Source: Candidatus Gastranaerophilales bacterium
GTDB taxonomy: Bacteria; Cyanobacteriota; Vampirovibrionia; Gastranaerophilales; Gastranaerophilaceae
Length of the DNA: 64,000 nucleotides
Direction of reading: 5' to 3'
NCBI GenBank assembly: GCA_944322675.1
Contig: CALUPO010000006.1
Coordinates: forward strand, 1-64,000
The notes under the pieces are model-generated. The model was not told the DNA's origin. It ran no database searches and was given only the letters and a program-made list of their open reading frames with translations. Numbering within the stretch: the first letter of the stretch is position 1; the number at the start of each line of letters is the position of its first letter. Of the stretch, positions 1 through 64,000 are shown one piece after another. The position numbers and the translations under genes are program-made.

Positions 1-194
1 ATCCTGTAACATTTAAAATAAAAAAAGTAAATGATAAACCTTTAACATACTGTGAAGCAATGGAATATACAGGAGAAGAGTTTTCAAAATATTGCAACTG
101 TAAAGATAAAAATGATAATATAGTTACACAATATACAAAAATAGAAGCTTGCAATAATAATTTTGGTTGTATGGCAAGACCTGTTAAACCATAG
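1..194 (+). CDS. C-terminal end of a Cys-rich protein of unknown function (5' end outside window)
   Basis: An open frame enters from the left edge (codons in phase with position 3) and stops at TAG 192-194, giving about 63 residues. The tail has Cys residues in the pattern YCEAME, KYCNCKD, EACNNN and FGCM, which suggests disulfides or a metal-binding exported domain. There is no start in the window and I do not recognise the family. It converges on rlmH with an 11-base gap and no visible terminator. Confidence 0.6.
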   Translation, partial: PVTFKIKKVNDKPLTYCEAMEYTGEEFSKYCNCKDKNDNIVTQYTKIEACNNNFGCMARPVKP

Positions 195-205
195 ATTAAT
201 AAAAA

Positions 206-676
206 CTATCTATGATAATTCTCGTTATTTAGTATCTTAAAAGCACGGTATATCTGTTCAATAAGAATAACTCTTGTCATTTGGTGTGTAAATGTCATTT
301 TAGAAAAACTCAATTTAAAATGAGACTTCTTTAATACGACTTCATTAAGCCCGTTAGCTCCACCTATAATGAAAGTTAGTTCATTTATCCCGTCATTTGA
401 CACTGATTTTATTTTATCTGCAAAAGAAACGGAATCTAATTGTTTACCTTGTATTTCTAATGCAATTATGTAAGATGATAAGTTTAAATATTGAAGTATT
501 TTTTTTGCTTCAATATCTTTATATCTTTCATAGTTTTTCTCATCAAGTATAGGTTCATTAGGAATTTCAATAATTTTTAAATTACAATAAGAATTTAATC
601 TTTTAAGATATTCACTTATGGAATCTTTAAAATAAGTTTCTTTTATTTTTCCTACAGCAATAATAGTTATATTCAT
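206..676 (-). CDS. rlmH: 23S rRNA (pseudouridine-1915-N3)-methyltransferase RlmH
   Basis: 156 residues, the normal size for this SPOUT methyltransferase, which uses SAM to methylate pseudouridine 1915 in helix 69 of 23S rRNA after 70S assembly. Visible signatures are the start MNITIIAVGKIKE, the knot segment FIIGGANGLN (about residues 103-112) and the C-terminal MTFTHQMTRVILIEQIYRA, which matches the family's MTLPHQLMRVILLEQIYRA. The start codon overlaps the stop of the preceding small gene by one base (TAATG), so the two are probably translationally coupled. Confidence 0.95.
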   Translation of the reverse strand: MNITIIAVGKIKETYFKDSISEYLKRLNSYCNLKIIEIPNEPILDEKNYERYKDIEAKKILQYLNLSSYIIALEIQGKQLDSVSFADKIKSVSNDGINELTFIIGGANGLNEVVLKKSHFKLSFSKMTFTHQMTRVILIEQIYRAFKILNNENYHR

Positions 677-843
677 TATTTATCAACATGAACGGGAACA
701 AAACCAAGTTTTGTCATAAATTTTACACTTTTAGTCTTTTTTGTTGAATCATAACTTAAAGTTTTATTATTATCTTTTTTACAAGCTTCTTTGTTGTCAT
801 TTTGATAACTAAGAATAAATTTTGTTAATTGAGGACTCAGCAT
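676..843 (-). CDS. Small protein of unknown function coupled to rlmH
   Basis: 55 residues from the ATG at 843, preceded by AAGGAG with 10-base spacing. A longer frame reaches 912, but its first 23 residues lie upstream of this ribosome site and look non-coding. The protein is Lys/Asn-rich with one Cys and no membrane segment. It overlaps rlmH by one base. I do not recognise the family; the ribosome site and coupling are the main evidence that it is real. Confidence 0.6.
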   Translation of the reverse strand: MLSPQLTKFILSYQNDNKEACKKDNNKTLSYDSTKKTKSVKFMTKLGFVPVHVDK

Positions 844-1034
844 AAAAATGTTTCTCCTTATTCTATTTTTTACAAAAAAATAGCTTACTATATTATTAAA
901 CCAAATAAACAAAAAAAATTGCCTTTTTTTTTAAATATTTTTTACAAATTTTAATATATTCATCAAAAGTTTATAAATATCAATAGTTCCATTTTTCTCT
1001 ATTTATGTTAAAATATTTTAAGGAATATTATTAT

Positions 1035-1955
1035 ATGATTAAATATGCAGTAAGACTTGTTAAAAATAAATTTTATGCCTTAAATTTAAAAAATGGCATG
1101 AATGTAAATCATGGTGATCATGTCGTTGTCATGACTGATAAAGGTGAAGAAGTTGCACAAGTGTTTAAGGTGTGTTCTAAAGTTTCAGCAATTTGGGAAA
1201 AAAATAAACCTGAATTTATAAATGTTATTAAGATTTTAAATAAAGATGAAGTTTTGAAACTTGAACAATTAAAAGAAGAGCAAAATATTGCATACAACAA
1301 ATGTCTTGAATTAATTTCAAAACACAATCTTGGTATGAATCTTGTAAAAGTTAAATATACTTATGATAAGCGTAAAATTACATTTTACTACACAGCAAAA
1401 GAACGTATTGATTTTCGTGAATTATTAAAAGATCTTACTCAAACATTTAAAAAAACACGTATAGACTTAAGACATATTGGTGTTAGAGATGAAACTTCAA
1501 TTATGGAAGGTGTTGGTATTTGTGGAAAAGAATTTTGTTGTTGCAGTTTTCTAAGAAAGTTTGACAATACTAACATAAAACTTGCAAAAGACCAAAATTT
1601 ACCAATAACTCCGGGAAAAGTATCAGGAACTTGTGGAAGGCTGCTTTGTTGTTTAAATTATGAGTATTCAAATTATATTGAAGCTGCTAAAGGAATGCCG
1701 CCAATAGGTTCTGTTGTTATGACTTCTGATGGGTTAGGAAAAGTTTGCCAGCTTAATTTCTTAAATTCCAAAATATATGTCAAACTTGAAGATGGTAAAA
1801 TAAAAGAATATTCAAAAGATAATATTGAAATGGTTGATACAGATGTTAATATTGACATTGAAACACCTTATACTTATACCTCCCATAATGACGATATTGA
1901 AATTGATATTAAACAACTTGAAGATGACCGAAATAGTTCTACAGGTAATGTTTAA
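1035..1955 (+). CDS. ricT: PSP1-domain protein, RicT (YaaT)-like
   Basis: 306 residues from the ATG at 1035, which has AAGGA at 1020-1024; an in-frame ATG at 1005 lacks a ribosome site. The PSP1 domain shows the family's two Cys clusters, GICGKEFCCCSFLRKF and GTCGRLLCCLNYEY. In Bacillus, RicT with RicA and RicF forms an Fe-S complex that acts with RNase Y in mRNA maturation. No ricA or ricF homologue is nearby, so a role here is inferred only from the family. The acidic tail is variable. The stop shares a palindromic TTAA with the convergent purL stop. Confidence 0.88.
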   Translation: MIKYAVRLVKNKFYALNLKNGMNVNHGDHVVVMTDKGEEVAQVFKVCSKVSAIWEKNKPEFINVIKILNKDEVLKLEQLKEEQNIAYNKCLELISKHNLGMNLVKVKYTYDKRKITFYYTAKERIDFRELLKDLTQTFKKTRIDLRHIGVRDETSIMEGVGICGKEFCCCSFLRKFDNTNIKLAKDQNLPITPGKVSGTCGRLLCCLNYEYSNYIEAAKGMPPIGSVVMTSDGLGKVCQLNFLNSKIYVKLEDGKIKEYSKDNIEMVDTDVNIDIETPYTYTSHNDDIEIDIKQLEDDRNSSTGNV

Positions 1956-4120
1956 GTATCTCTAAATGCTTTATAAAATGAGTTTTTATCAAATGTCATT
2001 TCATTAAATGATATTGTTCCATTTACATTTGTTACCCCAAGTATTTTATAATCTATACTATTTTTATCAAAAATTTCTTTTAACTCATTTTGTTTTGTTG
2101 TTGAGATTAAATATCTTGGATTTGAGGCTTCACCAAATAGTTCTTTATAGCAATCGTTTTGAGGAAAATTAAAAATTAATGTCCCTTTAAATCCAAGTTT
2201 ATTTTTAAACAATCCTTTAAATAAAGCAGCAAATAATCCACCTGTATGAATAGGACTAATAGCATTTATAATATTTTTTTTATTTAAATCAAATATTATA
2301 TCACGGTATAATACTTCTTCTTTATAATTTATATTATCAATTTTACCCACCACTTTATCTTGCAAAACATATTGATAAAAACTCCCACCAATATTCATTT
2401 TTTCATCAATCGGCTTTCCCAGCAAAAATATTGTTTCTTTTTCAGAAAAAGAATTATTAATGATTGATTTATAATTGTCCAAATGCCCAACCATAGCCAA
2501 AACAACTGTAGGAAATATAGATTTATTATTTGTTTCGTTATACATTGAAACATTACCTGAAACAACCGGTACATTCATTTTTTTTGAAATATTAGCCAAT
2601 CCTTCAACAGATTTTACAAATTGATAACTAATGTCTTCATTTTCAATATTAGCAAAATTTAAACAATTGGTTACCCCAACTGGATTAAAACCACGAGCAA
2701 CAAGTTTTCTATAAGATTCTATAAATGATAGCTCGACACCATTTTTAGGTGAAAGATACACTTTCTGTGGATTAGAATCAATGGATACACCTAAAATATT
2801 ATCTTTATCAATATAAATAGATGACACTCCACCACACATACTAGGTCCAATTATTGTTTTATTACCAACCGTAGAATCAAATTGCTCAAATATATGGCTT
2901 TTATTTTTAAAATTTGGATGTGAAAGAATTTTACATATATCATATTCTAAATCTAAATTATTATTATGTTCAAATTTTATTTTTTCTAAAATTTTAATAT
3001 ATTTTGGTTTTTTTACTTTTAATCTATACTCAAAAGCATTTGTTAATATATTTGGTGGTAATGATGCCAACAATTCATTATTAAAATAAACATTATATTT
3101 TTTGTCTTTTATGGTTTCACCAAATATAGACACTCCTATTTCATGTTTTTTTGCTATAGATAAAACTTGATTAATATTATAATCCTCAACAAGAATAACC
3201 ATTCGTTCTTGAGATTCGGATAAAATAATTTCTTGTGGTGATAATTCATCTTGACGCAAATGGACTTTATCTAAGTATAGATTAACACCACAATGACCTT
3301 TTGACACGAGTTCAGAAGTTGATGAAAGAATCCCTGCAGCACCACAATCCTGAGATGCATAAACAAGTTTTTTATCAAATATCTCTTTTAATCCCATAAT
3401 TAATTTTCTTTTCATAAAAGGGTCTGATATTTGAACTGATAGCTTATCATTTTTTTGTTCATCATTAATATCATCATTTAAACTTTTAGAAGCAAAAGTA
3501 GCACCATTAACCCCGTCACTACCTGTTGTTGAACCCAAAATAACAACTTTCAAACCCGGTTTAGCATTTGATAATATAACATCATTTGGATTTACTACAC
3601 CTAAAGCAAGAACATTAACAATTGCATAGTTATTATAGCAATCTAAAAATTGTGTTTCACCACAAACTGTTGGAATACCAATAGAATTCCCATAAGTGCT
3701 TATTCCTCGAACAACTTCGTTAAAAAGATTTTCATTTTTTTTATTATCAAAATTACCAAACTTAATCGAATTGCCAAGCAAAAGACATTTACAGTTTAAT
3801 GTTAAAATATCTCTAACAATGCCACCAATTCCAGTAGCAGCTCCTTCATATGGACTTACTGCACTTGGATGATTATGTGATTCAAGTTTAAAAAATATAT
3901 AATTATTATTACCAAACTTGACAGCACCTGCATTCTGATCTTGCATTATCACATTTTTATTTTTTAACTTTTTTAAATATCTTTTTGAATGTTTATAAGA
4001 GCAATGTTCACTTGTCATCGATGCAAATATCAATATTTCAAAATCATTTAATTCACGTCCAAGACGTTTTACTATAGTTTTATATTCCTTTTTTGTTAAA
4101 GTATATATATTTTTTTTCAT
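1952..4120 (-). CDS. purL: Phosphoribosylformylglycinamidine synthase subunit PurL (short form)
   Basis: 722 residues, the size of the PurS/PurQ-dependent short PurL that makes FGAM from FGAR, ATP and ammonia in de novo purine synthesis. Signatures include SMTSEHCSYKHSK near residue 40, LESHNHPSAVSPYEGAATGIGG near 90-110, and the second ATP-like half with SGNVSMYNE. It is the last gene of purS-purQ-purL, three bases after purQ. Convergent with ricT, with both stops inside one TTAA. Confidence 0.97.
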   Translation of the reverse strand: MKKNIYTLTKKEYKTIVKRLGRELNDFEILIFASMTSEHCSYKHSKRYLKKLKNKNVIMQDQNAGAVKFGNNNYIFFKLESHNHPSAVSPYEGAATGIGGIVRDILTLNCKCLLLGNSIKFGNFDNKKNENLFNEVVRGISTYGNSIGIPTVCGETQFLDCYNNYAIVNVLALGVVNPNDVILSNAKPGLKVVILGSTTGSDGVNGATFASKSLNDDINDEQKNDKLSVQISDPFMKRKLIMGLKEIFDKKLVYASQDCGAAGILSSTSELVSKGHCGVNLYLDKVHLRQDELSPQEIILSESQERMVILVEDYNINQVLSIAKKHEIGVSIFGETIKDKKYNVYFNNELLASLPPNILTNAFEYRLKVKKPKYIKILEKIKFEHNNNLDLEYDICKILSHPNFKNKSHIFEQFDSTVGNKTIIGPSMCGGVSSIYIDKDNILGVSIDSNPQKVYLSPKNGVELSFIESYRKLVARGFNPVGVTNCLNFANIENEDISYQFVKSVEGLANISKKMNVPVVSGNVSMYNETNNKSIFPTVVLAMVGHLDNYKSIINNSFSEKETIFLLGKPIDEKMNIGGSFYQYVLQDKVVGKIDNINYKEEVLYRDIIFDLNKKNIINAISPIHTGGLFAALFKGLFKNKLGFKGTLIFNFPQNDCYKELFGEASNPRYLISTTKQNELKEIFDKNSIDYKILGVTNVNGTISFNEMTFDKNSFYKAFRDT

Positions 4121-4123
4121 TTT

Positions 4124-4777
4124 TTATATTTTTAGTAAAATATTTTCTTTAATAAATTCAAAAAATAACCTGCCATCTTGACTTTTTGAATATTCAAAAA
4201 TAGCACGCTCAGGATGAGGCATTAGTCCAATTATACAATTATTATTATCATACAATCCTGCAATAAAATCCATTGAACCATTTATATTTTGATTATATTT
4301 TAAAAAATCCATTTTTTTTTCTTTAATAATTTTAAAATCATTTTTATTAGCATAAAAATTACCTTCAAAATGTGCTATTGGCAAATTTAAATTCAAATCC
4401 CAAGTTTTATAATTTAATTTTAAATTAACAGATTTTGAAATGAATTTATTGTTATTATTAAAAGTTAAAACACCAGGAAGTAAATTAGCTTCGCATAAAA
4501 TTTGAAAACCATTACAAATTCCTAGCACTAGACCTGCTTTATTTTCAATGTATTCTTTTATTTTACATATAATAGGGCTAAATTTTGCAAGTCTTCCTGA
4601 TGCTATATAATCACCAAATGAAAATCCACCAGCCAAAATTATCATTCTATAATCAAATAAATTAACAATATCTTCATTATGAAATATATATGAACAATTA
4701 AAACCTAAAAATTTTAAAGCTCTGTATGTATCCTCTTCACAATTTGTTCCAGGGAACACAACAATCCCAACTTTCAT
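4124..4777 (-). CDS. purQ: Phosphoribosylformylglycinamidine synthase, glutaminase subunit PurQ
   Basis: 217 residues; a class I glutamine amidotransferase that supplies ammonia to PurL. Start motif VVFPGTNCEEDTYRAL, nucleophile Cys in LGICNGFQIL, and the His-Glu pair in MPHPERAIFEYS near the C-terminus complete the triad. The start overlaps the purS stop by ATGA, so the genes are probably translationally coupled. Confidence 0.97.
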   Translation of the reverse strand: MKVGIVVFPGTNCEEDTYRALKFLGFNCSYIFHNEDIVNLFDYRMIILAGGFSFGDYIASGRLAKFSPIICKIKEYIENKAGLVLGICNGFQILCEANLLPGVLTFNNNNKFISKSVNLKLNYKTWDLNLNLPIAHFEGNFYANKNDFKIIKEKKMDFLKYNQNINGSMDFIAGLYDNNNCIIGLMPHPERAIFEYSKSQDGRLFFEFIKENILLKI

Positions 4778-5031
4778 AAAGTTTCAACCTCAAGAATATA
4801 ATAAGTTTCAAGAATAGGGTTTATAAATACTTCTTCTATAATATTTATAGCTTTTTGTTTAGCTATATCTGCATCAATATCTTCAATATCAAATTCAAAA
4901 TATTTACCTACAGAAACATTAGGACATTGATATTTTGAATTTATATTTTTTATAACAGTAGAAACAGCTTCTCCCCTAGCATCTTTTACACCATTTTTTA
5001 ATTTTACTATTACTTTATATCTATATAACAT
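4774..5031 (-). CDS. purS: Phosphoribosylformylglycinamidine synthase subunit PurS
   Basis: 85 residues, the usual size of the small PurS subunit that bridges PurL and PurQ and channels ammonia. Motifs: VKLKNGVKDARGEAV and VSVGKYFEFDIE. First gene of the pur operon. There is no Shine-Dalgarno sequence; instead a TATAAT on this strand (5038-5043) ends 6 bases before the ATG, which would place transcription start at or next to the start codon. Confidence 0.95.
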   Translation of the reverse strand: MLYRYKVIVKLKNGVKDARGEAVSTVIKNINSKYQCPNVSVGKYFEFDIEDIDADIAKQKAINIIEEVFINPILETYYILEVETL

Positions 5032-5037
5032 ATTATA

Positions 5038-5043
5038 ATTATA
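5038..5043 (-). promoter_or_regulatory. -10-like TATAAT immediately before purS
   Basis: TATAAT on the minus strand with exactly 6 bases to the purS ATG and no purine-rich ribosome site between. This geometry predicts a leaderless pur mRNA. No good -35 box is seen, and AT-rich DNA makes chance hexamers common. Confidence 0.4.
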
Positions 5044-5133
5044 CCTATAAAAAATTAAAAATATAAAATATTAGACAAATAAATCTTATTTTTGTATTAT
5101 AAAATAACGTGTAAATTAATTTTTGAGTGAAAT

Positions 5134-7617
5134 ATGCCCCGTAATGATAAAACTTTTTTAAATTTAATTAGATATTTAGATAATAAAGAATATAGTTATA
5201 CTTGGGAAGAAGAAATTAAAAATAGTTATATAAATAGTTTACTAAAACATGCTTCTAAAAAAAATAATGGTCAAGATGGACATCCTGACTTAATATATAT
5301 AAATGAAGAAAAAAAAATATTAATTTTACTTGAGTTAAAAACATCCATATCTCAACATGAAAATGCAAAATCAGACATTAAACATTATTTAAAATTTTTC
5401 AATAAATTTTTATATCCAAAAGATGTCATATATAATTTTAATTCATCATATATTCAAAACAGCTTGGTATTTTTTAAAAATTTTAATATATTTGGACTTG
5501 CTATTTCAGGTGATATATATTCTGAAATAAATAAAGTTGATACGTATTTAATAAAAGGTGCCAACATTATTGATTTAAATATTTCAAGTATAAAAAATGA
5601 ACAAGAATATGAGTATCTTATTCGTAATATAGATAAAGAAGAAGCTATAAAAAAAATAACCCAAGCTTCCACAAGAATAAATAATTTACTATATGATATA
5701 AAAGAAGATAAACGTCCTACATTATTGAGCATTTTATTAATATCATTATTTCCATCAACTAAAGTAAGAAATGATTTTATCGATGAATATGTAAATAAAG
5801 AACCTGGTGAATTATTTGATTATATAGAAATAATTATAAAAAAAATTCTTGGTACTTCAGGTGAAAATATTCCACTTGATAAAATTAATATAATTATTTC
5901 AGAAATATCAACTTTTAAAAATGAAAAAATTTTAATATCTCAAAATATAATAAAAACGATATTGGATATATTAAAAAATGATGTAATTCCATTATTTTAT
6001 TGTTGTGAAAGTTATGATATTATAGGCAGATTTTATCAGGAATTTTTAAGATATGCAGGTATTGTGGATGTTCAATCAGGAATAGTTTTAACACCTGAAC
6101 ATATAACAGATTTATTTACTGAACTTGTACCAATAAAGAAAAATGATGTAATACTTGATTGTTGTTGCGGAACAGGAGCTTTTTTGGTTTCAGGGATGAG
6201 AAAGTTATTATCATTACAAAATAACGAAAATGACAAAGAACTTGTTAAAAGAGAACAACTTATTGGAAACGAAATAAAACCGCATATGTTTATTCTTGCA
6301 ATATCAAATATGCTTTTTAGAGGTGATGGCAAATCAACTATATTTAACACAGATTTTTTTACAAAAGATTTTGATGATGAATTAGAAGAACTTAAAAATA
6401 ACGGAATTGAACCAACTATTGGTTTTATAAATCCACCATACTCAGGTGGTTTCACAAACTATAAAGAACTTTCAAATTTTAGAAGCAATTCAAATAATAA
6501 AAATAAAAATAAAAAACCTTGGATGAAAGAAATTAGTTTTTTAACGAAAATGTGTAAAATATGCAGTAAATATGTAGTTATGATTGCACCACCTCAAACT
6601 TTTATGAGTGAGAAGGAAATTCGAAATGAGCTTTTGTTAAATAACACAATAAAAGCTGTTATCTCAATGCCAAAAGATTTATTTCAACCTAACGCATCAA
6701 CAGGAAGTTCAATTATTGTAATACAAACACATGTTCCACATAATTTCAATAAAAAAATAGTTTTTTATAATTTAAAAGATGATGGATTTGAACTTGCAAA
6801 AAAACAAGGACGACGTGATGTATATCATAAATGGGATAAAATAAAACAAAATTTGTTAAAAAATATTGATGCACCATATTATAATAATGTAAAAAATGTT
6901 GATAATTATACGTTTTGCCACAATACCATAAAAAATAACTTTGAATGGAACATTCAAGCATATTCAAAAGTTGACTGGCAATGTCTTAATCAAAGTCATT
7001 TTGAAAAAACAATTAAATCTTATGTTATTTTTAAAGCTAAATATGAAATGGGAAAATTAATTGAAAAAATTGATGATACGGAATTATTAACATTATTTGA
7101 AACATTGGATAAATCTTCTATTATTAAAAGTTTTAATCAAAAAACAAAGTATAAAGAATATAAACTATTAGATATATTTGAGAAGCCATATGGTTGTAAA
7201 AAGAAAATAACAAAAAAAGAACTCAAAGAAGGAGACTATTTTTGGGTTACAACATCAAACAAAAACAATGGCATAAGTGGTTTTCATTCTGAATTTTCAG
7301 AAATAGGTAATGCTTTTACAATTGATAGTGCAACAGATGGTAAATGCTTTTATCAAGAACTGCCATTTATTGGTTCAGATCATGTAGAAGTTCTTCGTAT
7401 AAAAAAAGAGTATAATAATTTTTTAAATTTATATACTGCAAATTATTTAACAACAATTTTAAATTTTTATATTGACAAATATGCGTATGAAAGAAAAAGA
7501 GCACAAGAACGAATTATAAACGAAACACTATATTTACCTATAACTGATAGAGATAAACCTGATTGGGATTATATGGAAAAATTTATAAAATCATTACCAT
7601 ACTCAAGTAATTTATAA
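5134..7617 (+). CDS. Single-chain restriction-modification enzyme (Type IIG-like: nuclease, N6-adenine methylase, specificity domain)
   Basis: 827 residues. The N-terminus has a PD-(D/E)xK-like nuclease core: P51-D52, then E67-L-K69. A helical HsdM-like linker leads to the methylase, with SGIVLTPEHITDLF (about 315-328), SAM motif I LDCCCGTGAF (341-350) and catalytic NPPY (433-436). From about residue 671 the C-terminus resembles one HsdS target-recognition repeat (YKEYKLLDIFEKPYG, later NNGISGF). Cutting, methylation and recognition thus sit in one chain, as in Type IIG/IIL enzymes. No separate R, M or S gene is adjacent. It lies alone between pur and tsa genes, in a typical position for an acquired defence gene, but base composition matches its neighbours. 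The target sequence is unknown. Confidence 0.82.
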   Translation: MPRNDKTFLNLIRYLDNKEYSYTWEEEIKNSYINSLLKHASKKNNGQDGHPDLIYINEEKKILILLELKTSISQHENAKSDIKHYLKFFNKFLYPKDVIYNFNSSYIQNSLVFFKNFNIFGLAISGDIYSEINKVDTYLIKGANIIDLNISSIKNEQEYEYLIRNIDKEEAIKKITQASTRINNLLYDIKEDKRPTLLSILLISLFPSTKVRNDFIDEYVNKEPGELFDYIEIIIKKILGTSGENIPLDKINIIISEISTFKNEKILISQNIIKTILDILKNDVIPLFYCCESYDIIGRFYQEFLRYAGIVDVQSGIVLTPEHITDLFTELVPIKKNDVILDCCCGTGAFLVSGMRKLLSLQNNENDKELVKREQLIGNEIKPHMFILAISNMLFRGDGKSTIFNTDFFTKDFDDELEELKNNGIEPTIGFINPPYSGGFTNYKELSNFRSNSNNKNKNKKPWMKEISFLTKMCKICSKYVVMIAPPQTFMSEKEIRNELLLNNTIKAVISMPKDLFQPNASTGSSIIVIQTHVPHNFNKKIVFYNLKDDGFELAKKQGRRDVYHKWDKIKQNLLKNIDAPYYNNVKNVDNYTFCHNTIKNNFEWNIQAYSKVDWQCLNQSHFEKTIKSYVIFKAKYEMGKLIEKIDDTELLTLFETLDKSSIIKSFNQKTKYKEYKLLDIFEKPYGCKKKITKKELKEGDYFWVTTSNKNNGISGFHSEFSEIGNAFTIDSATDGKCFYQELPFIGSDHVEVLRIKKEYNNFLNLYTANYLTTILNFYIDKYAYERKRAQERIINETLYLPITDRDKPDWDYMEKFIKSLPYSSNL

Positions 7618-7653
7618 TATATAAATTCCATATTTTATGGTAGAATTAAAATT

Positions 7654-8139
7654 ATGATTGAATATAAATTTATAGCAAATAATTTAAATGATACAAAAAA
7701 ATTAGCTAAAAAATTTGCACAGTTTATGAAAACAGGAGGATGTGTTTGTTTATATGGTGACATTGGTGCAGGCAAGACTGCTTTTTGTCGTGAAGTTGCA
7801 AAAACACTTGGAGTAAAAGAAGAAATAACTAGTCCTAGTTTTGTTATTTTAAATGAATACAAAACAGGTATTGTGCCTATTTATCATTTTGATTTATACC
7901 GACTTGAAAATGAAGGGGTAAAATCAATATTTGATGAGTTAGAAGAATATACAAATTCAAATGTTGTTACTTTTATTGAATGGGCACAGTTTTCTAATTT
8001 AAAAACTCCATTTGAATGTATAAATCTTCAGATAAATTACCTTGATGAAACAAAACGTGAATTTATTTTTAAAACAGAATTTGAAAAATATAATTCAATA
8101 ATAAGAGGTTTAAGCAATAATGAAACTATTATGCTTTGA
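7654..8139 (+). CDS. tsaE: tRNA threonylcarbamoyladenosine biosynthesis ATPase TsaE
   Basis: 161 residues. P-loop GDIGAGKT at residues 35-42, then EEITSPSFVILNEY and HFDLYRLE as in the TsaE (YjeE) family, which drives turnover of the TsaB-TsaD complex making t6A37 in tRNA. The gene overlaps tsaB by 20 bases. There is no ribosome site; TAGAAT at 7641-7646 ends 7 bases before the ATG, a possible leaderless arrangement. Confidence 0.95.
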   Translation: MIEYKFIANNLNDTKKLAKKFAQFMKTGGCVCLYGDIGAGKTAFCREVAKTLGVKEEITSPSFVILNEYKTGIVPIYHFDLYRLENEGVKSIFDELEEYTNSNVVTFIEWAQFSNLKTPFECINLQINYLDETKREFIFKTEFEKYNSIIRGLSNNETIML

Positions 8140-8794
8140 TACAGCTTTAAATAAACTTTATATGGCATTGGGTGAAGAGAATAAAATTTTATACTCAAAA
8201 ATTATAGAAAATGAAAACAATAATTTTGCAAGTGCACAGCTTACTTTAGCTATTGTTAAAATGTTGTCAAAATTTGGATTAACTTTAAATGATATTGATG
8301 CACTGGGTGTAAATGTTGGCCCTGGAAGTTTTACAGGTATTCGTGCTTCTTTAACAATAGCAAAAGTTATATCTTCTCAATTAAATATACCTCTTGTTGG
8401 TGTTAATTCTTTTGAAATTTTATCAAGTTTAGGAAATAAAAATGAAAAAATAGCAATAATACTTGATGCTCGAAAAAATAATGCATTTGTTTCTATATTT
8501 GAAAATGAGAAATGTATATTGGCTCCCAAAATGGTAAAATGTGAAGATGTTATTGGATTAATACAAAATGCAAATGTTATAACTGATGATAAGATGTCAA
8601 ATATTCTAGACAATGCTTTAAATTATGAATTGCATAATTTCGATTTAGGTGAAAAATTACTTAAAATAACATATAAAAAACTTTTAAATAAAACAGAAAA
8701 TAACAAATTTTTATACGGCAATGTTGTGCCATTATATTTACAGGAACCTTTTATAAGTAAACCAAAGACTATTATGGGAGGTGTTAAAAATTGA
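8120..8794 (+). CDS. tsaB: tRNA threonylcarbamoyladenosine biosynthesis protein TsaB
   Basis: 224 residues; an ASKHA-fold scaffold partner of TsaD in t6A synthesis. Typical start MKLLCFDTALNKLYMAL and motif LGVNVGPGSFTGIRASLTIAK. It starts inside the end of tsaE and its TGA stop overlaps the TTG start of the next gene, so the three genes form a tightly coupled operon. tsaD is not in the window. Confidence 0.95.
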   Translation: MKLLCFDTALNKLYMALGEENKILYSKIIENENNNFASAQLTLAIVKMLSKFGLTLNDIDALGVNVGPGSFTGIRASLTIAKVISSQLNIPLVGVNSFEILSSLGNKNEKIAIILDARKNNAFVSIFENEKCILAPKMVKCEDVIGLIQNANVITDDKMSNILDNALNYELHNFDLGEKLLKITYKKLLNKTENNKFLYGNVVPLYLQEPFISKPKTIMGGVKN

Positions 8795-9066
8795 TTTTTA
8801 GAGTTACACCCGGTTGCATAAGCGGATTTATTTTATTAATACTATTTATATTATTTTTTAAATTATGGGTATTTTTATTCTTAGTTATTTTATTAATACC
8901 ATTTTTAAAAAATTGTTATTGTATTTTAAAAGATTCAAAATTAAATATAAAACGTCCTAATTTTGAACCAAAAGAAGGTGAAACATATAAAATATGTCCA
9001 TTTTGTTCAGCAAAATTAAGACGTAATGAAAATTTTTGTAACAATTGTAAACGATATGTACCTTAA
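8791..9066 (+). CDS. Small membrane protein with C-terminal zinc ribbon
   Basis: 91 residues. The start is TTG at 8791, supported by GGGAGGTG at 8776-8783 and a TTGA overlap with the tsaB stop. Residues about 10-42 are strongly hydrophobic (one hairpin or two short membrane spans); the C-terminus has CPFC-x9-CNNC, a treble-clef or zinc-ribbon pattern. Function is unknown. Coupling to tsaE-tsaB suggests co-expression, not necessarily a tRNA role. Families of this shape are usually annotated as zinc-ribbon domain proteins. Confidence 0.75.
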   Translation: MIFRVTPGCISGFILLILFILFFKLWVFLFLVILLIPFLKNCYCILKDSKLNIKRPNFEPKEGETYKICPFCSAKLRRNENFCNNCKRYVP

Positions 9067-9075
9067 GGTTTGATA

Positions 9076-9315
9076 TTATTTTTTACCAAATATTGAATCT
9101 ACAGCTACTTGAGCAAGTTTTGAACCTTGTTCTCCAACAGCAGTTCCAACTACATTTGCAGCACCGTTTACTCCTGCTTGAAAAATAGATAACCCGGCAT
9201 CTTTTAAGATACCTCCAAATGTTTGTTGATTATTATTAGCCTTTTGTTTGGTCTTTTTAGTTTGATTGGTATGATTAACATTGTTATTTTGACCCTGTAC
9301 GCTCATTGATGACAT
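9076..9315 (-). CDS. Small Gly/Ala-Asn/Gln-rich protein of unknown function
   Basis: 79 residues, preceded by a near-perfect AAGGAGG with 8-base spacing. The first half is Asn/Gln/Lys/Thr-rich and likely disordered; the second half (FGGILKDAGLSIFQAG, then NGAANVVGTAVG) is Gly/Ala-rich and mildly amphipathic. No signal peptide or known domain. The strong ribosome site suggests high expression. Confidence 0.65.
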   Translation of the reverse strand: MSSMSVQGQNNNVNHTNQTKKTKQKANNNQQTFGGILKDAGLSIFQAGVNGAANVVGTAVGEQGSKLAQVAVDSIFGKK

Positions 9316-9474
9316 AAATAAAACCTCCTTATTTTATTATATCTATATAAAGTATATAAGTTTTATATAATTTCAAAAGTTCAAATAATTTTTACAAAAG
9401 TTAACAAAATAAGCAATATTTTTATAATAAAATAAATATCATCATATATATAATTTGAAATGAGGGAGTATTAA

Positions 9475-10869
9475 ATGTTAAAATTTGATTATAATAATAT
9501 AAAAGCCGATATTGTTGGTGAGGAAAACGGGATAGATATTGAGACTGCTTTTCAAAATTATAAAAATCAAATTTCTAAAATAATAATGCATTTAAACTCA
9601 ATAAAAGATAAACCAGGCTCAATGCTTCAATGGATGAATCTTGGTTATAATGAAGAAACTGTTTGGTATGTAAAAGAATATGCAGCACTTGTCGAAGGAA
9701 GATTTGATAATGTGCTGGTACTTGGAATAGGCGGCTCTGCACTTGGAGGCATGGCTGTGTGTGAGTCATTACTTCCAGCTTATTGGAATTTACTTTCCAA
9801 AGAAAAAAGAAATAATTTACCAAGATTATTTTTTCTTGATAATATAGATCCTGACCAAATGAATGGATTACTTGATATTCTTGATTTAACACGAACATTG
9901 GTATGTGTTGTTACAAAATCCGGTTCAACAGCTGAAACAATGTCACAATATATGATAATTAAAAATAAACTTGAGGATTTACTTGATGAAAATTATCGTA
10001 AAAATATAGTTGCAATAACAGATCAAAATACAGGTATATTAAGACAACTTTCAGATCAAGAAGGATATAAAACTTTTATTGTACCTGATGATGTTGGCGG
10101 AAGATTTTCAGTCTTTTCATCTGTAGGTTTACTTCCATTTGCACTTGTTGGTATTGATATTGATCAACTTATGCAAGGGGTCAAGGATATGGATTTGGCC
10201 TTAAAAAATACTGATATATGGAATAATATAGCAGCACAAAATGCCTTAATACATTATTTGCTTGATAGAGAAAAGGGTAAAAATATTTCTGTTATGATGC
10301 CTTATTCAAATAAACTTAAATATGTTGCTGATTGGTATATTCAACTTTGGGCTGAATCATTAGGTAAAGAAACAGATAAAGATGGTAATATTGTGAATGT
10401 TGGTCAAACACCAATAAAAGCTGTTGGAGCAACAGATCAACATTCACAAATACAACTTTTTAATGAAGGACCAAATAATAAAATAATAAACTTTATACGT
10501 GTTGAAAACTTTAATACCACTTTAGAAATACCAAAGATATTTGATTATACTGGCATTGGATATTTAGGTGGTAAAACTATAAATTATCTTTTAAATGCTG
10601 AAGCTGATGCTACAAAAGTTGCATTAACGGATTATAAACGCCCTAATGTAACAATAAGCATTGAAAAAATAGACGCATATCATATAGGTCAACTTTTATA
10701 TATGCTTGAAGTACAAACAGCTATTGCAGGTGAGTTGTATAATATTGATACATACAATCAACCCGGTGTTGAACAAGCAAAAAATTACACTTATGCCCTT
10801 ATGGGACGTGTAGGTTATGAAGACTCGCGACAAATATTGGAAAGAAAAATGAACTCATCTTTAATTTAA
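9475..10869 (+). CDS. pgi: Glucose-6-phosphate isomerase
   Basis: 464 residues; interconverts glucose 6-phosphate and fructose 6-phosphate. SIS-domain motifs are clear: LGIGGSALGGMAVCE, TKSGSTAETMSQ, GGRFSVFSSVGLLP, QLWAESLGKE (catalytic Glu) and GATDQHSQIQL. Ribosome site GAGGGAG lies just upstream. It is monocistronic, and its stop shares a TTAA with the convergent adaptor gene. Confidence 0.97.
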   Translation: MLKFDYNNIKADIVGEENGIDIETAFQNYKNQISKIIMHLNSIKDKPGSMLQWMNLGYNEETVWYVKEYAALVEGRFDNVLVLGIGGSALGGMAVCESLLPAYWNLLSKEKRNNLPRLFFLDNIDPDQMNGLLDILDLTRTLVCVVTKSGSTAETMSQYMIIKNKLEDLLDENYRKNIVAITDQNTGILRQLSDQEGYKTFIVPDDVGGRFSVFSSVGLLPFALVGIDIDQLMQGVKDMDLALKNTDIWNNIAAQNALIHYLLDREKGKNISVMMPYSNKLKYVADWYIQLWAESLGKETDKDGNIVNVGQTPIKAVGATDQHSQIQLFNEGPNNKIINFIRVENFNTTLEIPKIFDYTGIGYLGGKTINYLLNAEADATKVALTDYKRPNVTISIEKIDAYHIGQLLYMLEVQTAIAGELYNIDTYNQPGVEQAKNYTYALMGRVGYEDSRQILERKMNSSLI

Positions 10870-11729
10870 TGTTTTGTATCAATAATTATAGTTAAAGGCA
10901 TTCCTTGTCTTAAGAAGCCATCGTCATTATCTATATAAACTCTTATCTGATATACGAGATCAGTTCGAAGATTTGTAGTTTCAACTGTTTTTGGGGTGAA
11001 TTCTGCAACAGGCGAAATAAAACCTATTGTTCCTTTATATTCTCTTGGTTTGCCTGTATTAGGATTTATACTATCAGTTTTTACAATAGCATTTGTGCCA
11101 TATTGAATATTACCTAAATCTTTTTCATTGACATAAGCACGAACCCATATTGGATAATTTTTAGTTAAAGTATAAATACTTTGATTAGGATTAACAATAG
11201 CTCCTTCTTCCTCAATACGAGTTGTAATTATACCATCAGATGGAGAATATAATTTTGTATCATCTAAATTTATTTTATCTATATTATTTTGAGCAAGCAC
11301 TTGCATATATTGTGCATAAGTTTCATTTTTTCTTTCCAAAAAAGTATCACATTGTTGTTTTGAGGTAATATTTTCTTCACATAATTCAATATGTCTTTTA
11401 TAGTCATTATTTGCTTTCGTCATCAAAGCCTTAGATTGTAATATTAAAGCCTTAGATTTGTTATATGACGCTTCATAATCACGATTATCTAAAATAGCAA
11501 GCAAATCTCCTTTTTTAACTACATCACCTTCTTCATACAACATTTTTTCAATACGACCCGCTACTTTAAATGCAAGATCAACTGTTCTTATCTCAATATT
11601 ACCATTTAATATTATTTTATCCTTATTTTTAAGTTTATTTCTATAATTCATATATAATAAAATTGACAATATGAAAATAATAAATATTAACAAAATTATT
11701 AAAATAAGTTTTAATTTTTTATTGTTCAA
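10866..11729 (-). CDS. HlyD-family periplasmic adaptor, YbhG-like
   Basis: 287 residues: an N-terminal membrane anchor (about 7-26), a biotinyl-lipoyl half-motif LAFKVAGRIEKMLYEEGD, a short coiled-coil hairpin (about 95-160), then WVRAYVNEKDLG and FISPVAEFTPKTVETTNLRT. The last segment matches the YbhG signature (adaptor of the YbhFSR ABC exporter) closely. It is coupled (4-base overlap) to the outer-membrane channel gene upstream. No ABC or RND pump gene follows, so the inner-membrane partner must be encoded elsewhere. Confidence 0.88.
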   Translation of the reverse strand: MNNKKLKLILIILLIFIIFILSILLYMNYRNKLKNKDKIILNGNIEIRTVDLAFKVAGRIEKMLYEEGDVVKKGDLLAILDNRDYEASYNKSKALILQSKALMTKANNDYKRHIELCEENITSKQQCDTFLERKNETYAQYMQVLAQNNIDKINLDDTKLYSPSDGIITTRIEEEGAIVNPNQSIYTLTKNYPIWVRAYVNEKDLGNIQYGTNAIVKTDSINPNTGKPREYKGTIGFISPVAEFTPKTVETTNLRTDLVYQIRVYIDNDDGFLRQGMPLTIIIDTKH

Positions 11730-13108
11730 TTAATATTACCTCCACATGCTTTAAATAATGAAATTAAACTAATAAGTTTTGCTGTTTTAGTTTCCAAATA
11801 ATATTTTTTTAATTTTAAATATTCAATATTTTTTTGTAAAATATCTTGATTACCAATAACTCCTTTTTTATATTTCTTAGCTTCATAATTTAACTTTTTA
11901 TTTTCCATTAAAAGCAGCTGGTAAGTTTGATTTTCAATTTTTTTATTTTCTTTTAAATCAAACAAACTATCATTAATTTCTTTCTGAGCATTCAATATTG
12001 ACTTAAAGTAGTTTTCAAAAAGTTGTTCATATTGATTTTTTTTTAACTTTAAATTAGCTATTTTTTTCCCACCCATAAAAATATCAACAATAGCACCTGT
12101 TAAAATTGATGCAAGAGTTGCTTCCCAAGAAAAAAAATTTCCAACTCCAAATGTATTAAAAACATAAGCACCGTAAAGCTTAAAACTTGGAAAAAATTCC
12201 TTTCTTGCCACTTTTACATCAATTTTTAACGATTTTAATTGTTCCTCTAAAGATAATATATCAGGACGTAAAAAAATAATATTTGAATCCAAATACTTAG
12301 GAATTTTATATTTTCCATTATCAAATTCATAAATTGATAAATGTTTAACCTTAAAATCATTAATGTCACATCCATCAGGCGAAAGAAGAATAAAAAAAGC
12401 AGTTCTTAGGGTATTATATTTTTTATATAAATTATCCAAATTATTTTTTTCATTTATATAATTTTGTTGACTATACAATTTTTGAATACTATTTGAAACT
12501 CCTTTTTGTTCTTTTTTTTCCTCCATTTTATAAATTTTATAACTCATTTCAGTTATTTGATTTTGAAGTGAAATTAATTCATCTAAATAAATCAAATTGA
12601 TATAAGTCGAAACCAGATTTGAAATTATACTTAAAATAGCCAGCCTATGTTCATAAACACAGGATTTTTTAAGTAACTTTATACTTTGAGTTTTATTTCT
12701 ATTTTTTAAAAGTAAATCAATTTCATAATTCAAAAAAAAGGGTAAAATAAAACCATTACTTTCATAATTACGAAAATTACTTATATGCGGTATTTTTATT
12801 CCATTATAAAAAGGAGCAACATGCAGATGAGGAAGCTCATCAGATATACTTAACTTCTCAAGTTGATGATATTTTTCTATTTTTAAAACAGCAGATTTTA
12901 TATCATGATTATTATTTAATGCAATATATATATAATTATCTAAATATTTATCATAAAATTTAGAAAAGAAATTTATATTAAAATCACAAGTATTCATGTC
13001 ACTATATTTTTTAGTATAAGCACTAAATCCGACACAATATCCTAATGTATTGGAGAAAATTAAAAATATATTTAATAATATAATTATTTTTTTAATTAAA
13101 TTTTTCAT
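11726..13108 (-). CDS. TolC-like outer membrane efflux channel (OEP family)
   Basis: 460 residues with an N-terminal signal segment (about 1-25) and long helical OEP repeats. It shows family-like segments: YIALNNNHDIKSAVLKIEKY early, FLRPDILSLEEQLKSLKIDV in the middle, and SFKLYGAYVFNTFGVGNFFSWEATL. It resembles the NodT/CusC group, but no clear lipobox is seen. It is first in a two-gene unit with the YbhG-like adaptor. Substrate unknown. Confidence 0.82.
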   Translation of the reverse strand: MKNLIKKIIILLNIFLIFSNTLGYCVGFSAYTKKYSDMNTCDFNINFFSKFYDKYLDNYIYIALNNNHDIKSAVLKIEKYHQLEKLSISDELPHLHVAPFYNGIKIPHISNFRNYESNGFILPFFLNYEIDLLLKNRNKTQSIKLLKKSCVYEHRLAILSIISNLVSTYINLIYLDELISLQNQITEMSYKIYKMEEKKEQKGVSNSIQKLYSQQNYINEKNNLDNLYKKYNTLRTAFFILLSPDGCDINDFKVKHLSIYEFDNGKYKIPKYLDSNIIFLRPDILSLEEQLKSLKIDVKVARKEFFPSFKLYGAYVFNTFGVGNFFSWEATLASILTGAIVDIFMGGKKIANLKLKKNQYEQLFENYFKSILNAQKEINDSLFDLKENKKIENQTYQLLLMENKKLNYEAKKYKKGVIGNQDILQKNIEYLKLKKYYLETKTAKLISLISLFKACGGNIN

Positions 13109-13181
13109 TATAATTTAAATCTAAACTAAAACTAAAATGAAAAATATTAAACACTTAACTACACATAAGATTAATAAAAAA

Positions 13182-13721
13182 TCAGCATTTTGAATTTAAG
13201 TAATACCATTGAATTTTATTTCTAATATAATTGCCTACTTGATTTTGACTAATAGAAGGTTCAAAAGGCAAACAAATAATATCAATTTTTCCAATATTTG
13301 ATATATTTAAATTAGTTTTCTTGATAATACCATTTTTTATTTTTTGTCCTATTTCATAATGAGTTTGCCAATCATAAGGTTTTAAAGAATATAATTTACA
13401 TAAATAGGCAATATGAGAACACATTTTTTCAAATTGTATTTTTACAATAGGATAATTTCCAGGATTTTGTAGACTCTTAAATCCTGCCATAGCACACAAA
13501 GCGACACCTATTCGACCCGTATTCATACCTCCTGTATGTGGAGCATAAGCTCCATCATTACAAACTAAATTATCTTCGGGTTTATAAATACCTTCAACAA
13601 CATTGGAAATATTTTTATTTTTATCATATTCATAAAGATAATGATAACTTCTTTTATCAGTATTATTAGCATTATAAGTTCCAGCTGTCCAATGTATAAC
13701 TCCACCATTATATTTTGTCAT
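13182..13721 (-). CDS. N-acetylmuramoyl-L-alanine amidase (Amidase_2/PGRP type), no signal peptide
   Basis: 179 residues covering the amidase domain alone. Zinc-site positions of the T7-lysozyme type are visible: H10 in IHWTAG, H121 in QTHYEIGQ, and C150 or D147 in KIDIICLP. NTGRIGVALCAM matches the family core. There is no signal peptide or cell-wall-binding domain, as in phage endolysins, so it may be a phage remnant or a cytoplasmic/lysis-released enzyme. AGAGG lies 8 bases before the ATG. No other phage gene is nearby. Confidence 0.82.
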   Translation of the reverse strand: MTKYNGGVIHWTAGTYNANNTDKRSYHYLYEYDKNKNISNVVEGIYKPEDNLVCNDGAYAPHTGGMNTGRIGVALCAMAGFKSLQNPGNYPIVKIQFEKMCSHIAYLCKLYSLKPYDWQTHYEIGQKIKNGIIKKTNLNISNIGKIDIICLPFEPSISQNQVGNYIRNKIQWYYLNSKC

Positions 13722-13946
13722 TTTTTTTACCTCTTATAAATACATTATTCAATTATATCAAAATTATATATATTACAAAAGTAAATAATTAGCTTGACAA
13801 CTAAAATAACTACAATTCAAGGTTACTAAGTTAATGTTTTATTTAAAAAATAAAAAAAGATACAAAAATATACAATCAATAAATGTTTTATCATTTTTTT
13901 GGTATGATAAACTATGTAAGTAAAATTAAATAAGTTTTGAGGTTTT

Positions 13947-15512
13947 ATGCAGCAAATTTTAATATTTTTAATGTTTATTTTAAGTCAAAATGCTTCACAT
14001 GCAATGAGAATTGATGAAAATATTGACAAGATATTTGCACCTGTATCAGATATATTATCAAGTCTTGTTTTTTATCCTATAGATATTTTTGGTTCTAAAA
14101 TACCAATTACAATATTATGGATATTAATAGGAGGATTATTTTTCACAATATATTTCAAGTGTATTCCAATTTGGGGATTTAAACATTCACTTGGTTTAAT
14201 TTTAGGTTCAAAAGATAAGGATAACAATGATAGTGCAAGTGGAGAGGTTTCATCTTTTCAAGCCCTTGCAACAGCTTTATCAGGAACATTAGGACTTGGA
14301 AGCATAGCCGGTGTTGCTGTTGCTATTTCAATTGGTGGGCCTGGTGCAACTTTTTGGATTTTGGTTGGTGCCATTTTAGGAATGTCATTAAAATTTGCAG
14401 AAAGCTCACTTGCTGTTAAACATAGACGTTTTAATGAAGATGGTACAATTTCAGGTGGACCTATGCATTATATTGTTTTTGGATTAACAAAAAAAGGAAA
14501 ACGGAAACTTGGTGAGATTCTTGCTATTATTTTCGCAATTTTTCTCCTTCTTGGTTCATTAGGCGGTGGTAACATGTTTCAAAGTAATCAAGCTTGTCAG
14601 CAATTTATCCATATGACTGGTGATACAAACAGTATATTTGCAAATCACGTTTGGATTTGCGGTTTAGGCATTGCTCTATTTGTTGGCTTAACTATAATAG
14701 GAGGTATAAAAAGTATAGCAAAAGTAACTGAAAAAATAGTTCCATTTATGTGCTTATTATATATATTTCTTGGTGGAGCCTTAATATTAATGCATTTTAA
14801 TCTTATACCTCATGTTATAATAACTATAATAAAAGAAGCTTTTGTTCCACAAGCAATCTATGGTGGTGTAGCAGGCACAATTATTATAGGTTTACGAAGA
14901 AGTGTGCAATCAAATGAAGCAGGAACTGGTTCAGCACCAATAGCCTATGCCACAGTTAAAACAAGAGAACCTATATCTCAAGGATTGGTTTCTCTTTTAG
15001 AACCTTTTATTTCTGGATGTATGTGTACTTTAACAGCTCTTGTTATTATTTTAACAGGAAGTTATAAAAATTATACAGATGGCATTTCAGGCATTGAAAT
15101 TACGTCTTCTGCATTTTCAAATGTTATTCCTTATTCTGATTATATATTATCAATTGTCATTATTTTATTTGCAGTTTCAACTATCATTTCATGGGCATAT
15201 TATGGTCAAAAAGGCTGGACTTATCTTTTTGGTGAAGGTAAAAAAAGAATATTAGTTTATCAAGTAATATTTTGTTCATTTATTATAATCGGCTCAAGTA
15301 TGAATTTAAGAAGTATTGTTGATTTCACTGATGCAGGAATGCTTGCAATGAGTGTTCCTAATTTAATAGCTATTTATTTCTTACTTCCTGATTTAAAGAA
15401 TGATTTAAAAGAATATTGCCTTAAACATAATATAAATAATAACTTCATTAAAGGCTGGTTTAAAACATCTAAATCTCAAGAAACAATAAATGAGGAAAAG
15501 ATAAATGTTTAA
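13947..15512 (+). CDS. Sodium:alanine/glycine symporter, AGCS family
   Basis: 521 residues with about 11 membrane segments. The family core is clear: GTLGLGSIAGVAVAISIGGPGATFWILVGAILGMSLKFAE, then GGPMHYI, GGNMFQSNQ, RRSVQSNEAGTGSAPIAYA and SWAYYGQKGWTYLFG. It imports small neutral amino acids with Na+. A hydrophobic N-terminus precedes a short periplasmic segment, as in other members. Its stop shares a TTAA with rnhC. Confidence 0.93.
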   Translation: MQQILIFLMFILSQNASHAMRIDENIDKIFAPVSDILSSLVFYPIDIFGSKIPITILWILIGGLFFTIYFKCIPIWGFKHSLGLILGSKDKDNNDSASGEVSSFQALATALSGTLGLGSIAGVAVAISIGGPGATFWILVGAILGMSLKFAESSLAVKHRRFNEDGTISGGPMHYIVFGLTKKGKRKLGEILAIIFAIFLLLGSLGGGNMFQSNQACQQFIHMTGDTNSIFANHVWICGLGIALFVGLTIIGGIKSIAKVTEKIVPFMCLLYIFLGGALILMHFNLIPHVIITIIKEAFVPQAIYGGVAGTIIIGLRRSVQSNEAGTGSAPIAYATVKTREPISQGLVSLLEPFISGCMCTLTALVIILTGSYKNYTDGISGIEITSSAFSNVIPYSDYILSIVIILFAVSTIISWAYYGQKGWTYLFGEGKKRILVYQVIFCSFIIIGSSMNLRSIVDFTDAGMLAMSVPNLIAIYFLLPDLKNDLKEYCLKHNINNNFIKGWFKTSKSQETINEEKINV

Positions 15513-16414
15513 AGTTCATTATACGTTTTAAAATGAATTTTAGCTACATTTTTTAAATCATCTTTATTATATTTTTGAATAAACTCTTTTGCAGCTTCAA
15601 TTGTTTGTTTTGAAGCACCTTTTGGAAAATTAATACCATAATTTAAAGATAAACTTTCAATTTTTTCAACAAAAGCATTACGAGCCAAAATAGAAGCACA
15701 GGCAACTGCAATATCCGATTCTGCTTTAATTTTTTGTTCTAAAATAATATTTTTCCCGTTTTTCATTAATGCATTTTTAATCAAACTTTCATCTGCAAAT
15801 TTATCAGACAAAGCATATTCACAAGGATATTTATTTAAAATATTTTCAATAACACGAGCATGCCCCCAAGCAAGAAGTTTATTTAAATTCTTAAATTTTA
15901 AATATAATTCATTATATTTTAAAGGTGATATCATAACTATAGACCATATAGAATTTTTTTGTATTTCAAGACTTAGTTTTTTTATGATCTTATCATTTAT
16001 TTTTTTACTATCCTTTACTCCCATATTGATAAATTTTGTTTTATTTTCATTATTAACACACACACCTGCAACAACAAGCGGACCAAAAAAGTCACCCTTT
16101 CCTGACTCATCCACACCTATATATGAACTATAACTAGAATTTGATGTTGTTTTTTTATCATTACTTTCAACAAAATTATCACTCAAATAATTATATTCAA
16201 TATTAAATTCTTTAATTAAATTTTTAACAACATCGTCAATATTACTTCCCTGAATAACAAATTTTCCACTTTGATAAAACACAGCTTTAAATTTTGGACA
16301 TTTTGATGCAAAAATAGCATGCTGTTGGGCTTCAAAAATGACATCATATGTTAATAAAAAGTTTTTTAATTTATATTCACAGTCCAAACTAAATTTATGA
16401 GAAAAAACATTCAT
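15509..16414 (-). CDS. rnhC: Ribonuclease HIII
   Basis: 301 residues: an N-terminal TBP-like substrate-binding domain (DUF3378) and a C-terminal RNase H domain with VDESGKGDFFGPLVVAG, whose acidic residues include the family's Asp-Glu pair, and VKDSKKIND. RNase HIII removes RNA from RNA/DNA hybrids and is typical of Firmicutes and some Cyanobacteria-related lineages. It starts 14 bases after the lytic transglycosylase gene with GAGG upstream, so the two are probably co-transcribed. Confidence 0.95.
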   Translation of the reverse strand: MNVFSHKFSLDCEYKLKNFLLTYDVIFEAQQHAIFASKCPKFKAVFYQSGKFVIQGSNIDDVVKNLIKEFNIEYNYLSDNFVESNDKKTTSNSSYSSYIGVDESGKGDFFGPLVVAGVCVNNENKTKFINMGVKDSKKINDKIIKKLSLEIQKNSIWSIVMISPLKYNELYLKFKNLNKLLAWGHARVIENILNKYPCEYALSDKFADESLIKNALMKNGKNIILEQKIKAESDIAVACASILARNAFVEKIESLSLNYGINFPKGASKQTIEAAKEFIQKYNKDDLKNVAKIHFKTYNEL

Positions 16415-16428
16415 TTAATAAACCTCAA

Positions 16429-18408
16429 TTATTTATAAATATTATTGTAATTCCAATAAGTTGAAAAAACTTTTCTCACATAATGTTTTGATTCAGGATA
16501 CGGAATATTTTCGATAACTTCATCTATATCATTATTATTAGTGTATGTTTGCCAAGTTTTAATATTATTATGTCCTCCATTATACCCTGCAATTGCATAA
16601 AGAATATTATCACAATCCTTTATAACATAATTTAAATATGCAGTTCCAAGTTTTAAGTTATCTTCCGGGTTATATAATGAATTATAATAAAGTTTATAAT
16701 TTTTAGCAGTAAAATCAGCTGTTGCAGGCATCAATTGCATTAAGCCAATTGCTCCGGATTTACTTTTTGCATTGACATCAAAATGACTTTCTTCTTTAAT
16801 TAATGAAATTACAAGATATGGATCTAAATTCCAAATTGAACTATATGCATTTATCTTAGCTGCATAATGTAAAGGAAATACAAGCTTATAAACTTCATCA
16901 TAAAATAAAGGTTTTACTTCAAGCTTGTCAAATGCAATTTTTGCAAGATTAACGGAACGTACATAATTTCCTTTTTTATATTCTATCCAACTATCAATAA
17001 ATTTAGTGTCAAAATCAATCTGTTCTAAAAGTGAATAATCATCTAAATCAATAATTTTCATAACCAATGACATATCTTTTGGACTCAATTTTGTATAATT
17101 GATTGGAAATTGAGGATTTATAAATTTTTCACTTAAATACTTATAATTTCGTCTAAGCTTAACATCATTTTTATTATTTAATTTACTATTTGCACGAAAA
17201 GCATAATAACTATTTGGATATTTTGATACTACATCCTTAAAATAAGAATTTGCCTCTGAATAATTACGTTCCATTTGAGCCAACTTACCAAGCCAAAATA
17301 AAATTCTTGGACTTGCCTGAGTATTATTATATAAATCTGCATGTTTTAAAGCATACATTTTAGCAGTTTTATAACTTTTATTTTTATAAAAATACCAAAA
17401 AATCTCCCACAATGCCTCAGAAGCAAAATTACCATTTTTAAAATCATTATAAATTTCAAAATAATAATTAAGAGCATTTTTTTGACTTTCCCAATGAGCT
17501 AAATTATATAACACATAATCAAGCCCACATTTTGAAGGATTTTTTTCGATAATTTTTTTTGCATTTATCCATCCATTTTTTTTATTTTGAAAAAGTGCAA
17601 CATAATTTGAAATTGCATTATACAAAATATCATTTTCCAACTCACAATTTGTATTCATTAACCCTTTTTCAAAAACATTCTTTGCAACATTATACTTTCC
17701 TATCTTTGAATAAGAAAAACCAAGATAAGGCCATAAATCTAAATCATTTAACTTATCTAAATAAAATATACAATCACTATATAACCCATTTTCAAATGAC
17801 GATATCCCGATTATTTTTTTATAATTATCATTTAATGGCAAGTTTAATTTCTTTATTTGTCTTAATACATTTTTACTTAATTTACCATCAGGAGCATATT
17901 CAATATATTTTATAAAATATAAAAGAGAATCTTTTCTTTCACCTATATTCAATATTTCGTTAACTAAGCCTAAATAATAATTAGCAGCAATTCCAAAATC
18001 AGTTTTTGGATATTTTTTAATAAGAATAGTGAATGTTTCAAAAGCCATTTTATAATTTTTATCATTATAATATGATAAACCTAAATAATAATAAGCTTTT
18101 GGAGTCAATATTGTATCAGGAAATGACTTAACAAATTTTAAATAATAATTACAAGCCGTTTGATAATCATTTAACTTATAGGCATTTTGAGCTTGATGAA
18201 TTATTGCAAATTTATATAAGGGACTAAACTTTGGAATTTTAGAAAAATTATAATAAGCATTTTGAAAATCATTCTTTTGCTCAAAAGCAAGACCTTGTTT
18301 ATAAATTTTAAATGCCTTGCCTGTAAAATCAAAATCCTTATAATGTATTCCTACATATAAACAAATAATACATATTAATAAACATAAAAATAAACTTAAT
18401 TTTTTCAT
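16429..18408 (-). CDS. Soluble-type lytic murein transglycosylase with TPR repeats
   Basis: About 659 residues from the ATG at 18408 (GAAG 5 bases upstream; an in-frame GTG at 18414 is the alternative). An N-terminal hydrophobic segment (1-20) exports it to the periplasm. Tetratricopeptide-like repeats fill most of the protein (e.g. PKAYYYLGLSYYNDKNYKMA). The C-terminal SLT domain has SLIKEESHFDVNAKSKSGA (catalytic Glu near 537), GLMQLMPATA and AGYNGG. It resembles Slt70: cleavage of glycan strands with 1,6-anhydro product. Confidence 0.93.
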   Translation of the reverse strand: MKKLSLFLCLLICIICLYVGIHYKDFDFTGKAFKIYKQGLAFEQKNDFQNAYYNFSKIPKFSPLYKFAIIHQAQNAYKLNDYQTACNYYLKFVKSFPDTILTPKAYYYLGLSYYNDKNYKMAFETFTILIKKYPKTDFGIAANYYLGLVNEILNIGERKDSLLYFIKYIEYAPDGKLSKNVLRQIKKLNLPLNDNYKKIIGISSFENGLYSDCIFYLDKLNDLDLWPYLGFSYSKIGKYNVAKNVFEKGLMNTNCELENDILYNAISNYVALFQNKKNGWINAKKIIEKNPSKCGLDYVLYNLAHWESQKNALNYYFEIYNDFKNGNFASEALWEIFWYFYKNKSYKTAKMYALKHADLYNNTQASPRILFWLGKLAQMERNYSEANSYFKDVVSKYPNSYYAFRANSKLNNKNDVKLRRNYKYLSEKFINPQFPINYTKLSPKDMSLVMKIIDLDDYSLLEQIDFDTKFIDSWIEYKKGNYVRSVNLAKIAFDKLEVKPLFYDEVYKLVFPLHYAAKINAYSSIWNLDPYLVISLIKEESHFDVNAKSKSGAIGLMQLMPATADFTAKNYKLYYNSLYNPEDNLKLGTAYLNYVIKDCDNILYAIAGYNGGHNNIKTWQTYTNNNDIDEVIENIPYPESKHYVRKVFSTYWNYNNIYK

Positions 18409-18650
18409 AATCACTTCAAATTATAAACTATATACAAAAAAGAACACATATAAACTTTAGTCATAAATATAATTGTGATAACTTATAAATTCAATAATAA
18501 TTTTATATATGGATAAAAATAAAATACTTCAAATAAAATTAAATATAAATAGAAAAGTTGAACTTAGAAATATATTCATAAAATACCCCAAAAATAAAAT
18601 TATAAAAAATTATATTTACCTTAATGAGTTTAAAATACTAACAAAATAAA

Positions 18651-19238
18651 TCATTCAGCATAATCTAACTGTAACTGCTCATTTGAATTATTCTGAATAT
18701 GAGTCATATTAGTTTCATAACTTTGTTTATGTTTTGTTAAATACATTTGCCCATTCCTTACAATTTGTTGAATTTGTGTTAAATCTGTTTCTAAATTATT
18801 TAACACCTGCTCAGCATATACCTCAGCACCTTCACGTATTTTTGATGCTTCATCAAGAGCATGATTTCGTATTGATTCAGCTTCATCCAGAGCACGGCGT
18901 TTAATATCCTCACAATCCGCAATAACCTGCTCTCGTATTTTTTGTGCTTCAACTTGAACAGCACGTAACAATTCAGATTCACTTAACACTCTTCCTGCTT
19001 CATTTTGAGCATCAGCAATTATTCTATCTGCTCTTTGCTGAGCTTCAAGTTGAATTTCATCTTTACGTTTTAAAAGCCTTTCAGCTTCACGAATATCCTC
19101 AGGCAAAGCATCATGAATCCTGTCAAGTAATGTTTCCATTGCTTCACTATCAATCATAACCTTTCCAACCAATCTAAAACCGGTATCAAGTATATAATTT
19201 GCTCTGTCTAATAATTCTTGCACTCTTATTTGTGTCAT
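18651..19238 (-). CDS. Coiled-coil protein (ATP synthase B/DivIVA-like helix) downstream of coaD
   Basis: 195 residues, almost entirely charged helix. Residues about 55-150 contain repeated 11-residue units such as ALDEAESIRNHALDEASKIR, like ATP-synthase b-subunit or DivIVA helices. There is no membrane segment. Start MTQIRVQELLDRANYILDTG. Similar proteins sit beside coaD in several Gram-positive and related genomes, where they are loosely annotated as ATPase; the function is not established. The ATG overlaps nothing and lies one base after the coaD stop. Confidence 0.78.
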   Translation of the reverse strand: MTQIRVQELLDRANYILDTGFRLVGKVMIDSEAMETLLDRIHDALPEDIREAERLLKRKDEIQLEAQQRADRIIADAQNEAGRVLSESELLRAVQVEAQKIREQVIADCEDIKRRALDEAESIRNHALDEASKIREGAEVYAEQVLNNLETDLTQIQQIVRNGQMYLTKHKQSYETNMTHIQNNSNEQLQLDYAE

Positions 19239-19239
19239 T

Positions 19240-19740
19240 TTAGTTACCCCTTTGATTTATTATTTTATTTTTCCCCAAATATTCATATACATATTTTGGA
19301 ACAAATTTTTTAATATCACCACCCATCATGTAAATTTCTTTAACAAAAGATGATGATATAAAATTGTACTCTGGTTTAGTTATCAAAAAAACAGTATTTA
19401 TATCAGAACTTAATGCACGATTATTCTGAGACAATTGCATTTCATATTCAAAATCAGAAACGGCTCTTAATCCTCGAATAATCACCTTTGCACTCATTTT
19501 CTTTGCATAATCAACCGTCAAACCTTCAAAACTGTCAACTTCTACATTAGATATATCCTTAACTGTTCCTTTTATTAATTTGGTACGTTCATCTATTGTT
19601 AAAAAACATGACTTTCGAGTGTTATTTAAAACAGCAATAATAACTTTATCAAAAATAGAAGCAGCCGTCTTTAAAACATCAAAATGCCCTAAAGTCATAG
19701 GATCAAAACTCCCCGGATATATTGCTACTTTCATTTTCAC
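19240..19740 (-). CDS. coaD: Phosphopantetheine adenylyltransferase
   Basis: 166 residues; makes dephospho-CoA from 4'-phosphopantetheine and ATP. Nucleotidyltransferase motif YPGSFDPMTLGHFDVL, RGLRAVSDFEYEMQ, and ISSSFVKE-like SSSFVKEIYMMGGD are all present. The start is taken as GTG at 19740 because AGGA lies 8 bases before it; the ATG two codons on (19734) would be 14 bases away. Confidence 0.97.
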   Translation of the reverse strand: MKMKVAIYPGSFDPMTLGHFDVLKTAASIFDKVIIAVLNNTRKSCFLTIDERTKLIKGTVKDISNVEVDSFEGLTVDYAKKMSAKVIIRGLRAVSDFEYEMQLSQNNRALSSDINTVFLITKPEYNFISSSFVKEIYMMGGDIKKFVPKYVYEYLGKNKIINQRGN

Positions 19741-19784
19741 AAGTTAATTCCTATTTAAAATATATTAATTTCACTTCTTTCTAA

Positions 19785-19813
19785 ATTATATTATAACCTT
19801 TTTTTTACGTAAA
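19785..19813 (-). promoter_or_regulatory. Promoter of coaD
   Basis: On the minus strand TTTACG (19808-19813), 17-base spacer, TATAAT (19785-19790). It lies about 45 bases before the coaD start, leaving room for the AGGA ribosome site. Confidence 0.6.
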
Positions 19814-19952
19814 GAAATTTACTTAAATATATTATTATTTGTTAATTTTTTATTATAATTTTCATTTATACATTTTTGTGAATATTATAATATTTTTATA
19901 AATTTAGAGTTAATACTTAAATTATAATATTAGTTTTTGTTACAAAACTTTA

Positions 19953-19992
19953 CACTTTAGCTAAAAATATTGGAATATTTTTAATTTAAGTG
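19953..19992. promoter_or_regulatory. 40-bp interrupted dyad upstream of the anti-sigma-like gene
   Basis: Perfect symmetry about 19972/19973: inner arms AAAAATATT (19963-19971) and AATATTTTT (19974-19982), outer arms CACTT (19953-19957) and AAGTG (19988-19992). A TTTACA (19949-19954) overlaps its left end and TATAAT (19998-20003) follows its right end. It could be a regulator site controlling the gene at 20008. Confidence 0.5.
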
Positions 19993-20007
19993 TAATCTAT
20001 AATAAGT

Positions 20008-21591
20008 ATGGAAAATATTATATTGAATAAAAATGATACTATAATGTACAATAATATTCAAATAACTGCAAACGATACAAAATTTGCACAGGGCTATACT
20101 TGTGACATCGAAGATGAATTTTTAAGGAAAAAACTTTTTTATTCATTGTCAATAGCCTCAGCTTTAAAAAATCACTTAAATGTCAATGGTTTTAATTTCG
20201 AAATGGAAGATTCTCTTTTCCAAGTGCCTGCTATTATTGAAAATTATGAATTTGTTGATATTTACATAAAAAACTTACCAATACAAGTTGCTTATACATT
20301 TGAAAATGACACAACAGTAGCAATTCCAAAAATTCACTTTGAAGCTTCTATTGAACCTCCTATGTATATTGTTGCAAAACTTCATTCCAACTTATCATCT
20401 TTTGATTTAATCGGTACTATAAATACAAATTTCCTAAATAAAGTCAAAGAAAATAATAAGTATATTTATGTTGATATAACAACTTTAAATAAAATTGATA
20501 AAATAACTTATGACATTAATAAGTATACACAAGATTATGAATTTAATCAAAATTGCGAAGTTTTTGAACATATTAAAACAAATTTTATAAGTTTTATTGA
20601 TAATAATTTAACAATTGCAGAAAATGTTGAGTTAATTAAACATTTATTAAAATGTCCTGATTGCCGAAATAAACTTATAAACTATTATAAATTTGAATCT
20701 ATGGTTCAAAATATAGACTCTGACAGCGAATTAATTAATAAAATTGATGAATATATATATGGCACTGTTGATAAATATTATGTCAAAGAAAGCAGTTATA
20801 ACCTAAATGATATTCAAAATAATATAGTTGAAAAAGAAAATATTTCTCAAAATTGTGAAATTGAGGTTAAAGAAAATTTAACAAATAAAGTTATAAATTT
20901 TGAAAATAAAGATGAAAATACAAAAACAAGTAATCCTTCAAACATTAATGATAATATTAAAATAAGTTTACTTTACAATTCAAATCCGACTTTAAATAAA
21001 GGAATTAATACAATTAATGAAATTGACAATATTAATAAAACAAAAAATAATTTCAAAAAAGTAATTATTTTATTTATTATTTTTATTCTATCATCAGTTT
21101 CATTATGTTATTATGGTTATAAATACTACAAAATTAAATATTTAAAAAATAAACAAAACAATATAAAAGTTGTTGACAATATATCTTCAGAAAGTGCAAA
21201 TCCATTGGAAGAACAAAATGCAAAAACAAAAGAAGTTTTAGTTCCACGTCCCTTAAAACTTTCACAAATATCCTGGGAAGCTCCTGAAAATATTTTAAAA
21301 ACACCTGCTTATAATAAATATTTAATTGACGTTGGAAAAAATCTCAAAATAAACCTACAAAACCAATTTTTTGAATTAAATGAAATAGTTTATCAAACAA
21401 AGTATCAACTACAAGTTTTAATTGATACAAATGGAACAGTTGCCGATATCAAAATAATTCAAGCAAGCGGAAATGAAGCAATAGATGAATTAATCTTGAC
21501 TACAACAAAACAAACATTAAACTATATAAAACCACCTGTTATTGATACAATAAAAGAACCCTTGATTTTAATTTTAGAATTTGAATTCTAA
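20008..21591 (+). CDS. Predicted transmembrane anti-sigma-like protein with zinc motif and periplasmic TonB-like C-terminal domain
   Basis: 527 residues. N-terminal domain (1-150) is loosely like the cyanobacterial DUF1822 shape. H212-x3-C216-x2-C219 (HLLKCPDC) is exactly the zinc anti-sigma (ZAS/zf-HC2) pattern in a helical context. A long Asn-rich linker (260-345) precedes one membrane span (351-370), then an outside segment ending in a TonB_C-like domain (about 440-527) with QLQVLIDTNGTVADIKIIQASGNEAIDE. The next gene is sigma-like, supporting a membrane anti-sigma role. The TonB-type sensor end is unusual. ATG follows a TATAAT by 4 bases; no ribosome site. Confidence 0.68.
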   Translation: MENIILNKNDTIMYNNIQITANDTKFAQGYTCDIEDEFLRKKLFYSLSIASALKNHLNVNGFNFEMEDSLFQVPAIIENYEFVDIYIKNLPIQVAYTFENDTTVAIPKIHFEASIEPPMYIVAKLHSNLSSFDLIGTINTNFLNKVKENNKYIYVDITTLNKIDKITYDINKYTQDYEFNQNCEVFEHIKTNFISFIDNNLTIAENVELIKHLLKCPDCRNKLINYYKFESMVQNIDSDSELINKIDEYIYGTVDKYYVKESSYNLNDIQNNIVEKENISQNCEIEVKENLTNKVINFENKDENTKTSNPSNINDNIKISLLYNSNPTLNKGINTINEIDNINKTKNNFKKVIILFIIFILSSVSLCYYGYKYYKIKYLKNKQNNIKVVDNISSESANPLEEQNAKTKEVLVPRPLKLSQISWEAPENILKTPAYNKYLIDVGKNLKINLQNQFFELNEIVYQTKYQLQVLIDTNGTVADIKIIQASGNEAIDELILTTTKQTLNYIKPPVIDTIKEPLILILEFEF

Positions 21592-21637
21592 TCTTTATGT
21601 TATAATAAACTATACAATTGAAATGGAGAAATTATAA

Positions 21638-22228
21638 ATGGTCACATCTTCAGTTATTGAAAGTCAAATCAAAATTATTGAACAATTAATACGGAATAAT
21701 CCAAATTTTGTAGGTAATGAAGATTTATTTGAAGAATTTATGAATGAAGCATATTCAAAACTTCATGTATTTATAAACTCAATTAAAGATTTAACAAAAA
21801 TAGAAGGTTATGCTGCAAAAGTTGTAAATACTTCTATACTTACCATACTTAAAAATAAAGGACGTATAAAATTAAATAATGTAAGATATTCAAAAACAAA
21901 GCCTTTGCAAATTGATGTTTCTAATATAAATGATATAATTAAAAGCCCTTCTTTAAAATATGAAGATAAAATAAAATATGAGCTTATTGATCCACGTTTT
22001 TCTTACAACAAAAAAAATCTAAGTAAAGAAATAATAAAACATATATTAAATTCAGTTATTCAAATAAATCAAGAATATCCAGATAAACAGTATTTGAAAT
22101 TATACAAACTTCGTTATATTAATAAAAAGACACAAAATCAAATATCCTTTGAGTTAAATATTCCACAAATGGAAGTTTCGAAACGCATATTTGAGTTAAG
22201 TAATATGATTAAATTAAATTTAAAATAA
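21638..22228 (+). CDS. Sigma-70-family-like factor (regions 2 and 4)
   Basis: 196 residues. The first half (about 25-85) resembles sigma region 2: LFEEFMNEAYSKLHVFI and IEGYAAKVVNTSILTILKNKGRIK. The C-terminus (about 145-196) resembles the region 4 helix-turn-helix: LRYINKKTQNQISFELN, then QMEVSKRIFELSNMI. It begins 46 bases after the membrane anti-sigma-like gene with GGAG 10 bases before the ATG. It is divergent from housekeeping sigma and smaller, like an ECF-type factor. Likely held by the upstream protein (inference). Confidence 0.7.
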   Translation: MVTSSVIESQIKIIEQLIRNNPNFVGNEDLFEEFMNEAYSKLHVFINSIKDLTKIEGYAAKVVNTSILTILKNKGRIKLNNVRYSKTKPLQIDVSNINDIIKSPSLKYEDKIKYELIDPRFSYNKKNLSKEIIKHILNSVIQINQEYPDKQYLKLYKLRYINKKTQNQISFELNIPQMEVSKRIFELSNMIKLNLK

Positions 22229-22246
22229 ACTTTTAAAGATCAAATA

Positions 22247-22276
22247 TTGACAAATTTAATAGTTAACTATTAAAAT
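22247..22276 (+). promoter_or_regulatory. Promoter of the secreted coiled-coil gene with palindrome in the spacer
   Basis: TTGACA (22247-22252), 18-base spacer, TAAAAT (22271-22276). The spacer carries most of a perfect 20-bp palindrome, so a dimeric regulator bound there would block or remodel polymerase binding. Confidence 0.65.
22255..22274. promoter_or_regulatory. Perfect 20-bp palindrome, likely operator
   Basis: TTTAATAGTTAACTATTAAA reads identically on both strands. It lies between the -35 and -10 boxes of the promoter for the gene at 22319, the classical place for a repressor site. A related half-site order (AATAGTT...AACTAT after TTGACA) occurs at 60890-60913. Confidence 0.6.
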
Positions 22277-22318
22277 AAAATTATATATTTAAATTAGAAT
22301 GAGGGAGAGAGGAAAAAT

Positions 22319-22720
22319 ATGAATAAAAAGTTAACAGGTTTATTACTTATCCAAACCTTAATAATATTAGCAGGAACAAATGTTGCTCTTGCTGATGGTA
22401 TGGCAATTGAACCGGTAAATGTTGATTCAACTTACAATGTACCAAATATAAAAAATGTATCTGGAAGTTCAAATAAAACAACATCTGGAAGTGTACAACA
22501 AACTGATAATTTTCAAAGTGCTTTATTTAAATTAGATTCTGCACAAGTTGAAATGAGAAACAATTTAGTAGATCTAAAAACAAAATATCAAGATGTTGAC
22601 TCACGTTACCAGCTTATAAAGCAAGAACGTAAATTATTAAATAAAGAAGTAAAATCACTTGAAAAAAGAATAAAAAATCTGGATAAAACTAAAGAAAATA
22701 TTCGTAAAAATATGGAATAA
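22319..22720 (+). CDS. Secreted coiled-coil protein of unknown function
   Basis: 133 residues. A clear Sec signal peptide (hydrophobic 5-20) ends VALA-D, cleavage after A25. A Ser/Thr-rich linker is followed by a charged coiled coil (about 70-133). Very strong ribosome site (GAGGGAGAGAGG). It lies just downstream of the sigma-like gene with its own palindrome-containing promoter, so it may be a target of that system or a periplasmic structural protein. No known family recognised. Confidence 0.75.
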   Translation: MNKKLTGLLLIQTLIILAGTNVALADGMAIEPVNVDSTYNVPNIKNVSGSSNKTTSGSVQQTDNFQSALFKLDSAQVEMRNNLVDLKTKYQDVDSRYQLIKQERKLLNKEVKSLEKRIKNLDKTKENIRKNME

Positions 22721-22726
22721 TATAAA

Positions 22727-25700
22727 TTAATCTGATTTATTAACTAAGTTTAAAATTTCATTAATTTGCTTATCAAATGACTTAATATTATTAAGTTTTG
22801 TTTTTGTAATGACTTGATTTAAGATATAGATTCCTTTTTCTTCAGTTTGTGGATTTTGAATAAATATTTTTGATAAAAGTATTTTAAAGTTAATTGTTAA
22901 TATAATTAAAGTATCATCAACTTTTTCTATATCAGGTAATATTTCGAGAATTAAACTTTTAGCAGCTTCAAATTTATTATTTTGAACTTTATTTAAAGCA
23001 CTTAAATAAAATGCAAGTAAGTTAATATTCAATAACCCATATTGATTAGACTTATCTATTACATCAAGAAGAATGTTATCGGTCATATTGTAATTTCCTG
23101 CATAGCTATGAAGCATGGCAGCCATTAAATCAAGAATATAATTTAAACTTATACTATCAATTTGACGAGCAAGAACTTTTGTTTCATTTATTATTTTTGA
23201 ATTATTAATGGAACTTGACAAAGTAAAATCTAAAATAATACGATAAAGATTAACAAGAATTTTTCCTATTGGTGTTTTAACATCACTTGCAATTTTTGCA
23301 AAATCATTACTTAAAGCACCGGTAATAAAAAGATTTTCTATCATGAAAAACAAATTAAAATCATTCTTATTACCATTATAAAAAGGTTCTACTTTATTAA
23401 TTTTTTCCTTCAAATCATCTTTTAACGTCAATATAGACTCCAAAAGATAATAAATAATACAAATATTTAATATTCTATGATAGTTTTTTACCCCACCAAA
23501 AGCATCATAAGCTTTTTGCTGATTATTTATATCAAGATTCAATAAGATATCTTGAAATATTTTTGAAGAAGCTTCAATCTGTCCTAATTCAAATAAAATT
23601 TCAACTTTTTTTAAAACTAATAAAAACATATTAGGATTAAAAGAATTTGAAGCCATATTATAATCTTTATTTACCATACGAGCAAGCACTTCATTTAGAT
23701 AAACGTAAGATTCATAATAATTTTTTAAACTATAAAAAATATTGTAAGCAAAATAATAAAGAGTTCGAACAAGGTCAGCATTATCACTATTTCTAAAACG
23801 ATTTATAGCCATCTCAACAACATCAACGACTAATTCAGGACTCTTTGCAAAACAAGTAGAAATCAACGAAAGCATAATATTATCAATTGCCGAATCATTT
23901 TCACTCATATTTTGTTCTTCTAATGTGAACATAAATTCTTTTTGTAGCCTTGCATACATGGCATAATCACCAAAAGACAAACCAACCGTTGAAAGGTGCT
24001 CCAATCCATTATAAAAAAATGCATCATTTTTTTCAAACATAAGGGGATGAAATGGAGGCAAGAACATTTTAAATTTTTCAATTTGTTTTTGACGATTCAA
24101 AATTTCAGGATAATCATCAACAATGTGCTTAATAAGTTTCTCATAGTATTTACGATTAACAACATAAACAATGTCATCCTTTACGGTTATAAAATCTCTA
24201 TCTTCAAGTAACATTAAAAAACGTTCTTCTTTAAAACCAAATCCACGTAAGTATGCTTTACGAACACCAAACTTTGCATATAAAAGAAATACCCACAACT
24301 CAAAAAATTGGTTCAACTTGGTAAGTCTTAATAACTTGGTAAATAATAAGTTATTTATAGACGAAGGTATTTTAACAAAATTACTTTCATCAAAAAACCA
24401 CTTACCTTCCATAAAAGTCAGCACACCTGTTTCCCGAAAATATTCTAATAAATTTTTTATATAAAATTTAGATTTTTGTCCCTCATTTTTTAACTTATTT
24501 AAATAATAACCCATTCCTTCAATATCATTTAAAGCAAACTCCTCAACAAGATCTTCAAATTTATCAGATACTAAATCAAAATGATAAACATAATCTTTAT
24601 TTAACAAACCCGGTATCATATCAAAAAACTTAAAACTATTATTTATAGCAAAAATTATATTAAAATTAAATTTAATTTTAGTCTCAAAAAATCTTTTCAA
24701 TATTTTTAAAGAACCACTATCAATATAATGAAAATCATCAATCATAATAATAACTTCATTATTAAATTTAGAAAATAAATCTAAAACTTTTGAAAGGATT
24801 AGCTCATAATTTTTTTCAAAATTATCACTTTCATAAGGCATCAAATTCAATATTGATTTTATATCTTCATCAAGAGTATCTAATTTATTGGGCATTGAAA
24901 ATATTTCAATTTCAGTCAATTTATAAAAAAGTTTAATAATTTCTCTTATTATATAAAAAGGAAATCTTGGATTTGTCTTACAACACTGCACTTTTATAAC
25001 ATTTTTTTTATTTAAATGTTCAAAAAATATATTATCAACACCACCTAAATGATTAGGATACTTAAATATAAAAACACTACCTGTATTAAGTTCTTCAATT
25101 TTATTTTGAATAAACTCACAAATTTTTACAGAACCTAAACGATAAAACCCTGCTTTTGTTTCAAAAATTTTTACAGAACCATTAATTATATTTTCATTTA
25201 AATCATTATTTTTTTCAATTTTTTTGGGAAGTTTGATATACTCATCTTCGACATTTTCAACATCTTTAACTTTTGACAATTTTAAAGTAAGTAAATTTTT
25301 AATAATTAATAAATAAAAACTACACTTTTTATTATTTATTAAAATATTTTCATAAGATGTTGCCTTATATTTATCCATAACTTCAATAAAAATTTTTTTA
25401 TCAAGTTGTATTTTTATTTGTGAATAAGCAGAAGTTTTATTTTCAACAATATTTAGCTTTGCTAAATCTTTTATCTTTTCTAAAGCTTCCGTTTTGCTAT
25501 CACTTGTAAGATTCATATAAACTTTAATATACTTATTTTTTAACTTAAAAAAATCAACATTAATATCCAAAAGTTTTTGAGAAAATTTAACAATAAAATC
25601 CAATGCATTTAAATAAAGATGTTTATCTGCAAAAATAGTTGTAAAAGTAAAAAGTATCAATCCCTTTCCACTTTTAACAGAAACCTTAACACCATCAAGT

Positions 25701-25846
25701 GTTATATTTTTACCGAAATCAACAAACTTATTTATCATTTTTAAAGCTTGTTGTTCATTTTTCAACAAACCTGAAATTTCTTTATAGTTACCAATTCTAA
25801 CATATAAATAAAGGTTTTTCTTTATTGATTGCTTAATTTTTTCCAT
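22727..25846 (-). CDS. Large degenerate cyclase-like/STAND ATPase-like protein with helical repeats
   Basis: 1039 residues. Residues 10-100 echo a class III cyclase fold (VRIGNYKEISGLL; GVKVSVKSGKGLILFTF), but the metal-binding Asp is missing. Residues 225-450 align in order with the AAA_16 domain of cyclase/LuxR-type regulators: Walker B IIMIDDFHYIDSGSLKIL (366-383) is intact, while the P-loop position (about 258-272, VFIFKYPNHLGGVDN) lacks the GxGKS/T lysine. The remaining 500 residues are helical, TPR-like. This suggests a regulatory pseudoenzyme or scaffold. Convergent with the secreted coiled-coil gene, 6 bases apart. Confidence 0.6.
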   Translation of the reverse strand: MEKIKQSIKKNLYLYVRIGNYKEISGLLKNEQQALKMINKFVDFGKNITLDGVKVSVKSGKGLILFTFTTIFADKHLYLNALDFIVKFSQKLLDINVDFFKLKNKYIKVYMNLTSDSKTEALEKIKDLAKLNIVENKTSAYSQIKIQLDKKIFIEVMDKYKATSYENILINNKKCSFYLLIIKNLLTLKLSKVKDVENVEDEYIKLPKKIEKNNDLNENIINGSVKIFETKAGFYRLGSVKICEFIQNKIEELNTGSVFIFKYPNHLGGVDNIFFEHLNKKNVIKVQCCKTNPRFPFYIIREIIKLFYKLTEIEIFSMPNKLDTLDEDIKSILNLMPYESDNFEKNYELILSKVLDLFSKFNNEVIIMIDDFHYIDSGSLKILKRFFETKIKFNFNIIFAINNSFKFFDMIPGLLNKDYVYHFDLVSDKFEDLVEEFALNDIEGMGYYLNKLKNEGQKSKFYIKNLLEYFRETGVLTFMEGKWFFDESNFVKIPSSINNLLFTKLLRLTKLNQFFELWVFLLYAKFGVRKAYLRGFGFKEERFLMLLEDRDFITVKDDIVYVVNRKYYEKLIKHIVDDYPEILNRQKQIEKFKMFLPPFHPLMFEKNDAFFYNGLEHLSTVGLSFGDYAMYARLQKEFMFTLEEQNMSENDSAIDNIMLSLISTCFAKSPELVVDVVEMAINRFRNSDNADLVRTLYYFAYNIFYSLKNYYESYVYLNEVLARMVNKDYNMASNSFNPNMFLLVLKKVEILFELGQIEASSKIFQDILLNLDINNQQKAYDAFGGVKNYHRILNICIIYYLLESILTLKDDLKEKINKVEPFYNGNKNDFNLFFMIENLFITGALSNDFAKIASDVKTPIGKILVNLYRIILDFTLSSSINNSKIINETKVLARQIDSISLNYILDLMAAMLHSYAGNYNMTDNILLDVIDKSNQYGLLNINLLAFYLSALNKVQNNKFEAAKSLILEILPDIEKVDDTLIILTINFKILLSKIFIQNPQTEEKGIYILNQVITKTKLNNIKSFDKQINEILNLVNKSD

Positions 25847-25926
25847 TATTTTACAAAATAAATTCCGTAAACTATAAAATTATTATAGCATAATATTAAC
25901 TATATTAATTCATTAAAACCTATTAT

Positions 25927-28590
25927 TTATGATTCATCATTAGATGTCGGTTGCACAATTTGGATACCAAATCTTGTACGAAATAAATATTTTATTGTTT
26001 CAGTTTGTATTTCACACATCATATTATTAAATAAATCATAAGCTTCACGTTTATATTCAATTAAAGGATCTTTTTGCCCATAAGCTCTAAGACCTATACC
26101 ATCACGCAACATATCAATATTATGCAAATGGTCAATCCATTTATTATCAACAACACGAAGTAATATATCTTTTTCAATATTTCGTAAAACATTATCTTTT
26201 GAATTTACTTCTTGAAGCTTAGGAATTTCTTGAGTTTCATATTGTGTTATTACATCATTGTAAAAATTAACCGTATCAACTTCAAGCTTAGCATAAGCTG
26301 TAATAGCTATTTCTTTTAACTTTTCAAATATTTCATCATAAGTTAAAGTACTTATATCATCAAAAGTAAGCTTATTTTCATCACGATTAATTGTTACATA
26401 AAATTCATTTAACATCATCTCAAGTTCATCAGGAATGTACTCAACAGGCTGCATATGTGGAGAAATATAAGCAAGCATAATTCGTTCTACTTCACGTTCA
26501 AGCATATAAATAATATCTTCCTGTAGATTATCTCCTTTAAGAACTTTACGCCTTTGTTTATAAAATTTTTCCCTTTGTACATTCATTACATCATCATATT
26601 CAAGCACATGTTTTCTTATATCAAAATGATGAGTTTCAACTTTTTTTTGTGATGATTGTATTTGTCTTGTTATTAATGGTGATTCTATGGCCATATCTTC
26701 TTCTACATTTAAAGTATTCATTAAGTTTATAACATGCTGTCCACCAAAAATTCTCATTAAATTATCTTCAAGTGAAAGAAAAAATCTGGTAGAGCCAGGA
26801 TCACCTTGACGTGCAGCACGACCACGAAGTTGATTATCAATTCGACGTGATTCATGCCGTTCAGTACCTATAACATGAAGACCACCGGCAGCCACAACTT
26901 TTTGATGTTCATCTTCTGTTATTTTTTTCATTTTATCAAAAATACTTTTAGCAACCTCATCATAATTTGCAAAATCTTTTGAAATATTTTGTCGTTTTAT
27001 TTCTTCCATAGCTAAATACTCAGGATTGCCGCCAAGTAAAATATCTGTTCCTCGTCCAGCCATATTTGTTGCAATAGTAACAGCTCCATATCGCCCTGCC
27101 TGAGCAATTATATATGCTTCTTTTTCATGATGCTTTGCATTTAATACATGATGTTCTATTCCCCTTTTTTTAAGTAAGGTTGAAATATATTCTGATTTTT
27201 CTATACTAACTGTTCCTACCAAAACAGGTCTTCCTATTTTTTTCATTTCAATAATTTCATCAACCACACTTTTATATTTTTGTTTTTCAGTTTTATAAAT
27301 AATATCAGGTAAATCCTTTCTAATATCACATTTGTTTGTTGGAATTTTAGTCACATTCAAATTATATATTTTACCAAATTCAGCTTCTTCAGTCATAGCA
27401 GTGCCTGTCATACCTGATAACTTGGGATAAAGCCTAAATAAATTTTGAAAAGTAATTGAAGCAAGTGTTTGAGTTTCATCTTGAATTTCAACATTTTCTT
27501 TTGCTTCGACAGCTTGATGAAGTCCATCAGACCAACGCCTTCCTTCCATAAGACGTCCTGTAAACTCATCAACTATCATAACTTCACCATTATTTACAAC
27601 ATAATCAATATCCTTTTGAAATAATTCTTTAGCTTTAAGAGCCTGAAGTAAATGATGAGCATGCTGCGTTTCAATATTAAACAAATCATCAATATTTAGC
27701 AGCTCTTCTGCATGGTCAATTCCTTCTTCTGTTAAAATAACGTTTTTATTCTTTTCATCAACTTCATAATCAATATCTCTTTTTAACTGCGGTGTAATTT
27801 TAGCCATAAGTTTATATAAATCAGCACTTTGCTCCAACTTTCCACTAATAATTAAAGGTGTTCTTGCTTCATCAATTAAAATAGAATCAACTTCATCAAT
27901 AATTGCATAATTATAAGGTCTTTGCACACACTGCTCAAGTGAAGGAGCCATATTATCCCTCAAATAATCAAATCCAAATTCATTATTAGTTCCATAGGTA
28001 ATATCACAATTATATGCTTGTTTTTTTCGTTCGAATTCAGTTAAGCCATCCTGAAAGTCTTCATTTCTATCAGACGAAAGAATCGTACCTACTGTTAAGC
28101 CTAAAAATTTATATATTTTTCCCATCCAATCACTATCACGCTTTGCAAGATAATCATTTACCGTAACAACATGCACCCCCTTACCTGTTAATGCATTTAA
28201 ATAGGCACTTAATGTTGCAACTAATGTTTTTCCTTCTCCGGTTCTCATTTCGGCAATATGACCATTATGTAAGAAATAAGCACCTATTAATTGAACATCA
28301 TAATGACGCATATTTAAAACACGCTTTCCTGCCTCACGAACTGTAGCAAATGCTTCAGGTAAAATTTCATCAAGAGCTTTCTTTTCATATTCCAAATCAA
28401 TCTTAGGATTTTCGGATTTTTTACGATTTTTCAAAAAATCCTTAAATTCCTGGGTCTTTGCTTTTAATTCTTCATCTGATAATTTTGAAAATTCATCTTC
28501 TAATGCATTAATTTGTTCAACTACAGGTAAAACTTTTTTTACTTTTCGCTCATTTGGGTCGCCTAAAACTTTACTTATCAAATTTATCAT
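25927..28590 (-). CDS. secA: Protein translocase ATPase SecA
   Basis: 887 residues. Walker A region MRTGEGKTLVATLSAYLN (about residues 100-120), DEVDSILIDEARTPLIISG, GRLMEGRRWSDGLHQA, GMTGTAMTEEAEFGK, and TNMAGRGTDILLGGNPEYLA with RIDNQLRGRAARQGDPGS. It drives preprotein export through SecYEG. The C-terminus ends without the Cys/His zinc motif that binds SecB in proteobacteria. Own ribosome site AGGA. Confidence 0.98.
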   Translation of the reverse strand: MINLISKVLGDPNERKVKKVLPVVEQINALEDEFSKLSDEELKAKTQEFKDFLKNRKKSENPKIDLEYEKKALDEILPEAFATVREAGKRVLNMRHYDVQLIGAYFLHNGHIAEMRTGEGKTLVATLSAYLNALTGKGVHVVTVNDYLAKRDSDWMGKIYKFLGLTVGTILSSDRNEDFQDGLTEFERKKQAYNCDITYGTNNEFGFDYLRDNMAPSLEQCVQRPYNYAIIDEVDSILIDEARTPLIISGKLEQSADLYKLMAKITPQLKRDIDYEVDEKNKNVILTEEGIDHAEELLNIDDLFNIETQHAHHLLQALKAKELFQKDIDYVVNNGEVMIVDEFTGRLMEGRRWSDGLHQAVEAKENVEIQDETQTLASITFQNLFRLYPKLSGMTGTAMTEEAEFGKIYNLNVTKIPTNKCDIRKDLPDIIYKTEKQKYKSVVDEIIEMKKIGRPVLVGTVSIEKSEYISTLLKKRGIEHHVLNAKHHEKEAYIIAQAGRYGAVTIATNMAGRGTDILLGGNPEYLAMEEIKRQNISKDFANYDEVAKSIFDKMKKITEDEHQKVVAAGGLHVIGTERHESRRIDNQLRGRAARQGDPGSTRFFLSLEDNLMRIFGGQHVINLMNTLNVEEDMAIESPLITRQIQSSQKKVETHHFDIRKHVLEYDDVMNVQREKFYKQRRKVLKGDNLQEDIIYMLEREVERIMLAYISPHMQPVEYIPDELEMMLNEFYVTINRDENKLTFDDISTLTYDEIFEKLKEIAITAYAKLEVDTVNFYNDVITQYETQEIPKLQEVNSKDNVLRNIEKDILLRVVDNKWIDHLHNIDMLRDGIGLRAYGQKDPLIEYKREAYDLFNNMMCEIQTETIKYLFRTRFGIQIVQPTSNDES

Positions 28591-28692
28591 TTTTACTCTA
28601 TCCTAATTATATAACTTAATTTTATTTTATCATAAAAATAATAAATAAATTTTTATATTATACATTAGTATATATTAAAAATTTAATAAAAA

Positions 28693-30408
28693 TTAAAATC
28701 CATACAATAACCCATACTCTTCATTAAACTTACTTAATGGTAATATAAGTATTTTAGAAGGATTATTAGACTCAAATAGATGAATCTCTTTTGTTTTTGG
28801 ATTATAGTATCTTATAACAAAAAAATGTTCTCCTGCTATTGTTGCACCATTATAGTCACATTCATCTTCTTTATCACGTCCAACAACTACTGATTTATTT
28901 TCTTCTATTAATTTTTCTAACACCTGAGACAATTCATCATCTGTACACTTTTTCAATTCTTTAGTTTTTTCACTATATTTACAGCCTTGTAAACAATATG
29001 ATTTTGTATCACTACCAAATAAACTTTGTGCAACTTCATAAATTAAACCACCATTAATTAAATCATCAAAATTAGAACGCCTTAAAATATCTGTTAAACT
29101 ATTATAAGATTTTTTATTATTGTTAATTAATATCCTTTGAAATTCTTCTGAATTTTTACTTATTTTTATAGAAAATTTTTCAATCTCTTTTTTATTTTCT
29201 TTTGTTGTATTCTTATGATATAAACGATATAATAAATATGCTTCTTCAAACATCTTATAACCCATTGCTCCTTTAAGAGAACTAAGATTATTTTTATATA
29301 ATGATTCAGGTTTTCCATCTTCTGTTTTTGGAAATACAACATAAAAACCATTTTTAAACTCAAATTTAATTGATTTATCGTCTTCACTAAACATACTATA
29401 AAACTCGCATCTTTTTTCGGGATTATTTATTATTGCATTTAAGGTTCCAACTAAATAACAATCTTGTGCTCTTTGTTTAAGAATATCATTGTTATCAAAT
29501 AAAGCTTTAAATGTTTCTGTAGATAAATTTATATTATAAGTAGTTCCAAGTTCATTTTTTAAAGAAGTTTTATATGGACTTTCTTGTTTTATTTCATTTT
29601 TTATAATACGATTTTGATAATTAACATAATAAAAGTTTTTCTTACTTAAATTTTTCTTTATTGCTTTAAGTGAACACAATAAATCGTTTGTTCTATCCAT
29701 CTTAGAAAGAGTTTTAGAATCAAGTTTTTGATTTTCTAAGACTTTAATTTTATTTTCAATTTTTTCTATTTTATTATCCAATATTTCATTAAAAGCTTTT
29801 TTAGCTTCTTTATCACTATTTGTAATCTTATATGCTTTAACTAAACTATCAATACCACCGTATGGGGTAAGTGATATTTGAGTATCATACTTAGAGTTAA
29901 AATCACGTATTTTTTTTCTCGATTTTATTTTAACAAAAAATTTCTCTTTTTGTTCTTCTGTAATTTCCCTATTTTTAACTCCATTTAAAACATAATCTTT
30001 TTCCAGTTGTTCAATTTCTTGAGATGTACCATTATAATTTTTAAAATGACTATTAAACTTCTGTAAAAATGTACGTTCTTGCTCACTTTTTTCAACTATG
30101 GATTTTGATTCTTTATTTTGTGTATTAAATATTCTTTTAAAAAATCCAGGTTTATAATACTCTACAATTCTATAACCACAAAACAAACCTAAAGCCACCC
30201 CTGCTGTCAACATAAATCCTTTTAAAACTGTGCTAAAAAATGATTTTTTTTCTTTTTCTTTTTCTTTTTTATTATTCAAAAGAAGTAAATCATGCTGAAC
30301 TATACCTGACTCCATATGTTCTTGCGTTTGAAAGGATTTATTATTTTGGCAGAATGATGGATTGGAATTAAAATTATTTTGATTTATACAAAAATTAATA
30401 TTACTCAT
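28693..30408 (-). CDS. Membrane-anchored calpain/papain-like cysteine protease (predicted)
   Basis: 571 residues. A disordered N-terminus (1-55, NF-rich then a KEKEKEKK run) precedes one membrane segment (about 57-82). Residues 100-290 are charged helices. From about 305: Q312-x4-C317 in QRAQDCYLVGTLNAI, H528 in IAGEHFFVIRYYNP, and N549 in LFESNNP. This is the order and spacing style of calpain-family (C2) Cys, His and Asn with the preceding Gln. The glycine before DCW in calpains is Gln here. Substrate and cellular side of the domain are unknown. I see no partner gene. Confidence 0.58.
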   Translation of the reverse strand: MSNINFCINQNNFNSNPSFCQNNKSFQTQEHMESGIVQHDLLLLNNKKEKEKEKKSFFSTVLKGFMLTAGVALGLFCGYRIVEYYKPGFFKRIFNTQNKESKSIVEKSEQERTFLQKFNSHFKNYNGTSQEIEQLEKDYVLNGVKNREITEEQKEKFFVKIKSRKKIRDFNSKYDTQISLTPYGGIDSLVKAYKITNSDKEAKKAFNEILDNKIEKIENKIKVLENQKLDSKTLSKMDRTNDLLCSLKAIKKNLSKKNFYYVNYQNRIIKNEIKQESPYKTSLKNELGTTYNINLSTETFKALFDNNDILKQRAQDCYLVGTLNAIINNPEKRCEFYSMFSEDDKSIKFEFKNGFYVVFPKTEDGKPESLYKNNLSSLKGAMGYKMFEEAYLLYRLYHKNTTKENKKEIEKFSIKISKNSEEFQRILINNNKKSYNSLTDILRRSNFDDLINGGLIYEVAQSLFGSDTKSYCLQGCKYSEKTKELKKCTDDELSQVLEKLIEENKSVVVGRDKEDECDYNGATIAGEHFFVIRYYNPKTKEIHLFESNNPSKILILPLSKFNEEYGLLYGF

Positions 30409-30520
30409 GCATACTCATAAAAAGTACTTATTCACTTAATTATATAAAAACATTAAATAAATAAAAATTGCGTAAAAATTTATTTACATTAATTTTTTTT
30501 CAACAAAATTAAATATAAAC

Positions 30521-31531
30521 TTATAGTTTATATTCTTTTTCAAAACCAAATAATGATGACACACTTTCATCATCATGTATCCGTGAAATTGCTTCCCCAA
30601 GCAAAGGTGCAACACTTAACTGTTTTATTTTAGATGGTAAATTATCTATATCAAGGGGTATAGTATTTGTAACAATAATCTCCTTTATTGGTGCACTTTC
30701 TAATCTAGTTAAAGCCGGACCAGAAAAGACAGGATGTGCAGCACAAACATAAACATCTTTTGCTCCATTTTCTTTTAAAACACGTGCAGCTTCACATATT
30801 GTACCTGCTGTATCTATCATATCATCAAACATAATACATATTTTATCTTTAACATCACCAATAACATGAGAAGCTATTGCTTCATTATGTTTATCTCGCC
30901 TTTTATCTATAATTGCTAAAGAACAATTAATAGCCTTTGCAAAATATCTTGTCCTAGGTACACCACCTGTATCAGGACTAACTGCAACTATATCCTGACC
31001 TGGCAAATTAAGATTTTTTATATAATCAACAAGCACAGGTGTTGCAAAAATATGATCAACCAAAATATTAAAAAATCCTTGAATTTGTCCTGTATGTAAA
31101 TCCATAGCAAGGATCCTATCTGCACCTGCCGTTGTTAAAAGATCTGCAACTAATTTAGCAGTTATTGCTTCCCTACCCGATGTTTTCCTATCCTGTCTTG
31201 CATAACCATAATATGGTATAACAGCTGTAATTGTTTTTGCACTTGCACGTTTAAATGCATCTATAATTATTAACAATTCAACTAAATTTTCATTAACCGG
31301 ATTACACAAAGGTTGAATAACAAAAACATCATCTCCACGAATACTTTCTTGTACCTGCACGTAAATTTCACCATCTGCAAAATTTTTAACAATCATAGGT
31401 GCAATTGAAGTCCCTAGATATTTAGCTATCTCAGATGCCAGCTTTGGATTTGCACGCCCTGTAAATAACTTTATATCATGCGTAGGATTAATATTTTTTT
31501 CCCGTTCGGGTAAACACATTTGCATTTCCAT
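30521..31531 (-). CDS. prs: Ribose-phosphate pyrophosphokinase
   Basis: 336 residues; makes PRPP for purine, pyrimidine, His and Trp synthesis. Signatures: IKLFTGRANPKLASEIA, FADGEIYVQVQESIRGDDVF, YYGYARQDRK, MDLHTGQIQGFF, and VSPDTGGVPRTRYFA. About 20 extra N-terminal residues, as in cyanobacterial enzymes. One base separates it from glmU, so the two form an operon. Confidence 0.98.
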   Translation of the reverse strand: MEMQMCLPEREKNINPTHDIKLFTGRANPKLASEIAKYLGTSIAPMIVKNFADGEIYVQVQESIRGDDVFVIQPLCNPVNENLVELLIIIDAFKRASAKTITAVIPYYGYARQDRKTSGREAITAKLVADLLTTAGADRILAMDLHTGQIQGFFNILVDHIFATPVLVDYIKNLNLPGQDIVAVSPDTGGVPRTRYFAKAINCSLAIIDKRRDKHNEAIASHVIGDVKDKICIMFDDMIDTAGTICEAARVLKENGAKDVYVCAAHPVFSGPALTRLESAPIKEIIVTNTIPLDIDNLPSKIKQLSVAPLLGEAISRIHDDESVSSLFGFEKEYKL

Positions 31532-31532
31532 T

Positions 31533-32837
31533 TTAACAACTACCTTCCATATTCTTTTGCTTAACTTTTACATAATCCTTTATAATTTTTTCCTCACTTC
31601 TAGTTACATATAAAGAATCATTATATACATCTTTTGTAACAGTTGAATTAGCACCTACCATTGCGTTTTCTCCAACACAAACAGGTGCAACCAAGACACT
31701 ATTTGAACCTATTGATACTTTGTTTTTAATAATCGTTTTATTTTTTTCCTTAGTTATTGAATTAAAATTAGCTGTTATCGTGCCTGCACCTATATTAACA
31801 TTTTCTCCAACTTCACTATCGCCTATATAACTTAAATGACAAATATTAGTGTTTGATGCAACATTAGCATTTTTTAATTCTACAAAATTACCTATTTTTA
31901 CATTATTTTCAATATTAACATTTCCTCTTATATGAGTAAAAGGTCCAATTTTACAATTTTTTCCTATTTTGTTTTTACCACTTATATAAACATTAGGTAA
32001 TATAATTGTGTCAGGTTCAATAGAGGTTTGAAGAGATATCCATGTTGTATCTCTATCATATATAGTGACACCATTTTCTAACAAACAATCAATCACTTTA
32101 TTTTTTAATATTGTTGATGCTTTCATAAGATCTCGTTTTGAGTTTATTCCAAATAATTGAACACTATCCTCAATTTTATAACCTGAAACCTTTAAGTTGT
32201 TTTTTACAGCCCACAAAACTATATCAGTTAAATAATATTCATTCTGAGCATTATCACAATCAAGTTCATTAAATGATTGTTTAATTTTCTGCCAATCAAG
32301 ACAATAAATCCCACCATTTATCTCATTAATTGACCTTTGATATTCATTAGCATCTTTTTCTTCTACAATTTCTATTAAGTTATTATCTTTATCACGAACA
32401 ATACGCCCATATCCATGAGGATCTATAACTTCTGTTGTCACAACAGTGCAAACACTTTTATTTTGATTATGATAATCAATTAAAGATTCCAAAGTATTTT
32501 TTTCTATTAATGGTGTATCTCCACATAAAACAAGTACATTTCCATTAAAATTATCAAGTTCATTATAAACTTTTTTAACTGCATCACCTGTTCCTCTTTG
32601 AGGATATTGAAGTATACATTTATATTTAATTAAGCTAGACTTACAATAATTTTCAACGACCTGTGCTTTATGACCTACAATTATATAACTTGAATCAACA
32701 ATATCAAAACACGCATCATAAACATACTTTAAAAGTTCTACATCAAAAATTTTATGTAGCACCTTGGGTACATTAGATTTCATTCTTTTTCCGCAACCTG
32801 CTGCCATAATAATTGCTTTTGTTTTTTTAGACGTCAT
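31533..32837 (-). CDS. glmU: Bifunctional UDP-GlcNAc pyrophosphorylase/GlcN-1-P acetyltransferase
   Basis: 434 residues, slightly shorter than the usual 450-460. The N-terminal nucleotidyltransferase has IIMAAGCGKRMKSNVPKVLH, QYPQRGTGDAV and NEYYLTDIV. The C-terminal left-handed beta-helix has hexapeptide repeats and GAGTITANFNS. It makes UDP-GlcNAc for peptidoglycan and LPS. AGGT lies 9 bases upstream. First gene of glmU-prs. Confidence 0.97.
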   Translation of the reverse strand: MTSKKTKAIIMAAGCGKRMKSNVPKVLHKIFDVELLKYVYDACFDIVDSSYIIVGHKAQVVENYCKSSLIKYKCILQYPQRGTGDAVKKVYNELDNFNGNVLVLCGDTPLIEKNTLESLIDYHNQNKSVCTVVTTEVIDPHGYGRIVRDKDNNLIEIVEEKDANEYQRSINEINGGIYCLDWQKIKQSFNELDCDNAQNEYYLTDIVLWAVKNNLKVSGYKIEDSVQLFGINSKRDLMKASTILKNKVIDCLLENGVTIYDRDTTWISLQTSIEPDTIILPNVYISGKNKIGKNCKIGPFTHIRGNVNIENNVKIGNFVELKNANVASNTNICHLSYIGDSEVGENVNIGAGTITANFNSITKEKNKTIIKNKVSIGSNSVLVAPVCVGENAMVGANSTVTKDVYNDSLYVTRSEEKIIKDYVKVKQKNMEGSC

Positions 32838-32907
32838 TTAAATTAACCTGCATATATATAATTTAATTTTCTCATAAATATAATTTATTGTGTAGAGTTT
32901 TATTAAT

Positions 32908-32927
32908 TTTTGTAACAATTTACAAAA
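32908..32927. promoter_or_regulatory. Inverted repeat in the glmU / coiled-coil gene intergenic region
   Basis: TTTTGTAA (32908-32915), CAAT, TTACAAAA (32920-32927): perfect 8-bp arms between two divergent genes. It could be an operator; no promoter boxes are confidently placed around it. Confidence 0.3.
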
Positions 32928-32991
32928 TATTTGAAATATCATTCTCTTTTATTTTTTTATATATATGTATAGTTACAATAAGAGGTAAATT

Positions 32992-33633
32992 GTGGGCTTT
33001 GCAGTTAATACAGGTACATTAGTTTATTATCAAACTTACTTAAGTAAGTTAAATTTTGAACGCAATCAAATTAATAACCAAATGCTTACCTTAATAGAAC
33101 AAAAAACAGAATTATCAGAAAAAAAAAGCAAAGCTTATTCTGGAAAAAGCATTAAAATAAATAATAACGGAACATCTTCAAATTTAACCTGGGAAGCAAT
33201 TAAAGAATATAACAACAATACATCAAATTCTCCTATTCAACTTTATAACACAACAACAGGTCAAGAAATTTTAGAAGGTAATCAAGAAAGTTCACAAGCT
33301 TCAGGAGATTTAATTTTTAAAGATGACGACGATGGCTCCATACTTCAAGCAAACTTACTTCGAGGCACATATGCATTTATGGACATGGATGGAAACACAA
33401 TAAACCTTGAAGAAAGTGATATATTTACTTTAAGTGAATATTCCGATAAAGAACTTTCAGCTATTTTAACGGAAATAGAAGCAAAAGAAAATCAAATTGA
33501 AGAAGAAGAACAACAATATGAACTAAGGTTAAACAAAATAGAAACAGATTTACAATATGTTGAAAAAAGCGTTCAATCTGTTGAAAAACAACAAGATAAT
33601 GATCAAAGTTTCACGTTAAAATTATTAAGTTAA
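32992..33633 (+). CDS. Coiled-coil protein of unknown function, short relative of the 59065-60765 protein
   Basis: 213 residues from a GTG start at 32992 (AGAGG 7 bases before it). Helical N-terminus (YYQTYLSKLNFERNQINNQM), a Ser/Asn/Thr-rich central domain, and a C-terminal coiled coil (about 150-205). The layout, the MG start and the C-terminal coil (QQYELRLNKIETDLQYVEKSV) resemble the 566-residue protein at 59065. No signal peptide. Function unknown. Confidence 0.7.
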   Translation: MGFAVNTGTLVYYQTYLSKLNFERNQINNQMLTLIEQKTELSEKKSKAYSGKSIKINNNGTSSNLTWEAIKEYNNNTSNSPIQLYNTTTGQEILEGNQESSQASGDLIFKDDDDGSILQANLLRGTYAFMDMDGNTINLEESDIFTLSEYSDKELSAILTEIEAKENQIEEEEQQYELRLNKIETDLQYVEKSVQSVEKQQDNDQSFTLKLLS

Positions 33634-33639
33634 TTTTTA

Positions 33640-34281
33640 CTATAATTTTATATTTCTCTTAAAATTTTCTTCATGATAAACACCGCCACCACATATAATT
33701 TCAATAACTTTTAAAAGAAATTCACGATGTGCGTCAGTTTGATTTAAAGGAAATTCACGATTGCCAATATGTCTTATCTTTATTATTGCAGGCTCCTGTT
33801 TATCAGCTGGTACAAATAATGATGCAACTTCATTTTCAAGTATAAGTTGGAAATCTGGCTCAAACTCACCATTTTTTCTCATTTTTGAAATATTACCTTT
33901 AATTGCAATAATACGTCCAGAAAACAAAGGTTCTTTACCTTCACGAAACAATGCCTGAGGTTTATCATTACTTCTTAATGTAAAACTTATACTATGCCAT
34001 AATATATTCAACTTTACAGTTGTTTTGTTTTTATCTATTTCATAATAAATTTTCTGTGAAGCAATTCCACGTGATGAAAAAGACTGTTTTAAATAATCAA
34101 CAGTTAAGTGAACATGTTCTATCATTCTCAAAAACATTTCATTTGTATTTAAAACAGCATTCTGGTATTCCAAAAATTGTTTATACATGTGAGTCGAAAC
34201 AAGGTTCATCCGCTCTTGTATAACTGATGATTTTCTTATTGTTGTTTCTAGATTATCCAGATTGCTAAAATTATTACTCAA
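33640..34281 (-). CDS. Conserved-looking protein of unknown function
   Basis: 213 residues if the TTG at 34281 is the start (GTGAT, a part of the extended anti-SD complement, 8 bases upstream). The first ATG, at residue 25, is an alternative. Helical first third, mixed alpha/beta in the remainder, motif ICGGGVYHEENF near the end. No membrane segment or recognisable domain. Confidence 0.55.
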   Translation of the reverse strand: MSNNFSNLDNLETTIRKSSVIQERMNLVSTHMYKQFLEYQNAVLNTNEMFLRMIEHVHLTVDYLKQSFSSRGIASQKIYYEIDKNKTTVKLNILWHSISFTLRSNDKPQALFREGKEPLFSGRIIAIKGNISKMRKNGEFEPDFQLILENEVASLFVPADKQEPAIIKIRHIGNREFPLNQTDAHREFLLKVIEIICGGGVYHEENFKRNIKL

Positions 34282-34372
34282 TTTTTTACATCACTTTATA
34301 TAACTTATATTAGTATATTAACACACTTATTTCAAAAATGGCATGGAGTTTTATTGCATTTGTTGCAATTTG

Positions 34373-34400
34373 TTTACAAACTACAAATATATCATATAAT
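34373..34400 (+). promoter_or_regulatory. Promoter of acpS
   Basis: TTTACA (34373-34378), 16-base spacer, TATAAT (34395-34400). A second TATAAT (34408-34413) lies 9 bases before the ATG. Confidence 0.5.
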
Positions 34401-34422
34401 TATATTGTATAATAAATTTGTT

Positions 34423-34788
34423 ATGGATAATAAACTATCACAAGGCGTTGATATTGAAGAAGTAGTACGCTTTAAGAAATATGAAAAAAATATAAACTCA
34501 AAAATACTAAATCGCATATTTACAAAAAATGAGCTTGAATATTGTTTTTCAAAAAAAAATACTGCACAACATTTGACTGCAAGATTTTGTGCTAAAGAAG
34601 CATGCATTAAGGCTTTATTTCCTTATGAAAATAAAAAAATATTTTTAAATCAAATCGAAGTGATAAATATAAATCAATATCCGCAAATAAGTATTTTAAC
34701 ATGCTTAAAGAATAAATATACAATAAATTTATCAATGTCTCACTGTAATAATTATGCAATTGCAAGTGTTATTTTAGTAAAATTATAA
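34423..34788 (+). CDS. acpS: Holo-[acyl-carrier-protein] synthase
   Basis: 121 residues from the ATG at 34423, the normal size; in-frame codons to 34354 would add a non-homologous hydrophobic lead. Motifs GVDIEEVVRFKKYEK and LTARFCAKEACIKALFP hold the Mg and CoA site (D8-equivalent and the Glu of AKEA). It attaches phosphopantetheine from CoA to ACP. Overlaps the convergent rsmA stop by 6 bases. Confidence 0.93.
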   Translation: MDNKLSQGVDIEEVVRFKKYEKNINSKILNRIFTKNELEYCFSKKNTAQHLTARFCAKEACIKALFPYENKKIFLNQIEVININQYPQISILTCLKNKYTINLSMSHCNNYAIASVILVKL

Positions 34789-35643
34789 TAAATTTAAATT
34801 TAATTTTAAGTTATTTGCCAATATATTAATTTCTATAATTGAAAGTTTTTCTCCTCTTATATTTTCATTTATGTCACAATCTTTTAATGTCTTAATAACA
34901 ATATCTTTATCAAATCCTCCTTGAATTAAAGAATTTTTAACATTTTTTCTTCGAGATAAAAAACAAGCCTTTATTACCCTCTTTAAAAAGGTATAGTCAT
35001 TAGACTTAACTATAGGAGAATTTTTAACTTTAAATTTTACAATTGCCGAATCAACCTTTGGAGATGGATAAAAAGAACTTGCTTTTACTTTCTTTAAAAA
35101 TTCAACATTGCAATAAAATTGTGATAATATTGACAAAAGACCATATTCTTTATTATTACTATTTTCATTTGCTACTAATCTTTTTGCAACTTCGTATTGA
35201 ACCATAAGTATAATTTCTTCAATTTTATTTCTATTTTGATTATTTAACTCATCAATTTCACCAAGCAAATGAACAATTATAGGACTTGTTATGTAATATG
35301 GAATATTTGCTATTATTTTTACTTTTTTTTCATAAGTTAAATCTGCAATATTCAACTTTAGTATATCATTATTTATTAATTCTAAATTTTTATTAAAAGG
35401 CAAAATATTTTCATTTAAATAATTTATTGCATCGTTATCTATTTCACAAGCTATAACATGCTTTGCTTTTTTACAAAGTTTTTGAGTCAAAAAGCCAATA
35501 CCAGGCCCTATTTCAATAATTATACTATCATCAATACATCCTGCTTGTTTAACAATAAAGTCCAAAATATTTTCATCAATCAAAAAATTCTGACCGAGAC
35601 TTTTTTTAGTATTAAATTTTTTAGCTTTCTGTATATAATTCAT
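34783..35643 (-). CDS. rsmA: 16S rRNA dimethyladenosine transferase RsmA (KsgA)
   Basis: 286 residues. Motifs KKSLGQNFLID, IIEIGPGIGFLTQKL (SAM motif I) and NIPYYITSPI (the NxPY catalytic motif) identify the enzyme that dimethylates A1518 and A1519 in 16S rRNA. C-terminal small helical domain present. No ribosome site; TATAAA ends 7 bases before the ATG. Confidence 0.97.
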   Translation of the reverse strand: MNYIQKAKKFNTKKSLGQNFLIDENILDFIVKQAGCIDDSIIIEIGPGIGFLTQKLCKKAKHVIACEIDNDAINYLNENILPFNKNLELINNDILKLNIADLTYEKKVKIIANIPYYITSPIIVHLLGEIDELNNQNRNKIEEIILMVQYEVAKRLVANENSNNKEYGLLSILSQFYCNVEFLKKVKASSFYPSPKVDSAIVKFKVKNSPIVKSNDYTFLKRVIKACFLSRRKNVKNSLIQGGFDKDIVIKTLKDCDINENIRGEKLSIIEINILANNLKLNLNLL

Positions 35644-35710
35644 CTGTATATTTATAATAATACAAACAGGTGATTTGTTTTAATTTTGATATTTTGGTAA
35701 GCTAAATTAT

Positions 35711-37036
35711 ATGAAAGCTATAATTTTACATAAACAAAACTTTACCAAAGAAGATCTTATTAAAGACTATTTATATAGTGCAAAGCACCCAAAATTATTC
35801 AAAATAGGTCTTGAGTATGAAAGAATAAGTATAGATAATACAAACAATAAAACAGCCTCATATTTAGGTAAAAACGGTATTCAAAATTTTTTAAAAACTT
35901 TTGCCAACCAATACAACTGGAATTTAATTTTTGATAATAACTTTATAATAGGACTTGAATTAAATAATACAACTATCACATTGGAACCTGGAGGTCAACT
36001 TGAAATTAGTCTATCACCTCAAAAAAACGTTAATGATATTGAACTTGAAATAGAAAGTTTAAATGATAAAATAAAAAAACTTTCCCAACATTTTAATCTT
36101 AATTTTATTGAATATGGAATTAATCCTACCTGCCTTGCAAATGAAATACCTATAATTCCCAAACGTAGATATCAAACAATGGCAAAATATCTTGATTTAA
36201 AAATGTCAAAGTTTATGATGAGACAAACAAGCGGAATTCAGACAACTTTCGATTTTGAAAATGAATCTGATGCTGCAAAAAAAATTACTTTATGTTCAAA
36301 GTTAAGCCCTATTATGACAGCTATTTTTGCAAATTCCCCGATTTACAATAAACAGATTACAAAATATAAATCAATACGTTCACTTGCATGGTTATATACG
36401 GATAAAAAAAGGTGCAACATCTTAAATGAAGATTTAATTGAAAATTTTTCATTTAGTAAATATATAAATTACATATTTAATATTCCTGTTATTTTTATTA
36501 TACGCAATAATAAAATTATTGAATTTGATAACAAAACAACATTTAATGATTTTTATAATTTTGGCTATAAAGGAATAAATGCACAAAAAGAAGACTATTG
36601 GCTACATGCATCATTATTCTTTCCAGATGTTCGTCTAAAAAATTATATTGAAATTAGAAACCATGATTGTCAAAAAGGAATTTTAAAATATTCAATACCG
36701 GCTTTATATAAAGCTATATTTAAAGATTCATATACATTTAACTCAATAAATAAAATCATAAGTGAATTTACAATTGATGAATTAAATAAAGCAAAACTTT
36801 CAAGTGCAAAGCAAGGTCTTAAAGGACAAATTGGAAATTATCAAATTCAAGACGTTGCAAGTGATATTATAAAACTTGCATTTAATGCACTTTATGATGA
36901 TATAGATAAAAAATATATTACACCATTATTAGATTTAACATTAAATGGTTTATCACCTGCTGATTTATTAATTCAACAATTTACAAATAATTATAAAGGT
37001 AATTTTGACAAATTCATGACTTACTTAAAAAAATAG
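35711..37036 (+). CDS. gshA: Glutamate-cysteine ligase, plant/alphaproteobacterial (GCS2-like) type
   Basis: 441 residues. FKIGLEYERISID at the start and TLEPGGQLEISLSPQ (about 93-107) form the metal/Glu site; YQTMAKYLDLK, RQTSGIQTTFDF and RNHDCQKG follow the family order. It makes gamma-glutamylcysteine from Glu and Cys. No glutathione synthetase gene is in the window. Confidence 0.9.
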   Translation: MKAIILHKQNFTKEDLIKDYLYSAKHPKLFKIGLEYERISIDNTNNKTASYLGKNGIQNFLKTFANQYNWNLIFDNNFIIGLELNNTTITLEPGGQLEISLSPQKNVNDIELEIESLNDKIKKLSQHFNLNFIEYGINPTCLANEIPIIPKRRYQTMAKYLDLKMSKFMMRQTSGIQTTFDFENESDAAKKITLCSKLSPIMTAIFANSPIYNKQITKYKSIRSLAWLYTDKKRCNILNEDLIENFSFSKYINYIFNIPVIFIIRNNKIIEFDNKTTFNDFYNFGYKGINAQKEDYWLHASLFFPDVRLKNYIEIRNHDCQKGILKYSIPALYKAIFKDSYTFNSINKIISEFTIDELNKAKLSSAKQGLKGQIGNYQIQDVASDIIKLAFNALYDDIDKKYITPLLDLTLNGLSPADLLIQQFTNNYKGNFDKFMTYLKK

Positions 37037-37113
37037 TATAAATAAATGGTTTACTTTTATATATCGAACATTAAAATGTAATTGAGATAATAAAAATAAG
37101 AAAGGTATATAAA

Positions 37114-37662
37114 ATGGCTAAATTGAATGGTCAATCTTTACTTGTTAGTGCTGTTTCAGGTTTAACAAATACATATAGTATTCTTGCTCAAAGTTATCCT
37201 AATGGAGTAACCTTAGAAGATATAAATAATACCGATAATTATAAAAATTTAAATTTAAATAAAAGTTTTTTAAGTTATTTATCATCAAATTTTCAAAATA
37301 TTGACAAAGATAATGATGGAGTCATAAATGCAAATGACCTAACAACATTAACTAACAATTTATATAGTCAAGGATTAAGTTATAATGAACTTGTGCAACT
37401 TTGTTCACAAAACGGTTTAGGTTCAAGTTCTTTATTATCTACCGTTTTAACTTATTTTAATGAAATTGATACAAATGGTGATGGTAAAGTTTCCAATTCT
37501 GAAATTACAGCTTGGAGCAACAAAGTTGAAGAAGAAAAAGTTAAAAGCGAACTAAATGCTTTTAAACCAAGTAATATGTCAATATTTTATGTTGATGACA
37601 CTTCAACAGATACATCAAGCATTTTGGATAGCAGATATCCAGATTTAGATGACTTAACATAA
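37114..37662 (+). CDS. EF-hand calcium-binding-like protein
   Basis: 182 residues. Two 12-residue EF-hand loops: DKDNDGVINAND (64-75) and DTNGDGKVSNSE (119-130), the second fully canonical. An Asp/Ser/Thr-rich tail follows. No signal peptide is evident, so it is probably cytoplasmic or exported by another route. AGAAAGG ribosome site. Role unknown; calcium sensing or buffering is an inference from the loops. Confidence 0.85.
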   Translation: MAKLNGQSLLVSAVSGLTNTYSILAQSYPNGVTLEDINNTDNYKNLNLNKSFLSYLSSNFQNIDKDNDGVINANDLTTLTNNLYSQGLSYNELVQLCSQNGLGSSSLLSTVLTYFNEIDTNGDGKVSNSEITAWSNKVEEEKVKSELNAFKPSNMSIFYVDDTSTDTSSILDSRYPDLDDLT

Positions 37663-37683
37663 TAATATTATTATATTATATTT

Positions 37684-39651
37684 TTATTTTTTTAAAATTA
37701 TTTCCCTATTTGCTTGTGCCTCGCTTAATGGTCCTTTTTCGTATAAAATTTTAGCAAAATTTTTAACTTTTTTATAAAGTAATTTATATTTATTATCAAG
37801 ACCTTTTGCTTTCATAACTTTTTGATAAGCATCCATAATATTTAATCCAGTTTTATTTTGAAGACTTTGATGATAACTTTGTTCAAAATTATATGGAATT
37901 TTATATCTAAAGTTATTAACATCATTCAATTCCTGTGCATTAAATTGTTGTGCTTTTCCATAAATATCCATATAAAAAACTTTATTATTTTTAGCCATTT
38001 TAATTTGAGCAAATTTAGCCCGAACAAAATTTGAAGGTTTATCTAAATTTGCATTTTGAGGATTTAAGTGTAATTCTTCAATAAGAGCTTCCTTTTGAAG
38101 CTTAACTCTTTCATTTAAATTTTGATTGAGAGAATCATAAGAATTATTAACAAATTCATTTTTTTGACTTAAACGTTGAAGAGATATATGATCATGATTA
38201 TTTGTCATATAAATATATCCGTCATCATCCACTCCACGCTTTTTTAAATCTAGAGTTGTGGCATAAGAAGGACTAACATAAGCCGTACTTTGCACAAATT
38301 TATGGTTTTTAAATTCACTTCTTAAAAATCCTTTAGGAAAAATTGAAAAATCATCAGGAGAAGCTTCTACCTCAAAAATAAGATCATCCTTATTAAACTT
38401 ATCACCTTTTACCTCTTTTACCTTTTTCTCAATACGATTTAAAAGATTTTCACCCATATCAAGTGTGTAAACACCATTTTTTTTATTCTTATAATTTTGT
38501 TTAACACTTGAAGCTACATCATTTATAGACGGAGAAACATAAGCCCATCCTACATCAAAACGTATTCCATCATACCTTTTAGCAAAAAATTCAACTTTTT
38601 CCATCAATAATTTATTAGCATCACTTTTTTCATCTTTTATTTGAGAATAATTTAAAGCCGGCAATCCCCATCCTATATTAGCAAAAGGAAACTTAGGATC
38701 AGAACTTTTTTCAAATGCTTTTGGATGAGCCCAAACCTCATCATATGAAAAACCTATTAAACAATCACCAAAAAGTTTCAAATTTTTTTCATGTAATTTT
38801 TGACGATTTTCAGATAAATGTTCATCTGCTAAAAATTGTTCAAAATAATATTTATCAATTTCTTTTTCATTTTCTTTTTTAAGCTTTTCAATACGCTCAT
38901 TACGTTTGATTTCATCATAATCAGGATTGTAAAGATTAATATCAATCTTAGCACTTTCATCATTTCCCCATTTATAAGGATTATTATTGGCATACTTTTT
39001 TCTTAAAATTTCGTATAAAGCCTTAGGCTCAAGCCGTTTTTTATTTTGTAATTTATATTCTTCAAATCTTTGAGTTAATAATTTTGGTTTATATGTTATA
39101 AAATTTTCATAAGCTTTATCAAGAGCCTCTATAAAAGGAGTCATTGCTAACTCTTTATTTGAACGATCCTTAGGTAATACATTTGATAAATTTATAAGTT
39201 CGTCTTGTTTTTCTAAATTATTTACATCTACAACTTTTTTTAAATCATTTTTTGATAAAATATTACCATATTTATCACCTGTCAATCTTTCAAGATCAAT
39301 ATTTTGAATTCCAAGTGATAAGGCAGTTGAAGTATAATTACAATAAAATAAACCACTTTTTTTCTTCATTGGTAACATTTCACCTTGAGGCAAAACTTTA
39401 ACGGCATTAATTCCCATATATGTTTTCATTAAATCAAAAAATTCCAAAGCTTTTTTATTACCTAAATTACCGACACCAACATTATCAGATTCATCAATTG
39501 GCAAACAAGTATCCTGAACTATTAAGATATTTATTCCATCATTTCCTATTACTTTTTTTACTTGTTCTTGTACTTTAATAAAATCCTTTCTTTCTTCTGT
39601 AGTTAAAGCACGGCCAAATTTAAGATTATTATTAAATTTATGCACCTTCAT
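37684..39651 (-). CDS. Divergent GH77 (4-alpha-glucanotransferase/amylomaltase)-like protein
   Basis: 655 residues. MalQ-like landmarks in order: EQFLADEHLSENRQKLHEKNLKLFGDCLIGFSYDEVWAHP (271-310), DGIRFDVGWAYVSP with likely nucleophile D366, LIFEVEASP with candidate acid/base E427, and TNNHDHISLQRL (H486-D487). The N-terminus instead starts with FNNNLKFGRALTTEE and a leading ILIVQDTCLPI segment. GH77 enzymes transfer maltooligosaccharides in glycogen or maltose metabolism; the divergence makes substrate uncertain. Confidence 0.68.
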   Translation of the reverse strand: MKVHKFNNNLKFGRALTTEERKDFIKVQEQVKKVIGNDGINILIVQDTCLPIDESDNVGVGNLGNKKALEFFDLMKTYMGINAVKVLPQGEMLPMKKKSGLFYCNYTSTALSLGIQNIDLERLTGDKYGNILSKNDLKKVVDVNNLEKQDELINLSNVLPKDRSNKELAMTPFIEALDKAYENFITYKPKLLTQRFEEYKLQNKKRLEPKALYEILRKKYANNNPYKWGNDESAKIDINLYNPDYDEIKRNERIEKLKKENEKEIDKYYFEQFLADEHLSENRQKLHEKNLKLFGDCLIGFSYDEVWAHPKAFEKSSDPKFPFANIGWGLPALNYSQIKDEKSDANKLLMEKVEFFAKRYDGIRFDVGWAYVSPSINDVASSVKQNYKNKKNGVYTLDMGENLLNRIEKKVKEVKGDKFNKDDLIFEVEASPDDFSIFPKGFLRSEFKNHKFVQSTAYVSPSYATTLDLKKRGVDDDGYIYMTNNHDHISLQRLSQKNEFVNNSYDSLNQNLNERVKLQKEALIEELHLNPQNANLDKPSNFVRAKFAQIKMAKNNKVFYMDIYGKAQQFNAQELNDVNNFRYKIPYNFEQSYHQSLQNKTGLNIMDAYQKVMKAKGLDNKYKLLYKKVKNFAKILYEKGPLSEAQANREIILKK

Positions 39652-39802
39652 ATTAAACTCCTTATATTAATTAAGTTCATGTAATTATAATAACTCTAAA
39701 ATATTTTGTTATTAATAATAAAATCTATTTTTAAAGTTTTTGTTACATTAGCCGATTTATAAATTATTGAGTATAATATATAAGTATTGAGGATAAATAA
39801 AA

Positions 39803-40594
39803 ATGAAAATTTTAATTTCAAACGATGACGGGATAAATGCAACAGGAATAAAATGTTTAAGCGAAGCTTTATCACAATATCATGATGTATATATTATTGC
39901 TCCTGATAGGGAAAGAAGTGCAGCAGGACATTCTTTAACACTTCATACACCATTAAGAGTTGATGAAGTAGAAGCACAATACGGCTCAAAAAGAACATGG
40001 GTAACAACAGGAACTCCAGGAGATTGTGTCAAAATAGGTCTTAGTGCCATTCTGGATGAAAATGAAAAACCTGATATAGTTATTTCAGGCATAAACCACG
40101 GTCCTAACCTTGGAGCGGATATTTTATATTCCGGTACGGTTTCGTGTGCTATGGAAGGAGCAATGCTTGGCTATCCCTCAATTGCAGTTTCATTATCATG
40201 TCTTGTTTGTCATCTTGAACACTTTAAAACAACCGCTGACTTTATTACCAAATTCTTACCTAAAATAAAAGAAGTCAAATTTCCTAAAAAAACTGTTTTA
40301 AACATAAATACACCTGCTTTAAGTAAAGATGATATTGTAGGCGTTGCAATTACTAAATTAGGCACACGAATGTTTACAAATACATACGAAAAAAGGAAAG
40401 ATCCAAGAGGAAAAACATACTATTGGATGGCAGGCGAACTTATAAAACATGATGAAGATGATGGAACTGACATTAATGCATTAAGACAAAACAAAATTTC
40501 AATAACACCATTAACATTTGAGATGACTTTTAATGAAATAATGCCGGATTTAGAAAAAGCTTTTTGTGAAAGTGGCAGTTGCAACTGGTTTTAA
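39803..40594 (+). CDS. surE: 5'-nucleotidase SurE
   Basis: 263 residues. Metal-site motifs ISNDDGINATGI (two Asp near residues 8-9), DRERSAAGHSLTLH, and VISGINHGPNLGADILYSGTV are complete. Dephosphorylates nucleoside monophosphates and polyphosphate-like substrates. GAGGAT lies before the ATG and a TATAAT at 39772-39777. thiS follows 15 bases after the stop. Confidence 0.96.
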   Translation: MKILISNDDGINATGIKCLSEALSQYHDVYIIAPDRERSAAGHSLTLHTPLRVDEVEAQYGSKRTWVTTGTPGDCVKIGLSAILDENEKPDIVISGINHGPNLGADILYSGTVSCAMEGAMLGYPSIAVSLSCLVCHLEHFKTTADFITKFLPKIKEVKFPKKTVLNINTPALSKDDIVGVAITKLGTRMFTNTYEKRKDPRGKTYYWMAGELIKHDEDDGTDINALRQNKISITPLTFEMTFNEIMPDLEKAFCESGSCNWF

Positions 40595-40609
40595 AAAGGA
40601 TTAATTCAT

Positions 40610-40816
40610 ATGAAAATTAAAATAAATGGTAAAACTGAGGTAATAAGTGATAATATAAATAATCTTTCTATGCTTATTGATTTTTTAGAGGATAAAATAC
40701 CAAAATTGTTTGCCATTGAAAAAAATGGTAAGATAATATACAAAGAAAATTATAAAAAAGAAACACTTAAGGAAAATGATGAAATAGAAATTGTTATGTT
40801 TTGTGGAGGAGGTTAA
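40610..40816 (+). CDS. thiS: Sulfur carrier protein ThiS (ThiS/MoaD family)
   Basis: 68 residues, beta-grasp ubiquitin-like protein ending EIVMFCGGG; the C-terminal glycine is thiocarboxylated for thiazole synthesis. AAGGA upstream of the ATG. No thiG, thiF or thiH nearby, so its partner pathway is inferred from the family. Shares TTAA with the convergent regulator's stop. Confidence 0.88.
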   Translation: MKIKINGKTEVISDNINNLSMLIDFLEDKIPKLFAIEKNGKIIYKENYKKETLKENDEIEIVMFCGGG

Positions 40817-41529
40817 TCTTTTTGAGTTAGTCCATATGGCATAAGCTTATAACCACCACCATAAACTGTTTGAATGTATTTTTTACCATTTGATATTTTA
40901 TCTAACTTTGAACGTAAATGACGAATATGTACTCTTATTGTTTCAACATCATCATCTTCCTGATATCCCCATATTTCCTTAAGAAGCTTTGATGATGAAA
41001 CCATACATCCATGGTTTTGAACAAGGACGTTTAATATATCAAATTCAATAGGAGTTAATTTTATTTTTTTATCTAAAATTTTCACTTCATAAGACTCACT
41101 TAGTAACGTAATATCACCAATTGTAGATATTTCCTTAATTACAACAGAAACAGGAATAGAATTTGTTCTTTTTAAAAGTGCTTTCACTCTTACAAGCAAC
41201 TCATCCATCTCAAAAGGTTTTACTAAATAGTCATCAACTCCTATATTAAAACCTTTAACTTTATTTTCTAAAAATCCTAAAGCTGTCAACATAAGAATAG
41301 GAATATTTTCAAGATTCTTATTTTCACGTATTCTTTTAGCAACAGTATAACCATCAATATTTGGCATCATAACATCAAGTATTATTAAATCAGGAATTTC
41401 TTGTTTACATAAAGCAAAACCAATCGTACCATCATATGCTTGAATTACATCAAAACCAGACAATTCAAGATTAACTTTTATTAACTCATTTATTGATTTA
41501 TCATCATCTATTATTAAGATTTTATTCAT
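40813..41529 (-). CDS. OmpR/PhoB-family response regulator (orphan)
   Basis: 238 residues. Receiver domain with acidic pocket DDD (8-10), phosphoacceptor D52 in LDVMMPNIDG and K104 in DDYLVKPFE. Winged-helix DNA-binding C-terminus with IKLTPIEFDILNVLVQN, TIRVHIRHLRSKLD and VYGGGYKLMP. No histidine kinase gene is adjacent. Last gene of the translation-factor operon, so its level may follow growth (inference). It resembles cyanobacterial RpaA/RpaB-type regulators only at family level. Confidence 0.93.
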   Translation of the reverse strand: MNKILIIDDDKSINELIKVNLELSGFDVIQAYDGTIGFALCKQEIPDLIILDVMMPNIDGYTVAKRIRENKNLENIPILMLTALGFLENKVKGFNIGVDDYLVKPFEMDELLVRVKALLKRTNSIPVSVVIKEISTIGDITLLSESYEVKILDKKIKLTPIEFDILNVLVQNHGCMVSSSKLLKEIWGYQEDDDVETIRVHIRHLRSKLDKISNGKKYIQTVYGGGYKLMPYGLTQKD

Positions 41530-41562
41530 AATTTTATTACACTTTTAAGATATTTTTAATTA

Positions 41563-41838
41563 TCAAGGACAAATACTTTCCCAATCTATATCATCATCAG
41601 CTTCGCAACCAGGTTCAACAATTTCATCACCATCTTCAAGCATAATTTGCAACATAAGTTTTAATTGTTTTTTATAATTTTTATGTGCTATTTCACTTGT
41701 TTTAGCACAAAAACAAAAACTTGGCAATTCTTTTATCTCAATATAATGATAAACTTCACCAACAAAATCCAAATCCGTTCCTTCAATTAAAGTCCAATTA
41801 AGATTCAAATAATAATCAATATCTTTCACAACATCCAC
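41563..41838 (-). CDS. HicB-like small protein without a HicA partner
   Basis: 91 residues. YHYIEIKELPSFCFCAKTSE, then IAHKNYKKQLKLMLQIMLEDGDEIVEPG, follows the HicB pattern (partial RNase H-like fold). There is no C-terminal DNA-binding domain and no hicA toxin gene on either side. It ends in an acidic tail (EADDDIDWESICP). Probably a domesticated HicB-like regulator rather than an antitoxin. Confidence 0.6.
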   Translation of the reverse strand: MDVVKDIDYYLNLNWTLIEGTDLDFVGEVYHYIEIKELPSFCFCAKTSEIAHKNYKKQLKLMLQIMLEDGDEIVEPGCEADDDIDWESICP

Positions 41839-41852
41839 TTTATTAAATTACC

Positions 41853-42470
41853 TCATTCACTATATAATGACTCACGAGTTAAAGGTTGTTTAATTATTAC
41901 ACCTTCTCCGCCAATCACATCAGCTTGTTTACCATTTAAATACAAGTAAATATCTTTATTTATTTTAGTTTGTTCAACTGTTTTTATTAATTGTTTTAAT
42001 CTATTATAAACGCTATCAGTCCCACCACCATACTGAAAAGCATCATTTAAATTTATTATAATATATTCATCAGTTTCTTTTATACCAAGTAATTTAGTAC
42101 CATTTGGAATTTCACTATAAAAGCCATTTTTTTTACTTTCTTCATCAGGTCCTTCTAAAAGTGCTTCTATCGAAGCTTTTAAAGTATCTTCATTTTTATT
42201 TACTTTTGTTTCAATAGCTAAAAAACTTATTTTTCCACCTTGTGATTCCTTTAAAAAATATGTATAAATCTTTTTTAAATCTGAAGTATTTTCTTTATTA
42301 TCTTTATTAATATTACCATTATTCCCTATATTTTCAGGTATATCTTTATCAAGCCCTTTTTTTACATTGTCAATTTTATCGTTTAAAAAATTATCCACTA
42401 AATTACTTTTAAAATAAAAGAAACCTAAAATAATTAGTAATACAACAAAAATCTTAGAAAATAAATTCAT
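41853..42470 (-). CDS. GerMN-domain membrane or exported protein
   Basis: 205 residues. One hydrophobic N-terminal segment (about 5-22) anchors or exports it. The GerMN domain (about 75-200) shows IEALLEGPDEESKKNGFYSEIPNGTKLLGIK and NLNDAFQYGGGTDSV. GerMN occurs in GerM and in LpqB-like envelope proteins. Part of the infB operon, upstream of the HicB-like gene. Confidence 0.85.
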   Translation of the reverse strand: MNLFSKIFVVLLIILGFFYFKSNLVDNFLNDKIDNVKKGLDKDIPENIGNNGNINKDNKENTSDLKKIYTYFLKESQGGKISFLAIETKVNKNEDTLKASIEALLEGPDEESKKNGFYSEIPNGTKLLGIKETDEYIIINLNDAFQYGGGTDSVYNRLKQLIKTVEQTKINKDIYLYLNGKQADVIGGEGVIIKQPLTRESLYSE

Positions 42471-42491
42471 AAATCACATTCTCCATAAAAA

Positions 42492-43349
42492 TTAAACACT
42501 TTTAGGAACAATAAACACTCCATCAAAAACAATTTCATTATTTATTATATTAACATTTTGAACTGCATTTATTCCTTTATTATTTTTATCCAAAGATAAG
42601 TCAATATTAAAAGGATTAAATATATTTAATATTGATAAAATATTATCAGATGAAAAACTTAAAGAATTACTAATATTAAAATCAGCAACTGCAATTTTGC
42701 CGTCAACAACTTTAAGCCCAAAATCGGAATTAATAGTTTTTGTACCTATAAATGGTAATAGAACTTTAAAATCCATATAAATTCTATTTCCTGCCAATGT
42801 AAACTGTGGTTCATACACTTTTAAAGAAAGTATATTAGAAAAAGATTGATTAAATTTGTTTATTTTTTCACGATATTGAGGTCTTAATATAATTTTATTT
42901 AAATCATTTTGAGTTATTTTTGCTTCATATTTTAATACAAAATTTTCAGGAAATGTAAAATCATAAGAATTAAACTTAACTTGATTATAATCACATAAAG
43001 TATAAGCTTTTAAATTTGAAACATAAAATCCTTCATATTTAACACTATCCGATGTCATACTCAAATTTTTAAACTTTCCTTCAATTAAGTTTTTACCTCC
43101 AAAAGCTTTTATATCAACATCAAAATCAGAATTTGTTTCTTTTTTCAATGCAAATTTAATACGTTTTTCTGCAATATTAGTAAGAATTAAATTTGTACCT
43201 GTTATTTTACTAATTGTTGATGCAAAAACACCCCCAACAGGATAAGGCTCTGCCGGACAAAAACTTGCTACATCTTCAATAGCATAAGTTACATTTTGAA
43301 ACAAAACAAAAGCTAATAAAATAGCCCCTAAATTACATATTTTTTTCAT
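42492..43349 (-). CDS. Exported LmeA/DUF2993-family protein
   Basis: 285 residues with a signal peptide (about 1-23, ending TYA). The DUF2993 fold is suggested by FASTISKITGTNLILTNIAEKRIKFALKKETNSDFDVDIKAFGGKNLIEGKF and LDSN-like repeats. Actinobacterial LmeA is a mannosyltransferase-complex-associated periplasmic protein, and cyanobacteria carry several DUF2993 proteins of unknown role. ATGA overlap with the truB stop shows translational coupling. Confidence 0.75.
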   Translation of the reverse strand: MKKICNLGAILLAFVLFQNVTYAIEDVASFCPAEPYPVGGVFASTISKITGTNLILTNIAEKRIKFALKKETNSDFDVDIKAFGGKNLIEGKFKNLSMTSDSVKYEGFYVSNLKAYTLCDYNQVKFNSYDFTFPENFVLKYEAKITQNDLNKIILRPQYREKINKFNQSFSNILSLKVYEPQFTLAGNRIYMDFKVLLPFIGTKTINSDFGLKVVDGKIAVADFNISNSLSFSSDNILSILNIFNPFNIDLSLDKNNKGINAVQNVNIINNEIVFDGVFIVPKSV

Positions 43350-44212
43350 ATCAACACCTTCTCAAGTTTTATTCTACTATTAACCATTCTTCCTATTGCC
43401 TGTAATTTTTCATCATAAGTCAACATTAAGATATCATTATTGCATTTTAAATTAAAATTTTCAATACTTTGTCCAAATTTAATTTTTTCTACTTCATCAT
43501 TTGTTAAATTAAAACACCTAAACGGCAAAATTTCAATTGGATTTACTAAATTATTTCTTAAAATTTCAATATTCTCAAAATCAGAAATTGAATCTTCAAT
43601 AATAAATCCGTTTGACAATGTTCTAATTAAACCGGTCATTATAGCACCACAGCCTAATATATTTCCCATATCATTAATAACTGAACGCACATAAACACCT
43701 TTATTGCAAGTTATAACAAATTCTCCTTTTTTTAAAAATTTATTATAACTTAAAAGTTTTATATCATTAATATAAATTACTTTTTGAGGTAAATTATCAA
43801 TTTTTACCCCCCTGCGTGCAAGTTTATATAATTTTTGTCCATCTATTTTAACAGCTGAAAATGGAGGAACTTTTTGACTTGTTTCACCTATAAAGCTTGA
43901 TAAAATAGAAAAAAGAAGTTTTTCATCAACTTTAGAATAGTCAAAATCCTTAACTTCAATAACATTTCCTTCAATATCATAAGTATCAGATTTTTTCCCA
44001 AGTTCAAATGATGCAACATATTTTTTATTAAAAGGTAAATATTCAATTAATCTTGTTGCTTTACCAATAGCAATAGGAAGAACACCTGACGCCAAAGGAT
44101 CCAACGTTCCACAATGACCTATTTGCTTAATGTTTAAAACTTTTCTTAAAATATAAACAACTTTTGAGGAAGTAATTCCACACGGTTTATTTATATTCAA
44201 AAATCCAAACAT
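43346..44212 (-). CDS. truB: tRNA pseudouridine-55 synthase
   Basis: 288 residues. Catalytic motif GHCGTLDPLASGVLPIAIGKATRL (the Asp of TLDP), KVPPFSAVKIDGQKLYKLARRG and CNKGVYVRSVINDMG. It makes pseudouridine 55 in the T-loop of tRNA. Three bases after rbfA, in the usual infB-rbfA-truB order. Confidence 0.97.
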   Translation of the reverse strand: MFGFLNINKPCGITSSKVVYILRKVLNIKQIGHCGTLDPLASGVLPIAIGKATRLIEYLPFNKKYVASFELGKKSDTYDIEGNVIEVKDFDYSKVDEKLLFSILSSFIGETSQKVPPFSAVKIDGQKLYKLARRGVKIDNLPQKVIYINDIKLLSYNKFLKKGEFVITCNKGVYVRSVINDMGNILGCGAIMTGLIRTLSNGFIIEDSISDFENIEILRNNLVNPIEILPFRCFNLTNDEVEKIKFGQSIENFNLKCNNDILMLTYDEKLQAIGRMVNSRIKLEKVLI

Positions 44213-44215
44213 AAA

Positions 44216-44569
44216 CTATATCTCTTCCTTCGATATTTTATCAATTATTTCAAGAACTTTCATACCTCTTTCAAGGGAATCATCCAGATAAAATTTTAAA
44301 TCAGGTGTAACCCTTAAACGAATACGCTTACCAATATTATAACGAATTTGTGATTTATGAGAATTTAAAGCATCAAATATTTTTTGTTTATTTGTCTCAT
44401 CCTGAGTTAAAATTGAAAAATACACTTTTGCAAATGAATTATCATGTGCCATAACAACATCTGTTACAGAAACCAAACTGGATATTCTGCTATCCTGAAT
44501 TTCAGTTAATAATATACTAGAAATCTCACGCATCATAGCTTTTCTTACTTTTTCATTACGTAAAGTCAT
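44216..44569 (-). CDS. rbfA: Ribosome-binding factor A
   Basis: 117 residues, KH-fold 30S assembly factor needed for 16S 5'-end maturation. RNEKVRKAMMREISSILLTEIQDSRIS and YFSILTQDE are family-typical; ends with DDSLERGMKVLEII. Confidence 0.96.
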   Translation of the reverse strand: MTLRNEKVRKAMMREISSILLTEIQDSRISSLVSVTDVVMAHDNSFAKVYFSILTQDETNKQKIFDALNSHKSQIRYNIGKRIRLRVTPDLKFYLDDSLERGMKVLEIIDKISKEEI

Positions 44570-44591
44570 TTATTTAAACCTCAAAATTTGT

Positions 44592-47324
44592 TTATACTAA
44601 AATTTTTCGTTCAATTTCTTCAAATTTTGTAACCTGGATTATATCACCTTCCTCAATATCATTAAATTTAGCAAAAGATACACCACATTCAAAACCACTT
44701 GCAACTTCTTTTACATCATCCTTAAACCTTTTAAGCATATCAATTTGACCATTATAAACTTCTTTACCATTACGTATCAAAGAGGCATTACATCCTCTCA
44801 CAATTTTTCCTTCCAAAACATAACATCCGGCAATTTTATTTGTTTTACCAATTGTAAATATTTGACGTATTTCAGCCTTACCTAGTTCCACTTCTTTAAT
44901 TTCAGGTTTTAAAAGTTCAAGCATTGTTTTTTCAACATCTTCTAAAACTTGATAAATTATATTGTAAATTTTTATTTGGACTCCATTTCTTTCAGCCATA
45001 GCCTGGACATTTGCATCTTCTTTAACAGTAAAGCCAAGTATAATAGCATTTGAAGCAGATGCAAGCATAACATCAGCTTCTGAAATATCCCCTACACCTA
45101 CATGAACAAGTTTTGTTATTATTTCTTTTGACTCAAGATGACCTATTGCTTGTGACACAGCTTCTGCACTACCGTGGGTATTTGCTTTTATTATTAAATT
45201 TAAAGTTTGAATCTCATCATCCTGACCTATAATATCATTCTTTACATAATTAGGAGTCATCGACTCAAGACGCAAATTACGCTCATTTTGTTTTCTTTTT
45301 TCAATAATACTTTTCATTTCTTTATCAGATCTTACAACTTCAAATGTGTCACCTGCTTGAGGAACCTCATTTAATCCAAGTATTTCAACAGGCGTAGAAG
45401 GACCTGCTTTTTTAACCTTTTCACCAGAATCTAAAAGTAAAGCACGAACCTTACCGCCTACACTACCTACAACAACACTATCCCCAACTTTTAACGTTCC
45501 ATTTTGAATCAACAATGTTGCCAAAGGCCCTTTACCTTTATCCAAATTTGCCTCAATGACAACACCTGTTGCATAATCATCAGGATTTGCTTTCAAATCT
45601 AAAATCTCAGCTGTAAGTAATATATATTCCAACAACTCATCCAATCCCATACCTGTTAAAGCACTAAGTTTAACACATATAGTATCTCCGCCCCATTGTT
45701 CCGGAACAAGTCCATGTTCTGTTAATTGCTGCATAATCTTATCAGGATTAGCATCCGCTTTATCCATTTTATTAATGGCCACAATTATTGGCACATTTGC
45801 AGCTTTAGCATGATTTATAGCTTCAATTGTTTGAGGCATTATACCATCATCAGCGGCCACAACTAAAATTGCTATATCCGTGGCCTGTGCTCCTCTTGCA
45901 CGCATTTCTGTAAATGCTTCATGACCGGGGGTATCCACAAATACTATTTTTTTATCATTTAAAAATACAGTATATGCACCTATTGATTGAGTTATACCAC
46001 CAACCTCATCTGAAACTATCTTATGCTTCGAAGCACGAATTGCATCTAATAACGTTGTTTTACCATGATCTACATGCCCCATTATACTTACAACAGGTGC
46101 TCGACGTTTTAATAATCTTTCATCTGTATTTTTAATCTTATTTAGTTTTTCTTCCTTTTTAAGTTCTTCTTGGATATAAGCATCTAAGTCTTCTTCAAGC
46201 ACTTCTATTCCAAAACTTTCAGCAACTTTTTTCGCCATTTTGGCATCAATAACTTGATTCACAGTTGCCAAAACACCATTCATCATTAAAAAACGTACTA
46301 TCTCAGCTGGTGTTTTATGTATTTTTTTAGATAAATCCCCAACTGAAATACTTGAATCAATAACAACCTGCTTTACTTCTAATATATTTTCTTCATCCTC
46401 GCGAACTTTCTTCTTGTGCTTTTGAGTCATAGCTTTTTCAAGACTAATCATCTCTTGCATTTCTTCTTTTGATTTCTTTTTATCCTTAAGATTTATTTTT
46501 GAGGATTTTTTATAATTATTTTTACCTTCATATATCTCCTGTGAAATTATATGACGTGCTATAGGTTTTTTTATAACAGTATCTTTTTTTTCATTTTGCT
46601 CAGTTTTAACATTTGATACATCTAATGTAACATTTTTTGCCTTTTTAACTTTTATTTTTTCATCAAATTCCGCTTTGATATTGCGAGGTTTTATATAATT
46701 TTTAGTATCTTTTTTATTTGTAATTACCTTTTTTGATTCGTTAACATCATTTAATACTTTTTCACTAGATTCTTGCTTAATATTAGTTTCTTTAACTTGT
46801 TCATCATGACTTTGGACAACTTTATTAGATGAAATATTAACTTCATCATTACCATGCGAAGAAACTAAATCCTTTTGAGAATTTAAAGATTTTGAAGAAT
46901 TTTCAACAGATGAAACTTTTTTACCCTTAACAACAGGTCTTTTTATCCCTTCACGCACAAGCAAAAGCTCACGAATGTCAGGTTTTTCTTTTCTTTCTTT
47001 TTTTTCTTCAATTTTAATTTCTTCTTTTTTTTGAGAAGATAAAGTCTTTTCTTTTTCCTCTACTTCTTTATCGCTTTTATTTTCTTTATTTTCTTCATCA
47101 TTTTTTTTAACTTTTTTTACAACAAATGCTTTAGGACGACTTGATTTTTTATCACTATCATTATTAGCATTAAACAATTCCTTAAGCCTTGCTATTTGAA
47201 ACGAAGTCAAAGTACTTGAATGCGATTTTACTTTTATATCAATTTTCTCAAGTTTCTCTATTAATTCTTTTGTTGTTATATTAAACTCTTTAGCTACATC
47301 ATATACTCTTTTGTCAGGTGACAT
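44592..47324 (-). CDS. infB: Translation initiation factor IF-2
   Basis: 910 residues. An N-terminal IF2_N domain (RVYDVAKEFNITTKELIEKL), a long Lys/Glu-rich linker, a second IF2_N, then G1 GHVDHGKT (about residue 415), DTPGHEAFTEMRARG, and NKMD. Domains II-IV are complete. It brings fMet-tRNA to the 30S subunit. GGAG upstream. Confidence 0.98.
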   Translation of the reverse strand: MSPDKRVYDVAKEFNITTKELIEKLEKIDIKVKSHSSTLTSFQIARLKELFNANNDSDKKSSRPKAFVVKKVKKNDEENKENKSDKEVEEKEKTLSSQKKEEIKIEEKKERKEKPDIRELLLVREGIKRPVVKGKKVSSVENSSKSLNSQKDLVSSHGNDEVNISSNKVVQSHDEQVKETNIKQESSEKVLNDVNESKKVITNKKDTKNYIKPRNIKAEFDEKIKVKKAKNVTLDVSNVKTEQNEKKDTVIKKPIARHIISQEIYEGKNNYKKSSKINLKDKKKSKEEMQEMISLEKAMTQKHKKKVREDEENILEVKQVVIDSSISVGDLSKKIHKTPAEIVRFLMMNGVLATVNQVIDAKMAKKVAESFGIEVLEEDLDAYIQEELKKEEKLNKIKNTDERLLKRRAPVVSIMGHVDHGKTTLLDAIRASKHKIVSDEVGGITQSIGAYTVFLNDKKIVFVDTPGHEAFTEMRARGAQATDIAILVVAADDGIMPQTIEAINHAKAANVPIIVAINKMDKADANPDKIMQQLTEHGLVPEQWGGDTICVKLSALTGMGLDELLEYILLTAEILDLKANPDDYATGVVIEANLDKGKGPLATLLIQNGTLKVGDSVVVGSVGGKVRALLLDSGEKVKKAGPSTPVEILGLNEVPQAGDTFEVVRSDKEMKSIIEKRKQNERNLRLESMTPNYVKNDIIGQDDEIQTLNLIIKANTHGSAEAVSQAIGHLESKEIITKLVHVGVGDISEADVMLASASNAIILGFTVKEDANVQAMAERNGVQIKIYNIIYQVLEDVEKTMLELLKPEIKEVELGKAEIRQIFTIGKTNKIAGCYVLEGKIVRGCNASLIRNGKEVYNGQIDMLKRFKDDVKEVASGFECGVSFAKFNDIEEGDIIQVTKFEEIERKILV

Positions 47325-47378
47325 CTATTATTATTTCTCCAAATTATTTTTCTATATTAATATTATTAGCACAATTCC

Positions 47379-47645
47379 TTAATTTAGTACAGCTTTGATT
47401 TTTTCAAATAAATTATTTATATTTTTCACACGTAAAACTTTAAATATTTTTCCTTTTCTAATAGCATTGTTTATACATATCTCATTCTTACAAATATAAG
47501 CAGAACGACCGAATGTATTATTATCAGGTGCAACAACTATATTCTTTGTCTTATATTCTCTTGTTATTTTTATAAGCTCTAGTTTATTCTCCATTTTACC
47601 ACAAGCTATACATTTACGAAAATTTATTCTTTTCATATAATTCAC
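47379..47645 (-). CDS. YlxR-family RNA-binding protein (RnpM-like)
   Basis: 88 residues with FRKCIACGKMENKLELIKI and GRSAYICKNEICINNAIRKGK, the YlxR family signature. In Bacillus YlxR was reported to bind RNA and RNase P. Start taken as GTG at 47645, whose bases overlap the TGA of the preceding gene (GTGA); ATG at 47636 is possible. Conserved position before infB. Confidence 0.88.
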   Translation of the reverse strand: MNYMKRINFRKCIACGKMENKLELIKITREYKTKNIVVAPDNNTFGRSAYICKNEICINNAIRKGKIFKVLRVKNINNLFEKIKAVLN

Positions 47646-48727
47646 ACCAAACTTTCAACAACATAATTTTTCAACCATGCCAAACTTGAACCTTCAATAT
47701 TTATATAATATTCATTATCCATTTTAAAGTATCTACAAATACTATCTAAATAATCAATTTCATAATTCCTTTGATTGGGACACTTACAGGTTATAGCATA
47801 TTTATTTTTAAATTTAACTTCATAAAAATCATCTGATAAAGAACAACTATAACTTGATATTATTAATTTTGCCAAACTTTCATCCAGTAAATTAATAATA
47901 TTCATAAAATGCACTTCAAGAATATTATCAATAATCCGAACAACATATACACCGTCATCTTTCAACAAAAGCTTGACCCCAAAAATACAGGCATGCTCAT
48001 ATTCATTAATACTGTTTAAAGCTTGAGCTATCTTTATAATAATATCATTTATAATTTTTTCTTTCGTTATACTGTCCAAAAATGGAATTGGGGAGATTAT
48101 TTGTTTTTTTAAATCATCTTCATATACCTCACCTATTAAATGTAAAGAAACACCATCATTAATAAAATATAAATAAATTTCCTCTCCACAATAATCTTCT
48201 TCGATAAATAAACTTTTATATTGCAAATCAAATAAATCACATATACATTTTCTACTATTTAAAAATCCACTTACAATATAACTTTCATCATAATTTCCGG
48301 CTGTTATTTTTAGAGGATATTCAACTTGTTTTAAATAATTAAGAGCAAATATTTCTTTTTCAAAAAAAATACCATTTAAAGAAGGGATATTAAAGTCTTT
48401 TAGAAATAATCTTTGAGCATATAAATTTGAACTAATTTCAATTAAGTCTCGTTGTGTTCTATATACATTCACACCATTTACCACAAGAAACTCATTCAAT
48501 TCATATGTCAATTCGTCATTTTGTAAACAAATCACCAGGTCAATTTCTTTTTTAATAATAAACTTTAAAATATCAATTTGATTTGAATAATCAAAAAATA
48601 TAACTTTATCATAAGTATAGTATTTATCAAATTGTTCAATACACAAATAAACAAGATGCCCCTCACTTTGCAATTTTGCGGACAAAAAATAAGCCTTTGG
48701 TGCTTTACCTATAACTAAAAACTTCAT
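47642..48727 (-). CDS. PurD-like ATP-grasp protein with degenerate active site
   Basis: 361 residues from the ATG at 48727. It follows PurD (GAR synthetase) from end to end: KFLVIGKAPKAYFLSAKLQ, an ATP-grasp half YPLKITAGNYDESYIVSG, IEEDYCGEEIYLYFINDG (175-192), and a C-terminal FGVKLLLKDDGVYVVRII. The PurD metal/ATP motif E-x-NxRFGDPE is replaced by VRIIDNILEVHF (263-274), and the glycine-rich loop is altered. Likely a non-catalytic or re-purposed paralogue. It heads the ylxR-infB operon, where nusA usually sits. TATAAT (48734-48739) ends 6 bases before the ATG. Confidence 0.65.
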   Translation of the reverse strand: MKFLVIGKAPKAYFLSAKLQSEGHLVYLCIEQFDKYYTYDKVIFFDYSNQIDILKFIIKKEIDLVICLQNDELTYELNEFLVVNGVNVYRTQRDLIEISSNLYAQRLFLKDFNIPSLNGIFFEKEIFALNYLKQVEYPLKITAGNYDESYIVSGFLNSRKCICDLFDLQYKSLFIEEDYCGEEIYLYFINDGVSLHLIGEVYEDDLKKQIISPIPFLDSITKEKIINDIIIKIAQALNSINEYEHACIFGVKLLLKDDGVYVVRIIDNILEVHFMNIINLLDESLAKLIISSYSCSLSDDFYEVKFKNKYAITCKCPNQRNYEIDYLDSICRYFKMDNEYYINIEGSSLAWLKNYVVESLV

Positions 48728-48793
48728 AATAAAATTATACAATAAATTTTGTTTTGAGGTATTATTTAATAATATACACAAAGGAGAGTTAAT

Positions 48794-49489
48794 ATGAGAT
48801 ATGATAATCGTAAAAATGATGAATTAAGACTTATAAATTTTATTAAAAATTATACAAAAAATGCATTTTCGTCAGTTCTTGCAGAATTTGGAGATACAAA
48901 AGTTATTGTTGCTTCTTCTATATCTGAAACCAAACCAAGATGGATGGATAAAAATGACCCCAGAGGCTGGATAACAGCAGAGTATAGTCTTCTTCCATCA
49001 TCCACAAATACAAGAAACAACCGTGAAAGAAACAACGTATCAGGTCGTACACGCGAAATTGAAAGACTAATTGGTAGAAGTTTAAGAAGTTGCGTTGATT
49101 TATATAAAATACCGGATATAACTATTACAATAGATGCCGATGTTATACAAGCTGATGGCGGCACAAGATGTGCTTCTATTTGTGGAGGATTTATTGCTTT
49201 AAATATGGCTTTTAATAAATTAATTAATAACAATATTATTAAAGAAAATCCAATCATTGAACCAATTGCAGCAATTTCTACAGGAATATTAAATGATAAT
49301 GTTATTTTAGATTTAAACTATGAAGAAGATTCAAATTGTTGTGCTGATTCAAATATAGTATTAACAAAAAGCGGTAAAATTGTGGAATTTCAAACTACAG
49401 CTGAAGAATACCCATTTAATGAAGATAAATTAATGTTAATGCTTTCTTATGCCAAAAAAGGCATTAGTGAGATAATTAACAAATATTAG
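48794..49489 (+). CDS. rph: Ribonuclease PH
   Basis: 231 residues; phosphorolytic 3'-to-5' exoribonuclease that trims tRNA ends. NDELRLINFIKNYTKNAFSSVLAEFGDTKVI, GRTREIERLIGRSLRSCVDL, DADVIQADGGTRCASICGGFIAL and EFQTTAEEYPF mark the family. AGGAGAG lies before the ATG; a hairpin terminator follows. Confidence 0.96.
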   Translation: MRYDNRKNDELRLINFIKNYTKNAFSSVLAEFGDTKVIVASSISETKPRWMDKNDPRGWITAEYSLLPSSTNTRNNRERNNVSGRTREIERLIGRSLRSCVDLYKIPDITITIDADVIQADGGTRCASICGGFIALNMAFNKLINNNIIKENPIIEPIAAISTGILNDNVILDLNYEEDSNCCADSNIVLTKSGKIVEFQTTAEEYPFNEDKLMLMLSYAKKGISEIINKY

Positions 49490-49503
49490 TACATAAAAGA
49501 ATA

Positions 49504-49531
49504 CTCGTATAAAAATACGAGCAGTTTTTTT
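49504..49531 (+). terminator. Intrinsic terminator after rph
   Basis: CTCGTAT (49504-49510), loop AAAA, ATACGAG (49515-49521), then CAG and a run of T. Perfect 7-bp stem. It separates rph from the bio operon. Confidence 0.85.
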
Positions 49532-49642
49532 AAAGAAAGTGTGGAGAGAAGTTATTTCTATTTAATAAATTCCACTATTATAGAATTATATAACGATTTT
49601 TATATAAAACTTAACAAAAATAAACATTTGAAAGTTAATATT

Positions 49643-50812
49643 ATGATTTATAAAGATGAAATTGAAAATTTAAAAAAAGCAGATAATTATCGGGAAATTT
49701 ATAATATTCAAAAAAAAATAGAAAAATATATATTTATTGACAATAAAAAATTATTAAATTTATCGTCCAATGATTACTTGGGATTAGGAACAAATAAAGA
49801 ATTATTAAAAGAATTTATAAATGAAAAAATTAATAATGATGAATTTTTATTTTCGTCTTCATCTTCCCGGCTTTTAACTGGAACTTCTAATATTTATAAG
49901 GAACTTGAAGAAAATCTTGCCAAATTATATAAAAAAGAAAAAGCATTGTTATTTAATACAGGTTACCAATGCAATTTAGGAGTTATTTCATCAATTGCCA
50001 AAGCTAATGACATAATTTTTTCCGATAAGTTAAATCATGCCAGCATAATTGATGGAATAAAACTTTCAAATTCTCAATTTTATCGATATAAACACTTAGA
50101 TTATAATCACCTTGAACAACTTTTAAAAAATCATCGATATAAATATAAAAATGCGTTTATTATTTCTGAGTCTATATTTAGTATGGATGGTGACATTGCT
50201 GATATTAATTCTCTTATTGAATTAAAAAATAAATATAACTGTAAACTTATAATTGATGAAGCACATGCTTTTGGAGTTTTTGGCGAAAATTTATGTGGAT
50301 ATTTTGAAAAAAATAAAGAAGATATTGATATAATTACTGCAACATTTGGTAAAGCACTTGCTTCTCAGGGGGCATTTGTTATTGCAAATAAAAATCTAAT
50401 CAATTTTTTAATAAATAAATCACGTTCTTTTATTTTTTCAACTGCTCTTCCCAGTGCAAGTATAATGTGGGTAAACTGGCTTTTGTCAAAAAAAAACAAA
50501 ATTTTAAAAATGCAACAAAAAAAACTTCATAATTTGCTAACTAAAACAAATAGCTATATAAACAAAATAAATATATCAAACTCAAAAACACAAATTATAC
50601 CTATAGTAATAGGAGACAACAAAAAAACAATAGATATGTATCAGAAATTATACAATAATAATATTCTTGCTCTACCTATAAGAACTCCAAGTGTTCCACC
50701 TAATAAAGCACGTTTAAGAATTTCAATAAATTCAAATATTGAATTTACTGAATTAAAAAACACTTTTGACATTATTAATAAAGAATTAAAGGATAAAATT
50801 TATGAAATATAA
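49643..50812 (+). CDS. bioF: 8-amino-7-oxononanoate synthase
   Basis: 389 residues from the ATG at 49643; an in-frame GTG at 49541 would add a non-homologous lead. PLP-fold type I: NLSSNDYLGLGTN, FNTGYQCNLGVIS, KLNHASIIDG, ESIFSMDGDIADI, DEAHAFGVFGE and the Schiff-base lysine in TFGKALASQGAFV. It condenses pimeloyl-ACP and alanine in biotin synthesis. First of bioF-bioG-bioC. Confidence 0.93.
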   Translation: MIYKDEIENLKKADNYREIYNIQKKIEKYIFIDNKKLLNLSSNDYLGLGTNKELLKEFINEKINNDEFLFSSSSSRLLTGTSNIYKELEENLAKLYKKEKALLFNTGYQCNLGVISSIAKANDIIFSDKLNHASIIDGIKLSNSQFYRYKHLDYNHLEQLLKNHRYKYKNAFIISESIFSMDGDIADINSLIELKNKYNCKLIIDEAHAFGVFGENLCGYFEKNKEDIDIITATFGKALASQGAFVIANKNLINFLINKSRSFIFSTALPSASIMWVNWLLSKKNKILKMQQKKLHNLLTKTNSYINKINISNSKTQIIPIVIGDNKKTIDMYQKLYNNNILALPIRTPSVPPNKARLRISINSNIEFTELKNTFDIINKELKDKIYEI

Positions 50813-51452
50813 ATGGATAGTTAAAAATAATCCAAATAATAATCTTGTTTACTTTTTTAACGGTTGGGGAATGGATGAGAATGTTTTTCAAAAAGTTAAA
50901 TATCCTAAAAATTTTGACATAATAATGTTTTATGATTATCAAAATCTTGAAATTGACAAAAGTATCTTTTTACAATGTTCAAAATATAAAAATAAATATC
51001 TTATCTCTTGGTCAATGGGTGTTATGATAAGCACCATATTTGAGCAAGAACTTGGAAAATTAAATAGAAAAATTGCAATAAATGGCACAATAAAACCAAT
51101 TGATGATAATTATGGAATAACAAAAAAAATATATAACATGACTATAAATAATTTTGATGATTCATCATCTCAAAAATTTGTTAAAAAAATGTTTTTCAAA
51201 GATGAATTAATATTAAATCTAATAAATAGACCAATTTGTGAATTAAAAAATGAACTTATAAGTCTTATAGATTATAAAGGAAATGAAAACTTTTATTTTG
51301 ATCTGGTTTATGTTTCAAAATATGATAAGATTATACCATATAAAAATCAAATTAATTTTTGGAATTGCCGGAATGAAAAAGTTATAACACTTGATCTTGG
51401 GCATTTTCCATTTGAAGACGATAAAATTTTTAATGAAAGTATTTTAATTTAA
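50802..51452 (+). CDS. bioG: Pimeloyl-[ACP] methyl ester esterase, BioG type
   Basis: 216 residues; alpha/beta-hydrolase with the BioG/DUF452 signature NLVYFFNGWGMDENVF, nucleophile S71 in SWSMG and a late His in DLGHFPFED. It frees pimeloyl-ACP from its methyl ester, playing the role of BioH. Overlaps bioF by 11 bases; bioC follows after one base. Confidence 0.88.
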   Translation: MKYKWIVKNNPNNNLVYFFNGWGMDENVFQKVKYPKNFDIIMFYDYQNLEIDKSIFLQCSKYKNKYLISWSMGVMISTIFEQELGKLNRKIAINGTIKPIDDNYGITKKIYNMTINNFDDSSSQKFVKKMFFKDELILNLINRPICELKNELISLIDYKGNENFYFDLVYVSKYDKIIPYKNQINFWNCRNEKVITLDLGHFPFEDDKIFNESILI

Positions 51453-51453
51453 A

Positions 51454-52212
51454 ATGAATAGTAATAAAATTTTAATTGAAAAAAGATTTACAAAATCCAT
51501 CCATACATATAAAGACAATGCCATAATTCAAAAAACAATGGCTTTAAAATTGTTAAATATATTAAAAGAAGAAAGTTTAAATAAAAAAAAGTTTGATGAT
51601 GTTTTTGAATTTGGTTGTGGGTGTGGATTATTAACATATGAATTTTTTAACAATTTTAGTTGTACAAATTATATATGCAATGACATAGTTAAATCATGTT
51701 ATGATTATATTTTTAACATTAATAAAAAAATTGAATTTATATGTGCAGATGTTGAAAAGATAGAACTTAATAAAAAATTTGATTTAATAATATCAAATGC
51801 TACATTTCAATGGTTAAATAATCCTAAGAAAACGACAAATACCTTAATTTCAAATTTAAAAGAAGATGGCATTTTAGCTTTTACAACTTTTGGTCCTTAC
51901 AATTTAAAAGAATTTAAACAATTAGGCTTCGGACTTAATTATATAAATATTGAATCAATAAAAAGCTTGTTTCCTATAAAGGATAAGAATAAAATAATAA
52001 TTAAAGACGAAATTATACAACTACATTTCAAAAACCCCTATTATGTTTTAAAGCATTTAAAATGCTCTGGTGTCAATGCAGTTTACAATCATTCATTTAC
52101 CAAAACAAAACTTAAAAAATTTATTGATGATTATTATAAATTATTTAAAACAAAAGATAAAAATTTTGTCACTCTTACATATCACCCCGTCTATATATTT
52201 TTTAAAATTTAG
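51454..52212 (+). CDS. bioC: Malonyl-[ACP] O-methyltransferase BioC
   Basis: 252 residues. Class I SAM methyltransferase with motif I VFEFGCGCGLLTYEF, post-motif DLIISNATFQWLNNPKKT and ILAFTTFGPYNLKEF, which match BioC. It methylates malonyl-ACP so that fatty-acid synthesis can make pimeloyl. Completes the bioF-bioG-bioC unit. Confidence 0.92.
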   Translation: MNSNKILIEKRFTKSIHTYKDNAIIQKTMALKLLNILKEESLNKKKFDDVFEFGCGCGLLTYEFFNNFSCTNYICNDIVKSCYDYIFNINKKIEFICADVEKIELNKKFDLIISNATFQWLNNPKKTTNTLISNLKEDGILAFTTFGPYNLKEFKQLGFGLNYINIESIKSLFPIKDKNKIIIKDEIIQLHFKNPYYVLKHLKCSGVNAVYNHSFTKTKLKKFIDDYYKLFKTKDKNFVTLTYHPVYIFFKI

Positions 52213-52311
52213 AATTTTAAATTTTGTAAAAAATTTTATAAATATTATTTAAATAAAATAAACTTTATAATATTATAATGTAAAGTGTTATAAGTTTATA
52301 GAAAGTAAGTT

Positions 52312-52773
52312 ATGCTTGAAGTATTCAATCCAAAAACATTAGAAACATATAAAGAAGATGACAACCTTGAAAATTTGGATTTATCTTCCTTACTATCATA
52401 CGGGAATATTCCATCTTCTCATAAAAAAATAGCTGATAATTATATGGTTATAAAAAAAATATACGGTTTTCAAACAATAAATAGCAAAATCTCTGTTTAT
52501 GAAAAAAACTTACTTAAAAAATACGATTTTAACACATTAGAAAATACAACAATTAATAAAATGAATGAAGAAATTGAACTATTAAAAAATTGGGCAAAAT
52601 CTTTAAACAAAAAACTTCAATTAGATGCAGATAACATACTACAAATACGTGTAAAAGAACTTAAATTTTTAATGGGTTATAAATATACCCTTGTATCAAA
52701 TGAATTATCTAAAGGTTATTTGGCTTTAGAAAAATATCTTTCTACTGTATCTAAATATCGTAGTAATATTTAA
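52312..52773 (+). CDS. Helical protein of unknown function
   Basis: 153 residues, starting 99 bases after bioC, so likely a separate transcript. Mostly charged helix, with a Gly-Tyr-rich short stretch; no signal, membrane segment or known domain. A bidirectional terminator follows its stop, marking a real gene end. Confidence 0.6.
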   Translation: MLEVFNPKTLETYKEDDNLENLDLSSLLSYGNIPSSHKKIADNYMVIKKIYGFQTINSKISVYEKNLLKKYDFNTLENTTINKMNEEIELLKNWAKSLNKKLQLDADNILQIRVKELKFLMGYKYTLVSNELSKGYLALEKYLSTVSKYRSNI

Positions 52774-52813
52774 CTATTTTTTTATAACAATATTTTTAAA
52801 ATAATATTATAAA

Positions 52814-52846
52814 AAAAGGCTTAATTTTTATTAAATTAAGCCTTTT
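52814..52846. terminator. Bidirectional intrinsic terminator
   Basis: A perfect 14-bp stem: AAAAGGCTTAATTT (52814-52827), loop TTATT, AAATTAAGCCTTTT (52833-52846). T-runs on either strand let it stop both the unknown gene and the convergent SLH gene. Confidence 0.88.
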
Positions 52847-52868
52847 AATTATTATTTAATTCTATAAA

Positions 52869-54323
52869 CTAAAAAATAATTGTCATTTCTTCATTTGGAT
52901 TTATACTTGAATCATTAGTATATGAAGGAACAATTAAATAACGTACTTCATCAGCAAATTCATAAACGACACCAAAAGTTCCAGAAACTGCTAATTTAAC
53001 AATATTCACAACACCTTTACCTAAAGATAAAATACCATTACCTAATTTTTTAACTGATGCTGTTGGTTGTAAAGAAGCAAGATCAACAAAAGTATCAGAT
53101 AAATTATCACCAAATTGCTCTACTGTATTAGCAACAACATTTACACCTGCAGCACCTGTTCTACCGGCAACGCCTGCAACACGACCAGCAGCACTAAATG
53201 GAGCACCTAACAATCTTGCAATAAAGTTTGGATTTTTTAAACAATCAACTTGAGCTTTTGACAAGGTTTCAGGGAAGTTTACACAATTTCCGTTTTTATC
53301 TGTTATATTTAAGAATTTAACTTTTATATAACCACTGCAATCAACACCAGGACGACTTACTTCAACAACTTGTCCTTTTACTTTTGAACCTTCTTCAAAA
53401 TTTTGTCCAGCTATATTTATACAATTTGTAGTAACAGCTGTAAATTTTTCACCAACATTTGACGTACGAGCTGAAAGTCTATCTGTAATTTTTATTTTTA
53501 AGCAAGTCGGTTTATAATTTTTAATACTACTTGGAGCATTTAAGTCTTTTCCAACTGAATTTATAGTTGCCCAGTTTTGTCTTAAAGCCCCAACAAGATG
53601 TGCAACCTGTTCCTTACTTAAATATTCATTTGTATTAACTTTATTTATATCAGGTAAATTATTTAACAATTTTGAATTAACAACCTCACGTGTTGCATTT
53701 GTTGCCCATTGAGGTATATATTCAATAGATTTTCCGTTAAATGAAATCACAGATGATGAATCATAAGGAACTTTAATTAATTGAGCAATTGTTGCAAAAA
53801 CCTCAGCTTTTGTAACATATTGGTCAGGTTTAAATGTATTATTAGGATAACCTATCATAACACCGCAAGATAAAGCACGACAAATCCAATCTTTTGCCCA
53901 GTATGATGATGAAACATCAGAATACTTTGAACAATTTGAAGAATTAGAATTACCTAAATTAAAACCTTCTGCTAGTATAACAGCAAGTTCTGAACGTAAA
54001 ACAGGTGACTTACAGTTAAAATCAGTTGTATAAGTTTGATTTTCTTTAATAATATTTAAAACATTATTAGCCCAAGTTTCAACTAATACATTTTCTTTTG
54101 ATAAGACATTAACTTTATTTAATGATGTTTTAATACACTTTGCACCTGTTACATAAGTTGCTTCATCAGTTGCTGTTTCCAATATTTGAGAATTAAACAT
54201 TGTTGGATGTGCATAAGACTCAACCATGTTATTCTGACATTTTTCGCCTGCAATACCGGCTTGAACAAAAACTGTTGACATTAAAATTGTTGAAGCAAAC
54301 AATTTCTTTTTCAAATTTTTCAT
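52869..54323 (-). CDS. Exported SLH-domain surface protein
   Basis: 484 residues with a signal peptide (about 1-25, AGIAGE). SLH-type repeats at about 108-250 include SPVLRSELAVILAEGFNLG, YSDVSSSYWAKDWICRALSCGVMIGYPNNTFKP and VTKAEVFATIAQ. After residue 270 a beta-rich Cys-containing domain (CLKIKITDRLSA) and a Gly/Ala-rich hydrophobic segment (AGRVAGVAGRTGAAGVNVV) follow. SLH domains bind cell-wall polymers, and cyanobacterial relatives tether the outer membrane. Ribosome site AGAGGA and a good promoter. Confidence 0.85.
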   Translation of the reverse strand: MKNLKKKLFASTILMSTVFVQAGIAGEKCQNNMVESYAHPTMFNSQILETATDEATYVTGAKCIKTSLNKVNVLSKENVLVETWANNVLNIIKENQTYTTDFNCKSPVLRSELAVILAEGFNLGNSNSSNCSKYSDVSSSYWAKDWICRALSCGVMIGYPNNTFKPDQYVTKAEVFATIAQLIKVPYDSSSVISFNGKSIEYIPQWATNATREVVNSKLLNNLPDINKVNTNEYLSKEQVAHLVGALRQNWATINSVGKDLNAPSSIKNYKPTCLKIKITDRLSARTSNVGEKFTAVTTNCINIAGQNFEEGSKVKGQVVEVSRPGVDCSGYIKVKFLNITDKNGNCVNFPETLSKAQVDCLKNPNFIARLLGAPFSAAGRVAGVAGRTGAAGVNVVANTVEQFGDNLSDTFVDLASLQPTASVKKLGNGILSLGKGVVNIVKLAVSGTFGVVYEFADEVRYLIVPSYTNDSSINPNEEMTIIF

Positions 54324-54371
54324 AATTAAATCCTCTTTTACTTTTTACATACTAAAAAACTTTCACCCTTT

Positions 54372-54401
54372 ATTATACTTTCTTCCTAATTAAATAGTCA
54401 A
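54372..54401 (-). promoter_or_regulatory. Promoter of the SLH gene
   Basis: Minus strand: TTGACT (54396-54401), 18-base spacer, TATAAT (54372-54377). It is about 49 bases before the ATG. Confidence 0.7.
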
Positions 54402-54458
54402 GTTAAAATACATTTTTTATATGGTTATTTTTAGATTTTGTTTTATCATAATATATAT

Positions 54459-55211
54459 ATGAGCAATAAAGACGAGAATATTTTTTTCAAAACAACAAAT
54501 AGTCATGTTAATTTTAATGATTTAAACATTGAAATTAATAATGATACAAATATTTTTAACTTAAATTCCAATAATTCATCAAATATTTTTGCAACAAATA
54601 ATAATATAAAAAATAATTCTCAAAAAGAAGAAAAAGAAGAACTCAAGGAAAATACAATAAGCTCAAATAATCTAAAACGTCTTAACTCGTATGATAATCT
54701 TATTTTAGATAAAACATTTTTTATAAAACTTGATGATGAATCTTTAAGCCTTGATGAAAGAATATTGAGACTTGAAATATTCTTAGAAAATATTAACGAA
54801 AAACTTAAAATTGCAAATCACAATAAAAATCAAAATCAAATTGCTTTTTTAAATGATGAAAAAAAACAGGTTATATTAAAACTTGAAACTTTAAAACAAA
54901 ATCAAAAGTCGCAAAATATTATTTCAAAAATTAATGTTGAAAATTATCAATTTTTACAATTTATAAAAACTTTTTTTAAAAGATTTAATTTTATCTTTCA
55001 AGTATTATATAAAATATTTAAACCTTTTTATTTTAAAACTAATTTTAAAAAAACATTAATGAAATTAAATAATATAAATGAAAATGTTTCAGAACTGATA
55101 AAATTAAAAGTTCCATATGGTGAAGAAGAACAACGTTATGAAACACTAGTTTATAATTTAACAAAAGCTGGTGTTTTACATGCACAAATTTCAAAAGAAC
55201 TTAAAACTTAA
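54459..55211 (+). CDS. Membrane-associated or helical protein of unknown function
   Basis: 250 residues from the ATG at 54459 (a TTG at 54438 is possible). Asn-rich N-terminus, then charged coiled coil (about 95-145), then FLQFIKTFFKRFNFIFQVLY (about 165-185), an aromatic amphipathic stretch that could sit on a membrane. No known domain. CATAAT ends 6 bases before the ATG and no ribosome site is visible. Confidence 0.6.
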   Translation: MSNKDENIFFKTTNSHVNFNDLNIEINNDTNIFNLNSNNSSNIFATNNNIKNNSQKEEKEELKENTISSNNLKRLNSYDNLILDKTFFIKLDDESLSLDERILRLEIFLENINEKLKIANHNKNQNQIAFLNDEKKQVILKLETLKQNQKSQNIISKINVENYQFLQFIKTFFKRFNFIFQVLYKIFKPFYFKTNFKKTLMKLNNINENVSELIKLKVPYGEEEQRYETLVYNLTKAGVLHAQISKELKT

Positions 55212-55212
55212 A

Positions 55213-56121
55213 TTATTTATAAATATTTTCAAGTATTTTTATTTGACCAATTTTTGAATTAAATTCACATTGAATTCCATAAGGAAGGGTAATTTTTTGT
55301 TTAGCATGAGATATTTTAAAGCCTGAAGCTATAGGTATATTATACTTCTTTGCAATATCTGTAAAAATATTTGAAAAATATTTTTCATTATCAACACTTA
55401 AAAAATCTCCTATAACTATACCATTAATATTCTCTTCAAATTGTTTTATATTAAACAACTGAGTTAACATCCTGTCTATTTTATAAGTTGGGTCGTGCCA
55501 ATCTTCAATAAACAAAATAAAATCTTCATTTGGAATAAAATCAATACCACATAAAGAAGCCAATGTTGATAAGTTTCCACCCCATAAAATACCATTTTTA
55601 ATACCTTTATTATAAACTATTAAATCATTTGATTTATATATACTAATATTGCCAAATAAAGTATCAAAAAACATTTCTTTAGTATACTCATCAATATCAT
55701 CAACAAAATCAACATAAGGCATTGGTCCATAAAAAGTGAGCAAATTTGATTTTTTATAAAACATTGCATTTAAATTTGTAATATCTGAAAATCCAACAAA
55801 AATCTTAGGATGTTTTTTTATAAGTTCGTAATCTATATAATTTATAAGCTTTAAAGTCCCAAAACCTCCACGAACACAAAAAATAGCATCAATATCATTA
55901 TTTTCAAAAAAACTATGAAGATTTTTTAACCTTACATCAATACTTCCGGATATTTCGTTTATATTATCATAAATATTATCAGATAAAACAACATTAAAAC
56001 CTAAATCTTCAAAAAATTTTACTGATTTTAACAAATTATCCTTATTATCAATCGAACCTGATACAGATAGAAATCCAATTGTATCACCTTTTATTAACTT
56101 TTTTGGTTTCAAAATCTTCAT
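55213..56121 (-). CDS. LD-carboxypeptidase / MccF-like (S66 family)
   Basis: 302 residues. FCVRGGFGTLKLINYID, the nucleophile Ser in IFVGFSDITNL, LFIEDWHDPTYKIDRML and SHAKQKITLPYG give the Ser-Glu-His residues of S66 peptidases. It trims D-Ala from tetrapeptides in peptidoglycan recycling or detoxifies peptide-nucleotides. No signal peptide, so cytoplasmic. Sits just after pepA on the same strand. Confidence 0.92.
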   Translation of the reverse strand: MKILKPKKLIKGDTIGFLSVSGSIDNKDNLLKSVKFFEDLGFNVVLSDNIYDNINEISGSIDVRLKNLHSFFENNDIDAIFCVRGGFGTLKLINYIDYELIKKHPKIFVGFSDITNLNAMFYKKSNLLTFYGPMPYVDFVDDIDEYTKEMFFDTLFGNISIYKSNDLIVYNKGIKNGILWGGNLSTLASLCGIDFIPNEDFILFIEDWHDPTYKIDRMLTQLFNIKQFEENINGIVIGDFLSVDNEKYFSNIFTDIAKKYNIPIASGFKISHAKQKITLPYGIQCEFNSKIGQIKILENIYK

Positions 56122-56146
56122 AGTTTGTTTTATATTATTTTTTTAA

Positions 56147-57655
56147 TTATTTACACTTACATTCCTTTAAATAATATAAAAGAGTTCTAACCATTGCCCC
56201 ATTTGCCATTTTTACACCATACTTATCAGGTTTTTCTAAAAATGCCGTTCCGGCTATATCTATATGAGCCCAGTTTTTATTTTTAATAAACTTACTTAAA
56301 AATACACCCGCAGTTGAAGCTCCCGCATATCTTGAGCCGGTATTTTTCATATCTGCAATATCACTTTTTAAACTTTTATCATATTCTTCATAAAGAGGAA
56401 GCTGCCACAATTTTTCATCACTTACTTTTGAAACTTCAATTAATTTATTAATTAATTCTTGATTTGTTCCCATAATACCACTTGCACAGGTTCCTAAAGC
56501 AACCATACAAGCACCTGTTAAAGTAGCGACATCAATAACTTCATCGACATTAAGTTCATCGGCAAAACACAAAGCATCTGCAAGAGTTAAACGACCTTCA
56601 GCATCTGTGTTATCAACTTCAATAGTTTTTCCATTTTTAGCTTTTAAAATGTCTCCAGGTTTATAAGCACAACCGCTTATCATATTCTCACAAGCAGCTA
56701 TTATACCATGAACCTCAGTATTTATATTTAATTCATTCAACACACTAAATAAACCAATAACACAAGCAGCACCTGACATATCATCTTTCATATTTAACAT
56801 TGAAGAAGGCGGTTTTAAATCCATACCCCCGGAGTCAAAAGTTATACCTTTACCAATAATAGCAACTTTCTTGCCATTGGGATTCTTTGGTTTATATGTC
56901 AAATGAATAAACTTTGGCTCATTCACACTGCCTCTTGCAACTGCTAAATAAGCACCCATATCCATTTTTTCTATATCTTTTTTATCATAAATTTTTATAT
57001 CAACCTCATCTATACTTTTTGCAACTTCGGATAATTTATTAGGTGTCATAACATAAGCAGCTTCATTTATTAAATCTTTTGCAAAATTGGAAGCTTTTGC
57101 AATTGTTTCACCAATATACAAACCTTCTTTAATTTTTTCAATTTTTGTTTCGTCATTTTCACATATTATAAAATTTTCAATTTGTGCTGTTTTATTTTTG
57201 TCTTCATCACTTAAATATTTGTCAAATTTATAATTAGCAATTGTTATTCCTTCTGCAATCATTTTTGCACAACATTTAGTACATAATTCACCTTCACCTG
57301 CACCATGCAAAATTGATACAATATTTTTATCTTTTTTATTCTTCTTACATTCATTTATTATTTTTGCACTTAATTCTCTCAACTTATTTAAATTAAAATC
57401 TTCCTTTTTTCCAAGTCCGGCAATTAGAATTTTTTTTGCAGCTATTTCATTATTTAAAACAGGTAATGTATAAAAGGTTCCAAATTCACCTTTAAAGTCT
57501 TCCATATTAATAATATAATCTACAATTTTATTATTAACAGCTTCATTAATTACACCAGTTGCACCCGATGGATTTTTTACCCCTTCAAATAAATTAATAA
57601 CAACTACATCACAAACTTCATTTTTAATATCTGCATTTTTTACACTAATTTTCAT
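56147..57655 (-). CDS. pepA: Leucyl aminopeptidase (cytosol aminopeptidase, M17)
   Basis: 502 residues. The M17 signature NTDAEGRLTLADAL and GKGITFDSGGMDLKP give the two-zinc site; KDDMSGAACVIG follows. It removes N-terminal residues from peptides. GGGAG 10 bases before the ATG. Confidence 0.95.
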   Translation of the reverse strand: MKISVKNADIKNEVCDVVVINLFEGVKNPSGATGVINEAVNNKIVDYIINMEDFKGEFGTFYTLPVLNNEIAAKKILIAGLGKKEDFNLNKLRELSAKIINECKKNKKDKNIVSILHGAGEGELCTKCCAKMIAEGITIANYKFDKYLSDEDKNKTAQIENFIICENDETKIEKIKEGLYIGETIAKASNFAKDLINEAAYVMTPNKLSEVAKSIDEVDIKIYDKKDIEKMDMGAYLAVARGSVNEPKFIHLTYKPKNPNGKKVAIIGKGITFDSGGMDLKPPSSMLNMKDDMSGAACVIGLFSVLNELNINTEVHGIIAACENMISGCAYKPGDILKAKNGKTIEVDNTDAEGRLTLADALCFADELNVDEVIDVATLTGACMVALGTCASGIMGTNQELINKLIEVSKVSDEKLWQLPLYEEYDKSLKSDIADMKNTGSRYAGASTAGVFLSKFIKNKNWAHIDIAGTAFLEKPDKYGVKMANGAMVRTLLYYLKECKCK

Positions 57656-57751
57656 AAATTATAATCTCCCTTACTAATTTTTTATGTTATTTTAACTCAA
57701 AAAGAAAAAAGTCAAATCATTCTTTTAACCCAAAGAAAAATTTAATTTTTT

Positions 57752-58282
57752 TTAAGAAAAAAATACTTTGCAAACAAAAATAGCTGCAATAATACCTATC
57801 ATATCACCAAATAAACCACAAAATAGAGCATATCTTAGTTTTTTAATACCAATAGCACCAAAATAAACAGAAATTACATAAAACGTAGTTTCACTACTTC
57901 CAGCCATTATAGCAGCAAGTTTTGTAACATAAGCATCATTGCCATATTTATCTACAATATCAGACACAAGCCCCAAAAGTGCAGACCCTGAAAGACTTCT
58001 TATTATCATCACAGGAATTATATCTACAGGTATTTTCAAAAACTCAAAAATAAATTTAAATTTTCTTTCAATAAAATCAAACAAACCACACGATTGTACC
58101 ATTGAAATTACAACTATTATTGCAAGCAAATATGGAATGATTGAACAGGCACATTTAATACCATCTTGTGCTCCATCAATAAAAGCATCATAAACGTTTG
58201 TTTTTTTTATCAATGCATATACAAAAATAAATGAAATTAATAAAGGCAATATCAAAATAGAGATTTTATTAACTAATTCCAT
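57752..58282 (-). CDS. spmB: Spore maturation protein B-like (nucleoside-recognition domain) membrane protein
   Basis: 176 residues with about 5 membrane segments. IIPVMIIRSLSGSALLGLVSDI and MAGSSETTFYVISVYFGA are typical of SpmB. Start overlaps the spmA end by 14 bases. Its role in Bacillus spores is cortex dehydration, but the family is widespread in non-sporulating bacteria and its function there is unknown. Confidence 0.88.
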   Translation of the reverse strand: MELVNKISILILPLLISFIFVYALIKKTNVYDAFIDGAQDGIKCACSIIPYLLAIIVVISMVQSCGLFDFIERKFKFIFEFLKIPVDIIPVMIIRSLSGSALLGLVSDIVDKYGNDAYVTKLAAIMAGSSETTFYVISVYFGAIGIKKLRYALFCGLFGDMIGIIAAIFVCKVFFS

Positions 58283-58901
58283 AGTCTATTACCTCAACTT
58301 TTTGACTTATTTTCTTATTTTCTTGCGGTTTAAAAATTTTTTGCATTAATTTAGCAAATAAAATAGAAGATAAAAACGCAATACAAGTAACAATTAATGT
58401 AGGTAAAATAATAACTTCAGGATTTTTAAAACCTTTTGCTGCCAAAATTGCAATGATTGTTGAAGGTATAAGCTGAAACCCTGCTGTATTCATAGCAAGT
58501 AACATACACATTGAATTTGAAGCCGAGTTTTTGTCTATATTTATTTCTTGCATCTTCTTTATTGCTGAAATACCAAAAGGAGTGGCCGCATTTGCAAGAC
58601 CAAAAAAATTAGCACTAAAATTTAATGCAATATCACCTTGAATTTTAGAATTTTGTGGTAATTCGTCAAAAATTTTATTAATAAAAGGAGTTACAAGTTT
58701 AGAAAAAAATTTCATAAGCCCGCTTTTATGAGCTATATTTAAAATTCCCATCCAAAATCCCATAATACCAATTAAATAAATAGATATATCAAGTGTTTTT
58801 TTACAACCTTGCCATATCGAATCCACAACCTCATTTATACTATTATTTATAAAGCCAAAAAATATAGATAATAAAACCAAAAATATAAATATATAATTCA
58901 T
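58269..58901 (-). CDS. spmA: Spore maturation protein A-like membrane protein
   Basis: 210 residues with about 5 membrane segments. IQGDIALNFSANFFGLANAATPFGISAIKKMQ is the SpmA signature. Partner of SpmB, encoded directly downstream. No other sporulation gene is in the window. Confidence 0.88.
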   Translation of the reverse strand: MNYIFIFLVLLSIFFGFINNSINEVVDSIWQGCKKTLDISIYLIGIMGFWMGILNIAHKSGLMKFFSKLVTPFINKIFDELPQNSKIQGDIALNFSANFFGLANAATPFGISAIKKMQEINIDKNSASNSMCMLLAMNTAGFQLIPSTIIAILAAKGFKNPEVIILPTLIVTCIAFLSSILFAKLMQKIFKPQENKKISQKVEVIDYGIS

Positions 58902-58933
58902 AATATTATTTTATTATAAATAATACAAAATAA

Positions 58934-58962
58934 AAACAAAAAAAATCAGGTATTAAACCTGA
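58934..58962 (-). terminator. Intrinsic terminator of the 59065-60765 gene
   Basis: Stem ATCAGGT/ACCTGAT (58944-58950 and 58956-58962), loop of 5, followed on the minus strand by a T-run. Confidence 0.82.
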
Positions 58963-59006
58963 TAATCATTGAAAATGGGATTTTTATTAAGTAATTAACT
59001 TAAATA

Positions 59007-59038
59007 TGTGTATCGTTATATTTTTGTGTATCATTATA
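59007..59038. repeat. Two direct copies of a 14-bp repeat, 3' of the coiled-coil gene
   Basis: TGTGTATCGTTATA (59007-59020) and TGTGTATCATTATA (59025-59038) match at 13 of 14 bases, 4 bases apart. A reverse-complement copy of the first 12 bases lies at 60790-60801, on the other side of the gene. Confidence 0.7.
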
Positions 59039-59064
59039 AAAAATAAAAAATATTTTTTTGCAAA

Positions 59065-60765
59065 TTAAGCAAATGTTTTAAATGAACTTTCAATTGACTT
59101 ATCTCTAACTGATTTAACAGCATCGATTTCAGTTGACAAAGCTTTTTGCTCTGTATCCAATTGTGTTAAACGAACTTCCAATCTTTGATCCTGTGCTTGA
59201 ATAATTTTAAGTTGAGCATTTGCATCATTCATTTCTTTTTCATATACGCTAACAAGATAATCATACTCAACCATTGCAAAATCATAGGCATCCTGGTCTA
59301 TTTCAGTTGTAACAGTGGGTTGAACAACAGTACCATCTGCAAATGTTATTTTAGTTATTTGTCCATCAGAACTCATAACAATATTAGCATCTTGTTCATA
59401 AATTTGAGTACGTCCTTCAACATAGCTTATTTCATTTTCATAAACATTAATACTATCAGCATAAGTGCTTCCATAACTTTCACTTACATTATCTAAAGGA
59501 ACGTACATATATGACCAATCGTCATTTTCGTCTTTATAGCGATATAAAGCTTGATTCTTATCAACATTAATCATACCCGCAACAGCAGCTTGATTTGCAT
59601 ATTGTGTATAACTTGGCACAACAACAGCATTATTAAACTCAGATGAAGATGAATATCCTTGAGGATTATCAGCTGTTGCACTTATTGATTTTAACATTCC
59701 TCTTAACATTGAAATCATATCTTCATTTGTTATATCTGTATTAATTGCTCCTTCACCTGTGCCTGCATAATACAAACTTAATGCAGCTTGACTGGCTTTT
59801 GAGGCATTTGCTCCTATATTAAGAGGATCATATCCTGTAGAATCAAATAAAATATCATATAAGTCTTCACGTCCATTATCATTTTTATGATCATAAACAA
59901 GACCTGCTAAATCATCCATATTTGTAATATTTTTAATATCATCCCAGGTTAATTCATTAACACTTACGGTATTTAATATCTTTAATAACTCATCTTGTTC
60001 ATTTGTATCAGTAACTATATTATCTAAACTATCTGTAGCAGCACTAGAGTAATTGGGCAAGCTATAAGCACGTGCAGCTGCCTTTTGCGAAGCCTCTGTT
60101 AATTCATCAATTTGCTCATCTGTAAATGAATCAGGTCGCATATATTTCTTTAATGCTTCTGTACCAGCACTTTTTGCATCAGAAATTCCTAAAGCTGCAG
60201 CTAAATCTCTTTGAGTTGAAGAGCTTACTTTTTCAGTACTTTTTTCAGCACTTAGTTTTGCTATTTGCTCCTCAATCGTTTTCATATTTTCATAAATACT
60301 CAAATTATCTTTATATTTTGATAATGATCTTGCAGCCTCTTCACTACCAACCAATTCCATTTGATATGATTCTCCATCAATATTTGTATTTAAATATTGA
60401 TATTCTTCTCCACCATCAATATCAGTAGGTTTAGAAAATGAAACATTATTATATGTAGACTTACTTAATACTTTTTCAGTTGCAGGACTTTTATATCTAA
60501 TATTGTAATTATATGCTCCATCTTTTTTTGTAATATTTAAAACCTGAGATTCACCATATCCGGCATCAAATTTGTAAACTATTTTAGTATAATCACTTGG
60601 ACTTGGTGCTGTTGGAACAGCCATTTCCAACATTTGATTATAAATAGCCGAAGATTTTTGACTTAAATTTATACGCTGTTGGTTAATCTGTTGACCTTCA
60701 AATTCAACTTGATTTTTTCTTGCGTGTAACGAAGTTAAACGCAAGGACGATGCCGCCATACCCAT
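59065..60765 (-). CDS. Coiled-coil protein of unknown function, long relative of the 32992-33633 protein
   Basis: 566 residues. Start MGMAASSLRLTSLHARKNQVEFEGQQINQQRINLSQ, a coiled N-terminus; middle of acidic, Ser/Asp-rich mixed sequence; a C-terminal coiled coil (about 490-560) ending SIESSFKTFA. No signal peptide or membrane span. GGAG before the ATG. The overall plan recalls flagellar or secretion-substrate proteins with helical ends, but there is no specific match. An inverted repeat pair flanks the gene, and a terminator follows. Confidence 0.75.
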   Translation of the reverse strand: MGMAASSLRLTSLHARKNQVEFEGQQINQQRINLSQKSSAIYNQMLEMAVPTAPSPSDYTKIVYKFDAGYGESQVLNITKKDGAYNYNIRYKSPATEKVLSKSTYNNVSFSKPTDIDGGEEYQYLNTNIDGESYQMELVGSEEAARSLSKYKDNLSIYENMKTIEEQIAKLSAEKSTEKVSSSTQRDLAAALGISDAKSAGTEALKKYMRPDSFTDEQIDELTEASQKAAARAYSLPNYSSAATDSLDNIVTDTNEQDELLKILNTVSVNELTWDDIKNITNMDDLAGLVYDHKNDNGREDLYDILFDSTGYDPLNIGANASKASQAALSLYYAGTGEGAINTDITNEDMISMLRGMLKSISATADNPQGYSSSSEFNNAVVVPSYTQYANQAAVAGMINVDKNQALYRYKDENDDWSYMYVPLDNVSESYGSTYADSINVYENEISYVEGRTQIYEQDANIVMSSDGQITKITFADGTVVQPTVTTEIDQDAYDFAMVEYDYLVSVYEKEMNDANAQLKIIQAQDQRLEVRLTQLDTEQKALSTEIDAVKSVRDKSIESSFKTFA

Positions 60766-60789
60766 TTTTTTAAATCTCCATTTTTTTCC

Positions 60790-60801
60790 TAACGATACAC
60801 A
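60790..60801. repeat. Inverted copy of the 12-bp repeat, upstream of the coiled-coil gene
   Basis: TAACGATACACA is the exact reverse complement of 59007-59018. It lies in the presumed leader, 25 bases before the ATG. Confidence 0.7.
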
Positions 60802-60895
60802 TAATATTTATCGGCAAAATAAATTTATTTCTTTAATTTTTAATGAAATAAACTTAAAAAAACTTAACATTTTTCTTTAAAATGCCCAATTGACA

Positions 60896-60913
60896 ATAGT
60901 TTTCATAAACTAT
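60896..60913. promoter_or_regulatory. Dyad ATAGTTT-TCAT-AAACTAT next to TTGACA
   Basis: Perfect 7-bp arms with a 4-base centre, directly after TTGACA (60890-60895) on the plus strand. It recalls the palindrome at 22255-22274, which also follows a TTGACA. Located between ispE and the coiled-coil gene, with no clear -10 box. Confidence 0.35.
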
Positions 60914-60929
60914 ATTTGTAAAATTTACT

Positions 60930-61787
60930 TTACAAAACTTCATAACCTTTGTTGATAGTTTTTATATTGTTAAAAATCAAATATTTATCTGGATTAAAGT
61001 CATAATAATCAAATGTATCATTTACTATATAAAAAACAGAACCACTGCCTGTCATAATCGCACTCGGTTTAATTTTTTTTATATACATAAACTCATCAAA
61101 TTCATTCACTAATTGTGTTTCTAAATCATTATAAAGAAAGTTTTTATCAAATTGATTACTCTGAATAATTTTTGCAAGTTTAATTGTATTATCATTTTTT
61201 ATTTTAATTTTTTGTTCTGAATATTTTTTATAAGCATAAAAAGCTTTTATTCCAATATATCTAGGCTTTATTAAAGAAACATGCAATTCTTTAATATCAT
61301 TTAATTTTTGCACAACTTCACCTCTTGAAGTACATAAACAAGTTCCGCCTTTTAAACAAAAATTTAAATCTGAGCCCAAAATACAACACAATTCATCTAA
61401 CTCATTTTGATTTAATATATTACAAAAATAATTGTTTAAAACAGCCAAAGTTGCGGCTGCATTTGAACTTCCGCCCGCTAATCCAGCTTCAATCGGTATA
61501 TTTTTTTCAATATACACTTCAAATTTATTATTTTGAATACATGCTTTTTTTAAAAACAAATCAATAGCTTTATATACAAGATTAGAATTATCATATGGTA
61601 TAGATGATACATTACCGCTTAATATAATTTCATTATTTAACTTACTTTTAGATATCTTAAAAGTTAAAATATCAAAAAGATTAATATTTTGCATAATAGA
61701 TTGAATATTGTGAAAACCATCATTTGAACGTTTATTTAAAACTTCCAAAGTTAAATTGATTTTAGCATAAGTTTTTACTTTAATCAT
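60930..61787 (-). CDS. ispE: 4-(cytidine 5'-diphospho)-2-C-methyl-D-erythritol kinase
   Basis: 285 residues; GHMP kinase of the MEP isoprenoid pathway. KTYAKINLTLEVLNKRSNDGFHNIQSIMQ at the start, PIEAGLAGGSSNAAATLAVL (ATP loop) and a late ATGSGS-like MTGSGSVFY. Its ATG overlaps the tolC stop (ATGA), so it is last in the pump operon. Confidence 0.95.
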   Translation of the reverse strand: MIKVKTYAKINLTLEVLNKRSNDGFHNIQSIMQNINLFDILTFKISKSKLNNEIILSGNVSSIPYDNSNLVYKAIDLFLKKACIQNNKFEVYIEKNIPIEAGLAGGSSNAAATLAVLNNYFCNILNQNELDELCCILGSDLNFCLKGGTCLCTSRGEVVQKLNDIKELHVSLIKPRYIGIKAFYAYKKYSEQKIKIKNDNTIKLAKIIQSNQFDKNFLYNDLETQLVNEFDEFMYIKKIKPSAIMTGSGSVFYIVNDTFDYYDFNPDKYLIFNNIKTINKGYEVL

Positions 61788-63232
61788 AATAAAGGTGCTT
61801 TAGCTTCTTTTAAAGGGACTCCAACTACTTTTTCTAAATTTGCAGCTGCTATATTATAATCCAAAAGTGTTTTATAATAATCAAGTTGTGCATTTCGATA
61901 AGTATTTTCAGCATCCTTAAACTCAATGGCATCACCAAGCCCAACTTTATACCTGCCATCTGCCAGATCATATTGTTCTTTAGCTTGAGATAAAGCCATT
62001 TTAGAAACAGGTATAGAATCTTCAAGTTCAATCAAACTTATATAAGCTTGTTTCACTTCTAAATAAACACTTTGTTTTTGAACTTCATAATCACTTTCAT
62101 CTTTTTTATAAGTTGCTTTTGCTTCATCAACCTGTTTTTTTAATTTCATAAGATTAACAAGCTCATAAGATAAAGACCCACCAAATGTATAACCATAGTC
62201 AGCATTAAATTCACGTCCACCTAAATTATAACTTGCAGCAAGTTTCACATCAGGTAAAAAAGCAACTTTTGAAGCTTTAACAAGATATTTTGAAGCTTCT
62301 GCTTTTTTTTGTGCTGATAATAAAGCAGGTCGTGACTGATAAGCATCATTTAAAAGATTATCAAAATTTACCTCATAATAACTTGAAGCTAAATTATCAG
62401 AAATTTTATAAGGTTCTTTATTTGGAATACCAAGAGCATTATTTAGATTTGCATAAGCTACATCAATAGCATTTTTTGCTTTAATATGACTTAATTTCAC
62501 GCTACTTAAGTTATGCTCTGCAGTTATTACATCAATTTTAGCCTTAACTCCAATATCATAGTACGATTTTGCCTGAGCTAAATGTGACTCATAGATTTTA
62601 ACCGATTCTTTTAGTATATTCTCCTGTTGAATTGCATATAATAGATTAAAATACGCTTCTTTTACCTGATAAACAATTGTATTTATTGTTTCATCAAGAT
62701 TTTTTGCTGTTGCCTCATATGTTCTTTTAGCCATATTTGCAGATGTTCTTGTTTTACCAAAATCATAAACAAGTTGTGTTGCACTTACTGAAACTGTATT
62801 TATAAAGTTATAAGGCTGCATCTTTATTGAACTTAATGCAGGCATTAAATTTTTTGTTCTATCATAACCAATTGAAGCTGAAAATTCCGGAAAATAATTT
62901 GCCCACGCCTGTCCTATCTTTGTCTTATAAATTTCTTTATTATATATAGCTGACTGAATTTGAGGATTATTAGCAAGTGCTATTTTAATACATTCATCAA
63001 GATTAATAGAAGGTGCTTGTGTAACAGACCCTTCAATTGTTTTATTTCCTTCACTGCTTATTGATTGTATAGCATCCTCAATTGATGGGGTAATAATTTC
63101 TAATGTATTATTAAAGGAAGATGATGTATCCTCTTCTATAACAACTTCAGGTGCAATTTCATTTGCTGAAACACTCAAATTAAAATATACCCCGAATAAT
63201 ATTATTAATGTTAGAATTTTATAAATATTCAC
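61784..63232 (-). CDS. TolC-family outer membrane channel
   Basis: 482 residues from a GTG start at 63232 (GAGGA 8 bases upstream). Signal peptide (about 1-23, VSANE). Two OEP repeats: LDECIKIALANNPQIQSAIYN (near 78) and a second half beginning LLNDAYQSRPALLSAQKKAEASKYLVKASKVAFLPDVKL. It is the outer-membrane exit duct of the RND pump encoded directly upstream (24 bases). Confidence 0.92.
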   Translation of the reverse strand: MNIYKILTLIILFGVYFNLSVSANEIAPEVVIEEDTSSSFNNTLEIITPSIEDAIQSISSEGNKTIEGSVTQAPSINLDECIKIALANNPQIQSAIYNKEIYKTKIGQAWANYFPEFSASIGYDRTKNLMPALSSIKMQPYNFINTVSVSATQLVYDFGKTRTSANMAKRTYEATAKNLDETINTIVYQVKEAYFNLLYAIQQENILKESVKIYESHLAQAKSYYDIGVKAKIDVITAEHNLSSVKLSHIKAKNAIDVAYANLNNALGIPNKEPYKISDNLASSYYEVNFDNLLNDAYQSRPALLSAQKKAEASKYLVKASKVAFLPDVKLAASYNLGGREFNADYGYTFGGSLSYELVNLMKLKKQVDEAKATYKKDESDYEVQKQSVYLEVKQAYISLIELEDSIPVSKMALSQAKEQYDLADGRYKVGLGDAIEFKDAENTYRNAQLDYYKTLLDYNIAAANLEKVVGVPLKEAKAPLL

Positions 63233-63256
63233 TTGAATTTTCCTCGTATAACGTTT

Positions 63257-64000
63257 TTAATTACCATTATTATTTACTTTTTTCACTTTTTCCATAATTT
63301 TATTGATAACATACTGAACTATTACATAAAATGCGGGAACAAGCATTGTACCGGCAACACCGGCAGCCAACATACCACCAAAAACAGTAGTACCAACAGA
63401 AACACGACTTGCCGCACCTGCACCGTGTGCAAGTAACAAAGGTACAACACCAAGTACAAACGCAACAACTGTCATAACTACAGCACGGAAACGTATATGT
63501 GCTGCTTTCATAGCAGCATCCTCAATACTTAAACCATCTTTTTCATGTAATTCTTTTGCAAATTCAACAATTAAAATAGCTTGTTTTGCAGCTAGCCCTA
63601 TTAACATAATCATACCTACTTGAGAATATAAGTCAAATTCCTGGGCTGTTATTAACTGGAACAACAAAGCACCCACAGTTGCTATAGGAGCTATAAGTAA
63701 TACAGCAACCGGTATCATCCAGCTTTCATATAATGCCACTAAAAATAAATAAACAAAAAGTAAAGCAAGTGCCATTACATAACCTGTAGTACCTGATGAT
63801 TCAATTTCTTGTTTTGAAGTACCTGACCATTCAAAAGTTATATCAGATGGAAAATTCTCATCAGCCAATTCTTCCATAACTTTCATTGCTTCACCTGAAC
63901 TTTTACCAGGTCCAGGACTTCCGTTAAATTGAATTGAACGATATTGATTATAACGATTTATAGTTGTAGCACCAATATGTTCTTCTAAAGAAACCATAGT
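63257..64000 (-). CDS. RND multidrug efflux permease, AcrB/MexB type (C-terminal part; 5' end outside window)
   Basis: Open to the right edge; about 247 residues visible. [56 protein letters not shown] and [20 protein letters not shown] are the AcrB C-terminal transmembrane half with the pore-domain end. It exports hydrophobic compounds using proton motive force. The HlyD-type adaptor would be upstream, outside the window. Confidence 0.94.

Follow-up and report, generated by a model that had tools for sequence, protein, structure and literature searches.

Two adjacent genes, here called Z and S, probably encode a sigma/anti-sigma pair that would form an autoregulated operon and would carry a periplasmic TonB/TolA-type sensor working without ExbB/ExbD power. 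They lie in the window, a 64,000-nucleotide stretch of DNA from a Candidatus Gastranaerophilales genome (Table 1). Judged by profiles and structure models, this is probably a known kind of pair in which the sensor architecture is new. The anti-sigma mode of switching is better supported than the nature of what Z senses. Both reading frames were recovered by ORF checking at the coordinates of the original prediction for this DNA, which had overlooked the promoter and the third gene of the locus as well as the DUF1822 domain of Z.

Table 1. Positions of the features of the Z-S locus in the window.
Feature	Position	Strand	Basis or remark
ECF-type promoter TTGGAATA-N13-TGTAATCT ahead of Z	19970..19998	+	motif shared across orthologous loci
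Z	20008..21591	+	527 aa, probable membrane anti-sigma factor
DUF1822 domain, possible nuclease-like fold (Z residues 15-178)	20050..20541	+	Pfam in orthologues, hhalign, AlphaFold2
Predicted class I anti-sigma helix bundle (Z residues 182-251)	20551..20760	+	zf-HC2, RsiW profile match, four helices in model
HxxxCxxC (H212-C219)	20641..20664	+	sequence motif
Membrane span (Z residues 352-370)	21061..21117	+	hydropathy, AlphaFold2
TonB/TolA-type C-terminal domain (Z residues 415-527)	21250..21588	+	TonB_2, orthologues, fold matches
S	21638..22228	+	196 aa, ECF-type sigma factor
1039-aa ATPase, possible divergent inverted relative of the usual STAND ATPase	22727..25846	-	hhalign prob 95, E 3e-8, weak

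Conservation and order of the gene pair

Relatives of S were sought in 84,980 species genomes, and 236 were found; the locus counts given here refer to the best 80 of these 236. Most of the 80 loci were titled Gastranaerophilales or Melainabacteria, and a few bore generic or apparently mislabelled titles, for example, Fusobacterium and Brachyspira. Z was located directly 5' of S on the same strand in 80/80 loci, with a gap of 10-143 bp, an adjacency that far exceeds chance. The pairing of the two genes, from which a partnership had been proposed, is thus conserved. Comparison of adjacency across Gastranaerophilales also bore out the unusual order that had been described, with the anti-sigma gene before the sigma gene; as Z is 5' of S in all 80 loci, the reversed order is the rule in this group. 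In 59 related genomes, Z was present in 52 and S in 51. The two genes were found on separate contigs in a few other genomes (G003, G021, G040 and G045). In about 62-65 of the 80 loci (L205, L237 and others), the gene before Z lies on the opposite strand, in divergent orientation, and encodes a small protein (ca. 140 aa) that contains one hydrophobic stretch.

Sigma factor and promoter

By profile comparison, S is an ECF-type sigma factor of ca. 200 aa with regions 2 and 4. Residues 12-192 matched the sigma70-ECF model TIGR02937 (E 3e-10; 40.0 bits, curated cut-off 42.9), as did 41/41 S sequences of alignment A1 (best 4.9e-21), and the sigma-like character originally assigned to S, which a lack of any match to sigma regions would have contradicted, was therefore retained. 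In the S of the window, Pfam recognised no region other than region 4, and this below the cut-off. The best solved relative in the profile search of S was SigW (5wuq chain A, E 1.6e-4). S is predicted to bind core RNA polymerase and to direct transcription. When S was compared with small cyanobacterial sigma-like proteins, the profiles aligned over region 4 only (prob 39), and direct kinship was not supported.

Promoters of ECF sigma factors take a form with a GGAA-type -35 element. A GGAA-like element of this kind precedes the operon of S: GGAATA was found 5' of Z in 71/73 loci; TTGGAATA was found in 63, where shuffles predict 1.2. The second element, TGYNNTC(T/A), followed exactly 13 bases after the TTGGAATA-type element in 71/72 sites; one G and the TC did not vary. 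The core TTGGAATA-N13-TGYNNTC has a single exact site in the 2.1 Mb genome of the window, the one before Z; this argues that the Z-S operon is very probably autoregulated by S. With a stricter pattern, 19 places were found in 35 genomes, 13 of them before Z, and the reversed control gave 0. A regulon search that allowed up to three mismatches returned 276 sites against 173 in the reversed control, which is too noisy for naming targets, and the promoter-pattern search of the genome yielded no targets of S beyond its own operon. The end of the promoter and the ATG at 20008 are separated by 9 bases, and no clear ribosome site is seen at 19998-20047. Translation of Z may be leaderless or may start at Met13 (20044).

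Anti-sigma region of Z

The zinc pattern H212-x3-C216-x2-C219 (HLLKCPDC) was found in Z as originally described. It occupies the position typical of class I anti-sigma domains (ASDI/ZAS) within a predicted four-helix bundle (AlphaFold2 helices 184-197, 203-215, 217-236 and 240-251), across helices 2 and 3. Pfam zf-HC2 matched residues 196-220 (E 3.8e-4; 20.9 bits, cut-off 22.2) and was detected in 26/49 Z members. With a profile of the N-terminal part of Z, a single relevant hit was obtained, a weak match to RsiW (5wuq chain C, profile positions 180-227, E 0.039); the other two hits were designed repeat proteins. Among the sequence arguments for a pair, the strongest is that S and Z recover SigW and RsiW, respectively, which are two chains of one solved complex; each match by itself is modest. 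The zf-HC2 and RsiW matches, the helices of the model and the ECF sigma gene adjoining Z in every locus (80/80) point to a class I anti-sigma domain, as had been proposed. Searches by VIA/Foldseek with the whole Z model returned no anti-sigma structure for the bundle; the lists were filled by larger domains and are uninformative either way.

The original prediction had staked its case in part on conservation of the motif in orthologues. This held for 47/74 complete Z orthologues, in which HxxxCxxC was kept, and failed for the 27/74 in which zinc ligands were missing. Mapped onto the S tree, the presence or absence of the motif requires three changes, as it is missing from one clade (25 rows) and from two isolated rows. 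D198, R220 and the helix pattern were retained throughout, including the orthologues without zinc ligands. Published class I anti-sigma groups comprise ca. 56 % zinc and ca. 44 % zinc-less forms (PMC7406223), and because known groups mix both forms, the zinc-less orthologues do not refute the class I assignment. We infer that Z binds and inhibits S. Mirror-tree correlations between the S and Z domains (0.79-0.89) were set aside, as they are confounded by shared ancestry.

DUF1822 domain of Z

The first ca. 178 residues of Z are homologous to the cyanobacterial family DUF1822 (PF08852). Pfam detected the family in 24/49 Z orthologues (best 2.3e-16), many of which passed the curated cut-off; the Z of the window itself lies below this cut-off and is linked through alignment with its orthologues. 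The profile-profile match was E 1e-13 (hhalign), and AlphaFold2 pLDDT was above 90 for residues 15-178. Models of the window Z and of an orthologue matched mainly PD-(D/E)XK nuclease folds, near the noise level of the tool, the top matches at this level being Eco15I (Z-score 8.7) for the window model and Hjc (8.2) and SPARDA (8.0) for the orthologue model; the match list was dominated by this one fold class. An intact D...(D/E)xK active site was not found: the orthologues have D-x8-D-x-R, and in the window Z the second part reads Q-x-A. Nuclease activity is not proposed, because the catalytic signature is changed in the orthologues and further lost in the window. The models suggest for DUF1822 a possible PD-(D/E)XK nuclease-like fold in which the signature is changed to D...(D/E)xR.

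A sigma-like gene lies directly 5' of most of the cyanobacterial DUF1822 genes inspected (L166-L199), and a CHAT/CHASE2 protein was identified downstream of DUF1822 in one cyanobacterial case scanned. Kaur and colleagues reported caspase neighbourhoods that contain genes for ECF sigma factors and DUF1822, and called DUF1822 a TPR protein (PMC8195603). The cyanobacterial pairing with sigma-like genes, in proteins in which no zinc helix bundle or span was detected, would fit a Z that acts positively on S or anchors it at the membrane, rather than an inhibitor: DUF1822 would be an old sigma co-factor, and the bundle would only tether S near the membrane. The Z-then-S order, unusual for an anti-sigma gene, points the same way. 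We nevertheless regard this as rather unlikely, since the bundle matches RsiW, which is an inhibitor, and since the promoter suggests autoregulation, the usual arrangement in sigma/anti-sigma operons. An inhibitory Z is preferred.

Membrane span and TonB/TolA-type domain

Z has one membrane span, originally placed at residues 351-370; hydropathy gave 352-370 and AlphaFold2 a helix at 349-382. The net charge flanking the span was +112 versus +4 in one set (positive-inside clear, N-in/C-out) and +60 versus +35 in another (weakly N-in/C-out); in the window Z it is +2 versus +5, with the positive-inside pattern reversed. Domain content argues for an N-in/C-out orientation of Z. Between the anti-sigma domain and the span, residues 252-348 (window 20761-21051) are predicted to be disordered; this stretch has ca. 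100 residues here and exceeds 1000 in some orthologues (for example, L206).

Both profile and fold agree with the TonB-like C-terminal domain reported for Z. TonB_2 matched residues 449-509 above the Pfam cut-off (E 1.9e-5), a TonB/TolA domain was present in 48/49 Z orthologues, and the fold was matched by TolA (1tol, Z-score 8.2) and TonB (6sly, Z-score 8.1). The further proposal, that this domain acts as a TonB and couples envelope contact through the Ton machinery, was not supported. In TonB and TolA, the motor is bound by means of a Ser/His motif within the membrane span (PMC12204202). Neither Ser-x3-His nor His was found in the Z spans of the orthologues (0/79), whereas the genome's own TonB has Ser-x3-His. 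No TonB-dependent receptor (PF00593 match), the partner in FecR-type cell-surface signalling, was found in the genome of the window, where a very divergent receptor could escape, and receptors were absent from 22/29 genomes searched.

The genome's own TonB is encoded in a TonB-ExbB-ExbD-ExbD operon (L160:7923-10749; G000:C1, about 214920-217750) with a complete ExbB-ExbD motor. The operon lies near an outer-membrane efflux gene, which is in line with a two-membrane cell. The motor is present although the genome shows no detected TonB-dependent receptor.

This motor and the TonB/TolA fold would allow Z to be a powered TonB-type transducer, from which S would be released by ExbB/ExbD pull, force or outer-membrane contact. 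Against such a transducer stand the spans without Ser-x3-His, the missing receptor and the fact that the motor already has its own TonB, and we consider it very improbable indeed. Because the span is without the Ser/His motif and a receptor was not found, the TonB/TolA domain of Z looks more likely to be a passive periplasmic sensor or anchor.

Genes behind S

S was followed, typically ca. 8 bp on, by a third gene in 76/80 of the best loci; its product has a double zinc ribbon, an AAA/STAND-type ATPase domain and TPR repeats. This close STAND ATPase gene, together with CHAT/CHASE2 behind DUF1822 in cyanobacteria and the neighbourhoods described in PMC8195603, could suggest that the locus serves conflict or cell suicide instead of envelope stress, with sigma factor, DUF1822 and STAND ATPase arranged as in the cyanobacterial sigma-DUF1822-caspase neighbourhoods. 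Such a function is decidedly improbable in our judgement: the module is present almost throughout the genomes of the order, whereas defence systems are patchy in their distribution, and no effector enzyme was recognised. It would be compatible with the sigma/anti-sigma mechanism preferred here.

In the window, a gene for a 133-aa protein with a signal-like N terminus and a coiled coil (22319-22720) stands after S instead of the STAND ATPase gene; among the 80 loci it is shared only by a sister species (L200). The kinship of the 1039-aa ATPase of the window with the usual third gene is weak, because hhalign alone links the two and hmmsearch gave no link.

Proposed mechanism and significance

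S would read the TTGGAATA-N13-TGYNNTC promoter ahead of Z. Z would be anchored in the inner membrane, its N-terminal half being cytoplasmic; there the helix bundle, with DUF1822 beside it, would bind and silence S. The TonB/TolA-type domain, on a flexible tether, would face the periplasm and respond to an envelope cue; most likely it would do so through a bound peptide or cell-wall element, and it would work without ExbB/ExbD power. Altered envelope contact, or cleavage of Z, would free S, and freed S would increase transcription of its own operon, in most species together with that of the STAND ATPase gene behind S.

A broader scheme is offered tentatively. DUF1822 might be a phylum-wide family of sigma partners built on a retired nuclease-like fold. 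In Gastranaerophilales, DUF1822 would then have been joined in one protein with a span, a TonB/TolA domain and a class I anti-sigma domain; the resulting envelope-to-transcription switch might read the periplasm with a force-transducer fold and control essentially one autoregulated operon, including the STAND ATPase. No TonB domain fused to an anti-sigma factor was found in the literature searched, the coverage of which was partial, so that a precedent is not thereby excluded.

The locus provides a testable regulatory circuit for the gut Gastranaerophilales, a large group of which most members are uncultured, and the conserved promoter makes S assayable. The architecture of Z suggests that a TonB/TolA-type domain, when carried by an anti-sigma factor, can sense the periplasm passively, and a sigma-partner role is proposed for the uncharacterised DUF1822 across cyanobacteria and their relatives.

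Comparison with known systems

SigW/RsiW of Bacillus subtilis (5WUQ) are the closest solved relatives of S and of the anti-sigma region of Z, and share with them sigma regions 2 and 4, the HxxxCxxC bundle and the single span; unlike Z, RsiW is without DUF1822. RsiW is also without a TonB/TolA domain, and its gene follows sigW, in contrast to the Z-then-S order.

The cyanobacterial sigma-DUF1822-CHAT/CHASE2 operons resemble Z-S in that a homologous DUF1822 gene adjoins a sigma-like gene. They differ in that the sigma gene comes first, in the CHAT/CHASE2 gene (one case scanned) that takes the place of the STAND ATPase gene, and in the length of the DUF1822 proteins, which at about 310-400 aa are too short for the extra domains of Z. 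TonB and TolA are like the C-terminal domain of Z in fold and sequence profile; Z differs from both by a span without the motor-binding motif and by its large, predicted cytoplasmic half.

In FecI/FecR and FoxI/FoxR, the periplasmic part of a membrane anti-sigma factor is active in envelope sensing (PMC11637429), the role proposed here for the periplasmic part of Z. Those systems use a TonB-dependent receptor, of which none was found in the genome of Z, and, in contrast to them, the TonB-like fold sits on the anti-sigma candidate itself.
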